Of a stretch of DNA of 44,662 bases, positions 1-44,662 are shown piece by piece (positions within the stretch are counted from its first letter, which is position 1; each line of letters starts with the position of its first letter). Under the pieces are notes generated by a model, which was given only the letters and a program-made list of their open reading frames with translations, had not been told where the DNA came from and made no database searches. The stretch comes from an uncultured Clostridia bacterium (GTDB lineage Bacteria; Bacillota; Clostridia; Oscillospirales; Oscillospiraceae): contig CAMOXK010000010.1 of the NCBI GenBank assembly GCA_946629065.1, positions 1 through 44,662 on the forward strand, in the 5' to 3' direction. The position numbers were made by a program, and so were the translations under genes.

Positions 1-518
1 CCCCCGCCTCCACGGTGTTCGTCTTCCCCAACAACAAGAACATCATCATGGCGGCCGAGCAGGCCGTGCCTCTCACGGAAAAGCACGTCATCGTCATGCC
101 CACCAAGACCGTGCCCCAGGGCATCTCCGCCCTCTTGAACTTCAACCCCGACGAGAGCGAGGAGTCTCTGGTTGGCGCCATGGGCGAGGCCATCGGCAAG
201 GTCCACACCGCCATGATCACCTATGCCGCCCGGGATTCGGACTTCGGCGGCCACGCCATCCACGCGGGCGAGTATCTGGCCCTGCTGGACGGCGCCCTCA
301 TCGGCAGCTACACCAACATCAAGACCCTCTTCAAGGAGCTGAGCTGGGCCTTCGACGATTACCATCCCGAATTTATCACCGTCTACTACGGCGAGGATGT
401 GCGGGCGGAGGACGCAAACCAGGCGGCGGCCACCATCGAGGGCAACTTCCCCGATGCTGAGGTCAGCGTGGTGGAGGGCGGCCAGCCGGTGTACTACTAC
501 ATGATCTCCGTGGAGTGA
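1..518 (+). CDS. FakA/YloV-like fatty acid kinase, C-terminal fragment
   Basis: The gene enters from the left edge; the open frame is read from base 3 to the stop at 516-518, so about 171 C-terminal residues are visible. The run VFPNNKNIIMAAEQA, followed by VIPTKT-like VMPTKTVPQGISALLNF, is the typical C-terminal domain of DAK2-domain proteins of the YloV/FakA family. In Firmicutes FakA phosphorylates fatty acids held by a FakB (DegV) protein, feeding exogenous fatty acids into phospholipid synthesis. The ATP-binding DAK2 domain lies outside the window, so the kinase function cannot be checked here. The first in-frame GTG (15) is internal, not a start. A hairpin cluster follows the stop. Confidence 0.85.
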   Translation, partial: PASTVFVFPNNKNIIMAAEQAVPLTEKHVIVMPTKTVPQGISALLNFNPDESEESLVGAMGEAIGKVHTAMITYAARDSDFGGHAIHAGEYLALLDGALIGSYTNIKTLFKELSWAFDDYHPEFITVYYGEDVRAEDANQAAATIEGNFPDAEVSVVEGGQPVYYYMISVE

Positions 519-552
519 TCGTTTTTCGTTTCCAGTTTTTCGTTATAGAAGA

Positions 553-579
553 AGCGCCCCGGCTTTCGCCGGGGCGCTC
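553..579. repeat. GC-rich hairpin, copy 1
   Basis: Perfect inverted repeat AGCGCCCCGGC-TTTC-GCCGGGGCGCT. The same hairpin recurs at 745-772. This copy lacks a T-run on either side, so it is probably a repeat unit or transcript-stabilising stem, not a full terminator. Confidence 0.7.
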
Positions 580-674
580 TCAGACTGTACGCCCATGCGG
601 CAACGCTTGGACACGCATGGGGGGATTGTGAAGGGGGGAGGGCGAAGGGATGCCCCCCTTCACGTTCAATCCGC

Positions 675-712
675 GCAAAAATGGGAACTTTTTCGGTAGT
701 TCCCATTTTTGC
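675..712. terminator. bidirectional terminator between convergent genes
   Basis: Stem GCAAAAATGGGAACT / AGTTCCCATTTTTGC around an 8-nt loop. The G/C core is followed by a T-run on both strands, so it can end the plus-strand kinase transcript (stop at 518) and the convergent minus-strand gene ending at 785. Confidence 0.65.
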
Positions 713-717
713 GTTTC

Positions 718-744
718 AAGCTGTCGACACTTTGTCGACAGCTT
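718..744. repeat. 12-bp palindromic hairpin AAGCTGTCGACA
   Basis: Perfect inverted repeat with a 3-nt loop, directly abutting the hairpins on both sides (675-712 and 745-772). It contains two SalI-like GTCGAC cores. Function is unknown; it may be part of a compound terminator. Confidence 0.6.
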
Positions 745-772
745 GAGCGCCCCGGCTTTCGCCGGGGCGCTC
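745..772 (+). terminator. terminator-like hairpin, copy 2 of the 553 hairpin
   Basis: GAGCGCCCCGGC-TTTC-GCCGGGGCGCTC followed on the plus strand by a T-rich run (771-784), the layout of an intrinsic terminator. It is the second copy of the stem at 553-579, separated from it by two other hairpins. Confidence 0.5.
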
Positions 773-784
773 TTCTTTTGTCTT

Positions 785-3568
785 TCAGTTTTTCGGCGGG
801 GTCACGTCCGTGCGCCAGTTTTCCTCCCGGAAGATGTCGTCATGGACGGAGAGCCAGGGGGCGGGCAGGAAGGTATTGCCCGCGTTTTCCTCCACATCCC
901 ACAGGTAGGAGGTGGAGACGTAGAGCTCCGGGGCGTATTTGGCCGCGTCGCTGAGAGGCTTTCCCGTGAAGGGATTGACCGGATCCGCGATCAGATCCCG
1001 GGTAGCCAGCAGGGGCACATCCGCGTTGGTCATAAAGCGATCGTCCCGCACCATGGGGCCGGAAGCGCCGAAGTCCTTCACCAGAAGCAGCGGGTTATAG
1101 CTGGTGACCTCCAGCTCCCCGTTGCGGAAGCAGAGCTCCGGCATCAGTCCGTCCATGCCGCGGCCGTGGTCGGAGACCAGGATGATGCGGGTGTTGTCAT
1201 AGACCCCATTGGCCCGCAGATCGTCGAACCAGCGGCCCAGCAGCAGCATGCTGGCCATGTTTGCCTGATAGTGCAGGATCTGATTCTCGGTCTCCAGGGC
1301 GAAGGAGCGGCCGTCGATCGAGTAGCGGAGGGGGTGGGCGGCCTCATAGGCGCTGTTGTCCACCACGTCGGCGGGGACGTAGTCCGGCTCCTGGAGCAGC
1401 ATGGGCTCATGGGTGCTGTCGTTTGCCAGCAGGAGAAGGGTGTTCTTTGCCCCGTCCTCATAGGCGGTGATCTCCGGCAGGGCCTCCAGCACGGTATAGG
1501 AATCCATGAACAGGGAATTGACGCCGACGGAGTGGGTCAAGTCCGTCCGGGACTGGAAGGGGCGGGAGAGCTGGGCGTTGGTTTCGCTGTAGGTCCCGTT
1601 GTCATAGAGGAAAGGCTGGGCAGCGAGCGGAAGGCTCTTGAGCAGGCCGTAGCAGAAGAAATTGCGGTTCAGCTGCCGGGTGGCGTTGGCAGCTGCCTCC
1701 TCCGCGTCCTCCACATAGCGGCCCTTGGTGATAAAGGTCCGGATCTCCGGGTACTCGTCATAGATGGAGAGATCCGGGATCCACTGGTAGCCCGCGTAAG
1801 GGGGATCGCAGACCGTAACGGTAAAGTCCGCCCGATCAAACAGCACGGGCATGACCTTCAGGGCCTCGTCGTGCTTGTCCTTCAACAGCTCTTCGCTGCG
1901 CCGGTCGATCTCCGTGGGCATGTACTCATAGCCGCCGAAGAGTCCCGGCGATCCCAGGTTGGTATAGGCGCCGAAGGAGAGGGTATTGGGGTAGTAGACA
2001 AAGCCGGAAAACTGCTCCTGCAGCTCGGGCTTTTCCTGGAGCAAATAGGGAACGAAGCCGTTGATGGCCCGGTCCAGCATGATGACCACCACGTTTTTCC
2101 CCTCTTTGCTCAGGGGAATGTCCGGCTCGCCCCGCAGTCGGGTCAAAAGATCCCGCTGCTCCTCCTCGTTCCGGGCCAGGACCGTCTGCCGCAGCTCCCG
2201 GAACTGGCTCTGGGTCTGAACCAGATTCAGCACCGACATGCAGAGGACGGCGGCCGAGGCCGCCAGGAGGACGAAGCGGGGGAGCTCCCGCCGCTTTTTC
2301 CAAACCAGAAGCAGCAGGGCGGAGAGCGCCAGCAGCACCAGCAGATTCAGCAGGATCTCCTTTGCGGAGAAGCTGGGCGTCAGCTCAAACTGCAGCGTGG
2401 GGGAGAGGAGCCCCAGATCCCGGCCGAAAGCCATGTAGTCCACCAGGGCCCAGCCGGAGCCCAGCCAGACTCCCAGCTCCATAAGCCGCTTTCCCCAAGG
2501 GCCGGAGAGGGCATAGAAGACCCCCAGCCAAACGAGGAAGGTCCCCGCCGCCAGCAATCCCGAGGCCAGCACATAGCCCAGCGGGGAGCGGAGGGTATAG
2601 ACATTGATGAACTCCGCCGGGGAGGAGCGGACCACCGCCGAGGGGATCAACAGACCCATCAACAGCGCGAGGAACAGGCAGCCCAGGCGGAAGATCCGCC
2701 GGTCGGTGCCGGTGATCTCCGGTGCGGGAAGGGTCCTGCTCCGGCGCCGCCGCAGCAGCGTCAAAACCAGGGGCAGCTGCAGCAGAAGCAGCAGCATGAC
2801 GGCATAGAGCTGATGCCGGGTCGTGTCCATGGGGCGGACAAAGAGCACCAACACCAAAAGCACGGCACTCACGGCGGAAAACAGGCCGCAGAGCACCAGG
2901 CGCGGGTTTTTCAGCTTGTAGAAGATGTTCTTGACCAGAGAAAAGACATTGTTCAAGGTCCAGTAAAACACCAGGCCTGCGGGAGAGTCATAGAGGAAGA
3001 ACAGGAAGATCAGCGCCATACCGTAGAGCTGCAGCTTGCTTTTCAGCGACATGCCCCGGGTATAGATGGCGCCGGAGACGAAGTTGACAGCGGTCATCAG
3101 GATGGGCAGCAGGTTCACCCCGAAGAGCAGACCGTCCGGCGCGCCAAGGTCCCGGATGGGGCCGAAGGAGACACCCTGCAGCAGCTGCAGCCCGGAGAGG
3201 AAGCGGTAGGCCGCAATGAAGAAGGGGATCTCCAGCAGCAGGGAGAGGGAGCCTTTCAGGGCATAGGCAGGCTTGTAGTTGTTCTGCCGGTAATAGGTCT
3301 GCAGCATCATGAAGCGCTCTTCCCCGGAGAAGGTCTTCTTGATATGCCTGACCCAGGGCTGCAGCCGCTGCTCCAGCTCCCGCTCCTCGGCCTGCATGGC
3401 ATCCGCCTGCCGGTAGAGGGGCAGCACCAGGAAATTCATCCCCAGGCTCAGCACGATGATGGAGAGGCCCTCGTTGCCCAGGATCCGATAGCTCAGGGAA
3501 TAGAGCACATCGAAGAGCAGCTCCAGGGGGCCGATCAGGATTTGATAAAGAGCAGAGAAAAAGGACAT
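785..3568 (-). CDS. YidC/Oxa1-like membrane domain fused to a sulfatase/LtaS-like hydrolase
   Basis: This 927-residue membrane protein starts at ATG 3568, preceded by AAAAGGAGC. Residues about 1-220 resemble the YidC/Oxa1 insertase core (LSIIVLSLGMNFLVLPLY, then IPFFIAAYRFL and SPAGLVFYWTLNN, a typical YidC last-helix pair). Residues about 223-450 add roughly seven further hydrophobic helices. Residues about 490-870 form an extracytoplasmic alkaline-phosphatase/sulfatase-superfamily domain: VVVIMLDR (Asp499), AYTNLGSPGLFGG in the nucleophile region, NDSTHEP and VSDHGRG (Asp800, His801, metal ligands). The second half resembles lipoteichoic-acid or phosphoglycerol transferases. The arginine normally found in the first YidC helix appears to be Asn45, so canonical insertase activity is doubtful. 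A role in envelope glycopolymer modification is inferred. Confidence 0.8.
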   Translation of the reverse strand: MSFFSALYQILIGPLELLFDVLYSLSYRILGNEGLSIIVLSLGMNFLVLPLYRQADAMQAEERELEQRLQPWVRHIKKTFSGEERFMMLQTYYRQNNYKPAYALKGSLSLLLEIPFFIAAYRFLSGLQLLQGVSFGPIRDLGAPDGLLFGVNLLPILMTAVNFVSGAIYTRGMSLKSKLQLYGMALIFLFFLYDSPAGLVFYWTLNNVFSLVKNIFYKLKNPRLVLCGLFSAVSAVLLVLVLFVRPMDTTRHQLYAVMLLLLLQLPLVLTLLRRRRSRTLPAPEITGTDRRIFRLGCLFLALLMGLLIPSAVVRSSPAEFINVYTLRSPLGYVLASGLLAAGTFLVWLGVFYALSGPWGKRLMELGVWLGSGWALVDYMAFGRDLGLLSPTLQFELTPSFSAKEILLNLLVLLALSALLLLVWKKRRELPRFVLLAASAAVLCMSVLNLVQTQSQFRELRQTVLARNEEEQRDLLTRLRGEPDIPLSKEGKNVVVIMLDRAINGFVPYLLQEKPELQEQFSGFVYYPNTLSFGAYTNLGSPGLFGGYEYMPTEIDRRSEELLKDKHDEALKVMPVLFDRADFTVTVCDPPYAGYQWIPDLSIYDEYPEIRTFITKGRYVEDAEEAAANATRQLNRNFFCYGLLKSLPLAAQPFLYDNGTYSETNAQLSRPFQSRTDLTHSVGVNSLFMDSYTVLEALPEITAYEDGAKNTLLLLANDSTHEPMLLQEPDYVPADVVDNSAYEAAHPLRYSIDGRSFALETENQILHYQANMASMLLLGRWFDDLRANGVYDNTRIILVSDHGRGMDGLMPELCFRNGELEVTSYNPLLLVKDFGASGPMVRDDRFMTNADVPLLATRDLIADPVNPFTGKPLSDAAKYAPELYVSTSYLWDVEENAGNTFLPAPWLSVHDDIFREENWRTDVTPPKN

Positions 3569-3636
3569 GGTTTGCTCCTTTTCCGCACCGGAAGGGCTTC
3601 CGGGCGGGAATACTCACGAAAGGTTCCCTCGCAGCA

Positions 3637-3660
3637 GCAGCGCCTCAAAGGAGGCGCTGC
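3637..3660. repeat. stem-loop GCAGCGCCTC-AAAG-GAGGCGCTGC
   Basis: Perfect 10-bp stem between the stop of the lipoprotein gene and the start of the YidC-sulfatase gene. No clear T-run follows on the minus strand, so it may only attenuate read-through from the lipoprotein gene. Confidence 0.5.
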
Positions 3661-3676
3661 ATGCTTTTGCCGGTTT

Positions 3677-4372
3677 TCAGTCCGCCAGGTCCAGATAGCC
3701 GGAGGCGCTCTCCGCGCGCACCTGGTTCAGGTCGATATAGAAGCCGGACCAGACCTTGGACTCCATGTTGATGTTGGCCCAGCCGGAGAAGAAGGCGTTG
3801 GAGTAGCCGCTGTGGCGGCTGAAATCCGTGCCATAGGCGCTGTAGGGCAGGGCGTAGCAGTCAAACACCGCGGATTTGGTGGCGGTGGCCTCCTTCAAAG
3901 GCGCCCCGTCATAGCCGAAGTCGTTGGTGTGGCTGTAGTGATAGTTCTTGGTGTCCACGTCCAGGGTGTTGTAATACACGTCAAAGGAAAAGCTGAAGTC
4001 CACCCGATAGTCCCCGCCGCCGATCACCTGATCCAGATATTCATCCCGCAGCACCACGCAATAGGTCTGGCAGACTTGGGCGATGACGCCGGCGCTGGTG
4101 ATGGAATAGAGGGGGATCTCCCGAAGCTGGAAATAGGTCTCCCAGTTGGCAAGGCTGATCTCCACCCGGTGGGAGGGGCGGGTATCCGGCGTGGGCGGAG
4201 GTGTGACGACAGTCTCCTCCCCCTCCGGCGTCAGCAGGGCCACCTCCGGCGTGGGGATCACCGGCAGCTCCTCCGGCGTTTCCGTAGGGGCCGGTTCCCC
4301 TGCTTTTTGCCCGCAGGCGCAGAGCGACAGGCCCAGAGCCAGGGCCAGGATAATACAAATCAGGCGTTTCAT
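3677..4372 (-). CDS. putative lipoprotein of unknown function
   Basis: The 231-residue product begins MKRLICIILALALGLSLCAC, a lipoprotein signal peptide with lipobox LCAC. A proline/threonine-rich linker (residues about 24-65) probably spans the cell wall. A globular part follows, ending near YLDLAD, rich in aromatic residues and beta-prone segments. I do not recognise the family. The gene sits between two minus-strand envelope genes (FUSC-HAD upstream, YidC-sulfatase 108 bp downstream) and has its own promoter at 4416-4445. An envelope-associated role is inferred from the signal and context only. Confidence 0.75.
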   Translation of the reverse strand: MKRLICIILALALGLSLCACGQKAGEPAPTETPEELPVIPTPEVALLTPEGEETVVTPPPTPDTRPSHRVEISLANWETYFQLREIPLYSITSAGVIAQVCQTYCVVLRDEYLDQVIGGGDYRVDFSFSFDVYYNTLDVDTKNYHYSHTNDFGYDGAPLKEATATKSAVFDCYALPYSAYGTDFSRHSGYSNAFFSGWANINMESKVWSGFYIDLNQVRAESASGYLDLAD

Positions 4373-4415
4373 GGCATTCTTTCCGTTTCCTTGGTTTTCC
4401 CTTGCGTTATAGATT

Positions 4416-4445
4416 ATTATAGTCCCGGAGGACTTCCCCCGTCAA
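4416..4445 (-). promoter_or_regulatory. sigma-A-type promoter for the lipoprotein gene
   Basis: Read on the minus strand: TTGACG (4440-4445), 18-bp spacer, TATAAT (4416-4421), 43 bp upstream of the ATG at 4372. It overlaps the last codons of the upstream gene (stop at 4442), so the lipoprotein gene can be transcribed independently. Confidence 0.6.
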
Positions 4446-5740
4446 CTGTGGAAAATATTGCGCCAGCCCCGGAGATCCACAGGCTCGAAACGGCGCTTGA
4501 GCTCCCGGACCAGGTGGTTGTGGTCGGCGCTTTCGATGACCACGTCATACTGCCCGGGGATGGAGCCGAAGGTCACGGTCTCCCTGGGCTGCAGACGCTG
4601 CTGCAGCTTCCGGAGCATCGTTCGACGGGAGACGGCGGCGTCATAGATCTTCAAGGTGGAATAGCCCGGGAAGGGCGAGGGCGCCAGTACCGCCCGATAA
4701 TCCCCGCTCCAGTTCTCCGCCAGGAAGGCACGCAGCTTTTCCTCCAGCAGCTCCGTCTTCTCCAGGATCAGCAGATAGAGCAGGTCCCGGTCCAAGTCCG
4801 CGGGGGAGTGGACATAGTTGCGGTAGGCCGAGCGGCGCTTTTGCTCAAAGAGCTGCTCCATGGCGGGGTTTGCCAGCTCCTCGTAGCGGATCACCAGCAG
4901 ATTCTCCTCCACGCTGTTGGAGAAGAAGGGCAGGTTCTCCCCATGGGCCCAGTTCACCAGACGCCGGGCCTTTTCGCCGCTCATGGGCATGGTCTCCAGA
5001 TACTCCATGGTCTTCATGTCATAGAGGGCGGCGCCGTCCATGGTGATCACCGGCAGCCGCAGCTCCACCCCGGCCAGCAGCTCCCGCACGGTGGCCTGGG
5101 TCTCGGAGGTGGCCACGGTGAACATGGCCCCGTCCTGCAGCAGGCGGTTCAGCTCCACCCTGGAATAGGGCGCGAGCTGCCGGTCCGGTCCCAGGATGGT
5201 GTCCCCGATGGAGGAGACGAAGAGGATGTCCTTGTTCCGCAGCCGGGGCAGGTGGAGGCGGTTTACGATCTCCGCCACCGCCACGCCGATGACGGTGTCC
5301 AGGGTGCGGTTGAAGGCATAGACATAGGGGCTCACGTCCTCGGCGTGCTTGATGCAGATGACCATGAACACCACCGCGGAGAAATAGGCCGTCTCGCTGA
5401 CCTTGAGCAGCACGGTGAAATACAGCACCATCCCGGTGAAGAGGCCCACCAGGGAAAAGTGCAGCCAGGGCTCCTCGTGGCCGAGGGTATTCAGCCACTG
5501 CTCAAGCAGCAGCAGGGCCAAGCCCCAGAAGGCGCCCACCAGGGTGCCGATGATGCGCTTGCGGGCCACGGTGCGCATGGTTTTGGTATAGGGCTGGATG
5601 CACTGGAGCACCGCAAGCCCGGCATAGAGGGGCTCCCCCTGCCGTCCCCGCAGCACATAGACCAGCAGGCACAGCCACACCGCGATCATGGTGCGCAGGA
5701 TCCGCTGGCCGGGGATGGGGAGCTTTTTCAGTCGATCCAT
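4442..5740 (-). CDS. FUSC/ArAE-type membrane protein fused to a degenerate HAD domain
   Basis: This 432-residue protein starts at ATG 5740, chosen because GGAGGTCATC lies directly upstream; the upstream ATG at 5761 has no such site. Residues about 15-160 carry five to six membrane helices with the pattern of FUSC/aromatic-acid-exporter proteins (PLYAGLAVLQCIQPY, KRIIGTLVGAFWGL). Residues about 168-430 resemble a Cof-type IIB HAD phosphatase (PVITMDGAALYD, FGSIPGQYDVVI). The first HAD motif reads FVSSIGDTIL where active members have DxDGT, so the nucleophilic aspartate is missing and the domain is probably a ligand-binding pseudo-enzyme. Substrate unknown. The fusion suggests a cytosolic sensor controlling an exporter-like channel (inference). 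Confidence 0.75.
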   Translation of the reverse strand: MDRLKKLPIPGQRILRTMIAVWLCLLVYVLRGRQGEPLYAGLAVLQCIQPYTKTMRTVARKRIIGTLVGAFWGLALLLLEQWLNTLGHEEPWLHFSLVGLFTGMVLYFTVLLKVSETAYFSAVVFMVICIKHAEDVSPYVYAFNRTLDTVIGVAVAEIVNRLHLPRLRNKDILFVSSIGDTILGPDRQLAPYSRVELNRLLQDGAMFTVATSETQATVRELLAGVELRLPVITMDGAALYDMKTMEYLETMPMSGEKARRLVNWAHGENLPFFSNSVEENLLVIRYEELANPAMEQLFEQKRRSAYRNYVHSPADLDRDLLYLLILEKTELLEEKLRAFLAENWSGDYRAVLAPSPFPGYSTLKIYDAAVSRRTMLRKLQQRLQPRETVTFGSIPGQYDVVIESADHNHLVRELKRRFEPVDLRGWRNIFHS

Positions 5741-5767
5741 GATGACCTCCGGAAAAATCATGGGGCT

Positions 5768-5796
5768 ATTATAAACGCTGGCCGGGCAAAGCGCAA
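5768..5796 (-). promoter_or_regulatory. promoter of the FUSC-HAD gene
   Basis: On the minus strand TTGCGC (5791-5796), 17-bp spacer, TATAAT (5768-5773), ending 27 bp upstream of ATG 5740. Confidence 0.6.
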
Positions 5797-5850
5797 GCTT
5801 CCCTTTTGCCCCCGGCTGTGGTAGGATGAGAAAAAAGGAGGCGAGGGAAC

Positions 5851-6471
5851 ATGAAGATCCTGGTCACAGGCTTTGAGCCCTTCGGGGGCGAGGACATCAA
5901 CCCCTCCTGGGAAGCGGTGGAGCGGCTGCATGCGCCGGAGGGGACGGAGCTTGTCCGGCTGCGGCTGCCGGTGGTCTTCCGGGAGGCGGGGGAGCAGCTG
6001 GCCGCCGCCCTGCGGCGGGAACAGCCGGATCTCGTCCTCTGCATCGGCCAGGCGGCGGGCCGGGACGCCATCACCCCAGAGCGGCTGGGCGTGAACCTGA
6101 TGGACGCCTCCATCCCGGATAATGCGGGCTTTCAGCCTCAGGAGGAGCCGGTGATCCCCGGCGCCCCCACGGCCTACTTTGCACGCCTGCCGGTGGCGGC
6201 GCTGGCCGAGGCCATCCGGGCCGCCGGCGTCCCGGCCCAGGTCTCCAACAGCGCGGGGCTTTTCGTGTGCAACGCCCTGCTCTACCGGCTGCTGTACGAG
6301 ATGGAGACGGGCTATCCCCACATGCGGGGCGGCTTTCTCCACGTCCCCTGCCTGCCGGAGCAGGCGGAAAGGCTGGGAAAAGAAAAGCCGCTGCCCTCGC
6401 TGGAACTCTCCCGGATCGTCCGCGGCCTCCAGGCCGCGCTGGACTTCTTCGGAGAGAACAGAGAAGCGTGA
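5851..6471 (+). CDS. pcp: pyrrolidone-carboxylate (pyroglutamyl) peptidase I
   Basis: The 206-residue protein matches the usual length of type I pyroglutamyl peptidases (C15 family), cytosolic cysteine peptidases that remove N-terminal pyroglutamate. It opens with MKILVTGFEPFGGEDINPSW, the family signature. The catalytic triad is visible: Glu77 in TPERLGVN, Cys140 in SAGLFVCN, His164 in FLHVPCLPEQ. ATG 5851 is preceded by AAAAAGGAGGCGAGGGAAC. It is transcribed divergently from the FUSC-HAD gene with about 110 bp between the starts. Confidence 0.95.
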   Translation: MKILVTGFEPFGGEDINPSWEAVERLHAPEGTELVRLRLPVVFREAGEQLAAALRREQPDLVLCIGQAAGRDAITPERLGVNLMDASIPDNAGFQPQEEPVIPGAPTAYFARLPVAALAEAIRAAGVPAQVSNSAGLFVCNALLYRLLYEMETGYPHMRGGFLHVPCLPEQAERLGKEKPLPSLELSRIVRGLQAALDFFGENREA

Positions 6472-6490
6472 ATCGGGAAGAAGCGGGGCG

Positions 6491-6539
6491 TCCCCTGTCC
6501 CATATTGTTTCCCCTGTCCCATGCTGTCCCCTGTCCCAT
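6491..6539 (+). repeat. three copies of TCCCCTGTCCCAT
   Basis: The 13-mer occurs at 6491-6503, 6510-6522 and 6527-6539, separated by 6 and 4 bp. The last copy ends 6 bp before the -35 box of the next gene. It could be slippage-derived or a cluster of activator sites. Confidence 0.6.
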
Positions 6540-6545
6540 GGCCCG

Positions 6546-6575
6546 TTGACATCGTTTGCCGCTATCGGTTATAAT
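6546..6575 (+). promoter_or_regulatory. consensus promoter of the secreted phosphatase gene
   Basis: TTGACA (6546-6551), 18-bp spacer, TATAAT (6570-6575): both boxes are perfect matches to the sigma-A consensus. The leader to the ATG at 6647 is about 65 nt. Confidence 0.8.
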
Positions 6576-6646
6576 ATGCTTGTCTGGCGGGATTGACGCC
6601 GGATAAAATGACGGACATCTGACAATCAAACAGGGAGGATGAAAAC

Positions 6647-7903
6647 ATGAAAAAACTTTTTGCGCTCCTGCTGACCTTGTGCCTGCTGCTAAGCCCGATC
6701 AGTGCTTATGCTGAGCCGGCAGAAAGCTTGGAAGAACCCCTTTCCGTTACGCTGGACGTTCTGAACAGAGGAGCGGACGCGTTCTACGGATGCGATGTGA
6801 ACATTTCAATCCAGGATTTTATCGCGCTGGGCTTTGAACTTGGTGACGCCTGTGATGTTGTTCTGGAAAATGATCTGTACCGTTACGAATTCAAATCCGT
6901 TCCCTTCTATAACGGCTATTACACAAAGACAGGCGATCCGCTGCTCTGCGCTTACGGCTATGCCGTGAAAGAAAACAGAGGAGAGGATTATCAGTACACA
7001 AGAACCGATTATCCCTATCTTCGCTTCTGCTTCAACAACAGGGAAATGTGGAACCTGCTGCATCTTACAACTGACATGAAATGCACCATCACGCTGGTTG
7101 AGCAGGGTGGATACGAATATGAACAGAAGCTCGTAGGCGGCCTGACCTACAGCAAGGACTTTGAAGACTACGAGGCGAAAAACGGGATTACGAAGGAAGA
7201 AGTTTTCGCAAACTTCCGGGCTGTCAAGTCCGACGCCATGAAGGAAAACGTGCTGTTCCGCTCGGCTTCTCCCTTTGACAACGCCAATAACAGAGCTCCC
7301 TACGTAAACGAACTGGCGAAGGCAAACGGGATCGATTACGTTTTGAATCTGGCGGATTCCCAGACGAAGATCGATAAGTATAAAGAGTCCGATGTATGGT
7401 CGGAACTGGACTATTCTCAGAAGCTTCTGGACAACGATCGGGTCTGTCTGATGTCCATGTCCGCAGCTTATGAAGGCGCAGCCTATCAGGCGGCGCTTGT
7501 CAAAGGACTGAACAGTGCGCTGGAGCACAATGCGACAAAGATCCTGTTCCACTGCACAGAAGGAAAAGACAGAACCGGTTTTGTGGGCCTGGTCCTGGAG
7601 AGCCTCTGCGGTGCTTCCTATGAGGAAATGCTGTTTGACTACATGGTGACCTACGATAACTATTACAACCTCACGGAAGCGTCGGACAAAACGGCGTATG
7701 ATTATATTGTGGAGCTGAAGTTCAACGATATGGTCAATTATCTTCTGACCTTCGATCCCTCCCTGGAGGCGAAGGGAGACGGCACCTATGATCTGGCCGG
7801 CGTGACACCGGAGAATTTTGCAACAGCAGCCAGAAATCTTCTGGCAAAAGCCGGAATGAGTGAAGACAACCTTCAGGCTTTGACTGCATTGCTGAAAAAG
7901 TAA
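6647..7903 (+). CDS. secreted tyrosine-phosphatase-like protein
   Basis: The 418-residue protein has a clear signal peptide (MKKLFALLLTLCLLLSPISAYA, cleavage after about residue 22) and no lipobox or wall anchor. Residues about 27-180 form an unrecognised N-terminal domain rich in beta strands. Residues about 190-400 match bacterial tyrosine-phosphatase-like hydrolases: VLFRSASPF, then the P-loop HCTEGKDRTG, in which Cys303 and Arg309 fit the CX5R active site. It is probably a secreted protein or phosphoinositide phosphatase. ATG 6647 is preceded by GGGAGGATGAAAAC. The gene is less GC-rich than its neighbours, which hints at transfer. Confidence 0.85.
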   Translation: MKKLFALLLTLCLLLSPISAYAEPAESLEEPLSVTLDVLNRGADAFYGCDVNISIQDFIALGFELGDACDVVLENDLYRYEFKSVPFYNGYYTKTGDPLLCAYGYAVKENRGEDYQYTRTDYPYLRFCFNNREMWNLLHLTTDMKCTITLVEQGGYEYEQKLVGGLTYSKDFEDYEAKNGITKEEVFANFRAVKSDAMKENVLFRSASPFDNANNRAPYVNELAKANGIDYVLNLADSQTKIDKYKESDVWSELDYSQKLLDNDRVCLMSMSAAYEGAAYQAALVKGLNSALEHNATKILFHCTEGKDRTGFVGLVLESLCGASYEEMLFDYMVTYDNYYNLTEASDKTAYDYIVELKFNDMVNYLLTFDPSLEAKGDGTYDLAGVTPENFATAARNLLAKAGMSEDNLQALTALLKK

Positions 7904-7984
7904 AATCCCCGCATGTTCAGGGGGACAGGGAGGCTTCCCTATCCCGCCGGACCCGGCACAATTGAATCTATAATCCGCTTTGCG

Positions 7985-8185
7985 GGGACCTCATCCACCG
8001 CATACCCGCAGGGCACGCAGAGCGGTCCCCCTATCCACCTTGCGGTGCCCGAAAAACACTTCGGGCTTACGCTTTTCCTCGTGTTTTTCGACCGCTGCGG
8101 AAAAAGAGCCCTCGCTTTTTCTGCCACAGGCAGCGCGAGGACTCTGTTCCCCCTTGCGCGGGGAAGGCTTCGCAGCACCCCGAGG
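7985..8185 (-). repeat. dispersed repeat B, copy 1
   Basis: The reverse complement of this stretch shares a core of about 100 bp with 27229-27330, including CCGCAGCGGTC and CCCGAAGTGTTTT. Both copies lie next to repeat A (8282-8505 and 26861-27207) in the same relative arrangement, so A+B form one composite unit present twice in opposite orientation. Open frames here occur on both strands and look like by-products of high GC, not genes. Confidence 0.65.
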
Positions 8186-8281
8186 GCAGCCCTCGGGGTG
8201 CTTTTGATGTGGCCAGGCAGCCCCGCCTTATCATGGCTTCGCGCCATGGAAGGAGCCCGGCGGCGCATAGGCCGGATTTAG

Positions 8282-8505
8282 GTAAACGATGATTCAATCG
8301 GCAAGAGCGAATCCCGAGAAAATATGCGTTCTGATGATGGTACTTTTTCGCAGGAATACTTAAGTGAGCGTCCAAATCTTTGATTTGGCTAACGCGAACT
8401 TATGCATGCGAGCAAAGCGAGTCGTATTGTGTATTGCAAGAAAAAGTGACGAAATCAGAGCACATATTTTCCGGGAGGCGCCGCAGGCGATTTGATCAGC
8501 GTTTT
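8282..8505 (-). repeat. dispersed repeat A, copy 1 (with internal insertion)
   Basis: It has the same ends as the 159-bp copy at 43616-43774 (GTAAACGATGATTAAATCG-type terminal inverted repeats) but in reverse orientation, and about 65 bp more sequence near 8359-8426. No coding capacity is evident. It resembles a MITE-like non-autonomous element. Confidence 0.7.
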
Positions 8506-8518
8506 CCTAGATTCAAGA

Positions 8519-8563
8519 AAAGGGTCGGCGAATTCGCAGATTGTACGAATTCGCCGACCCTTT
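8519..8563. repeat. GGCGAATTCGC hairpin, family D, copy 1
   Basis: Perfect 18-bp stem AAAGGGTCGGCGAATTCG with a 9-nt loop. Related hairpins occur at 22276-22313, 34314-34353 and 40634-40679. It begins 13 bp after repeat A. Confidence 0.75.
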
Positions 8564-8742
8564 CGCTGTTATATCCCGCTGCGCGCCGGGCTGTCGAGAG
8601 GGCCAGCTCCTATAGCGTGGACGTGAGTTCAGGCGCAGGAGCGTTCTTCCCCCAAGCGGGGAGGATGTCGCTCCGCGACAGGTGAAGGAGAAAAAGCAGG
8701 CTCGCCTGTGCGAAGAGGCCCCACAGGTTTTCCGCTGCCACA

Positions 8743-8773
8743 CAAAAATCCCGCAGGCTTTTGCCTGCGGGAT
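8743..8773 (-). terminator. terminator of the YkvI-like gene
   Basis: Perfect 11-bp stem ATCCCGCAGGC / GCCTGCGGGAT with a TTTT loop. On the minus strand it is followed by TTTTTG. It starts 33 bp after the stop at 8807. Confidence 0.8.
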
Positions 8774-8806
8774 GAATGCGATTATGGGATGCTGCGAGTG
8801 CAAGCC

Positions 8807-9937
8807 TCATTCGCCCTTCTTGAGCTTGGCGCGGACGATGGTGAAGGCGGGGATCACCAGGCCCAGGATGCCGGCGTAGCCGATATAGCCGGTGACCTTC
8901 TGCGTCAGAACGCCCATGCCCAGGGAGGCGCCGAAGGCGGCGATGCCCAGCAGGATCGCGGTGATGACGGCGCGGCGGAGCTGAATGTTCTTGATGAAGG
9001 AGAAGAGCTTGCTGAAGCGGACGCAGCCGGCGTTGGCGATGCCGGCGGCGCTGGTCAGCACGGCGAGGGTCATGAGGATCGCAAAGACCCAGACCAGCCA
9101 GGGCATGCCCAGACCCATGATCACGGCCATGATGGGGTTGGAGTTCTTGCCCAGGTTGATGATGTCGGGGTTCACGGGGATGTAGCCGAAGAGGGTGACG
9201 GCGATGGCGATCATCAGGATAACGGTGATGATGTAGCCGGTGATGACGGCCTTCTTGGTCTCGGCACGGCTCTCCAGCAGGTCGGAGACGGACATGACGT
9301 TAAAGGCGATGGTGGACTGGAAGCAGCCGTAGAGGATGGCCTTCCAGATGGCGTTGAGCAGGGTGTTGTTCTGCTCGATGGGAGGGGCCTTGAAGGCGGC
9401 GGCATAGTCGGGCTTGCCGGAGGCGGAGCTCAGCACGAAGATCAGCAGCACGATGATGACGATGGCGTACATCATGTACTTGGAGGAGCGGGCCACCAGC
9501 TTGGAGCCGTAGAGGCAGAGCAGCGCCGCCACGATGATGGTGGGGATGGCGGAGGCCCAGAAGCTCATATGGAACATGTTGCCCAGGATCGTGGCCTCGC
9601 CGCGGATGGCAAGTCCGCCGGCGCCGATCACCGTGCCCACAAAGAGGATGTCATAGAAGATGACCATGATCTTGCCGAAGGTATCCTCGCCAAAGGCGGC
9701 CTGGACAAAGGAGCGGTAGTTGGTGGTGCCCTTGCTGCGGGCAAACTCCACCATGTAGAACATCACGCCGCCGGTGAGCAGCATGGCCAGCAGCGGCATC
9801 AGCAGGCCGATCACGCCGTACTTCTCATAATACTGGGCGGAGAAAACGCCGGTGGCAAAGCCGGGGCCGAAGTGGCCGCCCAGCCACACAGAGGCTACAC
9901 CGATGAACGACGCGGCAAAAATACTTTTTTTCTTCAT
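8807..9937 (-). CDS. YkvI-like membrane transporter (APC-fold)
   Basis: The 376-residue protein contains about ten hydrophobic helices. The N-terminus (SFIGVASVWLGGHFGPGFATG) resembles the first, broken helix of YkvI-type (COG3949) proteins, a branch of the amino acid-polyamine-organocation fold. The substrate is unknown. ATG 9937 is preceded by AAAGAGAGGG. The Dabb-domain gene lies 18 bp upstream on the same strand, so the two are almost certainly co-transcribed. Confidence 0.8.
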   Translation of the reverse strand: MKKKSIFAASFIGVASVWLGGHFGPGFATGVFSAQYYEKYGVIGLLMPLLAMLLTGGVMFYMVEFARSKGTTNYRSFVQAAFGEDTFGKIMVIFYDILFVGTVIGAGGLAIRGEATILGNMFHMSFWASAIPTIIVAALLCLYGSKLVARSSKYMMYAIVIIVLLIFVLSSASGKPDYAAAFKAPPIEQNNTLLNAIWKAILYGCFQSTIAFNVMSVSDLLESRAETKKAVITGYIITVILMIAIAVTLFGYIPVNPDIINLGKNSNPIMAVIMGLGMPWLVWVFAILMTLAVLTSAAGIANAGCVRFSKLFSFIKNIQLRRAVITAILLGIAAFGASLGMGVLTQKVTGYIGYAGILGLVIPAFTIVRAKLKKGE

Positions 9938-9955
9938 GTTCGTTCCCTCTCTTTC

Positions 9956-10243
9956 TTATTTGTGGTCGAAGGAGGTCCTGCCGATGAGGGCGTCTTTCAA
10001 ATCGCCGGCCATCTGCAGGTGCAGGGGATGGGTCAGGTAAGGCTTGAGGAACTCCTCTCCGTCCAGGTCGATGACCGCCATGATGTCGGCATTGGAGTCA
10101 CGCTCCACACAGCTGCGGAACACCCGGGGTTCATGGAGGAAGGGCAGGGTCTCATCCAACTCCTGATAGGTCTTGCGCACGCGCTGCTCCACGGCGTCCA
10201 GATCGGTGCCCGGAGCAAACTTGAGCAGAACATAATGGGTCAA
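9956..10243 (-). CDS. Dabb (stress-responsive A/B barrel) domain protein
   Basis: The 95-residue single-domain protein (THYVLLKFAPGTDLDAV... YLTHPLHLQMAGDLKDAL) matches the small dimeric alpha/beta-barrel Dabb family, of mixed and mostly unknown function. I place the start at the TTG at 10243: AGGGGAG lies 7 bp upstream and the Dabb homology begins there. A longer frame running upstream has no ribosome binding site and no similarity. It precedes the YkvI-like transporter by 18 bp in an apparent two-gene operon. Confidence 0.75.
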   Translation of the reverse strand: MTHYVLLKFAPGTDLDAVEQRVRKTYQELDETLPFLHEPRVFRSCVERDSNADIMAVIDLDGEEFLKPYLTHPLHLQMAGDLKDALIGRTSFDHK

Positions 10244-10380
10244 AAAGCAACTCCCCTTTCCGATGGTTTTTGCCGCGGTGTACAGCCGCGCAGGGACCGC
10301 GGCATCTGATGGCTTCACTATACTACAGAAATAAAGCTGTGGCAAGTGATATTTTAATAAACTGTGAACAAGCCTCCGGG

Positions 10381-10425
10381 CAAAAGAAAGCTCCCATCGC
10401 CGCCTTTCCGGGGGGACGATGGGAG
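10381..10425 (-). terminator. terminator after the small gene at 10430
   Basis: Stem CTCCCATCG / CGATGGGAG (10391-10425). On the minus strand it is followed by CTTTCTTTTG. Confidence 0.65.
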
Positions 10426-10429
10426 TCAT

Positions 10430-10633
10430 TCAGTCAAAGTAGCGCCGGTAGAGGAGCCCCACCATGGGGTCCAACTCCTTTCGAACGTCGATATTATGCT
10501 CGGCAATGAAACTCCGGATGTGCTCCCGATGCAGACGGAAGCCCTCGGAGTGGTACAGCCCGTGCCGGATGTGCAGCCGGGCCAGGTTTTCGATCTGCTC
10601 ATGCAGATCCCGGATCACAAGTTCCCGCTCCAT
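10430..10633 (-). CDS. small hypothetical protein, 67 residues
   Basis: The product is hydrophilic and mostly helical (MERELVIRDLHEQIENLARL... LYRRYFD), without a signal peptide or cysteine pairs. ATG 10633 is preceded by AAAAGGGGGGCATAC, a good ribosome binding site, and a terminator follows at once, which supports a real gene. I do not recognise the family. The neighbouring operon (Dabb/YkvI) is separated by the terminator. Confidence 0.6.
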   Translation of the reverse strand: MERELVIRDLHEQIENLARLHIRHGLYHSEGFRLHREHIRSFIAEHNIDVRKELDPMVGLLYRRYFD

Positions 10634-10656
10634 GTATGCCCCCCTTTTCTGTGATC

Positions 10657-10671
10657 GTGCAAACGTTTCCG
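10657..10671 (-). promoter_or_regulatory. possible CcpA/LacI-type operator
   Basis: GGAAACGTTTGCA on the minus strand is one base off the cre-like palindrome TGAAACGTTTGCA. It lies about 25 bp upstream of the small gene at 10430-10633. The match is short, so confidence is low. Confidence 0.3.
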
Positions 10672-10887
10672 TCCTCTTTTTCTATACTTTATCATGGAAA
10701 AAGCCGGGAGGACAAGATGGGATTTTTGCCAAAAACTGTAACCGGAAATTGTCAGATTTGTCGGTATTTCAAGATATTAAAACAAAAATATGAACTTTTT
10801 GGCCCTATAGAGCCTTTCGACAGCGGAAAATGCCGTCGGCTTCGCCGACGATCGGGGCTTCGTCCGCAAAGCGGACACCATAGCTTT

Positions 10888-11529
10888 TCACTCTTCACTC
10901 TCCACTATTACCGGGATCTCCCCCAGGTTCCGGACCAGATAAGTCTCCCGGCCAGTGGCCTTGCCGGGACTCTGGGGATCCAGCAGCAGGATGCTGCCGA
11001 TGCCGGCCCGCTCCGCCGCCTCGATATCCAGGCTCCGGTCCCCCACATAAAAGCAGGCGTCCCGCTCCAGGCCGTATTTCTCCATCAGGTAGAGGATGGC
11101 ATCCGGCTCCGGCTTCCGGGGAAAGCCCGAAAGGGCGGTGACGATCTCGGTGAAGTAGTCCTCCAGCCCGTTTTTCCGCAGGATGGCTTCGCAGGAGGCG
11201 CCCCGGTGGGTATAGACAAAGCTTTGGTGTCCGGTCTGCCGCAGGGCCTCCAGACAGTCCCGCGCGTGAGGCATAGGGCGAATGTCCCCGATGCGGCTGT
11301 CGTTGCGCAGGGCAAAGTCCGCCTTCACGGCGGCGGCGTCCAGTCCCCGCTCCCGGGCGATACGCTCCAGCAGCGCGCCCACAGAGCTGGCGATGACCTC
11401 CCGGTGGATCGCCTCCGGCTCCAGGTCCACGCCGAAGAGGGCCAGGGTCTCCCCGGCCGCGGGCACGATGGCGGGGTAGGAATCCACCAGAGTCCCGTCC
11501 ATATCCCAGATAAAGGCAAGCTGCTTCAT
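10888..11529 (-). CDS. HAD-superfamily phosphatase (phosphoglycolate-phosphatase-like)
   Basis: The 213-residue protein starts at ATG 11529, preceded by GAGGAAAGAAC. It carries all HAD motifs: DMDGTL (Asp9, Asp11) with a helical cap, the motif II region in SFVYTHRG, the lysine in FPRKPEPD, and the metal-binding YVGDRSLDIEAA. This fits a subfamily IA phosphatase acting on small phosphorylated metabolites; the substrate is not predictable. It is divergent from the DUF4867 gene. The same frame stays open upstream to 12330, but there it runs antisense to that gene and is not coding. Confidence 0.85.
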   Translation of the reverse strand: MKQLAFIWDMDGTLVDSYPAIVPAAGETLALFGVDLEPEAIHREVIASSVGALLERIARERGLDAAAVKADFALRNDSRIGDIRPMPHARDCLEALRQTGHQSFVYTHRGASCEAILRKNGLEDYFTEIVTALSGFPRKPEPDAILYLMEKYGLERDACFYVGDRSLDIEAAERAGIGSILLLDPQSPGKATGRETYLVRNLGEIPVIVESEE

Positions 11530-11661
11530 GTTCTTTCCTCCAACAAACGATGCTTTCCTCCGTATTGTAGCATAAATCCCCACCGGGGAACAGTCCGCTC
11601 TTGACGGCGGCGGGCCCAATGCGTACAATATTCTCAACCTAACATTGAAAGGGGACTCACC

Positions 11662-12300
11662 ATGAAGATCTATCCTGTCACCGATCCCTCCTTCCGCCTT
11701 TACGGCGAACCCATCACCCACGGCTACAACGTGAGCGAGCTGCTCCGCGCCATGGAGGCCATCCCTCTGCCCGAGGAGGGCACCGCCTACGAGCCCGCCA
11801 TCGAGAGTCTGGAGGCCTGCTCCATCTTCTCCCAGTTCCAGGACCGGGCCTACGGCGGTCTGCCCATCCAGCTGGGCATGTGCTGGGGCCGCAACACCAA
11901 GCTCAACTGTCTGGAGTATCACCGGGACAGCGAGGTGAACCTGGGCACCGGGGAATTCATCCTGCTGCTGGCCAAGCGCCATGAGGTGGTGGAAGGGGTC
12001 CTGGACACCAAGAAGGTCCGCGCCTTCCGCGTTCCCGGCGGCCTGCCCGTGGAGATCTATGCCGACACCCTGCACTTTGCCCCCGTCCATGTGGACGAGA
12101 AGAAGGGCTTCCGGGTGGCGGTGGTCCTGCCCCGGGGCACCAACACCGATAAGCCCGCCATCACCCCGGGCAATGCCGAGGACCGGCTTCTCTGGGCCCG
12201 GAACAAGTGGCTGCTGGCCCATCCGGAATCCGCCCAGGCGGCCCAGGGCGCCTATGTCGGCCTGATGGGCGAGAACCTGGATCTGCGCGATCAGCTGTAA
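11662..12300 (+). CDS. DUF4867 family protein
   Basis: The 212-residue protein resembles the Firmicute DUF4867 family, recognised from YGGLPIQLGMCWGRNTKLNCLEYHRDSEVNLG and LHFAPVHVDEKKGFRVAVVLPRGTN. The run of His, Glu and Tyr residues suggests a cupin-like metal site. The function is not established; carbohydrate metabolism is the usual context of the family and is only a guess here. ATG 11662 follows AAAGGGGACTCACC. A strong bidirectional terminator follows the stop, so it is probably monocistronic. Confidence 0.75.
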   Translation: MKIYPVTDPSFRLYGEPITHGYNVSELLRAMEAIPLPEEGTAYEPAIESLEACSIFSQFQDRAYGGLPIQLGMCWGRNTKLNCLEYHRDSEVNLGTGEFILLLAKRHEVVEGVLDTKKVRAFRVPGGLPVEIYADTLHFAPVHVDEKKGFRVAVVLPRGTNTDKPAITPGNAEDRLLWARNKWLLAHPESAQAAQGAYVGLMGENLDLRDQL

Positions 12301-12313
12301 CCGCACAGCGAGG

Positions 12314-12360
12314 AAAAACGGCGGGAGCAAATTCCGAACGGATCTGCTCCCGCCGTTTTT
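12314..12360. terminator. bidirectional intrinsic terminator
   Basis: Stem AAAAACGGCGGGAGCA / TGCTCCCGCCGTTTTT with a 15-nt loop, placed 14 bp after the stop of the DUF4867 gene. U-runs form on both strands. Confidence 0.85.
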
Positions 12361-12363
12361 GTT

Positions 12364-12527
12364 ATACTACTTTCAAATAAGAAGCTTTAAAAAGGATTGC
12401 GAGCCAGAATTGCGCCAGACGAGGCGAAGGCCGCAGAGCATAATGGAGATATATGTTCAAGGGCTTCAACGAAGTATGGCACAATTCTGGCCACAAGACT
12501 TTATAGATTTCTATTTGAAAGTAGTAT
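12364..12527. repeat. palindromic MITE-like element upstream of guaA
   Basis: A 164-bp element with perfect 16-bp terminal inverted repeats (ATACTACTTTCAAATA), plus an inner inverted pair CCAGAATTG / CAATTCTGG. It is less GC-rich than its surroundings and has no coding frame. It separates the DUF4867 terminator from the guaA promoter. Confidence 0.75.
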
Positions 12528-12596
12528 CAGGCTTTCCCCGGCAAAACAACGGGAGAGGCCCCCTCTGAAGCTGGAAATTTTGTGCAACGAAAAGGC

Positions 12597-12626
12597 TTGC
12601 GCGGCTCCCCTTTCTCAGCGTATAAT
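12597..12626 (+). promoter_or_regulatory. guaA promoter
   Basis: TTGCGC (12597-12602), 18-bp spacer, TATAAT (12621-12626), 37 bp upstream of the ATG at 12664. No purine-riboswitch core is seen in the short leader. Confidence 0.6.
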
Positions 12627-12663
12627 AAGGCATCAAAAATAAAGAAATCAGGGGGTAAACGCT

Positions 12664-13644
12664 ATGGCAAACAATGTCCGTCCCGAAACCATGGAGCGCA
12701 TCACCACGCCCGAGCTGGCCCGGGCTTTCATCGCTGAGCAGCTGGACGCGCTGCGTGCCCAGATTGGGGATAAGAAGGTCCTGCTGGCCCTGTCCGGCGG
12801 CGTGGACTCTTCCGTGGTCGCGGCTCTGCTCATCAAGGCTGTGGGCAAGCAGCTCACCTGCGTGCATGTGAACCACGGTCTCCTGCGCAAGGGCGAGCCC
12901 GAGCAGGTCATCCGGGTCTTCCGGGATGAAATGGACGCAAACCTGGTCTATGTGGACGCGGTGGATCGTTTCCTGGATAAGCTGGCCGGAGTCTCCGAGC
13001 CCGAGCGCAAGCGCAAGATCATCGGCGCCGAGTTCATCAGGGTCTTTGAAGAGGAAGCCCGCAAGTTGGACGGCATTGAGTTTTTGGCCCAGGGCACCAT
13101 TTACCCCGATATTCTGGAGAGCGGCCCGGTGAAGGCCCACCACAACGTGGGCGGTCTGCCGGAGGATCTGCAGTTTGAGCTGGTCGAGCCGCTGAAGTTC
13201 CTGTATAAGGACGAGGTCCGCGTGGTGGGCCACGAGCTGGGCCTGCCCGACAACATGGTGTACCGCCAGCCCTTCCCCGGCCCCGGCCTGGGCGTGCGCT
13301 GCGTGGGCGCCATCACCCGCGACCGGCTGGAGGCCGTGCGGGAGTCCGACGCCATCCTCCGCGAGGAGTTTGCCAAAAACGGCCTGGAGGGCAAGGTGTG
13401 GCAGTACTTCACCATCGTGCCCGACTTCAAGTCCACCGGCATCAAGGACGGTCTGCGCACCTACGACTGGCCCGTGGTCATCCGTGCCGTCAACACCCGG
13501 GACGCTGTCACCGCCACGGTGGAGGACGTGCCCTTCGCCCTGCTGCAGCACATCACCGCTCGCATCACCAGCGAGGTCAAGGGCGTGAACCGGGTCCTCT
13601 TTGACCTGACCCCCAAGCCCTCCGGCACCATCGAGTGGGAATAA
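12664..13644 (+). CDS. guaA: GMP synthase, ATP-pyrophosphatase subunit (no glutaminase domain)
   Basis: The 326-residue protein corresponds to the C-terminal two thirds of GuaA, which converts XMP to GMP with ATP and ammonia. The P-loop LALSGGVDSS (residues 41-50) marks the ATP-pyrophosphatase domain. FLAQGTIYPDILES, the VYRQPFPGPGLGVRC stretch and the C-terminal PSGTIEWE are characteristic of the synthetase and dimerisation domains. The N-terminal class I glutaminase domain (about 190 residues in usual bacterial GuaA) is absent: AGGGGGTAAACGCT precedes ATG 12664, and only a promoter and a repeat lie upstream. A separate glutaminase subunit or ammonia dependence is implied. Its last 14 bases form the left boundary repeat of the genomic island. 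Confidence 0.93.
   Translation: MANNVRPETMERITTPELARAFIAEQLDALRAQIGDKKVLLALSGGVDSSVVAALLIKAVGKQLTCVHVNHGLLRKGEPEQVIRVFRDEMDANLVYVDAVDRFLDKLAGVSEPERKRKIIGAEFIRVFEEEARKLDGIEFLAQGTIYPDILESGPVKAHHNVGGLPEDLQFELVEPLKFLYKDEVRVVGHELGLPDNMVYRQPFPGPGLGVRCVGAITRDRLEAVRESDAILREEFAKNGLEGKVWQYFTIVPDFKSTGIKDGLRTYDWPVVIRAVNTRDAVTATVEDVPFALLQHITARITSEVKGVNRVLFDLTPKPSGTIEWE
13631..13644 (+). other. attachment-site core, left (attL-like)
   Basis: TCGAGTGGGAATAA encodes the end of GuaA including its stop codon. It is identical to 20284-20297, so integration leaves guaA intact. Confidence 0.75.
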
Positions 13645-14148
13645 TACACTTCAGTATTTTGAAAAGTGCTGGATGGTCAGTAATGGCTTGAAACAGCAGG
13701 CATTCTGCGGAATGCCTGCTGTTTCTTGTTATCAACACTGATAACGTTTTGACAGTGAAAAAAACATGAAAAGAACCAAGTGAAATCTCCTGATACGATA
13801 TGGCAGAGATAATGATTATCAACCCTGCAATTGTTTTTTTCTTTGCGCATTGATTTTCGCAGAGACATCATATATAATTGTTTTGCTAATTTGCGAAAGG
13901 AGCGTAACCCAGTGATTAACAGAGAGGTTATCCGCTGATTAACTGAATAAAGGCGCAGAGCATGATTGAGGGGTATACCCCTCTGGATTAGTGCGCCATT
14001 TTTGAGGTACTTTCGGATAGTGGGAACCGCAGGACGCAGCCACGACGGGAGCTGCTTCGCTGCGGTATTTTTGCGCCAATTTTCAGGTACCGACGCCATA
14101 TAGGAACGATTCCATATCAAATCTTATGTTCAAGGAGAAAAACCAATT
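13645..14148. other. gene-free left end of the island
   Basis: No convincing gene. It holds a hairpin GCAGGCATTC / GAATGCCTGC near 13696-13720, the 18-bp palindrome at 13728-13745, a palindrome GAGGGGTATACCCCTC at about 13968-13983, and two direct repeats GCGCCATTTTTGAGGTAC / GCGCCAATTTTCAGGTAC near 13992 and 14074. A basic minus-strand frame (13677-14120) has no start signal or recognisable domain. Confidence 0.6.
13728..13745. repeat. 18-bp palindrome near the left island end
   Basis: GTTATCAACACTGATAAC has 7-bp arms around a 4-bp centre. It matches 20156-20173 at 17 of 18 positions and lies 83 bp inside the left boundary. It could be a recombinase or excisionase arm site. Confidence 0.65.
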
Positions 14149-14607
14149 ATGATAATCAAACTGGAACCGATCAATGAGAATAACAGAGATGCTGTTTTGG
14201 CACTTTCCGTGCGGGAGGATCAGCCCTTCGTCGCCCCGAACGATTATTCATTAAGCGAGGCAGATGAGGCCAATGCCAAGGCGCCCGGCACGGCGAGACC
14301 GTTTGCGATCTGTGCTGGGGAAAAGATTGTCGGCTTCTGTATGCTCGCTCTGGACCCCGAGGATGAGAATCCCGTCGACAGATACTGTCTCTGGCGTTTT
14401 ATGATTGACAAAAACGAACAGGGCAAGGGCTACGGTCAGGCGGCACTTCATGAGATCATCCGGTATTTCAAAGAGAACGGCGTGGACACGGTCTATCTGT
14501 CTACTGCGCCTGCGAATGCGCGCGGACTGCACGTGTACCATAAGGCCGGCTTTAAGGAAACAGGAGAGATAGAAGACGGAGAAGCTATTTTTGTTTTAAA
14601 ACTCTAA
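14149..14607 (+). CDS. GNAT acetyltransferase 1 (island cassette 1)
   Basis: The 152-residue protein has the complete GNAT fold pattern: a beta4 strand with LWRFMIDKNEQGKGYGQAAL, in which QGKGYG is the acetyl-CoA pyrophosphate loop, then VYLSTAPANARGLHVYHKAGFKETGEIEDGE. This resembles diamine/spermidine acetyltransferases of the BltD type, but the acceptor is not predictable. ATG 14149 follows AAGGAGAAAAACCAATT. It is the first gene of the island series and is closest to GNAT 3 (15522), with shared WRFMIDK and FxETGEI segments. Confidence 0.88.
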   Translation: MIIKLEPINENNRDAVLALSVREDQPFVAPNDYSLSEADEANAKAPGTARPFAICAGEKIVGFCMLALDPEDENPVDRYCLWRFMIDKNEQGKGYGQAALHEIIRYFKENGVDTVYLSTAPANARGLHVYHKAGFKETGEIEDGEAIFVLKL

Positions 14608-14622
14608 ATTCCGGCTTGCCGG

Positions 14623-14795
14623 GACAATGAAATCGATCCGGGCGTCCTGACGCAATCGGTCAACGGCATATTCCTGACGCCGAGGGTCGTGTGGGCAGCA
14701 TGAATATGTGCCATTTTATTCACGCTGTTGTCCCAAGGCATGTGGAGACGGTAGTATTAGTGACAAAGAAATAAACAAATCGAGATTTACGGAGG
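14623..14795 (+). repeat. conserved intergenic island element, copy R1
   Basis: It starts soon after the stop of GNAT 1 and ends at the GGAGG of GNAT 2. Landmarks shared with R3 and R6: GACAATGAAAT, GGTCAACGGCATATTC, a hairpin GCATGAATA / TATTCACGC, and CCCAAGGCATGTGGAGAC. The hairpin differs from R3 by a G-C to A-C or G-U-type change, consistent with a conserved structure. Confidence 0.75.
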
Positions 14796-14804
14796 ACAAT
14801 AATA

Positions 14805-15329
14805 GTGATAAAGCTTGAAACCGAGAGACTGATACTTCGCAACTACACGATGGACGATGTTCCCGCGGTGCATGAATACGTTTCGAGCGAGGAAGTATCG
14901 CGGTATGAGGATTTCTGGCCTCTAACGGTCGAAGAAGTTGCGGAAGGGCTTTCCGAATGGAAAGATATGGACAACCGCATGGCGGTCGTACTGAAGCAGA
15001 CCGGCGAACTGATCGGAAGCGTCGGATACTGGGATGATGAGGAAGACGAAAACGGAGAAACGGAATATTCCATCGATTTCGACTTCAACCCGAGATTCTG
15101 GCACAGGGGATACGCCTTCGAGGCGGCAAAAGAGGTCGTGCGACATCTCACGGAAGACCTGCACGTAAAAGAGATCTGGGGGGATTGCGACGAGCGAAAC
15201 ACCGCGTCGTCAAAGCTCCTTGAACGGCTGGGCTTCCAACTTGTCGAAACGGTGGACGACGCGTATAAAGAAGATGCGGATGGGAATCCCATAATGATCA
15301 GATCCAGAGTATATAAATTGACCGCATGA
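14805..15329 (+). CDS. GNAT acetyltransferase 2 (RimJ/RimL type, cassette 2)
   Basis: The 174-residue protein opens IKLETERLILRNYTMDD, the hallmark of RimJ/RimL-like GNATs, with FNPRFWHRGYAFEAAKEVVRH as the acetyl-CoA loop and WGDCDERNTASSKLLERLGF near the C-terminus. These enzymes acetylate N-termini of ribosomal proteins, small amines or antibiotics; which applies here is unknown. It starts with GTG at 14805, 9 bp after GGAGG. It belongs to a different GNAT branch from its neighbours, so the array is not simply a tandem duplication of one gene. Confidence 0.88.
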   Translation: MIKLETERLILRNYTMDDVPAVHEYVSSEEVSRYEDFWPLTVEEVAEGLSEWKDMDNRMAVVLKQTGELIGSVGYWDDEEDENGETEYSIDFDFNPRFWHRGYAFEAAKEVVRHLTEDLHVKEIWGDCDERNTASSKLLERLGFQLVETVDDAYKEDADGNPIMIRSRVYKLTA

Positions 15330-15404
15330 ATCCCGGTCTGTCGATATTCAACTTACTGTCTCGACCCTGACCGATACCGGGGAATTGCCCATTCCTTCAT
15401 TGGG

Positions 15405-15513
15405 ATGAGCCAGTGGGGCGAATACAAGTCTTAGTATTTGACCTGCGGCTCCAAGGCATGTGGAGTGCGAGACATTGATGACAAGGAAATAAACAAATCG
15501 TAATTTACGGAGG
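15405..15513 (+). repeat. conserved intergenic island element, copy R2 (diverged)
   Basis: The right half matches R1 closely (CCAAGGCATGTGGAG, then ATTGATGACAAGGAAATAAAC and AAATCGTAATTTACGGAGG). In the left half only the paired hairpin position is kept (GGCGAATAC / GTATTTGACC) and the sequence differs. Confidence 0.65.
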
Positions 15514-15521
15514 TCAGCATT

Positions 15522-16001
15522 ATGATACATCTTGAAAAGCTTACCTATGAGAACTTTGACGACGTCTTTGAACTCAAGGTAAAAAAGGTTCAATACCCCT
15601 TTGTGGCGAGCAACTGTTACAGCATTGCCGAAGCGTATGTTACCATGATGTGCGGCGGGCATGTATTTCCTTTCGCAATCTACAATGACAAACGGCTTGT
15701 CGGCTTCATCCAGATAGGCTACGGTGAGAACGCGGATCAGGACGGAGTGAGCGTCGAAAAAGACAATTACGAGATCTGGCGTTTTATGATCGACAAGCGT
15801 TATCAAGGCCGTGGTTACGGCAGAGAAGCGCTGAAGCTTGCACTCGATTTCATCAGGACGTGGCCCTGCGGCAAGGCGGAGTTCTGCTGGATCTCCTACG
15901 AACCCGAGAACGAGATAGCAAGAAAGTTGTACGCCTCGTTCGGTTTTGAGGAGACGGGCGAGATGGACGGCGATGAGATCGTCGCAGTGCTGAAGCTGTG
16001 A
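15522..16001 (+). CDS. GNAT acetyltransferase 3 (cassette 3)
   Basis: The 159-residue protein has the GNAT acetyl-CoA loop in WRFMIDKRYQGRGYGREAL and the C-terminal ARKLYASFGFEETGEMDGDE motif. It is a clear relative of GNAT 1 and of spermidine/diamine acetyltransferases (BltD-like); the acceptor is unknown. ATG 15522 is preceded by ACGGAGGTCAGCATT, in which the GGAGG is the last part of intergenic element R2. Element R3 begins about 28 bp after its stop. Confidence 0.88.
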   Translation: MIHLEKLTYENFDDVFELKVKKVQYPFVASNCYSIAEAYVTMMCGGHVFPFAIYNDKRLVGFIQIGYGENADQDGVSVEKDNYEIWRFMIDKRYQGRGYGREALKLALDFIRTWPCGKAEFCWISYEPENEIARKLYASFGFEETGEMDGDEIVAVLKL

Positions 16002-16028
16002 ACAATAACACAAATTCAAATTTGGCGA

Positions 16029-16190
16029 GACAATGAAATAAATCCGGGTATCCTGACTCAACTGGTCAACGGTATATTCTTTACGCCGAGAGTCGTGACT
16101 ACAGCGTGAATATGTGCCTTTTTATTCACGCTGTTGTCCCAAGGCATGTGGAGACAGTAGTATTGATGACGAAGGAATAGACTAACCGGA
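16029..16190 (+). repeat. conserved intergenic island element, copy R3
   Basis: This is the best-preserved copy. The hairpin ACAGCGTGAATA / TATTCACGCTGT has 12 perfect base pairs, extended by GAC/GTC across one mismatch (about 16097-16138), followed by CCCAAGGCATGTGGAGAC. It lies between GNAT 3 and the M3 peptidase gene. Confidence 0.75.
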
Positions 16191-16231
16191 ATTTGATGAA
16201 AGCTTTATACAGAAACCGGAGGAGCATGACA

Positions 16232-17914
16232 ATGAAGTTTTCAGAAATACAATATCATCGCCCCGATCCCGAAAGGTTGAAGGCCGAATTAGGCGAACTG
16301 ATCAGGCAATTGAAAAACGCAGGCAATTATGAGGAAGCCCGCCTGATCTTTCTCGCGTGGGAAGAAAAACAAAAGATCACCAAAACGATGTCCATTGTGT
16401 CGTTCATACGCCGCAACATGGATGAGGACGATGAGTTTTACAAGGAAGAGCGCGCTTTCTGGCGTAGCTTCGATGCGGAACTTGAGGGGTACAGCAAAGC
16501 CTGGGCAGAGGCGATGCTCGATTCTCCGTTCCGGGCAGAATTTGCAGCCGAGTACGGCGATATGATGCTTCTGAACGCCGAATTCGACAGGAAAACCAAG
16601 TCTCCGGAGATCGTTTCTGATCTGCAGAGGGAGGCAGAACTGGTCGAGAAATACGAAGAGTTCGAAGTTGAGGAGTTCTGCTTTGAGGGCAAAACGGTCG
16701 GTTACGATGAGATCGGTGAGTTGGAGCAAGACGAAAACGGCGCACGTCGTTTCGCCGCATACAAATCCGAAGGCGCAGGCTGGCGTGAGATTGCGGAATC
16801 CCTCGACAACGTTTTCGGAGAACTCGTGCGTCTGCGCGAGAGCATCGGTAAGAAAATGGGTTTCGACGGATACATCCACTATGAATACTGCAGGCTGAGA
16901 CGCACCTTTACAAAGGATGACGTGGCGAGGTTTCGTGAGCGGGTGGTGAAATACGTAGTGCCCATTGCTGACGCCATCAAGCGTCAGCAAGCCAGGCGGA
17001 TTGGCAGCACCTACCCCATGCCCTATTCGGACAACGAATTCTTTTTTAAAAGCGGCAATCCGCATCCCGCAGGGGATGATGACTATCTGGTAAGTGAAGG
17101 GCAGAAGCTCTTTGATTCGCTTTCCCCGGAGGCAGGCGAATTCTTTCGTCACATGACAAAAAACGAGATGATGTACCTTCACGCAGGCGGAGGTGTCGAT
17201 CTGTATCTGCCGCTTGCCGAATCGCCGTTTATCATGGTCGATCTGAACGGCTCGGGTGATTCCGTGCGTTCTTTCATGCACGAGGCAGGGCATACCTTCG
17301 CCTACTGGATGAACAGAAAGCGCGTCCCGGTGGATTACGTTCAGCCAAGCGAGGACATTACAGAGCTGCATTCCATGTGCATGGAGCTGATTGCGCTACA
17401 GAACGCGGCAGGGTTTTTCGGTGAAGACGCACAGAAATATACATACTCCCTCATCGGAGAAAGCATAGCATTTATCACCTACGGTACGATGATCGATCAT
17501 TTTGAGCATTCCGTATTTGAGAATCCGGAGTGGACGTTTGCAGAGCGCCGCGCAGAATGGAACCGGCTTGAGGCTATCTACGAGCCGTGGATCAAATTCG
17601 ACGGCGAGATCCCATACTACGGTGAGGGTATGCTTTGGCAGCAGCAGGGGCATATCATCGAGGAACCTTTCATGTATATCGACTATGTGCTGACAGGCGT
17701 GGTTGGACTGGAAGTCTGGGCGATCATGCAAAACGATCCCAAGGAAGCATGGGATCTTTATATGGCACTCGTTTGCCAGGGCGGCACCCGTCCTTTCGTC
17801 GAGCTGATCAGGAACGCCGGCTTACATTCACCGTTCGACGAGGATTGTTTGAAGCGAGTAAGTGAGGCGGCAAAAAGGTGGCTTGACAGCTTTGATATCA
17901 CAGGGATCGAATGA
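16232..17914 (+). CDS. M3 family oligoendopeptidase (cassette 4)
   Basis: The 560-residue protein is a zinc metallopeptidase of the PepF/M3 type, which cleaves short peptides in the cytosol. The zinc motif is SFMHEAGHTFAYW (His350, Glu351, His354), and ITELHSMCMELI supplies the downstream glutamate ligand. Length and the all-helical character fit the TIGR02289-like subgroup. I place the start at ATG 16232, 9 bp after CCGGAGG, rather than upstream ATGs near 16193 or 16226 that lack spacing. It is the only long gene in the island and is unrelated to the GNATs, yet follows the same intergenic repeat. Confidence 0.9.
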   Translation: MKFSEIQYHRPDPERLKAELGELIRQLKNAGNYEEARLIFLAWEEKQKITKTMSIVSFIRRNMDEDDEFYKEERAFWRSFDAELEGYSKAWAEAMLDSPFRAEFAAEYGDMMLLNAEFDRKTKSPEIVSDLQREAELVEKYEEFEVEEFCFEGKTVGYDEIGELEQDENGARRFAAYKSEGAGWREIAESLDNVFGELVRLRESIGKKMGFDGYIHYEYCRLRRTFTKDDVARFRERVVKYVVPIADAIKRQQARRIGSTYPMPYSDNEFFFKSGNPHPAGDDDYLVSEGQKLFDSLSPEAGEFFRHMTKNEMMYLHAGGGVDLYLPLAESPFIMVDLNGSGDSVRSFMHEAGHTFAYWMNRKRVPVDYVQPSEDITELHSMCMELIALQNAAGFFGEDAQKYTYSLIGESIAFITYGTMIDHFEHSVFENPEWTFAERRAEWNRLEAIYEPWIKFDGEIPYYGEGMLWQQQGHIIEEPFMYIDYVLTGVVGLEVWAIMQNDPKEAWDLYMALVCQGGTRPFVELIRNAGLHSPFDEDCLKRVSEAAKRWLDSFDITGIE

Positions 17915-18068
17915 GGCGCAGCTTGCCGAGATGGTAGGGACTTCCGCTCCGTACATCAGCAGGCTCATAAACAAGAAGGACGGCATCATTAACAAGGTAT
18001 TCGTGGAGATGCTTGAAAAGCTGGGCTACGATATCCAGATCACGTATGTGAAGAAAGAAACAGACTGA
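17898..18068 (+). pseudogene. truncated XRE-type HTH protein
   Basis: The frame AQLAEMVGTSAPYISRLINKKDGIINKVFVEMLEKLGYDIQITYVKK resembles the C-terminal part of antitoxin-like XRE regulators, beginning in the middle of the HTH. The first helix and a start with a ribosome binding site are missing; the frame merges into the M3 gene end (stop 17914), overlapping it. It is probably the remnant of a gene whose 5' end was lost when the M3 gene was joined here. Confidence 0.6.
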
Positions 18069-18096
18069 CAAATCGAGATTTGAGGGGGAAATGAAA

Positions 18097-18969
18097 ATGC
18101 AATACGAAATCATACCCTGTGTAGATGGCGATGCGGAATACATCGAAGAGCAGGCAGATCAGGCGATCAACGCCATCGTACCGCCGGAGGAAGGTGCACA
18201 GGAAGAAGTATTCGTTTATCAAGTCACAGACACGGAAGGACGCTTTCTGGGCGGGTGTATTCTGGTTACAGAGGAATGGAAGACCGCTGTGATTTATGAC
18301 CTGTGGGTGGAAGAAGCCTATCGTCATCAGGGAATCGCCTCCGCGCTGATCCGGGAATCCGAGCGGAAAGCCCGGGAAATGGGATGCTATCTTATGCTGA
18401 TCGGTACCTTCGATTTTCAGGCGAAGCCCCTCTATGACAAGCATGGCTATGCGCTGATCGAAACCATGACGGATTGTCCGAAGGGGCATGAACACTATTT
18501 CCTGCAGAAGCGGCTTGACCTTTCTTGCGGGGAAGCCGCCCCTCTGGATCTCGGCCGTTACAAGATTACGCTTGCAGGAGAAGAACTCGCAGAAAAGCTC
18601 TCTGCCAGGCTGAATCGACATGACGAAGCCTGTGTCCCGCGCAAACACGCTTACATCTCCATTTGCAAAAAGGCAATCGACAAGAATGGGAAACTCATCG
18701 CCGGGATCGTAGGAGGCGTGGATGGATGGGATAATCCGGATATCGATGCGCTTTGGGTGGACGAAGCCTGCCGCAGGCAAGGGATCGCTTCCGCGCTTCT
18801 CCATGCGTTCGAGCGGGAGGCAAAGGAAAACGGTGCCTACCGGCTGGGTGTGGAACCATTTGATTGGAACGTAGGTTTTTTCAGGAAGAACGGTTACGAA
18901 AACGTCACCGGCGTGCTGGAGGATTATCCGAAGGGACATACCATGTACTGCATGGAGAAGCCTCTTTGA
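18097..18969 (+). CDS. double-domain GNAT acetyltransferase (cassette 5)
   Basis: The 290-residue protein contains two GNAT domains in tandem. The first has LWVEEAYRHQGIASALIRESERKA followed by FDFQAKPLYDKHGYALIETMTDCPKGHEHYF. The second has LWVDEACRRQGIASALLHAFEREA followed by FDWNVGFFRKNGYENVTGVLEDYPKGHTMY. Both halves keep the RxQGIAS acetyl-CoA loop and a terminal PKGH motif. ATG 18097 is 8 bp after GAGGGGG; an ATG two codons upstream (18091) is only 2 bp from it. It is paralogous to the next gene but richer in G+C. Acceptor unknown. Confidence 0.85.
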   Translation: MQYEIIPCVDGDAEYIEEQADQAINAIVPPEEGAQEEVFVYQVTDTEGRFLGGCILVTEEWKTAVIYDLWVEEAYRHQGIASALIRESERKAREMGCYLMLIGTFDFQAKPLYDKHGYALIETMTDCPKGHEHYFLQKRLDLSCGEAAPLDLGRYKITLAGEELAEKLSARLNRHDEACVPRKHAYISICKKAIDKNGKLIAGIVGGVDGWDNPDIDALWVDEACRRQGIASALLHAFEREAKENGAYRLGVEPFDWNVGFFRKNGYENVTGVLEDYPKGHTMYCMEKPL

Positions 18970-19053
18970 CTGGCCCACTGATAAATTCCGGTTTACAGAG
19001 GCAGGATAATCATAAACGATCCCGACAAAACGGGATTTAAGGAGGAAATGAAA

Positions 19054-19935
19054 TTGAAATACGAAATGAAACCGCTGACCGATGAGGAAGCGGAAGCAAT
19101 CGGCAAAAAAATAAGCGAATACGCCGATTCCATGGCGCCCAATGAGCCTCACACCGAGGAGGAACAGCTTGTTTTTAAAATTGAAAACGAAGAAGGCCGG
19201 ATGATCGCCGGCTGTGTGCTGAACATTCATTTGTGGGGACGCGCCGTGCTTGCCCAACTCTGGGCGGATGAACAGTACCGCGGTCAGGGACTCGGCTCGA
19301 CGCTCATTCACACAGCGCAAAAAGCCGCGAGGGAGAAGGGCTGTTATTACCTGTGCTTAGGTACGCTTGACTTTATGGCGAGACCGCTTTACGAAAAGCA
19401 CGGCTTTAAAGTGTTTACGGAGAATATTGATTTGCCGAAAGGACATACGGGGTGGTCTATGTCAAAACGGCTTGATAAAGAGATTCCCGACTACATACCG
19501 ACAAACAACAGCGCCGCACAGCGTTTTAAGGTCCTGCACGGCACAAAGGAAGACGCAAAAATCATTGATGAGGGGCTTGACCGTTACTGTGATCGTTTTA
19601 TTGTTACGCCCGAGGATAACGATATTCCTTTGGGCAGAAAGCTCGTTGACAAAGGCGGAAAAATGATCGCCGCCGTGCTTGCCGAGCTTGACGCCGATGA
19701 GAGTACGGATATCAACGGCGTATGGGTCGAAGAACCGTACAGAAAACAGGGCTTAGGCTCCTATCTTCTTGGTAAAGTTGAAAAAGAGGCGAAGGACAAA
19801 GGTACATATCTTTTTATCGGGAATGCGTGCGACTGGAATATCGATTTTTTCAGAAAAAACGGCTATACCGTCAGAGGCGAGCTTGAGGATTACCCGAAAG
19901 GTCACACGGCATACGAGATTGAAAAACGAATCTGA
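19054..19935 (+). CDS. double-domain GNAT acetyltransferase (cassette 6)
   Basis: The 293-residue tandem GNAT is paralogous to the gene at 18097. Domain 1 has LWADEQYRGQGLGSTLIHTAQKAA and FMARPLYEKHGFKVFTENIDLPKGH; domain 2 has VWVEEPYRKQGLGSYLLGKVEKEA and CDWNIDFFRKNGYTVRGELEDYPKGH. I prefer TTG 19054, 8 bp after AAGGAGG; ATG 19048 is just 2 bp from it, matching the layout of the sister gene. Its lower G+C than the sister gene suggests separate histories, not a recent duplication in place. Confidence 0.85.
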   Translation: MKYEMKPLTDEEAEAIGKKISEYADSMAPNEPHTEEEQLVFKIENEEGRMIAGCVLNIHLWGRAVLAQLWADEQYRGQGLGSTLIHTAQKAAREKGCYYLCLGTLDFMARPLYEKHGFKVFTENIDLPKGHTGWSMSKRLDKEIPDYIPTNNSAAQRFKVLHGTKEDAKIIDEGLDRYCDRFIVTPEDNDIPLGRKLVDKGGKMIAAVLAELDADESTDINGVWVEEPYRKQGLGSYLLGKVEKEAKDKGTYLFIGNACDWNIDFFRKNGYTVRGELEDYPKGHTAYEIEKRI

Positions 19936-19973
19936 CGAAAATGCCGCTGCCCGATAGATTCGTGTTATTGTGA

Positions 19974-20100
19974 ACAGTGAAATCGATCCGAGTGTTCTGA
20001 CCCAACTGGTCAACGGCATATTCTTGACGTCGATAGTCGTGGCAACAGCGTAAATATGTGCCTTTTTATTCACGCTACCCACCCAAGGCATCTTGAAATT
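19974..20100 (+). repeat. conserved intergenic island element, copy R6 (terminal)
   Basis: It has the same left half and hairpin as R1 and R3 (GGTCAACGGCATATTC, AGCGTAAATA / TATTCACGCT with one mismatch, CCCAAGGCAT), then diverges. It follows the last cassette gene with no gene after it, as a terminal 3' site would in a cassette array. Confidence 0.7.
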
Positions 20101-20155
20101 GTCCTCTGTTCCGGTATAATAACAGCACTATTATCCATAGCAATTCCACTCCACT

Positions 20156-20173
20156 GTTATCAACGCTGATAAC
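20156..20173. repeat. 18-bp palindrome near the right island end
   Basis: GTTATCAACGCTGATAAC, 17 of 18 identical to 13728-13745 and 110 bp inside the right boundary. A further GATAAC lies at 20177-20182. Confidence 0.65.
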
Positions 20174-20283
20174 AAAATGATAACGGGAGGGGTGATAGGC
20201 TGGATAATATGGACAGATCAAATAATCAAAGGAACTACGAACAGGTCGAACAATAATTCCTAAACGGAATCAGTTAAGTCCTG

Positions 20284-20297
20284 TCGAGTGGGAATAA
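20284..20297 (+). other. attachment-site core, right (attR-like)
   Basis: Exact copy of the 3' end of guaA, TCGAGTGGGAATAA, not preceded by guaA sequence here. It marks the right boundary of the island. Confidence 0.75.
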
Positions 20298-20320
20298 AAA
20301 ACCTCCTCTCCGTATTCTAT

Positions 20321-20362
20321 CGACAAATCCAGAATCTGATTCTGGATTTGTCGATTTTCTTT
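20321..20362 (+). terminator. intrinsic terminator, probably the original guaA terminator
   Basis: Perfect 15-bp stem CGACAAATCCAGAAT / ATTCTGGATTTGTCG with a CTG loop, followed by ATTTTCTTTTC. It lies 24 bp after the right attachment core, where the guaA terminator would stand without the island. Confidence 0.8.
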
Positions 20363-20386
20363 TCTCCTGCGGTTTTCCCTCATAGG

Positions 20387-20408
20387 CCCGCCGGTTTTAC
20401 CCGGCGGG
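20387..20408. repeat. stem-loop CCCGCCGG / CCGGCGGG
   Basis: 8-bp perfect stem with a 6-nt loop, followed by TCTTG. A weak second terminator ahead of the sigma factor gene is possible. Confidence 0.45.
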
Positions 20409-20511
20409 TCTTGTGCTGTCATGCTACAATAGAAAAAACATTTCCCGAAATCCTGTAAGATTTGCTCCCCCGTCCCGTGATACAGGGTGAGGCGGAAAGG
20501 AAGTGACGCGA

Positions 20512-21069
20512 ATGGAGGACAGCAGAATCATCAGCCTGTTTTTTGAGCGCTCAGAGCAGGCCATTGAAGAACTGGACCGTAAACACGGGCCTGCCGTGAA
20601 GAGAACGGCAGCCAACATCCTGCAGGACCGGCTGGATGTGGAAGAGTGCGTAAGCGATACCTATCTCAGGACTTGGAACAGTATTCCGCCTCAGGCTCCG
20701 AATCCCCTGGCAAGCTACGTTTGCCGCATTGCCCACAATCTGGCCATCGACCGCTACCACGCCAACCGGGCCGAAAAGCGAAACGGCAAGTATGATCTCG
20801 TGCTGGATGAAATGGAGGAATGTATCCCCTCCGGCATGAGCGTGGAAACCGAGCTGGAGGCGAAGGAACTCGGCGCTTCCATCAACCGTTTTCTGGGCAG
20901 TCTGAGCAGGGAGGACCGCTTTTTGTTCGTCCGGCGCTACTGGTATGCGGATCCTGTCCGGGATCTGGCCGCCATGACCCACAGCAGCCCCAACCGGATC
21001 TCCGTCCGTCTTTTCCGCCTCCGTGAGAAATTGCGGAACACTTTGACGAAGGAGGGCCTGCTTGTATGA
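20512..21069 (+). CDS. ECF-type RNA polymerase sigma factor 1
   Basis: The 185-residue protein has sigma region 2 (VEECVSDTYLRTWNSIPPQAPNPLASYVCRIAHNLAIDRYHANRA) and region 4 (LAAMTHSSPNRISVRLFRLREKLRNTL), the two-domain layout of extracytoplasmic-function sigma factors. ATG 20512 lies 10 bp after AAAGGA; a GTG three codons upstream (20503) is too close to it. The next gene overlaps it by four bases (ATGA) and encodes a membrane protein likely to act as anti-sigma factor. The stimulus is unknown. Confidence 0.9.
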   Translation: MEDSRIISLFFERSEQAIEELDRKHGPAVKRTAANILQDRLDVEECVSDTYLRTWNSIPPQAPNPLASYVCRIAHNLAIDRYHANRAEKRNGKYDLVLDEMEECIPSGMSVETELEAKELGASINRFLGSLSREDRFLFVRRYWYADPVRDLAAMTHSSPNRISVRLFRLREKLRNTLTKEGLLV

Positions 21070-22187
21070 ATCGGGAACTGTTATCCAGTGCGCTCTGTCA
21101 GATCGACGAGCGCTATATCGCCGAAGCCTACCGTCCTGTACCCGAGGCTGCATCCGGCTCCTCGGAAAGGATCGTACCCATGAAAAAGAAACGGATCATT
21201 ACTTTTGCCCTGGCCGCGGCGCTGATTATTGCGCTGGGTGTGACGGCCTACGCCATTGGCGTGAGCATCCACCGCCGGCGGCAGGAGGAACTGCGCGAGC
21301 AGCTGCAGATCGACGAAAACCAGGTGGCGGATTACGTGGAATACCCCGTCGCAGAGGAGCCGGAAAAGGCTCCCGCGGAGGGCGTCACGCTGCTGTCCGC
21401 CATGAATGACGGCGAGTTTCAGCGGTTCTGGGTGGTGCTCAACGGCGTGACGCCGGAGATGATCGAACGCCTGGAGTCCTCAGAGCAGGTAGACTGGGAA
21501 GGAAAGGCGCTTCCCGCAAACGGTCACCGATATAGCTTCATCTATGCCACCATGGACGGAGAGAATTACTTTGACGCCATGAACCCCCTGAGCTTCCGGG
21601 ATGGCTACGACCTCGAAAGCCAGACCCTGACCACAGAATGCTCTATCCCCCTGCACGAATTGGAACCAGGGCGAAAGATCGTGCTTCGCTTCGTGATGGC
21701 AGATTGCATTGACTATGAACTGGACCACAGCGAGGCTGAGCTTGTGTGCGAGCTTGGCAGCGCAGAGGTGGAACGCACCGGCCAGGCCATCCGCACCGTC
21801 TGGTTTTCGGAGCCTGTTTCCTTTTCCAACGGCGCGTACGGCAAGGGCGAGTTTCTCGGCGCGGAAATCTCCGCCTCCGGGGTGAACTGGATCCTGCGGC
21901 ACGACGGCGTCAGTCAGATGTACCGCAATCATGAATTCACGGATGAAGCGCAGCGGCAAGCTTATCTGGAACTGGAGCGGAGCTGGCTTGCCGCCATCGA
22001 AGACGTGGAGCGAACGGCAGCGGTAAACTTTGCCGATGGCACCTGTCGGGAAGTGGGGCTGCCCCTGAGCAGCAGCGAGCCGGAAGGCGATATCGTCAAG
22101 GACGCCTGCCTTTTCAGTGGCGGGACGGTCCATCTGGATCAGGTCGTCAGCATCACGATTGGAGGAAAGACCTTTCCCGCTGCATAA
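21066..22187 (+). CDS. membrane-anchored putative anti-sigma factor for sigma 1
   Basis: The 373-residue protein has an N-terminal cytosolic stretch of about 42 residues, one membrane helix (ITFALAAALIIALGVTAYAIGV, residues about 45-66), a charged coiled segment, and a large extracytoplasmic domain with no recognised fold. The 4-bp overlap with the sigma gene implies translational coupling, typical of sigma/anti-sigma pairs. No zinc-binding HxxxCxxC motif is present, so the assignment rests on topology and context. It differs from the smaller partner of sigma 2 (25773). Confidence 0.7.
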   Translation: MNRELLSSALCQIDERYIAEAYRPVPEAASGSSERIVPMKKKRIITFALAAALIIALGVTAYAIGVSIHRRRQEELREQLQIDENQVADYVEYPVAEEPEKAPAEGVTLLSAMNDGEFQRFWVVLNGVTPEMIERLESSEQVDWEGKALPANGHRYSFIYATMDGENYFDAMNPLSFRDGYDLESQTLTTECSIPLHELEPGRKIVLRFVMADCIDYELDHSEAELVCELGSAEVERTGQAIRTVWFSEPVSFSNGAYGKGEFLGAEISASGVNWILRHDGVSQMYRNHEFTDEAQRQAYLELERSWLAAIEDVERTAAVNFADGTCREVGLPLSSSEPEGDIVKDACLFSGGTVHLDQVVSITIGGKTFPAA

Positions 22188-22224
22188 GCCTGTGTATTCT
22201 ATCGCGCAAGGCGCAGCATCAAGC

Positions 22225-22313
22225 GTAGGGGAGGGGCTCGCCCCTCCCGGCAGCATAAAGCGCTGTCATGAAAAAGGTTCGGCGAACTCGCAGATAGTGC
22301 GAATTCGCCGAAT
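22225..22313. repeat. palindromic repeat family D, copy 2
   Basis: GTAGGGGAGGGGCTCGCCCCTCCCGGCAG-type start (22225), a short conserved spacer, then a hairpin GGTTCGGCGAA-TCGC / GCGAATTCGCCGAATC (22276-22313). The stretch to 22500 adds GGGAGGGGCCCCTATCGGCC and CTTCCCCCGGAGGGGGAAG palindromes, related to 44100-44150. No gene is seen in 22188-22571. Confidence 0.7.
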
Positions 22314-22502
22314 CTTTCTTGCTGTCAAAGCCTGCTTTCGCCGGGAGGGGCCCCTATCGGCCTTCGGCCACTTCCCCCGGAGGGGGAAGCAAGCCTTCCC
22401 TGCGGCGCTTACCGGGACGCACGCATTTTACGGTACGCCCCCGCTGCCTTCTTTTGCCGGCCACAGACAAATCGGAAAGGAAGAGTTCTCCCATCCTCGT
22501 TC

Positions 22503-22531
22503 TTGACATTGCAAAATCCAGTGTGTATGAT
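22503..22531 (+). promoter_or_regulatory. promoter of the esterase/ATP-grasp pair
   Basis: TTGACA (22503-22508), 17-bp spacer, TATGAT (22526-22531), 40 bp upstream of the ATG at 22572. Confidence 0.7.
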
Positions 22532-22571
22532 TGCGAAAAGAGCGCCGCTGCGGCGTACAAGGAGAAGGCCT

Positions 22572-23309
22572 ATGCAGACGAGAGCTTTGACCCACTACAG
22601 TCCCGCCCTCGGGAAAGACATGCACATGATGATCTACGGCCAGGCTGGTGTCCCCTTCCTGGCCTTCCCGACCCAGGACGGCATGTGCCGCCAGCTGGAG
22701 GACTTCGGCCTGATCGAGCAGATCCGGGACTATATCGAGGACGGCCGCATCCAGCTTTTTGTGGTGGACACGGTGGATACGGAGAGCTGGTCCCTCCGGG
22801 AGGGCGACAAGGCAGCGCGCGCCCGGCGGCAGGAGCAGTATTACCGCTATCTCACGGAGGAGGTCGTCCCCCTGATGCGTGAGGAGAACGACGCGCTCCC
22901 CTTTACCTTTGGGATGAGCATGGGGGCAGATCACGCGGCCATCACCTTCCTGCGCCGGCCCGAGCTCTTCCGGGGCATGCTGGCCCTGTCGGGAGTCTAC
23001 GACGCGGACTATTTCTTTGACGGCTACATGGACCCCACGCTCTATGACAACTCCCCGGAGCGCTTCCTGCCGAACATGCCCGCGGATCACCCCTACATTG
23101 CCCTCTACAACCAGCGGAAGCTGATCTTCTGCGTGGGGCAGGGCGCCTGGGAGGAGGACGGCGTGCGCACCCTCCGCCACCTCCAGCGCGTTTTTGCAAG
23201 CAAGGGGATCCGCGCCTGGTGCGACTTCTGGGGCTATGACGTCAATCACGACTGGCCCTGGTGGTTCCGGCAGGTCCGCTATTTCCTGCCCTTCCTGCTG
23301 AACGACTGA
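22572..23309 (+). CDS. esterase-like alpha/beta hydrolase
   Basis: The 245-residue protein resembles the esterase D/COG4947 type of alpha/beta hydrolase. The nucleophile elbow is GMSMGADHA (Ser116). A histidine in GYDVNHDWPWW fits the catalytic base, and acidic residues after the sixth strand can complete the triad. ATG 22572 is preceded by ACAAGGAGAAGGCCT; the same frame is open upstream to 22503 but overlaps the promoter. The ATP-grasp gene starts 28 bp after the stop, so both are probably one operon. The ester substrate is unknown. Confidence 0.8.
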   Translation: MQTRALTHYSPALGKDMHMMIYGQAGVPFLAFPTQDGMCRQLEDFGLIEQIRDYIEDGRIQLFVVDTVDTESWSLREGDKAARARRQEQYYRYLTEEVVPLMREENDALPFTFGMSMGADHAAITFLRRPELFRGMLALSGVYDADYFFDGYMDPTLYDNSPERFLPNMPADHPYIALYNQRKLIFCVGQGAWEEDGVRTLRHLQRVFASKGIRAWCDFWGYDVNHDWPWWFRQVRYFLPFLLND

Positions 23310-23336
23310 CCCTCTATAGAAAAAGGAGAATACCCT

Positions 23337-24518
23337 GTGAATTTTGTTTTTATCTCCCCCAATTTTCCCCATACCTACTGGCAGTTCTGCGCCGCCCTGA
23401 AAAGAAACGGCATCCGGGTCCTGGGCATCGGCGATTCGCCCTATGACAGTCTGGAGGCGCCGCTGAAGGCCGCGCTGACGGAGTATTACCGGGTGGACAG
23501 CCTGGAGGACTACGACCAGGTCTACCGCGCCGTGGCCTACTTTGCCTTTCGCTACGGCAGGATCGACTGGATCGAATCCATGAACGAATACTGGCTGGAG
23601 CAGGATGCCCGCCTGCGCACGGATTTCCACGTGACCACGGGCATCCAGTCCGACCGGATCGGCTTTATCAAGGAAAAGTCCCTGATGAAGCAGCTCTATC
23701 TGAAAGCCGGGATCCCCACCGCCCGGCAGAGCCTGGTCTCCACCCGGGAGGCCGGCCGCGCCTTTCTGGAGGAGGTGGGCTATCCCGTGATCGTGAAGCC
23801 CAACATCGGCGTGGGCGCCACCGACACTTGGAAGCTGGAAAACGATGCGGACTTCGAAGCCTTCTACGACCGTCTGCCGGAGACCCCCTACGTGATGGAG
23901 GAGTTCATCGAGGGGATCATCTGCTCCTACGACGCCATCCTGGACGCGGACTGCGAACCGCTTTTTGAAAGCATGACGGTGTGGCCCCCGGTGATGGACA
24001 TCGTGAACAAGGACCTGGACCTGATGTACTACACCTGCCCCGAGGTTCCGGAGAAGCTTCGCAGCCTGGGCCGCAGGACCGTCAAGGCCTTCGGGGTGGA
24101 CCGGCGTTTCGTGCATCTGGAGTTTTTCCGTCTGACCAAGGCCCGCAAGGGTCTGGGCCAGGTGGGGGACTTTGTGGCGCTGGAGGTCAACATGCGCCCG
24201 GCGGGCGGCTACACGCCGGACATGATGAATTTTGCCCACGAAACGGATGTCTACCAGATCTACGCGGATATGGTCGCCTTCAACAGCCGCAGAAAAGCGG
24301 AGGGTCCGGAGCATTTCTACTGCGTCTATGCCAGCCGGAAGGACGGGCACAGCTATTCCCACACCCATGAGGAGATCATGGCCCGCTACGGCGGGGACCT
24401 GGTGATGCAGGAGGAAATGCCGCCCATGAACTGGCCGCAGATGGGCCGCTATATGTATACAGCCAGACTCAAAAGCTTTGAAGAGGCCGAAGCGTTCATC
24501 CGCTTTGTCCAGGGATAA
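23337..24518 (+). CDS. ATP-grasp ligase
   Basis: The 393-residue protein has the ATP-grasp layout: an N-terminal pre-ATP-grasp domain (MNFVFISPNFPHTYWQFC), a middle nucleotide-binding part (KEKSLMKQLYLKAGIPTAR, YPVIVKPNIGVGA, YVMEEFIEG) and the metal-binding end FVALEVNMRPAGG. Such enzymes join a carboxylate to an amine or thiol through an acyl phosphate. It starts with GTG at 23337 after AAAAAGGAGAATACCCT. It is paired with an esterase-like gene and followed by a terminator at 24527. The two partners may make and cleave the same bond (inference). The product is unknown. Confidence 0.88.
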   Translation: MNFVFISPNFPHTYWQFCAALKRNGIRVLGIGDSPYDSLEAPLKAALTEYYRVDSLEDYDQVYRAVAYFAFRYGRIDWIESMNEYWLEQDARLRTDFHVTTGIQSDRIGFIKEKSLMKQLYLKAGIPTARQSLVSTREAGRAFLEEVGYPVIVKPNIGVGATDTWKLENDADFEAFYDRLPETPYVMEEFIEGIICSYDAILDADCEPLFESMTVWPPVMDIVNKDLDLMYYTCPEVPEKLRSLGRRTVKAFGVDRRFVHLEFFRLTKARKGLGQVGDFVALEVNMRPAGGYTPDMMNFAHETDVYQIYADMVAFNSRRKAEGPEHFYCVYASRKDGHSYSHTHEEIMARYGGDLVMQEEMPPMNWPQMGRYMYTARLKSFEEAEAFIRFVQG

Positions 24519-24526
24519 GCAGGCCT

Positions 24527-24562
24527 CGACAGGCGTTCTTCGGAGCGCCTGTCGATTTTTTC
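24527..24562 (+). terminator. terminator of the esterase/ATP-grasp operon
   Basis: Stem TCGACAGGCG / CGCCTGTCGA followed by TTTTTTC, 8 bp after the stop at 24518. Confidence 0.85.
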
Positions 24563-24642
24563 AAAAATCTTTGCGGACCCTGTCACATTTTTGCAGCATG
24601 ACGTGTCTATAGAAATGAAAACCCACGGAGAGGAGTGAGAGT

Positions 24643-25221
24643 ATGAAACAAAAGGCGATCCTGCCGTTTCTTTTCTGCCTTGTTTTTCTGGCCGCCTGCG
24701 GAGGAAGTGCCGCAACCGCCGCAGATGCAGGCGCAGACCCCTGGCCAAGCCACGCGCCGGAGGCCACCCCCTATGTGCGTCTGCAAACGGAGCCTGCCGC
24801 GGCCCCGCCTTCCGAGGAAGGAGAGCAGCATGAAAGCTGGGAGGAACTGCTCCAGAGCATGTATACAGAGGAAGGCGATTTCTACGGCAAAGACTGGGAA
24901 ATGCAGATGTTCCGGGAGCTGCCCCAGGACGAGCCCTATGCCTTCGTGGTCCGCACCAACGCCATGCTCCAGGGCGCGGACACCCTGGACGATCACATTG
25001 CCCTGGCGCGGAAATTCATCGACCTGGGCTGCGAGGCCAGGGTGAAGGAAATGCGCAGCGTGGAGGAGGGGCAGGAATATACCGCCTGGGTGACCGTCAT
25101 CACCACAAGCCCCGCCCACATCTGGGAGATCAGCGATAGCCTTGGCGAAACGCTGCACATCGAACAGCTCTATAAGAGCGTGGACATCCGCTTTGACAAA
25201 GTGGTCTGGCCGGAGTCCTGA
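24643..25221 (+). CDS. putative lipoprotein upstream of sigma 2
   Basis: The 192-residue product starts MKQKAILPFLFCLVFLAACGG, a lipoprotein signal peptide with lipobox LAAC. A low-complexity Ala/Pro/Glu linker follows to about residue 65, then a small alpha/beta domain (YAFVVRTNAMLQGADTLDDHIALARKFIDLGCEARVKEM). No family is recognised. ATG 24643 follows AGAGGAGTGAGAGT. The sigma 2 gene starts 10 bp after its stop, so it may be the surface sensor or effector of that sigma/anti-sigma unit (inference). Confidence 0.75.
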   Translation: MKQKAILPFLFCLVFLAACGGSAATAADAGADPWPSHAPEATPYVRLQTEPAAAPPSEEGEQHESWEELLQSMYTEEGDFYGKDWEMQMFRELPQDEPYAFVVRTNAMLQGADTLDDHIALARKFIDLGCEARVKEMRSVEEGQEYTAWVTVITTSPAHIWEISDSLGETLHIEQLYKSVDIRFDKVVWPES

Positions 25222-25231
25222 GGAGGCGGCG

Positions 25232-25792
25232 ATGAACGATGCAAAGATGCTCCGCCGCCTGCGGCGGGGCGACGAAACGGTGCTGCCGGAGCTCATCGGG
25301 CAATACAGCGCCTATGTCTATGCCATTGCCTCCAACATCCTGTCCCACGCGCTGGGGGAAGAGGATATCGAGGAAGTGGTCTCCGACTCTTTTCTCAGCC
25401 TCTGGGAGAACCGGGAACACATCGAAACGGAGATGCTGAAAGCTTATCTGGCCGCCATCACCCGCAACAAGGCGAAATCTGCCCTGCGGAAGGCCCGGGC
25501 GGAGGAGCCCCTGGAGGACGACCTGATCCAGATCAGCCTCCCGAACCAGCCGGAGCAGAAGATCCTGCTGTCGGAGCTGCGGGAGATCACCCGCGCCGCC
25601 GTGGATTCTCTCGGCGAGCCGGATCGGGAGATCTTCCAGCGCCACTATTTCCTTTATCAAAAAACTGCTGACATCGCCCGGGCCCTGGGCCTGAAGGACG
25701 CGACGGTCCGGGTGAAGCTGGCCCGGGGGCGCAAGCGCCTGAAAGACTACCTGGAAGAAAGGGGGTTTTGCTGTGAAGACACGCATTACTGA
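25232..25792 (+). CDS. ECF-type RNA polymerase sigma factor 2
   Basis: The 186-residue protein has sigma region 2 (EEDIEEVVSDSFLSLWENREHIETEMLKAYLAAITRNKAKSALR) and region 4 (YQKTADIARALGLKDATVRVKLARGRKRLKDYL). ATG 25232 follows AGGAGGCGGCG; the frame is open upstream into the lipoprotein gene but has no signal there. The next gene overlaps it by 20 bases. It is a distant paralogue of sigma 1 (20512) with the same downstream arrangement. Confidence 0.9.
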   Translation: MNDAKMLRRLRRGDETVLPELIGQYSAYVYAIASNILSHALGEEDIEEVVSDSFLSLWENREHIETEMLKAYLAAITRNKAKSALRKARAEEPLEDDLIQISLPNQPEQKILLSELREITRAAVDSLGEPDREIFQRHYFLYQKTADIARALGLKDATVRVKLARGRKRLKDYLEERGFCCEDTHY

Positions 25793-26594
25793 TCTTGCGG
25801 CGGACTGCTGTCCCGATAAGATCGATCTTGGAAAGCCCAACGAAGCCCTGGCCCTGCGCATCACGAACCGCGTTCAGGGGAGGCTTGGCATAGACGCCGC
25901 CCCGCGGCGCCGGCGCAGCAAGCTGCCCCGCGCCTTCCTGCTGGCGGCGGCGCTGGTGCTGGCCTTCGGCACCGCGGCCTTCGCCCTTGCCGGATACGGC
26001 ATGAGCCTGCGAAAGCCCACGGCGGAGGACACCCTCGTCACCGGCTTCCGCTATGAGGTGGTGGTAGACGGCAAGGTCTGGAACAGCGAGATCCTGGCCT
26101 ATCCCGACGCGGGCATGGTCTTTACCTTCGCCTGTCCGGAGGAGAGCAGCAGCACGGCGGAGTTTCGCTGCTTCTGGCTGCCCCGGGAGGCCACCGAGGG
26201 CACCACCGACGCCGAAGGCTGGACCAAGCGCCTGTTCTGCGACGGGGGAAGCAGCATCCCCTACTGTATCTCCACCTTCGATTCCCTCCGGGACGGCTTT
26301 CAGCTGGTTTTGAGCGGGGATGTAAGCGTGGTGAAGGAGGAACACTGGGGCGGCTGGAAGGTCCTTGAAGTGACTTCCGATTATACGAAGCTGCCCGTTT
26401 CCGCCTATGACCGGGCCAACTACATCCTGCTCTTTGACGAAAGCCGCGGCTTTCTGGTGGTGATCTCCGGCGAGGAAACGCTGGAGACCCTGGAGCACAT
26501 CGCCCGGGAGATGGAGATCCGGGAAAGCGCCACAGCCAAGGGCGAGCATCCCGACGCGGCCATGATCGGCCTGCTCGATCTGGCAAGAGGATGA
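25773..26594 (+). CDS. membrane-anchored putative anti-sigma factor for sigma 2
   Basis: The 273-residue protein has a cytosolic N-terminus of about 52 residues rich in Arg, one membrane helix (AFLLAAALVLAFGTAAFALAG, residues about 54-74) and an external domain of about 195 residues that I do not recognise. It starts with GTG at 25773, inside the last codons of sigma 2, implying translational coupling. Topology and context support an anti-sigma role; no zinc motif is visible. A terminator follows at 26621. Confidence 0.7.
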   Translation: MKTRITDLAADCCPDKIDLGKPNEALALRITNRVQGRLGIDAAPRRRRSKLPRAFLLAAALVLAFGTAAFALAGYGMSLRKPTAEDTLVTGFRYEVVVDGKVWNSEILAYPDAGMVFTFACPEESSSTAEFRCFWLPREATEGTTDAEGWTKRLFCDGGSSIPYCISTFDSLRDGFQLVLSGDVSVVKEEHWGGWKVLEVTSDYTKLPVSAYDRANYILLFDESRGFLVVISGEETLETLEHIAREMEIRESATAKGEHPDAAMIGLLDLARG

Positions 26595-26620
26595 TCCGCA
26601 CAACCAAATACATAACAGAA

Positions 26621-26651
26621 CAGGGGCTGTTGCAAAACAGCCCCTGTTTTC
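26621..26651 (+). terminator. terminator after the sigma 2 operon
   Basis: Stem CAGGGGCTGTT / AACAGCCCCTG followed by TTTTC, 27 bp after the stop at 26594. Confidence 0.8.
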
Positions 26652-26652
26652 A

Positions 26653-26823
26653 TGATTTGACGCCGATGGCGTCATGATTTCTCGCTTCGCGACCTGATTT
26701 GTGCTTCGCACATGATTTGAATTGCGCCTTGATGCTCCGCAGAGCAATTCATGTGCGCAGCACAGTTCATGCCATCAGGCAATTCATTGGGCGTGTTGCT
26801 TTTTGCAACACGCCCTTTTTTCT
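26653..26823. repeat. array of small hairpins spaced by TGATTT / AATTCAT
   Basis: Mini-palindromes (GACGCCGATGGCGTC, TCGCTTCGCGA, GTGCTTCGCAC) are each followed by ATGATTT or CTGATTT. A central AATTGC...GCAATT pair follows, then GTGCGCAGCAC and GCCATCAGGC, each followed by AGTTCAT or AATTCAT. The array ends in a strong terminator, GGGCGTGTTGC / GCAACACGCCC plus TTTTTTC (26789-26823). The regular alternation is unlike coding DNA. Function is unknown; a structured RNA or protein-binding array is possible. Confidence 0.65.
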
Positions 26824-26860
26824 TCCCGGCTAAGGCGCAGCACCCCTGCCTTCTCCCTGA

Positions 26861-27207
26861 GTAAACGCTGATCAAATCGCCTGCGGCGCCTCCCGGACAA
26901 TTTGTGCCCTGATTTCGTCACTTTTTCTTGAAATACACAAAGTATTCCTGCGAAAAAGTGCCTTCATAATTTCGGCTTTCGATTTTCAGCTTGAGAAGCA
27001 AGCTGAAAATGCACAGCGTGGGCTGTGCTAAGCAAAGCATCGCTTTGCTGAAAGCCGGAATTACACGGATTCTTCGGGGCGCGATGCGCCCTTTTTGTGG
27101 ACCCGTGGCCCACAAAAAGCAAAAAACAAGATTGTTTTTTGCCGAAGAAGAGTATCAGAACTCAAATTCTCTCGGGATTCGCTCTTGCCGATTTAATCAT
27201 CGTTTAC
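26861..27207 (+). repeat. dispersed repeat A, copy 2 (with large insertion)
   Basis: It has the same ends as 43616-43774 (GTAAACGCTGATCAAATCG start, CGATTTAATCATCGTTTAC end) but contains about 190 bp of extra sequence (about 26968-27150) rich in small hairpins, such as AATCGAAAGCC-type and CACAAAAAG inverted pairs. It has no coding frame. Confidence 0.7.
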
Positions 27208-27214
27208 TTGAGGA

Positions 27215-27400
27215 GAAAAGCGTACTGCCGCTGCCGGTGGCAGAGGAAGGCAGTGCGCTTTTTCCGCAGCGGTCGGAAAACACGAGGAATAGCGTATGCC
27301 CGAAGTGTTTTCCGGGCACCGCAAGGCGTGAGTGGCTTGCCCCGATCTCACACGAGGGGCAAGCCGGATGAGGTGGAAGGGCCGTCCCCTATGGTAGGGA
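27215..27400 (+). repeat. dispersed repeat B, copy 2
   Basis: It matches the reverse complement of 7985-8185 over a core of about 100 bp and directly follows repeat A. No gene is seen between 26595 and 27520. Confidence 0.65.
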
Positions 27401-27449
27401 GGAGGCGGAGCGATCGGGGGATCGTCCGCTGCCGGAGGGAAAGCCCTCG

Positions 27450-27478
27450 TTGAATCTCCCGCACCGACATGGTATAAT
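27450..27478 (+). promoter_or_regulatory. promoter of the MFS transporter gene
   Basis: TTGAAT (27450-27455), 17-bp spacer, TATAAT (27473-27478), 42 bp upstream of the ATG at 27521. Confidence 0.65.
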
Positions 27479-27520
27479 CCCCACGAAATGCTCAGTCACC
27501 ACTGCGAAAGGAACGAAGTC

Positions 27521-28702
27521 ATGCCCGCCTCCACCAAATACCGGAAAACCCTGCTGGCCTGCTATCTTGGCTTTGTGACCCAGGCCATCGCGGCCAATTT
27601 CGCGCCGCTCCTGTTCCTGACCTTCAAAGGCCGCTACGTTCTGTCCCTGGAGCAGATCTCCGTCATCCCGCTGTTCTTCTTTTTTACCCAGCTCCTGACG
27701 GACCTGGCCGCGGCCCGATTCGTAGACCGGATCGGATACCGCCGCTGCGTGGTCGCCTCCCAGCTTTTGTCCGCCCTGGGTCTGGTGCTGCTGGCCCTGC
27801 TGCCGGAGCTGCTCTCCCCACTGCCGGGGATCCTGATCGCCGTGATCCTCTACGCCATCGGCTCCGGCCTCATCGAGGTCCTGATCAGCCCCATCGTGGA
27901 AGCCTGTCCCTTCCCGAACAAAGAGGGGATGATGAGCCTGCTGCATTCCTTTTACTGCTGGGGCTCTGTGGCTGTGATCCTGGGCTCCACCCTGTTTTTT
28001 GTGCTCTTCGGCCTGGAGCGCTGGCGCATCCTGGCCCTTCTCTGGGCGGCACTGCCCTTCTATAACGCCTTCAATTTCCTCCGCTGCCCCATCGAACGCC
28101 TGGTGGACGAGGGGGAGAGCATGGGGATCGGGCAGCTTTTCCGCACCCCGCTCTTCTGGCTGCTGGCACTGCTGATGATATGCTCCGGCGCTTCGGAGAT
28201 CTCCATGTCCCAGTGGGCCTCCGCGTTTACGGAATCCGCCCTGGGGGTGAGCAAGACCGTGGGCGATTTGGCGGGCCCCTGCCTCTTTGCCCTTCTGATG
28301 GGCCTGACCCGCAGCTTTTACAGCAAGAACAGCGCCAGGCTCGACCTGACAAAGATCATGCTGGGCTGCGGTCTGCTCTGTATCTGCTGCTACCTGCTGG
28401 CGTCCCTTGCGCCCTGGCCGATCCTGGGTCTCATGGGTTGCGCTCTCTGCGGCGTCTCCGTTGGGATCATGTGGCCGGGGACCCTCAGCATTTCGGCCCA
28501 GCGCTGTCCCCGGGGCGGCACCGCCATGTTTGCGCTGCTGGCCCTGGGCGGCGACCTGGGCGGCTCCCTGGGGCCGGCCCTGGTGGGCGCCGTTTCCGGC
28601 GCGGCGGGCGGAAATCTGAAACCCGGCCTCCTGGCAGCCTCGGTTTTCCCGGCGTTCCTGATCCTCGGGCTGTATCTCTTGAAAAAGGCCGTCCGGCCCT
28701 GA
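27521..28702 (+). CDS. major facilitator superfamily transporter
   Basis: The 393-residue protein has about 12 membrane helices. The loop between helices 2 and 3 reads DLAAARFVDRIGYRRCVV, a good match to the MFS motif A (Gx3DRxGRR-type). The large central loop is short, and the second half opens with RTPLFWLLALLMICSGASE. ATG 27521 is preceded by GAAAGGAACGAAGTC. The overall look resembles fucose/glucose-like MFS permeases, but the substrate is not predictable. It is monocistronic between two repeat blocks. Confidence 0.88.
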   Translation: MPASTKYRKTLLACYLGFVTQAIAANFAPLLFLTFKGRYVLSLEQISVIPLFFFFTQLLTDLAAARFVDRIGYRRCVVASQLLSALGLVLLALLPELLSPLPGILIAVILYAIGSGLIEVLISPIVEACPFPNKEGMMSLLHSFYCWGSVAVILGSTLFFVLFGLERWRILALLWAALPFYNAFNFLRCPIERLVDEGESMGIGQLFRTPLFWLLALLMICSGASEISMSQWASAFTESALGVSKTVGDLAGPCLFALLMGLTRSFYSKNSARLDLTKIMLGCGLLCICCYLLASLAPWPILGLMGCALCGVSVGIMWPGTLSISAQRCPRGGTAMFALLALGGDLGGSLGPALVGAVSGAAGGNLKPGLLAASVFPAFLILGLYLLKKAVRP

Positions 28703-28711
28703 TCGCTTTTA

Positions 28712-29012
28712 TCAAGTCAAATGCATCGCCCCTTCATTCGGAAGAGCGATGAAGACTTGAGCCAAACCCAGAGCAAAAAGCCTCGCAGAGTTTTTCGCGT
28801 CGCAACGCGAAAAATCATTCAAATCCGTTTTTTCCGGGGACATGTGCCTCGGAAAAAACACTTCTCAGCCTGCAAGTGTGCGAGCGTCCCCCGCAAGCGA
28901 GTGCGCGCAGCAGGCTGCATCCCCTCTGTCGGCAAAGCCTTTCGGCTTTGCCGACAGCTTACATCGCCCCTCCGAATGGAGGGGCGATGCTGCGATACGG
29001 AATAAGACTTGA
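28712..29012. repeat. palindromic element between MFS and VWA genes
   Basis: Imperfect terminal inverted repeats (TCAAGTC...GCATCGCCCCTTCATTCG against its complement near 28972-29012) enclose nested hairpins: TTTTCGCG / CGCGAAAA at about 28794, a TTTTTTCCG / CGGAAAAAA pair, and CTGTCGGCAAAGCC / GGCTTTGCCGACAG at 28927-28958. It has no coding frame and fills the whole intergenic gap. Confidence 0.65.
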
Positions 29013-29083
29013 CAAGTCCGGAAAAAAATCATGATAATGGAGAAAACAGGAAGCAGCGGAACTGGCTCCGCGGGGGAACGAGC

Positions 29084-30658
29084 ATGAAGCAGACCATCAC
29101 CGACCTGCAGAAGCGGCGGGCCGACAATATCATATGGACCTGCGCCGGGGACTACTCCTTTGTGCCGGACTTCAAGGCCTACGACGCCGCCGGCAATGTG
29201 GATCTCTATTGGAACGTGATCTTCGGAGCCGCCCGGCGGCACTATGACTACCGGCAGCTGGAAGGGCTCTTCGCCATGCTGGACAGGTACCGGGACGCCG
29301 CCTTTTACCAGACCCTGTTCTGGAACGCCCTGGAGCCGCTGCTCTTTCGCGCCGAGCTTACGGAGCGCCCCGCCCTGGCCAGGCTTCGCCCGGAACCTCC
29401 GGAGTCGGAGCTGCAGCTGGACGCCGCCATGAGCACGGGCGAGATCGTGGAGACCGCCCGGGCCTTTTTCTACGAGCGCTACGGGCTCTATGGGGACGGG
29501 CGGATCCGCCTCCCCTACCGCCTGCGTCATTTCCGCCGCCTTTCGGTGGATAGCTTCCTCCAGCGAGGGCTCATCCTCTTCCACGAAAAGGACCTCTACC
29601 ACGGGGACGTGGCCTCCTGGACCAGAGAAAACACGCTGAGCAGCAAGCTGACCGAGGCGGAAATGCGGGACTTTCTGGAGACCAAGTTCGGCAAGTCCCT
29701 CTACCCTGCCGAGCAGGTGCTGCAGCTGGAGCGGAAGCTCTGCACCGGCAACCACCGCTTCACCCATCTGTTCTATACCCGCGGGGAGATCGTGGAGCTG
29801 CGCGGGGTCTATAACACTTTCGAGATGCACCAGCGAAAACGCCGGCAGGAGCTCATCGCCGGAAACCGGACCTATTACAAGGCAAACGAGCGCGCGAACC
29901 GGGTGCAGATCGCAAAGCTCGCCACCCGCATCATGAACTCCGTTCTCCTGCACATGCAGCCGGAGCCGGTGAAGGCCAATGCCGGTGCCATCGACCCGGC
30001 CCTGGCCTGGCGGGGCGCAAAGCTGGACGACGACAGGATCTTCCGACGCCTCGCCAACGAAAACGCCGGCGACATGAGCGTGGACATCCTGCTGGACGCC
30101 TCCCATTCCCAGGTGGCCAAGGCCGCCAAGATCTCCTCCCAGGCCTATATCATCGCGGAGGCTCTTTCCCGCTGCCATGTGCCCTGCCGGGTGATGAGCT
30201 TCTGCTCCATGAGCGGCTTTACCGTGCTGCGCCTGTTCAACGACTACGCCGCCGGGGACAACAGCGGCATCTTCGACTACAGCACCGAGGGCTGCAACCG
30301 GGACGGGCTGGCCCTTCGGGCGGCGGGGGAGCTGATGCTCCGCGCCCCCTACGAGCACCGGATGCTGATCGTCCTCTCCGACGTGAAGCCCCTGGACATC
30401 GCCAAGATCCGACGCAGCGAAGGGGAAGTGGGCCAGAGCTACGACGGGATCCGGGCCCTCACAGACACCGCCCAGGAGGTGCGCCGCCTGCGGGCCGAAG
30501 GGCTCTCGGTGATCTGCGTCTTCACCGGGGCGGATCTGGATCTCCCTTATGCCAGGATGGTCTACGGCCAGGATTTCGTCCGCATCCGGGACCATTCCCA
30601 GTTTGCCGACGCGGTTGGCAAGCTGATCCTCAACCAGATGAAGCAATACGCCGATTGA
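29084..30658 (+). CDS. VWA-domain protein, NorD/CobT-like
   Basis: The 524-residue protein has an alpha-helical N-terminal half and a C-terminal von Willebrand A domain. The MIDAS motif is DILLDASHSQ (Asp338, Ser340, Ser342), and EGCNRDGLALRAAGELML is the stretch typical of NorD/CobT-type co-factors that work with MoxR AAA+ ATPases in metal or cofactor insertion. ATG 29084 follows GGGGGAACGAGC. No MoxR-like gene is adjacent, so the ATPase partner must be elsewhere if it exists. Confidence 0.8.
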   Translation: MKQTITDLQKRRADNIIWTCAGDYSFVPDFKAYDAAGNVDLYWNVIFGAARRHYDYRQLEGLFAMLDRYRDAAFYQTLFWNALEPLLFRAELTERPALARLRPEPPESELQLDAAMSTGEIVETARAFFYERYGLYGDGRIRLPYRLRHFRRLSVDSFLQRGLILFHEKDLYHGDVASWTRENTLSSKLTEAEMRDFLETKFGKSLYPAEQVLQLERKLCTGNHRFTHLFYTRGEIVELRGVYNTFEMHQRKRRQELIAGNRTYYKANERANRVQIAKLATRIMNSVLLHMQPEPVKANAGAIDPALAWRGAKLDDDRIFRRLANENAGDMSVDILLDASHSQVAKAAKISSQAYIIAEALSRCHVPCRVMSFCSMSGFTVLRLFNDYAAGDNSGIFDYSTEGCNRDGLALRAAGELMLRAPYEHRMLIVLSDVKPLDIAKIRRSEGEVGQSYDGIRALTDTAQEVRRLRAEGLSVICVFTGADLDLPYARMVYGQDFVRIRDHSQFADAVGKLILNQMKQYAD

Positions 30659-30729
30659 GGTCTTTCCCTTTTCTGTTGGAGATGGTATAATACGGCAGTT
30701 AAAACTCTCGACCCAAGGAGGGTGTGTTT

Positions 30730-31869
30730 ATGAGCAGCAATTCCCCCGCCCCGGCGCTGAACCGGGAAGCCGTCATCGTCCGCACCAGTGTCATCGGCAT
30801 CCTCACAAACGTCCTTCTCGCGGCCTTCAAGGCCTTCGTGGGCATCGTGTCCCACTCCATCGCCGTCACCCTGGACGCGGTGAACAACCTCTCCGACGCC
30901 CTGTCCTCCATCATCACCATCGTGGGCACCAAGCTTGCCGGGAAGCTCCCGGACAAGAAGCATCCCCTGGGCTACGGGCGTATCGAGTATCTCAGCGCCA
31001 TGATCGTCTCAGGCATCGTGCTCTACGCCGGCATCACCTCCCTGGTGGAATCGGTGGAAAAGATCTTTCAGCCGGAGACCCCGGACTACAGCACCGTCTC
31101 CCTCATCATCATCGCCGTGGCCGTGGCGGTGAAGATCCTGCTGGGCCGCTATGTGAAGGCCCAGGGCCAGAAGGTGAACTCCGGCTCCCTGGTGGCCTCC
31201 GGGTCCGACGCCCTCTTTGATGCCATCCTCTCCTCCTCGGTGCTGGTCTGCGCCATTCTGTTTCTGACCACCGGCCTCTCCCTGGAGGCCTATGTGGGCG
31301 TGGTGATCTCCGGCTTCATCATCAAATCCGGCATCGAAATGATGATCGAGACCCTGAACGAGATCCTGGGCATGCGGGCCGACAAGGAGACCACCGACCG
31401 CATCAAGCATCTGCTGGCGGAGGAGCCGGAGGTCCGGGGCGCTTTCGACCTGATCCTGCACAACTACGGGCCGGACAAGGACCTGGCCTCCGTGCACCTG
31501 GAGCTGCCGGACACCATGACCGTCCGGGAGGTGGATCAGCTCACCCGCCGGGTGGAGGCCAAGGTCTACAAGGAGACCGGCGTGATCCTCACGGGTGTGG
31601 GCGTCTACTCCTTCAACACCCAGGGCGGGGAAACCGCCCGCATCCAGAACGAGGTGCGCAAGATCATCCTGTCCCACGACTGGGCGGTGCAGTTCCACGG
31701 CTTCTATGTGGACACCGAGGCAAAACACATGTCCTTCGATGCGGTGATGAGCTTTGAGATCCCCGCACGGGAGGGCCTGCGGATCCTCCAGCAGGAGGTC
31801 TCCGCCGCGTTCCCGGATTATACCGTGGAGATCACCCCGGACGTGGACGTGTCCGTCACCGAACTATAA
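30730..31869 (+). CDS. cation diffusion facilitator, manganese-type signature
   Basis: The 379-residue protein has six membrane helices and a C-terminal cytosolic domain, the CDF layout; CDFs export divalent cations using the proton gradient. Metal-site residues: Asn52-x3-Asp56 in helix 2 (VNNLSDA) and Asp160-x3-Asp164 in helix 5 (SDALFDA). The N-D/D-D set is that of MntE-like manganese exporters; zinc members usually have a His in helix 5. ATG 30730 follows AAGGAGGGTGTGTTT; an upstream GTG at 30724 is too close. The C-terminal part is longer than usual, with about 90 extra residues. Confidence 0.88.
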   Translation: MSSNSPAPALNREAVIVRTSVIGILTNVLLAAFKAFVGIVSHSIAVTLDAVNNLSDALSSIITIVGTKLAGKLPDKKHPLGYGRIEYLSAMIVSGIVLYAGITSLVESVEKIFQPETPDYSTVSLIIIAVAVAVKILLGRYVKAQGQKVNSGSLVASGSDALFDAILSSSVLVCAILFLTTGLSLEAYVGVVISGFIIKSGIEMMIETLNEILGMRADKETTDRIKHLLAEEPEVRGAFDLILHNYGPDKDLASVHLELPDTMTVREVDQLTRRVEAKVYKETGVILTGVGVYSFNTQGGETARIQNEVRKIILSHDWAVQFHGFYVDTEAKHMSFDAVMSFEIPAREGLRILQQEVSAAFPDYTVEITPDVDVSVTEL

Positions 31870-31878
31870 CAGGAAAAT

Positions 31879-31907
31879 CGACCCTGCGGCCTTTGGCCGC
31901 GGGGTCG
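31879..31907 (+). terminator. hairpin after the CDF gene
   Basis: Stem CGACCCTGCGGCC / GGCCGCGGGGTCG with one mismatch, 9 bp after the stop at 31869. It lacks a long T-run, so it is a weak terminator or mRNA-end hairpin. Confidence 0.5.
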
Positions 31908-31938
31908 TCTGCATGAAGGAAAAGAAAGGAGCACGCGC

Positions 31939-32439
31939 ATGGACTATCGCTTTCACCTGGATTCCCCCCTGGGCGGCATCACCCTGGCGAGCGACGGGGA
32001 AGCCCTCACCGGGCTCTGGTTTGACGGGCAGAAGCACTTCGGCGCAGGCCTGTCCGGGCGCGCCGAGGAGCAAGCCCTCCCGATCTTTGAGGAAACCGAG
32101 CGCTGGCTGACCCTCTATTTCGAGGGCCATGCGCCGGACTTCACTCCGGCCCTGCGCCCTGTCGGCACGCCCTTCCAGCTGGAGGTCTGGGAGCTGCTGC
32201 GGCAGATCCCCTATGGCAGCACCGTGAGCTACGGAGATCTTGCCGCCCGGATCGCCCAGCGCCGGGGCCGCGCCCGCTTCTCCGCCCAGGCGGTGGGCAG
32301 CGCCGTGGGCCGTAACCCCATCTCCCTCCTGATCCCCTGTCACCGGGTCCTGGGCGCCGACGGCAGTCTCACAGGCTACGCCGGAGGCGTGGAGAAGAAA
32401 GCTGCTCTGCTGCGGCTGGAGGGCGTTCTCCTGCCCTGA
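31939..32439 (+). CDS. ogt: methylated-DNA--protein-cysteine methyltransferase
   Basis: The 166-residue protein is an O6-alkylguanine-DNA alkyltransferase, a suicide DNA-repair protein. The active site is [10 protein letters not shown] (Cys134), preceded by the helix-turn-helix region ([14 protein letters not shown]) and followed by [16 protein letters not shown], all standard. ATG 31939 follows AAGAAAGGAGCACGCGC. It is 70 bp downstream of the CDF gene and upstream of the kinase promoter. Confidence 0.93.
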
Positions 32440-32479
32440 GCCGCTGTGCACAAAACTTCCCCAAAAGTGCCGAAAAGAA

Positions 32480-32508
32480 TTGCCATCCCGGGAGATTGGG
32501 GATATAAT
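32480..32508 (+). promoter_or_regulatory. promoter of the kinase/phosphodiesterase operon
   Basis: TTGCCA (32480-32485), 17-bp spacer, TATAAT (32503-32508), 42 bp upstream of the ATG at 32551. Confidence 0.7.
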
Positions 32509-32550
32509 GATCCTATCGAATACAACACGAAAACATACAGGAGGAACAAC

Positions 32551-33432
32551 ATGAGCAAACACTATGACGTGCTGGTGATCGGGCCTGTTTCCCTCGACCA
32601 CAACATCGACTATCTCGGAAACGAGCGCAAAGAGGTAGGCGGCGCGGTGGTGGCCTCCGGCTTTGCCGCGGCCCGCTCCGGCAACGCAACGGCCCTCTTC
32701 ACCAAGCTCAACCCCGCCGATGCGGATGTGGAAGCCCGCTTTGCCGGTTCCGGCGCGGACCTGTACTGGAGCCCCTCCAAGGCCACCTGCTCCATCCGCA
32801 ACCAGTATTTCACCGCCGACAAGGAGAAGCGCGCCTGCACCTCCATGGGCGTCTGCGATCCCTTCCGTTTTGAGGAGCTGCCCCAGATCGACACCGCCAT
32901 CTATCACTTTGCGGGCCTGGTCTACGGCGATTTTGACGGGGAGCTCTTTGCCGAGGCCAGCCGCCACGGCAAGGTGGCGGTGGACGTGCAGTGCCTGCTG
33001 CGCCATGTGGAGCCGGACAAGACCATGGCCTTCCACGACTGGGCCGAGAAGAAGCAGTATCTGCCCTATATCGACTATCTGAAGACCGACGCCGCCGAGG
33101 CGGAGATCCTCACCGGTCTCACCGACCGGGCCGAGGCCGCCAAGCTCCTCTACAGCTGGGGCGCCAAGGAAGTGCTCATCACCCACAACACCGAGGTCCT
33201 GGCCTATGACGGCAAGCAGATCTACACCTGCCCCATCAAGGCCCGCAACCTCTCCGGCCGCACCGGCCGGGGCGACACCACCTTCGCCGGCTATATCACC
33301 GAGCGGCAGCGGGCCGGCATCGAGGAGGCCCTGCTCTACTGCACGGCCCTGGTCTCCCTGAAGATGGAGACGCCGGGTCCCTTCCAGGGCACCCGCCAGG
33401 ACGTGCTGGATTACATCAAGGAATTCTACTGA
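32551..33432 (+). CDS. PfkB-family carbohydrate kinase
   Basis: The 293-residue protein has the ribokinase-like fold: N-terminal VLVIGPVSLDHNIDY and GGAVVASGFAAARSG, and the C-terminal signature LSGRTGRGDTTFAGYI with the catalytic Asp242. Members phosphorylate sugars, nucleosides or related alcohols; the substrate here is unknown. ATG 32551 follows AGGAGGAACAAC. The next gene, a glycerophosphodiesterase, begins 12 bp after the stop, so the two are co-transcribed, suggesting salvage of a phospho-polyol or its head group (inference). Confidence 0.88.
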   Translation: MSKHYDVLVIGPVSLDHNIDYLGNERKEVGGAVVASGFAAARSGNATALFTKLNPADADVEARFAGSGADLYWSPSKATCSIRNQYFTADKEKRACTSMGVCDPFRFEELPQIDTAIYHFAGLVYGDFDGELFAEASRHGKVAVDVQCLLRHVEPDKTMAFHDWAEKKQYLPYIDYLKTDAAEAEILTGLTDRAEAAKLLYSWGAKEVLITHNTEVLAYDGKQIYTCPIKARNLSGRTGRGDTTFAGYITERQRAGIEEALLYCTALVSLKMETPGPFQGTRQDVLDYIKEFY

Positions 33433-33444
33433 GGAGGCGTGGAG

Positions 33445-34200
33445 ATGGAAAGCATGAGAAAGCGTCCCCTGGTGCTGGGCCACCGGGGCTATTCCGGTCT
33501 GTACCCCGAAAACACGCCCCTGGCCTTCCGCAAGGTGGCGGAGGTCCCCGGAGCCGACGGCATTGAGACCGACGTGCACATCTGCCGCAGCGGCGAGCTG
33601 GTGCTCTGCCATGACGAGGCGGTGGACCGCACCTCCAACGGCCACGGTCTGATCCGGGACATGAGTTACGACGAGCTGATGGCGCTGGACTTCGGCTCCT
33701 GGAAGTCCCCGGAATTTGCCGGGGAGCATATCTGGACCCTGCCGGAGCTGCTGGACTTCTGCAAGGAGACCGGCCTCAAGCTGAATCTGGAGCTTAAAAA
33801 CGGCATCGAGTTCTACCCGCAGCTGGAAGAGCGCTGCCTCCACGAGATCACCTCCCGCCACATGGAGGATCAGGTCTTCGTCTCCTCTTTCAACCACGTG
33901 TCCATGCAGCGTTTCAAGGAGCTCTGCGGCGATAAACTGGAGACCGGCCTTCTCTACGAGGCACCGCTGCAGGACATGGCCCACTATCTGGACCACTGCA
34001 ACGCCGACAACGCCCACCCCTGCTTCCACGTTTTCGACTATCAGCCGGAGCTGATGGAGCTGTTCCATAGTCGGGGCATGAAGGTGAACGTCTGGACCGT
34101 GAACACCGAGGAGGACGCCCGCAAGCTCATCCGCCTGGGTGTGGACTGCATGATCGGCAACTACCCCGACCGCCTGGTCCGCGCCATCGAGAGCGTCTGA
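33445..34200 (+). CDS. glycerophosphodiester phosphodiesterase
   Basis: The 251-residue protein hydrolyses glycerophosphodiesters to glycerol-3-phosphate and an alcohol. The family residues are intact: LGHRGYSGLYPENT (His-Arg pair), IETDVHICRSGELVLCHDE (Glu, Asp, His) and LNLELK near the middle. No signal peptide, so it is cytosolic. I choose ATG 33445, 8 bp after GAGGAGG; a GTG at 33439 is only 2 bp from it. It follows the PfkB kinase in an operon and is convergent with a second, variant member at 34544. Confidence 0.92.
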   Translation: MESMRKRPLVLGHRGYSGLYPENTPLAFRKVAEVPGADGIETDVHICRSGELVLCHDEAVDRTSNGHGLIRDMSYDELMALDFGSWKSPEFAGEHIWTLPELLDFCKETGLKLNLELKNGIEFYPQLEERCLHEITSRHMEDQVFVSSFNHVSMQRFKELCGDKLETGLLYEAPLQDMAHYLDHCNADNAHPCFHVFDYQPELMELFHSRGMKVNVWTVNTEEDARKLIRLGVDCMIGNYPDRLVRAIESV

Positions 34201-34262
34201 GGAAAAAGGGAAACACGCTGTCTGCAGGAAGCTGACAGTCCGCGGAAAGCTCGGCAGAGGGC

Positions 34263-34405
34263 GTAGGGGAGGGGCTCGCCCCTCCTGGCAGCATAAAGCG
34301 CTGTCATGAAAAAAGGTTCGGCGAATTCGCAGTTTGTGCGGGTTCGCCGAACCTATTATTTGGAACAGGTCCCTGCCGCCGGGCGGGGACAAGCCGCCGC
34401 CCCTA
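34263..34405. repeat. palindromic repeat family D, copy 3
   Basis: It starts GTAGGGGAGGGGCTCGCC and ends CCGCCCCTAC, giving inverted ends. In the centre a hairpin AGGTTCGGCGAATTCGCA / TGCGGGTTCGCCGAACCT (34314-34353). The spacer GGCAGCATAAAGCGCTGTCA is shared with 22247-22268. 34201-34543 holds no gene. Confidence 0.75.
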
Positions 34406-34543
34406 CGGCGAGGACGGACATGGTGCGTAGGAACAGCCGTTGAGCGAGAAAGGGAGGGAATCTCTCTCCGCGCAGGGAGCGATCCCCCTCGCTCCGCCGC
34501 TCCAGAACGGGATTCGATCACGGCGGGATGAAGGCATCCCGCC

Positions 34544-35227
34544 CTACGCGTTCCCTTTTCCCTCTTCCCTAAGCGCCAGGGCCAGCTTTAGCTTTCGGGT
34601 GGTGATGCTCTTCACCCCGGCGCGGAGGCAGCGCCGCAGGGCCTCTTCCTCGTTCACCGTCCAGAGGGAGAGGGCGATCCCGGCCCGGCGAAAGCGTTCC
34701 AGAAAGGCCTCGTCGGCAAGGCCGTACCAGCTGTTCACCGTGTGGATGCCAAGCTCCCGGCAGAGCCGCACCGCCTCCTCCGCCGCCTGCTCCCGGCAGG
34801 CGGGATCTTTTAGCTGCTCCTTGTCAAAGTCCGGCAGCAGCTCCTCGATATTGGCCCAAAGCGACGCGGTTTCGTGCAGTTCGGGGTGGGCAGCCCAGCG
34901 CCTCATGTCCACCGTGCCGGTGAGCAGCACCCGGCCGGCAAGGCCCCTTGCCTCTGCCAGGGCGCACACCGCCTCCTCCAGGCCCGGCTCCTTCAAGTCG
35001 CAGTTGATGCCCATGCGGGGCGTCTCCGCCAGCAGGGAGAAGACCTCCTCCAGCGCGGGCAGGGCCGCGTCGGCTTCGTCGTGGCCCAGCATCAGCTTTC
35101 CGTCGGCGCCACGGCGTACGTCAACTTCCAGATAATCCGCTTCTGAGGCCAGGGCATAGCGCACATAGCTTAGGCTGTTGTCTTCGAAACCGTCAGCCCC
35201 GGAATGGGCGGTGATCTTAGGCAGCAT
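34544..35227 (-). CDS. variant glycerophosphodiester phosphodiesterase
   Basis: The 227-residue protein has the GDPD barrel pattern: ITAHSGADGFEDNSL, YLEVDVRRGADGKLMLGHDE, GINCDLKEPG and SLWTVNEEEALRRCLRAGV. The usual HRG triad reads HSG, so the phosphate-contacting arginine is a serine; the acidic residues and second histidine are kept. Activity may differ. ATG 35227 follows AAAAGGAGACTGTATC. It lies downstream of the ABC importer operon (permease stop 35458) with repeat G in between; co-transcription is possible. Confidence 0.8.
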   Translation of the reverse strand: MLPKITAHSGADGFEDNSLSYVRYALASEADYLEVDVRRGADGKLMLGHDEADAALPALEEVFSLLAETPRMGINCDLKEPGLEEAVCALAEARGLAGRVLLTGTVDMRRWAAHPELHETASLWANIEELLPDFDKEQLKDPACREQAAEEAVRLCRELGIHTVNSWYGLADEAFLERFRRAGIALSLWTVNEEEALRRCLRAGVKSITTRKLKLALALREEGKGNA

Positions 35228-35271
35228 GATACAGTCTCCTTTTCGCCGGGGGTTCTCCCGGCACAAGAATG

Positions 35272-35426
35272 GGCGCGTTGCAAAATGCAAGAACCCGTCA
35301 TTCCGAACCAGTGACCGATGTCACTGGTGTGGGCGTAGGGATCCGTATTCTTCGATGCAAGAAAACGGATTGCCACGACCAGTTCGCAAACTGGTCTCGC
35401 AATGACAATGCATTTTGCAGCGCGCC
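35272..35426. repeat. inverted-repeat element with GTCATTCCGA/TCGCAATGAC ends
   Basis: Outer 18-bp inverted repeats (GGCGCGTTGCAAAATGCA; 17 of 18 paired). Inside are CCGTCATTCCGAACCAGTGA and its partner TGGTCTCGCAATGACA, the style of a widespread bacterial dispersed repeat in which CATTGCGAG and GCAATCC boxes alternate. No coding frame. Confidence 0.7.
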
Positions 35427-35457
35427 TTTTGTTTTCCTTCCGGCTCGATCTCCGGAC

Positions 35458-36303
35458 TTACTTCTCCCAATCCTTTTCCTTCAGGTTGGTGTAGATGTAC
35501 ACGAAAGCCGACACCGAACAGATCAGGAACATGATCACCGAAAGGGCCGCGGAGCGGTTGTATTTCAGGTACTTGTTGAACTGATCAAACAGGGCGATGC
35601 CCAGCATCTTCGGGTGGTTGCCGCCCATCAGGTAAGGGGTGGTGAAGGAACCCACGTTGGACATGAACACAAAGGTGGAAGCCACCACCACGTCCTTGGC
35701 GGACAGGGGGAAGATCATGGAGGTCAGCACCTTGAGTTTGCCGGCGCCCACGTCCCGTGCACCCTCGATGATGGAATCGGGGATGGCGCCCAGGCCCGCC
35801 GTGATCATCAGCGCCGCAAAGGGGATGTTGAACCAGAGGTTCATGGTGATGATACCGCTGGCATGATACATCATGCCCAGGTGGATATCATGGCCGAAGA
35901 GCAGGCCGATGCGGTTGATGAGACCGGAGTCACGAATGATGGTGATCATGGCGTAGACCGCGCACATGGCCGGCACAAAGCGGGGCAGCAGATAGAGCGT
36001 ACCGATGGTCTTGGCGATCTTCGACTTGGTGAAGCGAAGATAGAGCGCCAGCAGGTAGGCCACCACAATGGCGATCACCACGGTCAGCACCACCACCATC
36101 AGCGTGTAGAGAATGTTCTTCAGCTGATTGGGCTCCGTGAAGAAGTAGGTGTAGTTATCCCAGGTGAACTCGCCTGTCTTCTCATCCTGAAAGCTCTGGA
36201 TGACTGCCGACACGATGGGGTAGGCAACCGTCAGCATGACGATCAGGAAGGCGGGAAGGACAAGTCCGTAGGCTGCGATCCGCTGTTTCTGCTTTTTGCT
36301 CAT
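35458..36303 (-). CDS. ABC importer permease 1
   Basis: The 281-residue membrane protein has six helices. The cytosolic EAA loop reads EGARDVGAGKLKVLTSMIFPL, which contacts the ATPase. Its closest look is the first permease of spermidine/putrescine- or phosphonate-type importers. I choose ATG 36303, preceded by GAAGGTGGATTCT; the ATG at 36318 lacks a binding site. It is the last gene of the operon permease 2, ATPase, binding protein, permease 1. Confidence 0.88.
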   Translation of the reverse strand: MSKKQKQRIAAYGLVLPAFLIVMLTVAYPIVSAVIQSFQDEKTGEFTWDNYTYFFTEPNQLKNILYTLMVVVLTVVIAIVVAYLLALYLRFTKSKIAKTIGTLYLLPRFVPAMCAVYAMITIIRDSGLINRIGLLFGHDIHLGMMYHASGIITMNLWFNIPFAALMITAGLGAIPDSIIEGARDVGAGKLKVLTSMIFPLSAKDVVVASTFVFMSNVGSFTTPYLMGGNHPKMLGIALFDQFNKYLKYNRSAALSVIMFLICSVSAFVYIYTNLKEKDWEK

Positions 36304-36348
36304 AGAATCCACCTTCATTCGTAGAAGTAAGAAAACTGCTTTTTCATT

Positions 36349-36374
36349 CCCTGCGCGGCCAAGGCCGCGCAGGG
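36349..36374 (-). other. intercistronic stem-loop in the ABC operon
   Basis: Perfect 12-bp stem CCCTGCGCGGCC / GGCCGCGCAGGG with a 2-nt loop and no T-run, between the binding-protein gene and permease 1. Such hairpins often stabilise the upstream message, giving more binding protein than permease. Confidence 0.65.
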
Positions 36375-36391
36375 TCAGGGTTCAAAGGGAA

Positions 36392-37549
36392 TCAGCCGAG
36401 GGTAGCGATCTCGTTGTCCCAGCGCTCGTTGAAGTTGGTGGACAGACCGCCGATGGACTGGATACGGAACGCGGACACGTCCAGACCCTGCAGGTCCTCA
36501 TAGCCGGTCATATCCATGGTGGAGGCGTCGATCAGGGGGATGGCCGCCATGTCGCGGACCATGATCTCCTGGGCGCGCGGGGAGAGCATGTAGTTGATGA
36601 AGGCATAGGCGCCCTCGGTGTGAGAGCCGAAGGTGGGGATTGCCAGGGTCTGCAGAGAGCCGGTGAGAGCGGGCTGGATCTGGGTGATCTTGATGGTGTC
36701 CTTGATCTCGCCCTTGGCGCGCTGGCTCAGAACCATGTCGGCCCAGTTGGGGCACATGTCGATCTCGCCCTGGTTCAGCAGGTCCAGCGTGCCCTGGTTC
36801 TTGGCAGGATACACGATGGAGCCGCCGGAGGTGTACATGTAGGGATGGATCTCCTTCAGGAAGTCAAAGCCCTGATCCCATTCGGCGGTCCACTTCTCGT
36901 CGTCGGAGGTGAAGGCCTCCTCGGGCAGGAAGTTGTAAACAGCGGAACGCGCGAAGGAGTCGCCGGCGCCGCCGGTGCCCGGCTGGTTGTAGGCGAAGCG
37001 GCCGGGATGATCCTTCATCCACTGCACCAGCTCATCCATGGTGGCGGGAGGCGTGGGAACAGCCGCGGAGTCATAAGCCAGGATAACGGTGGTGCCGCGG
37101 TAGGGCTGGCAGTATTCGGGAGAGACGGAGCTCTTGGCGGCGACGGAAGCGGCATTGGGCATCTGGGCGCCGTCCAGCTTCACGAACTGCTCCTCGCCGA
37201 TGAGGGAGACGACCTTGGACCAGTCGTCGCCGGAGAAGTCGACCAGGTCATAGTCGGTGTTGGTCTGCTTGGCTCTGGAAGCGGCGGTCAGCATATCGGC
37301 CAGAGACTGGGTGCCGGTGCCGGAGAGCATGAACTGCAGCTTCACTTCATACTGATCGTTGCTGGCGTTGAAGTCAGCGGTCAGGGTCTCGAAGATCTGA
37401 CGGACGTTGTCGGAGCCGGTGGCCCACAGGGTAACGACCGTCTTGCCGCCGGCGGCGGCCTCTTCCTTCTGGGCGGTCTGGGCTTCGCCGCAGGCAGCCA
37501 GGGCGAAGACCATGCAGAGAGCCAGCATGAGTGCCAGGAATTTCTTCAT
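36392..37549 (-). CDS. ABC importer substrate-binding lipoprotein
   Basis: The 385-residue protein starts MKKFLALMLALCMVFALAACGE, a lipoprotein signal with lipobox LAAC. The rest is a family 1 extracellular binding protein (VTLWATGSDNVRQIFETLTADFNAS, LDLLNQGEIDMCPNWADMVLS, TEGAYAFINYMLSPRAQEIM), similar in style to spermidine, iron or phosphonate binders; the ligand is not certain. I choose ATG 37549; the upstream ATG at 37570 lies outside the binding site AAAAGGAGACAAGTGAAA. It sits between ATPase and permease 1. Confidence 0.88.
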   Translation of the reverse strand: MKKFLALMLALCMVFALAACGEAQTAQKEEAAAGGKTVVTLWATGSDNVRQIFETLTADFNASNDQYEVKLQFMLSGTGTQSLADMLTAASRAKQTNTDYDLVDFSGDDWSKVVSLIGEEQFVKLDGAQMPNAASVAAKSSVSPEYCQPYRGTTVILAYDSAAVPTPPATMDELVQWMKDHPGRFAYNQPGTGGAGDSFARSAVYNFLPEEAFTSDDEKWTAEWDQGFDFLKEIHPYMYTSGGSIVYPAKNQGTLDLLNQGEIDMCPNWADMVLSQRAKGEIKDTIKITQIQPALTGSLQTLAIPTFGSHTEGAYAFINYMLSPRAQEIMVRDMAAIPLIDASTMDMTGYEDLQGLDVSAFRIQSIGGLSTNFNERWDNEIATLG

Positions 37550-37634
37550 TTTCACTTGTCTCCTTTTCATAATTGGTGGTTTGCGCGTTCGGGGATATCG
37601 TCACGGGAGCCTGCACTCCCATAAGCGAACCTGC

Positions 37635-38636
37635 TTACTGCTCCACGGGGACAAAGCCCTCTTCCTCGTCGAAGATGGAGCACTTGTTGAATTTCAGGGT
37701 GACCTTGTCGCCGATGCTCAGCCGGTCGCTGAGCTCCCGGTCCACGTTGCACTTCACAACGTTCCCGCCGCACTGGACGTTCAGCACCACATAGTGGCCC
37801 AGGAGCATCACCGTACGCACGGTGCCGTCCAGGTCGTCCCCGGTGCCGGGGCGGACGGAGATGTTCTCGGGACGGACGGCGATGGTCTTGCCGTCCCGGT
37901 TGATGAAGTTCATCTCGCCGATGAAGGAGGCCACGTGCAGGGTCTGGGGATTGTCGTAGATCTCGGCGGGGGTACCCACCTGCTCGAACTTGCCCTTGTT
38001 CATGACCACGATCCGGTGGGAGAGGCTCATGGCCTCCTCCTGGTCGTGGGTGACGAAGATGACCGTGATGCCCAGGTCGCTCTGGATCTTCTTCAGCTCC
38101 TCGCGCATCTGCTGGCGGATCTTGGCGTCCAGGGCGGAGAAGGGCTCGTCGAGAAGCAGCAGGGAGGGCTTCAGGAGCAGGGAGCGGGCAATGGCGATAC
38201 GCTGCTGCTGGCCGCCGGAGAGCTGGCCGGGATACTTCTTTTCCGAGCCGCTCATGCTGACCAGGGCCAGGCCGTCCTTCACGGCCTTGTCGATCTCGGC
38301 CTTGGGGACCTTGCGCAGCTTCAGGCCGAAGGCCAGGTTTTCATAAATGGTCATGTGGGGCCAGAGGTTATAGCTCTGGAATACCATGGCCGTGGGGCGC
38401 TTTTCGGGGGGCAGGTGGATGATGGACTGACCGTCCACGGTGATGTCGCCCTCGGTCACGTCCAAAAAGCCGCCGATGGTGCGCAGGATCGTGGTCTTGC
38501 CGCAGCCGGAGGGGCCCAGGAAGGTGACGATCTCGCCCTCATAGATCTCCAGATTGATGTGCCGGACGCCGTCTCCATTGTCATAGAGCTTGGTCATGTC
38601 CTTTATTTCAAGCTTGACTTTCCGTTCGTTACTCAT
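37635..38636 (-). CDS. ABC importer ATPase
   Basis: The 333-residue protein has Walker A GPSGCGKTT (residues 41-49), signature LSGGQQQRIAIARS, Walker B LLLLDEPFSALD, and a C-terminal TOBE-type domain (IAVRPENISVRPGTG), the layout of MalK/PotA-class ATPases. ATG 38636 follows AAGGAGAGACGAGCC. It lies 13 bp downstream of permease 2 and drives the importer with the two permeases and the lipoprotein. Confidence 0.93.
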   Translation of the reverse strand: MSNERKVKLEIKDMTKLYDNGDGVRHINLEIYEGEIVTFLGPSGCGKTTILRTIGGFLDVTEGDITVDGQSIIHLPPEKRPTAMVFQSYNLWPHMTIYENLAFGLKLRKVPKAEIDKAVKDGLALVSMSGSEKKYPGQLSGGQQQRIAIARSLLLKPSLLLLDEPFSALDAKIRQQMREELKKIQSDLGITVIFVTHDQEEAMSLSHRIVVMNKGKFEQVGTPAEIYDNPQTLHVASFIGEMNFINRDGKTIAVRPENISVRPGTGDDLDGTVRTVMLLGHYVVLNVQCGGNVVKCNVDRELSDRLSIGDKVTLKFNKCSIFDEEEGFVPVEQ

Positions 38637-38649
38637 GGCTCGTCTCTCC

Positions 38650-39495
38650 TTACTTCATCTTAAAGCCGCCGGAAATGGCCTCCGGTCCGATATACTTGCG
38701 CATGGCAAAGATCATGACCACCGAGGGGATGATCAGCAGGATCGCAAACACCGCGCCGATCTGCACGGCGGAGGAGTCCAGCACGATGCCGTACATGGCG
38801 ACAGGCATGGTCTGGATTCGGCCCATGCCCACCAGCATGGTGCCCTGGGCCTCTTCCATGGAGCCCAGGAAGGTGTACAGCGTTGCCACCGAGATGCCCG
38901 GCATGGCCATGGGCAGCGTCACCTTGAAGAAGGTGCGGATGGGGCCGGCGCCCACGTCCCGGGCGGCTTCCTCCTGCTGGCGGTGCACCGAGCGGAAGGC
39001 GCTGGCGGGCAGCCACACCATGAACATCATGGAGTTGATCATATGGATCAGCACCACGCCCACATAGGTGCCCATCAGGTTGTACTTGTAAAACAGCACC
39101 GCGATGGAGGTGTAGATGCCCAGCTTCGGGAAGGCGTTGGTGAGCAGGAAGGAGAGCATGAAGAGCTTCCGTCCCGGATACTTGAAGCGGGCGATGGAGA
39201 AGGCAGCGGGAATGCACAGCAGCATGGACACCGCCGTGGTGATGATGGCCACCACAAAGGACTGGATCATGGAGGTCACCAGGCTTTGCTGCTGGAAGAT
39301 GTAGCCCCACCACTTGAAGCCCCATTGCTCGGGCAGAATATGCGGCACGCTGTACTCATTGGCGAAGGCCAGCATCACCATATTCAGCAGGGGTCCATAG
39401 AAAAACAGGATGAAGACGGCCAGCAAAATGAATTCCCAGAATTTCTTTCGTCCCACCGCATGGTAGAAGCGCCGCGGATTGAGCATCTTGAACAA
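38650..39495 (-). CDS. ABC importer permease 2 (first gene of operon)
   Basis: The 281-residue permease has about six helices and the EAA loop EEAARDVGAGPIRTFFKVTLPMAMPG. The start is probably TTG 39495, 9 bp after AGAGGAG; an ATG at 39486 is possible but 18 bp from that site. The frame stays open to 39720 without a start signal or membrane character. The operon order (permease 2, ATPase, binding protein, permease 1) is clear from spacing of 13, 85 and 88 bp between coding regions. Confidence 0.85.
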   Translation of the reverse strand: MFKMLNPRRFYHAVGRKKFWEFILLAVFILFFYGPLLNMVMLAFANEYSVPHILPEQWGFKWWGYIFQQQSLVTSMIQSFVVAIITTAVSMLLCIPAAFSIARFKYPGRKLFMLSFLLTNAFPKLGIYTSIAVLFYKYNLMGTYVGVVLIHMINSMMFMVWLPASAFRSVHRQQEEAARDVGAGPIRTFFKVTLPMAMPGISVATLYTFLGSMEEAQGTMLVGMGRIQTMPVAMYGIVLDSSAVQIGAVFAILLIIPSVVMIFAMRKYIGPEAISGGFKMK

Positions 39496-39809
39496 ATTGA
39501 CCCACTCCTCTTCTGTAGCTCTCCCTCTCCGAAAGCGGAAAAGGGGCCGTACCGGCAAGAAAACGCCCATCGGCTCCATCTGCCGGTCCGGCCGCGAGAG
39601 ACGGTATCGATCGATCCCGGAACCGGGATCTCCTCCATACCCGAGGGCCTGCAGCTTCTTTCCTGCAAGGCCCTGGATGATATGTGCGTTTATCTTATCA
39701 CTCTGCTGTAGTGTTAGCAAGGGAAACTTGGCAAAGGCGCCGAAACTTGTTGCAAATGTAGGAATATTTTTTCAAAAATTTGTATGATTTGCACAAGCAT
39801 TCGCAGGTA

Positions 39810-39824
39810 TGTAAGCGCTTTCCA
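39810..39824. promoter_or_regulatory. possible cre (CcpA) site
   Basis: TGTAAGCGCTTTCCA, close to the catabolite-responsive element TGWAARCGNTWWCA with one mismatch. It lies 9 bp before the -35 box of the HD gene and about 315 bp upstream of the ABC operon start. Confidence 0.4.
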
Positions 39825-39833
39825 AATCCATCC

Positions 39834-39861
39834 TTGCTTTATGCCTCTCCCCGGGTATAAT
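39834..39861 (+). promoter_or_regulatory. promoter of the HD hydrolase gene
   Basis: TTGCTT (39834-39839), 16-bp spacer, TATAAT (39856-39861), 60 bp upstream of the ATG at 39922. Confidence 0.65.
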
Positions 39862-39921
39862 GGTTGGGTAAAAACACCGCGGCCCATTCCGGGCCGCCAC
39901 CCCGGAAAGGAGACGCATCCC

Positions 39922-40488
39922 ATGCTCACATTGGAACAGGCCGCCGCCCTGAACGGCAGCATGGTCACCCAGGAAAATCTGCTGCTCCACGCCAAAAACG
40001 TCAGCTACGCCATGGGCGCCCTGGCCCGCCACTTCGGCGAGGACCCGGAGCACTGGCAGGCCGTGGGGCTGCTGCACGACTATGACTACGAAAAGTACCC
40101 GGAGGAGCATCTGCAGCACACCAAAGAGCCTCTGCTGGCCGCCGGCGTCCCGGAGGAGGACGTGCGGGCCATCCTCTCTCACGGCTGGGGCCACTGCACA
40201 GACGTGAAGCCCGAGACTAACATGGAAAAGAGCCTCTACACCGTGGACGAGCTCACCGGCATCATCCAGGCCTGCGCCCGGATGCGGCCCCAGGGCATCC
40301 GGGATCTGGAGGCCAAGAGCGTGCTCAAAAAGTTCAAGGACAAAAAGTTTGCCGCCAAGTGTGACCGGGAGCTGATCCTCCGGGGCTGCGAGCTGCTGGG
40401 CCTGGAGCTGCGGGAGGTCACCGAGCTCTGCCTGGAGGGCATGCGTCCCCACGCCGAGGAGCTGGGCCTCCTGGGCACGGAGGGCTGA
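39922..40488 (+). CDS. HD-domain hydrolase
   Basis: The 188-residue protein carries an HD metal site: HAKNVSYAMGALARHFG supplies the first His, LLHDYDYEKYPEEHLQH the HD pair and further His, and LSHGWGH the last. Such proteins are phosphohydrolases acting on nucleotides or related esters; the substrate is unknown. ATG 39922 follows AAAGGAGACGCATCC. It is divergent from the ABC operon and monocistronic. Confidence 0.85.
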   Translation: MLTLEQAAALNGSMVTQENLLLHAKNVSYAMGALARHFGEDPEHWQAVGLLHDYDYEKYPEEHLQHTKEPLLAAGVPEEDVRAILSHGWGHCTDVKPETNMEKSLYTVDELTGIIQACARMRPQGIRDLEAKSVLKKFKDKKFAAKCDRELILRGCELLGLELREVTELCLEGMRPHAEELGLLGTEG

Positions 40489-40582
40489 GTTTCGCGTTTT
40501 GAGCCTTGTGTTTTGAGAAGGAAGACCACGAAAATGGCTGTGCTGCAAAACACGAAGGCGAGCGCAAACCCCTGGTCATAAC

Positions 40583-40748
40583 GTAGGGGAGGGGCTTGCC
40601 CCTCCCGGCAGTACATCGTTTTAAAGCAAAATGAAAAGTACGGCGAATTCGCATCTCTCTGCGAATTCGCCGTACTTTTTCACGGAGTTAGAGCTTGGTT
40701 CCGCCGGGAGGGCACATACCCGCAGGGCACGCAGAGGCCCTCCCCTAC
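40583..40748. repeat. palindromic repeat family D, copy 4
   Basis: It starts GTAGGGGAGGGGCTTGCC and ends CCCTCCCCTAC. In its centre is a perfect 20-bp stem AAAAGTACGGCGAATTCGCA with loop TCTCTC (40634-40679). This is the most complete copy. 40489-40835 holds no gene. Confidence 0.8.
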
Positions 40749-40835
40749 GGCTTACACCAAGATTTCCGCATCTGTTTCACATTTTGCTGAAAGCTCTTCT
40801 GTGTTCCCTGCTCTAATCTCAAATCTCAAAACCGG

Positions 40836-41771
40836 TCAATTGAAATACTTCCCGCTGTCCCACATAGCGGCGCAGGCGGCCAGGGACAGGAAGGCCTGCT
40901 CCGGCTCGTCGGAACGGGAGCAGATGGCGATGGGTATCCTGGCTCCCACCAGGATACCGCAGCCGGTGGCCCCGGCGTTGCGCTGCAGCACCTTCACCAT
41001 CAGGTTGCCGGAGATCAGGTTCGGCACCACGATGCCGTCAAACTCGCCGCAGAAGGGGCAGTCATAGCCCTTCAGGCGGGCAGCCTCCTTGCTCATGATC
41101 AGGTCATAGGCAATGGGGCCAACCAGGTTGCAGTCGGCAACGGGACGGGAGGCGTGCTGGTGCACCATGGTCTGGTCCTCCACGCTGTCCCGCATCTGGA
41201 AGCTGGGGGTCTCCACCAGGGACAAGAGGGCGATGTTGGGCTTCTCCACGCCGAAGACCTTCAGGGCCCGGACCATGTTGGCCACGACCTTCTTGCGCAT
41301 CTCGATGGGGGGATTGATGAGCAGGGTCACGTCGGAAATGGCCAGCACCCGCTCATAGCCGGGGACCTTCAAAAACACCACGTGGGTCACCAGGGCGTCC
41401 TCCCGGATCAGGTGATTGGCCTTGTTCAGCACCGGCATCAGAAAATCCCGGGTCTGGGTGTTGCCGCGCATGAGGCAGTCCGCCTCCCCGGCGCGGATCA
41501 TCTCGATGGCATACTGCACGGCGTCCACGGAGTCGTCGATGCCCTGCAGCCGGTAGGATCGGCCCTCCAGGCCCAGCTTCTTCAGCAGGGCGCTGATCCG
41601 CTGCTCATTTCCGACGAGCACAGGCTCCACAAAGCCCTCCTCCTGGGCGTCAAAGATGCCACGCAGCATGTTTTCCGCGTCTGCGCCGGCCACAGCCACA
41701 CGCATGGGCTTTTTCGAGGCCTTGGCCTTCTCTACGATCCCGTCAAATTCCTTTGCATAGTTTTCGTTCAT
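40836..41771 (-). CDS. ptb: phosphate butyryl/acetyltransferase family enzyme
   Basis: The 311-residue protein matches the phosphotransbutyrylase branch of the PTA_PTB family, which interconverts acyl-CoA and acyl phosphate: ADCLMRGNTQTRDFLMPVLNK, LAISDVTLLINPPIEMRKKVVANMVRALK and GPIAYDLIMSKEAARLKGY are typical. ATG 41771 follows AAGGAGGATACAAAT. A butyrate kinase gene, the usual partner, is not in the window. It lies 24 bp downstream of the M42 peptidase gene and is probably co-transcribed with it. Confidence 0.85.
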   Translation of the reverse strand: MNENYAKEFDGIVEKAKASKKPMRVAVAGADAENMLRGIFDAQEEGFVEPVLVGNEQRISALLKKLGLEGRSYRLQGIDDSVDAVQYAIEMIRAGEADCLMRGNTQTRDFLMPVLNKANHLIREDALVTHVVFLKVPGYERVLAISDVTLLINPPIEMRKKVVANMVRALKVFGVEKPNIALLSLVETPSFQMRDSVEDQTMVHQHASRPVADCNLVGPIAYDLIMSKEAARLKGYDCPFCGEFDGIVVPNLISGNLMVKVLQRNAGATGCGILVGARIPIAICSRSDEPEQAFLSLAACAAMWDSGKYFN

Positions 41772-41795
41772 ATTTGTATCCTCCTTACCGGATGA

Positions 41796-42830
41796 TTATT
41801 TCTCCAGATAGGCCCAGAGCAGCTCGAAGCAGGCGCGAAGGCCCTCGATGTGGGTCCGCTCGTAGCCGTGGGAGTTGGCGGTGCCGGGGCCGATGGCCGC
41901 GTGGCGCAGATCGTAGCCCGCGGCGATACTGGGGTCGCAGTCCGTGCCGTAGTGAGGGGTGAAGATATCCATCACATAGTCCACCCCTGCGTCGATGGCG
42001 GCCTGCCGCAGCTCGTTGGTCAAACCCCAGTGGTAGGGATAGCGGGAGTCCTTGGCGAAGATGGAGACCTTCCGCTCGTCGGAGTTCTGATCCGGCCCGG
42101 TGGGGGCGATGTCCACAGCGATCATGTCCTCCACGTCCTCGGGCAGCACGGTGGTGCCGTGGCCGATCTCCTCATAAAAGGCAAAGTAGACGTAGACCTT
42201 GCGCTTGAGGGCGACGCGCTCTTCTTTGATGGCCTTCATCAGGGCCAGCAGCACGGCGGCGCAGGCCTTGTCGTCCACAAAATGGCTCTTGAGGTAGCCG
42301 TTTGCATAGACGAAGCGGGGCTCCAGGGCGATGCTGTCCCCGGTCTCGATGCCGAGGGCACGCACGTCTGCGGCGCTCTTCACGTTCTCGTCCAGCACCA
42401 CGCACACATTCGTGCGGAAGTCCGGCGCTGCCTGGCGCAGCTCCTCCTCCGTCACATGGATGGAGTTGGGCGTGCGGCAGACGCTGCCGGTGTAGACCCT
42501 TCCCTCCCGGGTGTGGACGCGGACATTCTCCATCATGCAGTAGAAGGGATAGAGCCCGCCCACGGGGCACACGTTCAAGGTGCCGTCGGCGTTCAGGTGC
42601 CGCACCATAAGGCCGATGTCGTCCAGGTGGGCGGTGATGCAGAGGGCCTTGCCCTCGCCGCCCAGCTCCGCGATGACGCCGCCCTTGCGGATGCGGCGAT
42701 AGGGGATCGCCAGCTCCTCCAGCATGGCGCAGAGCTGGTTCTCGCTCTCCTCATAAAAGCCGGTGGTGCTGTCCACCGCCAGCAGCTTTTCAAAGTAATC
42801 CAGACAGGTCTTTTCGTCAAAACGTCCCAT
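41796..42830 (-). CDS. M42 family metallo-aminopeptidase
   Basis: The 344-residue protein has the di-metal site of M42 glutamyl-aminopeptidase-like enzymes: TAHLDDIG, FVDDKACAAV, FAFYEEIGHGTT (catalytic Glu pair), DIAPTG and ANSHGYERTH. These cytosolic enzymes degrade peptides from the N-terminus. I choose ATG 42830, 6 bp after GAGGGT; the ATG at 42836 touches that site. It lies 12 bp downstream of rsmE. Confidence 0.92.
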   Translation of the reverse strand: MGRFDEKTCLDYFEKLLAVDSTTGFYEESENQLCAMLEELAIPYRRIRKGGVIAELGGEGKALCITAHLDDIGLMVRHLNADGTLNVCPVGGLYPFYCMMENVRVHTREGRVYTGSVCRTPNSIHVTEEELRQAAPDFRTNVCVVLDENVKSAADVRALGIETGDSIALEPRFVYANGYLKSHFVDDKACAAVLLALMKAIKEERVALKRKVYVYFAFYEEIGHGTTVLPEDVEDMIAVDIAPTGPDQNSDERKVSIFAKDSRYPYHWGLTNELRQAAIDAGVDYVMDIFTPHYGTDCDPSIAAGYDLRHAAIGPGTANSHGYERTHIEGLRACFELLWAYLEK

Positions 42831-42842
42831 ATCCATACCCTC

Positions 42843-43574
42843 TTATCCCAAATTCCCGGTGGCGTACATCACCGCGGTCAGCGCCACCACCGGCGCCGTC
42901 TCGCAGCGGAGGATCCTTTCGCCCATGGAGCAGATCCGAAGGCCGGTGATCCGGGCCAGGTCCGCCTCGAAGGGGGCAAAGCCGCCTTCGGGCCCGGTGA
43001 TGAGGGCCAGGGTCTTCAAATCCCGGCTGCTGTTCAGCACCGCGTCCAGCCCTTCCCGCTCCCCGGTCTCATAGAGGAACAGGCCCAGGTCCTTCTGCAC
43101 AGCCTCGTTCAGAGCCCCGGCGAAGTCGCCTACCCAGCCCACCCTGGGGATGATGCCCCGGCCGGACTGCTTGGCGGCCTCCTCACTGATGCGCTGCCAG
43201 CGCTCCAGCTTCTTTTCCGGCGCGTCCGGCCGGGCCACGCAGCGGTCGGAGAGGAAGAAGAGGATCTCCTCGGCACCGGCCTCCACGCATTTCTGGATGA
43301 TATACTCGGTCTTGTCTCCCTTGGGCAGCCCGCAGAGCACCGTGACCTTCACGCTGGGCTCTGCCGGGCAGCGGACCACCTCCAGCACCTCCATCTCGGC
43401 CTGCTCCTTGTCGGCCTGGACCAGGCGGCACTTGTAATCCGTGCCCTCCCCGTCACAAAGGGTCACATCCTCACCGGGGCGCAGGCGCAGCACCTTCACA
43501 TGCTCCGCATCCCGTCCCCGGATGATGGCTCTCCCACCGGCAATGTTGGTTCCCGCAATGAAAAATCTGGCCAA
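42843..43574 (-). CDS. rsmE: 16S rRNA m3U1498 methyltransferase
   Basis: The 243-residue protein methylates U1498 of 16S rRNA. The N-terminus ARFFIAGTNIAGGRAIIRGRDAEHVKVLRLRPGE and the SPOUT knot motifs LITGPEGGF and GERILRCETAPVVAL are characteristic. I choose TTG 43574, which gives the usual (M)ARFF start and length. The frame is open to 43688, but that part lies in dispersed repeat A and is not homologous. It heads the group rsmE, M42 peptidase, ptb. Confidence 0.9.
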   Translation of the reverse strand: MARFFIAGTNIAGGRAIIRGRDAEHVKVLRLRPGEDVTLCDGEGTDYKCRLVQADKEQAEMEVLEVVRCPAEPSVKVTVLCGLPKGDKTEYIIQKCVEAGAEEILFFLSDRCVARPDAPEKKLERWQRISEEAAKQSGRGIIPRVGWVGDFAGALNEAVQKDLGLFLYETGEREGLDAVLNSSRDLKTLALITGPEGGFAPFEADLARITGLRICSMGERILRCETAPVVALTAVMYATGNLG

Positions 43575-43615
43575 AACGCATCCCGTCCTTCTCAAAATCG
43601 TTCTTGAAGTCCTAT

Positions 43616-43774
43616 GTAAACGATGATCAAATCGTCTGCGGCGCCTCCCGGAAAATATGTGCTCTGATTTCGTCACTTTTTCTTGCAATACACAAAGTAT
43701 TCCTGCGAAAAAGTGCCATCATCAGAACGCATATTTTCTCGGGATTCGCTCTTGCCGATTTAATCATCGTTTAC
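43616..43774 (+). repeat. dispersed repeat A, copy 3 (shortest, reference copy)
   Basis: A 159-bp element with terminal inverted repeats GTAAACGATGATCAAATCG / CGATTTAATCATCGTTTAC, plus inner near-palindromes (AAAATATGTGCTCTGATTTC against CAGAACGCATATTTTC; CACTTTTTCTTGCAATAC against GTATTCCTGCGAAAAAGTG). It resembles a MITE and lies directly upstream of rsmE. Confidence 0.8.
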
Positions 43775-43855
43775 CCATATTTTCGTAGTTTATATTATGG
43801 CACAACTCACACCTCTTTGCAAGTGCGCGCATAGGCTGGAACGGGAGAAAGGGGC

Positions 43856-44020
43856 GTGAATCATACGGAAAACCGAAGGGATCGGGAGCTGCGGCAAAAG
43901 CTCCGGCACTTTGAATCGGTGTGGGAGCGCGTCAGCGCCGGGCGGCGTCCGAAAGAGGCGGCGGAGGCCAGAGGCGTCAGGCTGATGCCCCGCAAGTGCT
44001 GCCGCAAGCGCTGGCGGTAA
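43856..44020 (+). CDS. small basic protein, 54 residues
   Basis: A GTG-started frame (ribosome binding site GGGAG 8 bp upstream) encodes MNHTENRRDRELRQKLRHFE and continues SVWERVSAGRRPKEAAEARG, VRLMPRKCCRKRWR. It is rich in Arg/Lys, with one possible amphipathic helix and a Cys-Cys near the C-terminus. It vaguely recalls small Oscillospiraceae hypotheticals with an RHFExVWxRV core, but this is from memory. No promoter is clear. Repeat blocks flank it on both sides. Confidence 0.5.
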   Translation: MNHTENRRDRELRQKLRHFESVWERVSAGRRPKEAAEARGVRLMPRKCCRKRWR

Positions 44021-44039
44021 AAAGGAAATGAAGAAATGA

Positions 44040-44160
44040 TCCCCCTTCCGACCTCGCCGCAGGCGGCTCGGCCACCTCCCCCATGGGGGGAGGCAAGCAG
44101 GTGGCCCCTCGCTTCCCCCTCGGGGGAAGTGGCCGAAGGCCGATAGGGGGATTACCATCC
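44040..44160. repeat. GC-rich palindromic block
   Basis: CTTCCCCCTCGGGGGAAG, CCTCCCCCATGGGGGGAGG and GGCCGAAGGCCGATAGGGG follow each other. The last two motifs are related, in inverse orientation, to 22341-22395. No gene is seen in 44021-44297. Confidence 0.6.
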
Positions 44161-44220
44161 CGCAAAGCGGGACACCATAATTCCTTCCCTGGCCGCAGGC
44201 CCTTCATTCCTTCATTTCTC

Positions 44221-44248
44221 TTGACCCGGGCGGGATTTGGATTATAAT
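44221..44248 (+). promoter_or_regulatory. promoter of the last gene
   Basis: TTGACC (44221-44226), 16-bp spacer, TATAAT (44243-44248), 50 bp upstream of the ATG at 44298. Confidence 0.65.
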
Positions 44249-44297
44249 AGGAAAGAAAAGCGAAGTTCCCACCATATACAGACAGGAGAGACGCCCT

Positions 44298-44662
44298 ATG
44301 CCTACCACCTGGAATCGCTCCCCCGAGGAGTTTCACAAGATCTATCTCGCCAATACCGACGCCTTCTACCGCATCGGCAGCAGCCAGCTTGCCAAGGATC
44401 TGGATGATTTCATGACCCGCTGCGCCCTGGGTCTCTGGAGCCGGGCGGGCAGCATCACCGAGCGCCATGTGGAGATGGCCAATCAAATCTATTCCAAGGG
44501 CCAGGCCAAGCCCACCTGGCTTCTGTGGAACCTGACCAGCGCCGCCTGCCAGGAGGACGTGTTCATGCCCCCGGTGTTCTTCTGGAACCTGGCGGAGAGC
44601 GACGCCCGCCGGGGCACCGAGACCTCCCGCACCTTCATCCGGATGCTGACCAACATCCTGCT
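44298..44662 (+). CDS. unrecognised protein, 5' part only
   Basis: ATG 44298 follows CAGGAGAGACGCCCT, and the frame stays open to the window edge (121 codons). The visible sequence starts MPTTWNRSPEEFHKIYLANT and continues with mostly helical segments (QLAKDLDDFMTRCALGLW, WLLWNLTSAACQEDVFMPPVFFWNLAES). No signal peptide or membrane helix is seen. I do not recognise the family. Confidence 0.75.
   Translation, partial: MPTTWNRSPEEFHKIYLANTDAFYRIGSSQLAKDLDDFMTRCALGLWSRAGSITERHVEMANQIYSKGQAKPTWLLWNLTSAACQEDVFMPPVFFWNLAESDARRGTETSRTFIRMLTNIL

Follow-up and report, generated by a model that had tools for sequence, protein, structure and literature searches.

A recurring intergenic repeat in a Clostridia guaA island closes small gene cassettes of the kind that gut Clostridia stack behind rlmD

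Why does one intergenic element recur behind genes that are unrelated or only distantly related in the genome of an uncultured Clostridia bacterium (Oscillospiraceae)? A preliminary description of the 44,662-nt stretch analyzed here (the window, contig CAMOXK010000010.1) had proposed either a new kind of gene cassette or a leader RNA shared by GNAT genes. The array lies in an island that begins at the 3' end of guaA, and its parts and boundaries are as follows:

12664-13644 (+): guaA, C-terminal GMP synthase part (PF00958, E 1e-34)
13631-13644 (+): TCGAGTGGGAATAA, end of guaA; the identical 14 bases occur again at 20284-20297
14149-14607 (+): GNAT gene 1 (PF00583, E 1.7e-16), upstream of site 1
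14659-14760 (+): site 1, palindromic arm and rlmD core; crossover dinucleotide GA at 14745
14745-15462 (+): cassette with GNAT gene 2 (gene at 14805-15329)
15380-15478 (+): site 2, variant arm (type C); GA at 15463
15463-16150 (+): cassette with GNAT gene 3 (gene at 15522-16001)
16065-16166 (+): site 3, the copy with the best score; GA at 16151
16193-17914 (+): M3-family peptidase gene (PF01432, E 7.3e-9), ORF taken from TTG
18091-18969 (+): double-GNAT gene (PF00583, two stretches)
19048-19935 (+): double-GNAT gene (PF00583, two stretches)
20009-20110 (+): site 4, array end; GA at 20095; rightward, island DNA common to a relative (G033)

The three full copies described earlier were recovered as repeat family D1 at 14606, 16012 (82%) and 19956 (65%), and by a covariance model built from 20 sites, these three copies among them (14659-14760, E 1.4e-27; 16065-16166, E 7.8e-29; 20009-20110, E 7.2e-24). 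The supposed half copy at 15405 has an identical core but is really a variant site, 15380-15478 (22.7 bits, E 0.002). The short traces at 18065 and 18985 turned out weaker: 18067 and 19024 are alike over 50 nt (84%), 18982 and 14605 over 22 nt (77%), and neither trace gave a site match at E 0.01. As first described, the array ends with the last copy and nothing of it lies beyond. Five of the six array genes encode GNAT or double-GNAT proteins and the sixth an M3 peptidase (TIGR02289, 390 bits, below its cut-off of 442). An element integrated at guaA is likely bounded on its left and right by the 14-base repeats; no rlmD core was found left of GNAT gene 1. The G033 island shares 13843-14753 (93%) and 20084-20295 (92%) with the window, and between these common flanks it holds about 1 kb of other content compared with 5.3 kb in the window.

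Small mobile gene cassettes have this repeat as their right-hand attachment site. The right portion of the repeat is a copy of the 3' end of rlmD (rumA), and the remainder is an imperfect palindrome of about 100 bp that runs into the rlmD core CAYGTNGA (positions -6 to +1, partly fixed by the search pattern). The rlmD origin of this conserved right part, and the many arrays located at rlmD and not at guaA, were not visible to the preliminary reader. Two rlmD scores against TIGR00479, 375 and 368 bits, lie well over its cut-off of 183.55. An RlmD-like tail is encoded on the right side of 71 of 101 sites, compared with none of 101 when read in the +1 frame, and all 29 units that directly follow rlmD supply an in-frame RlmD C-terminus of 9-21 residues counted from Glu; this is insertion in rumA with the gene 3' ends exchanged. 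The window array sits away from rlmD, in the guaA island, and its cassettes keep latent RlmD tails: although located at guaA, the right sides of sites 1, 2 and 3 still encode ETVVLVTKK*, ECETLMTRK* and ETVVLMTKE*, respectively.

The site is present in 16 of 101 genomes of the genus, and in 14 of 106 genera the palindromic arm was found to follow unrelated genes. Conservation at positions -25 to +1 is inflated in the 70 retrieved loci because the retrieval pattern fixes those positions, GA included. The site pattern had 0 occurrences in viral contigs, and site DNA gave no match to plasmids and phages. A variant-site pattern was found in 0 of 400 family genomes, which says little because that pattern demanded GARAC after the core and the window's own variant site does not have it.

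We next consider the units that the sites delimit. The cassettes are carried by gut Clostridia, many from ruminants, and form tandem arrays of an ORF plus a 3' recombination site behind rlmD. There are 58 unique GA-to-GA units (65 before identical ones were removed) with a median length of 721 bp, and 57 of them start with GA. Their left neighbor is rlmD in 29 cases, another site in 26 and a large serine recombinase (LSR) gene, itself outside the cassettes, in three. Same-strand ORFs of at least 80 aa number one in 48 units, two in eight and three in two. Some units have no palindrome. Two MAGs share a 1081-bp unit at 97.9% identity (1081/1081 bp) with both flanks differing; the unit follows another cassette in one MAG and an LSR gene in the other. 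A GNAT unit of about 673 bp recurs in five genomes at 89-96%, following rlmD in two, other cassettes in two and an LSR gene in one. When 14 junctions were compared, GA was the sole common sequence, which together with the GA unit starts fits the 2-bp overlap of a serine recombinase. These comparisons, made between MAGs only, show that the units are mobile and where their junctions lie; they revealed no excised or circular form and no gain or loss between strains, and we infer excision, circles and the order of cassette insertion. The earlier cassette proposal is supported by unrelated genes, exact unit boundaries, one unit in differing neighborhoods and the differing G033 island. Nor do copies lie only beside GNAT paralogues, a pattern that the preliminary description had set against cassettes: the cargo is diverse, so the idea is not refuted.

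The preliminary description had also stressed a hairpin kept by compensating changes. The hairpin at 16099-16134 is present, but only two of seven folded sites were clearly better than their own shuffles (site 3, z -2.85; site 2, z -2.23), with site 1 at 0.07 and four other sites between -1.14 and 0.60. The compensating changes did not hold up, with both-sided change in 0 of 9 consensus pairs (20 sites). In 66 non-redundant sites the dyad is real, with 72% of cells paired and just 34-50% after sliding by 1-3, but 63 of 1000 shuffles reach equal pairing (mean 71.4%), and both-sided change in 7 of 14 pairs is no excess over slid controls (6-9). An impression by eye that arm types A and C compensate pair by pair was withdrawn after counting; cross-type pairing (A left with C right and the reverse) reached 68% and 71% versus 72% and 77% within types. 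Covariation support, whose lack had been named beforehand as a point against the proposal, was thus not obtained; this concerns the folded site, not cassette mobility.

The enzyme that moves the cassettes is probably a rumA-specific LSR. Three arrays begin where an LSR gene has its 3' end, and the LSR gene ends within the same core at six of eight LSR loci (one does not, and one was missed by the script). In streptococcal rumA elements, attR likewise lies within the serine integrase gene (PMC4701971, in excerpt), as at L041, L059 and L118. From a decayed LSR element, the single one that could be reconstructed, we obtained an attP in which a 9-bp inverted repeat is perfect, both halves lying 14 nt from GA; the chance of such a repeat in random sequence is 5.5e-5. 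Inverted repeats are also described for SCC-like att sites (PMC6222049, in excerpt). The LSR attP motif gave no match to the palindromic arm, which, as read from the junction comparison, has no GTTTGGACA where the LSR attP carries it; LSR elements and cassettes differ in their left arms. No palindromic-arm unit was found with an LSR of its own. The L041-type LSR occurs in 7 of 102 genus genomes, and only one genome (G022) has both this LSR and the site. A small serine recombinase (219 aa) was observed near the site in L067.

With moderate confidence, we take the element to mark where a small cassette ends on its right, the cassettes being stacked behind rlmD and probably moved by a rumA-type LSR. 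The cassette starts with the 3' half of the rlmD attachment site, encoding a short replacement RlmD C-terminus, carries as a rule one same-strand gene, and ends with the palindrome followed by the copy of the rlmD core. Exchange at GA would link the cassette start to one of three partners: rlmD, an LSR gene at its 3' end, or a cassette already present, at its end. The cassette end would be linked to the former downstream DNA, so that cassettes stack in tandem. The LSR would most likely be supplied in trans by integrated mobilizable elements.

Other explanations have to be weighed against this one. A leader RNA, or a regulatory repeat, shared by GNAT genes that were duplicated in tandem would account for the GNAT-rich window array and for the leader that some window genes share before the start codon. 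It is contradicted by the cargo diversity and the rlmD link: the 52 cassette proteins fall into 34 Pfam families, with Acetyltransf_1 in just 10, and the right part of the site derives from rlmD. In addition, Rfam gave no match at gathering score and covariation did not exceed that of shuffles, and we regard this explanation as highly improbable. A recombinase of the integron type, that is, an unrecognized tyrosine recombinase acting on folded single strands with the rlmD end as attI, would fit the one-ORF units with palindromic 3' sites, the tandem arrays and the diverse cargo, as in integrons (PMC8618304, in excerpt), as well as an inverted core copy seen by eye at the left outer end of some sites and about 20 of 113 model matches in the 70 loci (eye count) in which a site weakly matches its own reverse strand. 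We consider it unlikely: the integron integrase TIGR02249 was above cut-off in 0 of 16 genomes (67-96% complete), though weaker tyrosine-recombinase matches occur in 16 of 16 genomes and in 14 of 14 controls, a tyrosine-recombinase motif lies in just 2 of 91 stretches near sites (L086 and L096) in an incomplete scan that missed the truncated LSR of L118, covariation is not above shuffles, and the crossover is the same as in rumA LSR elements.

Plain accretion of decayed elements (CIMEs) is a somewhat less doubtful alternative, although still improbable. Here the units would be remnants of rumA-targeting IMEs that have lost their integration and transfer genes and are occasionally moved by a related integrase. 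Accretion is known for ICEs and IMEs, and CIMEs resemble the cassettes as recombinase-free units between att sites stacked at one target (PMC5704250, in excerpt). A shortened LSR element at one rlmD of G022 and the many other tails on rlmD ends within the genus agree with this. The cassettes also have att at both ends and, among 25 of 34 matched Pfam families (52 proteins), no serine integrase and no relaxase or conjugation genes; visual inspection showed a relaxase-like ORF solely in the L041 LSR element. Decay is not expected to leave one palindromic arm behind unrelated genes across genera in small, mostly single-gene units, or nearly identical whole units in differing contexts; the left arm of LSR elements differs, and no intermediates from ICE or IME to cassette were seen.

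The favored reading, LSR-moved cassettes, can be placed among known systems. Streptococcal ICEs and IMEs that use one serine integrase target the same gene and exchange its 3' ends (PMC4701971 and PMC5704250, in excerpt), but they are large and bring their own integrase, whereas the cassettes are mostly single-gene, recombinase-free and tandem with a common palindromic arm. The SCC/ECC elements at rlmH share an RNA-methyltransferase 3' end as target, large serine recombinases (Ccr) and dyad symmetry in att sites, yet the ECC described measures 32 kb against about 0.7 kb for a cassette unit with its recombinase outside (PMC6222049, in excerpt). The best NCBIfam match of the L041 LSR is CcrB (206.6 bits, under the cut-off of 900), and its CcrC and CcrA matches were below cut-off too; the target here is rlmD, not rlmH. 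Integrons and CALINs resemble the cassettes in pairing an ORF with a 3' recombination site, in their tandem arrays and varied cargo, and in having units common to species (excerpts of PMC8618304). The cassettes differ from them by the integrase result above, a core in rlmD and the GA crossover.

The core of integron attC sites is GTTRRRY, which the cassette core does not match. In the way it works the system resembles an integron, but we do not claim that it is one. A second, independently evolved integron, with an LSR platform, recombinase-free cassettes and attC-like palindromic sites, a landing site at the LSR gene's own end or the rlmD end, a 2-bp crossover and an RlmD C-terminus renewed at each insertion, is a tentative idea when all these parts are taken jointly, and one with a slender chance of being right. 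Titles and abstract openings, together with the excerpts cited here, in a search scope without bioRxiv and most subscription journals, gave no description of such cassettes at rlmD. Judged from sequence, the sites would form a new family of recombination sites, available for characterization. It is usual to equate tandem gene cassettes with integrons and the tyrosine recombinase of integrons; in the present case they apparently arise by serine recombination. This offers a testable route for single-gene trade among gut Clostridia, in which each insertion rewrites the C-terminal end of a conserved ribosome-modifying enzyme, RlmD.

The recurring intergenic element of the preliminary description is real, since a repeat family has copies at 14606, 16012 and 19956 of the window and a covariance model matches at these three places. 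What had been read as a half copy at 15405 does lie within a site, which the model matches as a weaker variant form. The covariance-model matches are:

14659-14760, strong site
15380-15478, variant site, weaker
16065-16166, strong site
20009-20110, strong site

When the blastn matches were read, the right part of the site was found to encode HVETVVLMT, the C-terminus of RlmD (RumA). Two rlmD genes tested against TIGR00479 scored 375 and 368 bits (cut-off 183.55). The element was detected by blastn in 16 of 101 genomes of the genus, the window's own counted, and in many of 20 fetched regions sites lie 0.6-1.9 kb beyond rlmD ends, with 0 matches in base-shuffled sequence.

A unit, or cassette, was defined as a GA-to-GA stretch of <3.2 kb ending in a site. 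There are 65 units, 58 of them distinct in sequence (median 721 bp), with rlmD (29), another site (26) or a large serine recombinase (LSR) gene (3) as left neighbour. Same-strand ORFs of at least 80 aa number one in 48/58 units, two in 8 and three in 2 (more than one in 10/58); all 44 units of up to 1100 bp carry one. The longest ORF is co-oriented with rlmD in 56/58, one exception being the window GNAT 3 unit, which has a longer frame on the antisense strand. GA is the only sequence common to all 14 junctions printed for comparison; it is present at the unit start in 57/58 and at the site in 99/101. Site conservation falls right of GA, although conservation at positions -25 to +1 needs caution in the 70 loci where the exact search pattern fixed them; many blastn alignments of the genus search, made without a fixed pattern, also stop a few bases right of GA. 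Likewise, rlmD of genomes G049 and G004 match at 87% as far as CATGTCGAA and no further.

The idea of a cassette system is supported by near-identical units in differing contexts and by varied cargo. One unit is 97.9% identical over 1081/1081 bp in two MAGs with different flanks, preceded by a cassette in locus L099 and by an LSR gene in L118. In five genomes (L041, L074, L080, L088, L106) a GNAT unit of about 673 bp recurs (89-96%), its left neighbour being rlmD, another cassette or an LSR. Coordinate matching identifies L074 as genome G315, whose genus is not that of G022 (L041). In site orientation, one GNAT cassette (96.7% over 574 bp in common) ends in a palindromic site at L062:6373 and has no palindrome at L088:6373.

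Each of the 29 units next to rlmD provides that gene with an in-frame end of 9-21 residues (counted from Glu) and a stop codon. An RlmD-like tail is read right of 71/101 sites, against 0/101 in the +1 frame, and window sites 1 to 3 still encode ETVVLVTKK, ECETLMTRK and ETVVLMTKE. We surveyed 90 rlmD-end regions of the genus (L171-L260), in 87 of which the core was found by script. The rlmD end is an integration hotspot, because the sequence after HVE is highly variable across these regions. Strong site matches occur in 4/90, a lower bound because many of the regions are short, and weak ones in a few more; most rlmD-end insertions of the genus appear to be of kinds other than the palindrome type. 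Several long RlmD tails are common to different genomes (for example ...SKGEVDSKKIRVEFSLEDMDM).

The dyad in the site is real. A hairpin kept by compensating changes had been proposed, but by covariation counts in the sites the pairing is not maintained above shuffles, so the dyad may serve to bind a protein instead of acting as a folded strand. Arms of a second type (CAGTGGGTCGAATA..TATTTGACCTGCTG, then CTCC), equal to the main type in length and core, were noted in L033, L062, L073, L077, L060 and at window 15463. By eye, a perfect or near-perfect palindrome (for example GAATCAGTT..AACTGATTC and GAGACAGTCG..CGACTGTCTC) opens some right arms in L037, L209, L050 and L046, beginning exactly at GA; in L050/L004 palindromic GAATTGCC-type repeats come next.

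The window array lies downstream of guaA, and its genes encode GNATs, an M3-family peptidase and two double-GNAT proteins (Pfam and NCBIfam profiles). It is probably inside an element integrated at guaA, since TCGAGTGGGAATAA of the guaA end is found again at 20284-20297. An inverted repeat, TTGTTATCAACACTGATAAC (20 nt, 85%), on both sides of the array (13726-13745 and 20156-20175) perhaps represents the arm sites of this element. The guaA island of G033 has the same two flanks as that of the window and about 1 kb, by eye a double-GNAT gene, instead of 5.3 kb between them. Behind the M3 peptidase, at 17914-18069, there is, by eye, a remnant of a small HTH-type gene, 69 nt of which are 96% identical to DNA directly behind a site in G035 (L033). 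The window's first GNAT gene (MIIKLEPIN...) also precedes a site that does not lie at rlmD in L072, L086, L103, L105 and L032. Three of these loci have LytTR/DUF3021-like genes (named by eye) close by; this setting is possibly a second home locus.

In L041, L118 and L059 an LSR gene ends within the core and a cassette comes next; among 8 LSR loci, 6 end within the core, 1 does not and 1 was missed by the script. The L041 and L059 LSRs have Resolvase, Recombinase and zinc-ribbon domains, and the top NCBIfam match of the former is CcrB (206.6 bits, far below the cut-off of 900). PMC4701971 describes streptococcal rumA elements of the same anatomy as these LSR loci, and PMC6222049 describes dyad symmetry in SCC-like sites. 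An attP reconstructed from a decayed LSR element at one rlmD in G022 carries GTTTGGACA 14 nt either side of GA (chance 5.5e-5). Against this, the GTTTGGACA motif is absent from the palindromic arm, and the L041-type LSR (7/102 genomes) and the site (16/101) are found together in one genome only. Cassette mobility is well supported; an LSR is the likely candidate for the enzyme moving the cassettes.

The exact site pattern occurs in 70 stretches among GTDB species genomes, titled as Clostridia and families within, with two titled Erysipelotrichaceae or Solobacterium, and many are of ruminant origin. It was found in 0 viral contigs, and site DNA had no match among plasmids and phages. The proposed covariance-model search recovered the site in 19/400 genomes (own counted) and 14/106 genera of the family, and in 3/391 genomes at class level (own counted), the other two belonging to one genus of another family. 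Its neighbours are many different genes: 52 proteins of the 58 units (window, antisense and near-identical ones excluded) match 34 Pfam families at 1e-5. Among the 25 families shown, Acetyltransf_1 has 10 members, DUF2716 3, and DUF4279, methyltransferase and DMP19 2 each; singletons include chloramphenicol phosphotransferase-like, EamA, trypsin-like and 23S_rRNA_IVP.

The cassettes have the anatomy of CIMEs (recombinase-free att-bounded elements) and may, like these, have arisen by decay. The cassette system works like an integron, occupies the same location as rumA elements and has a likely enzyme similar to that of SCC, while departing from each of the three in at least one defining feature.
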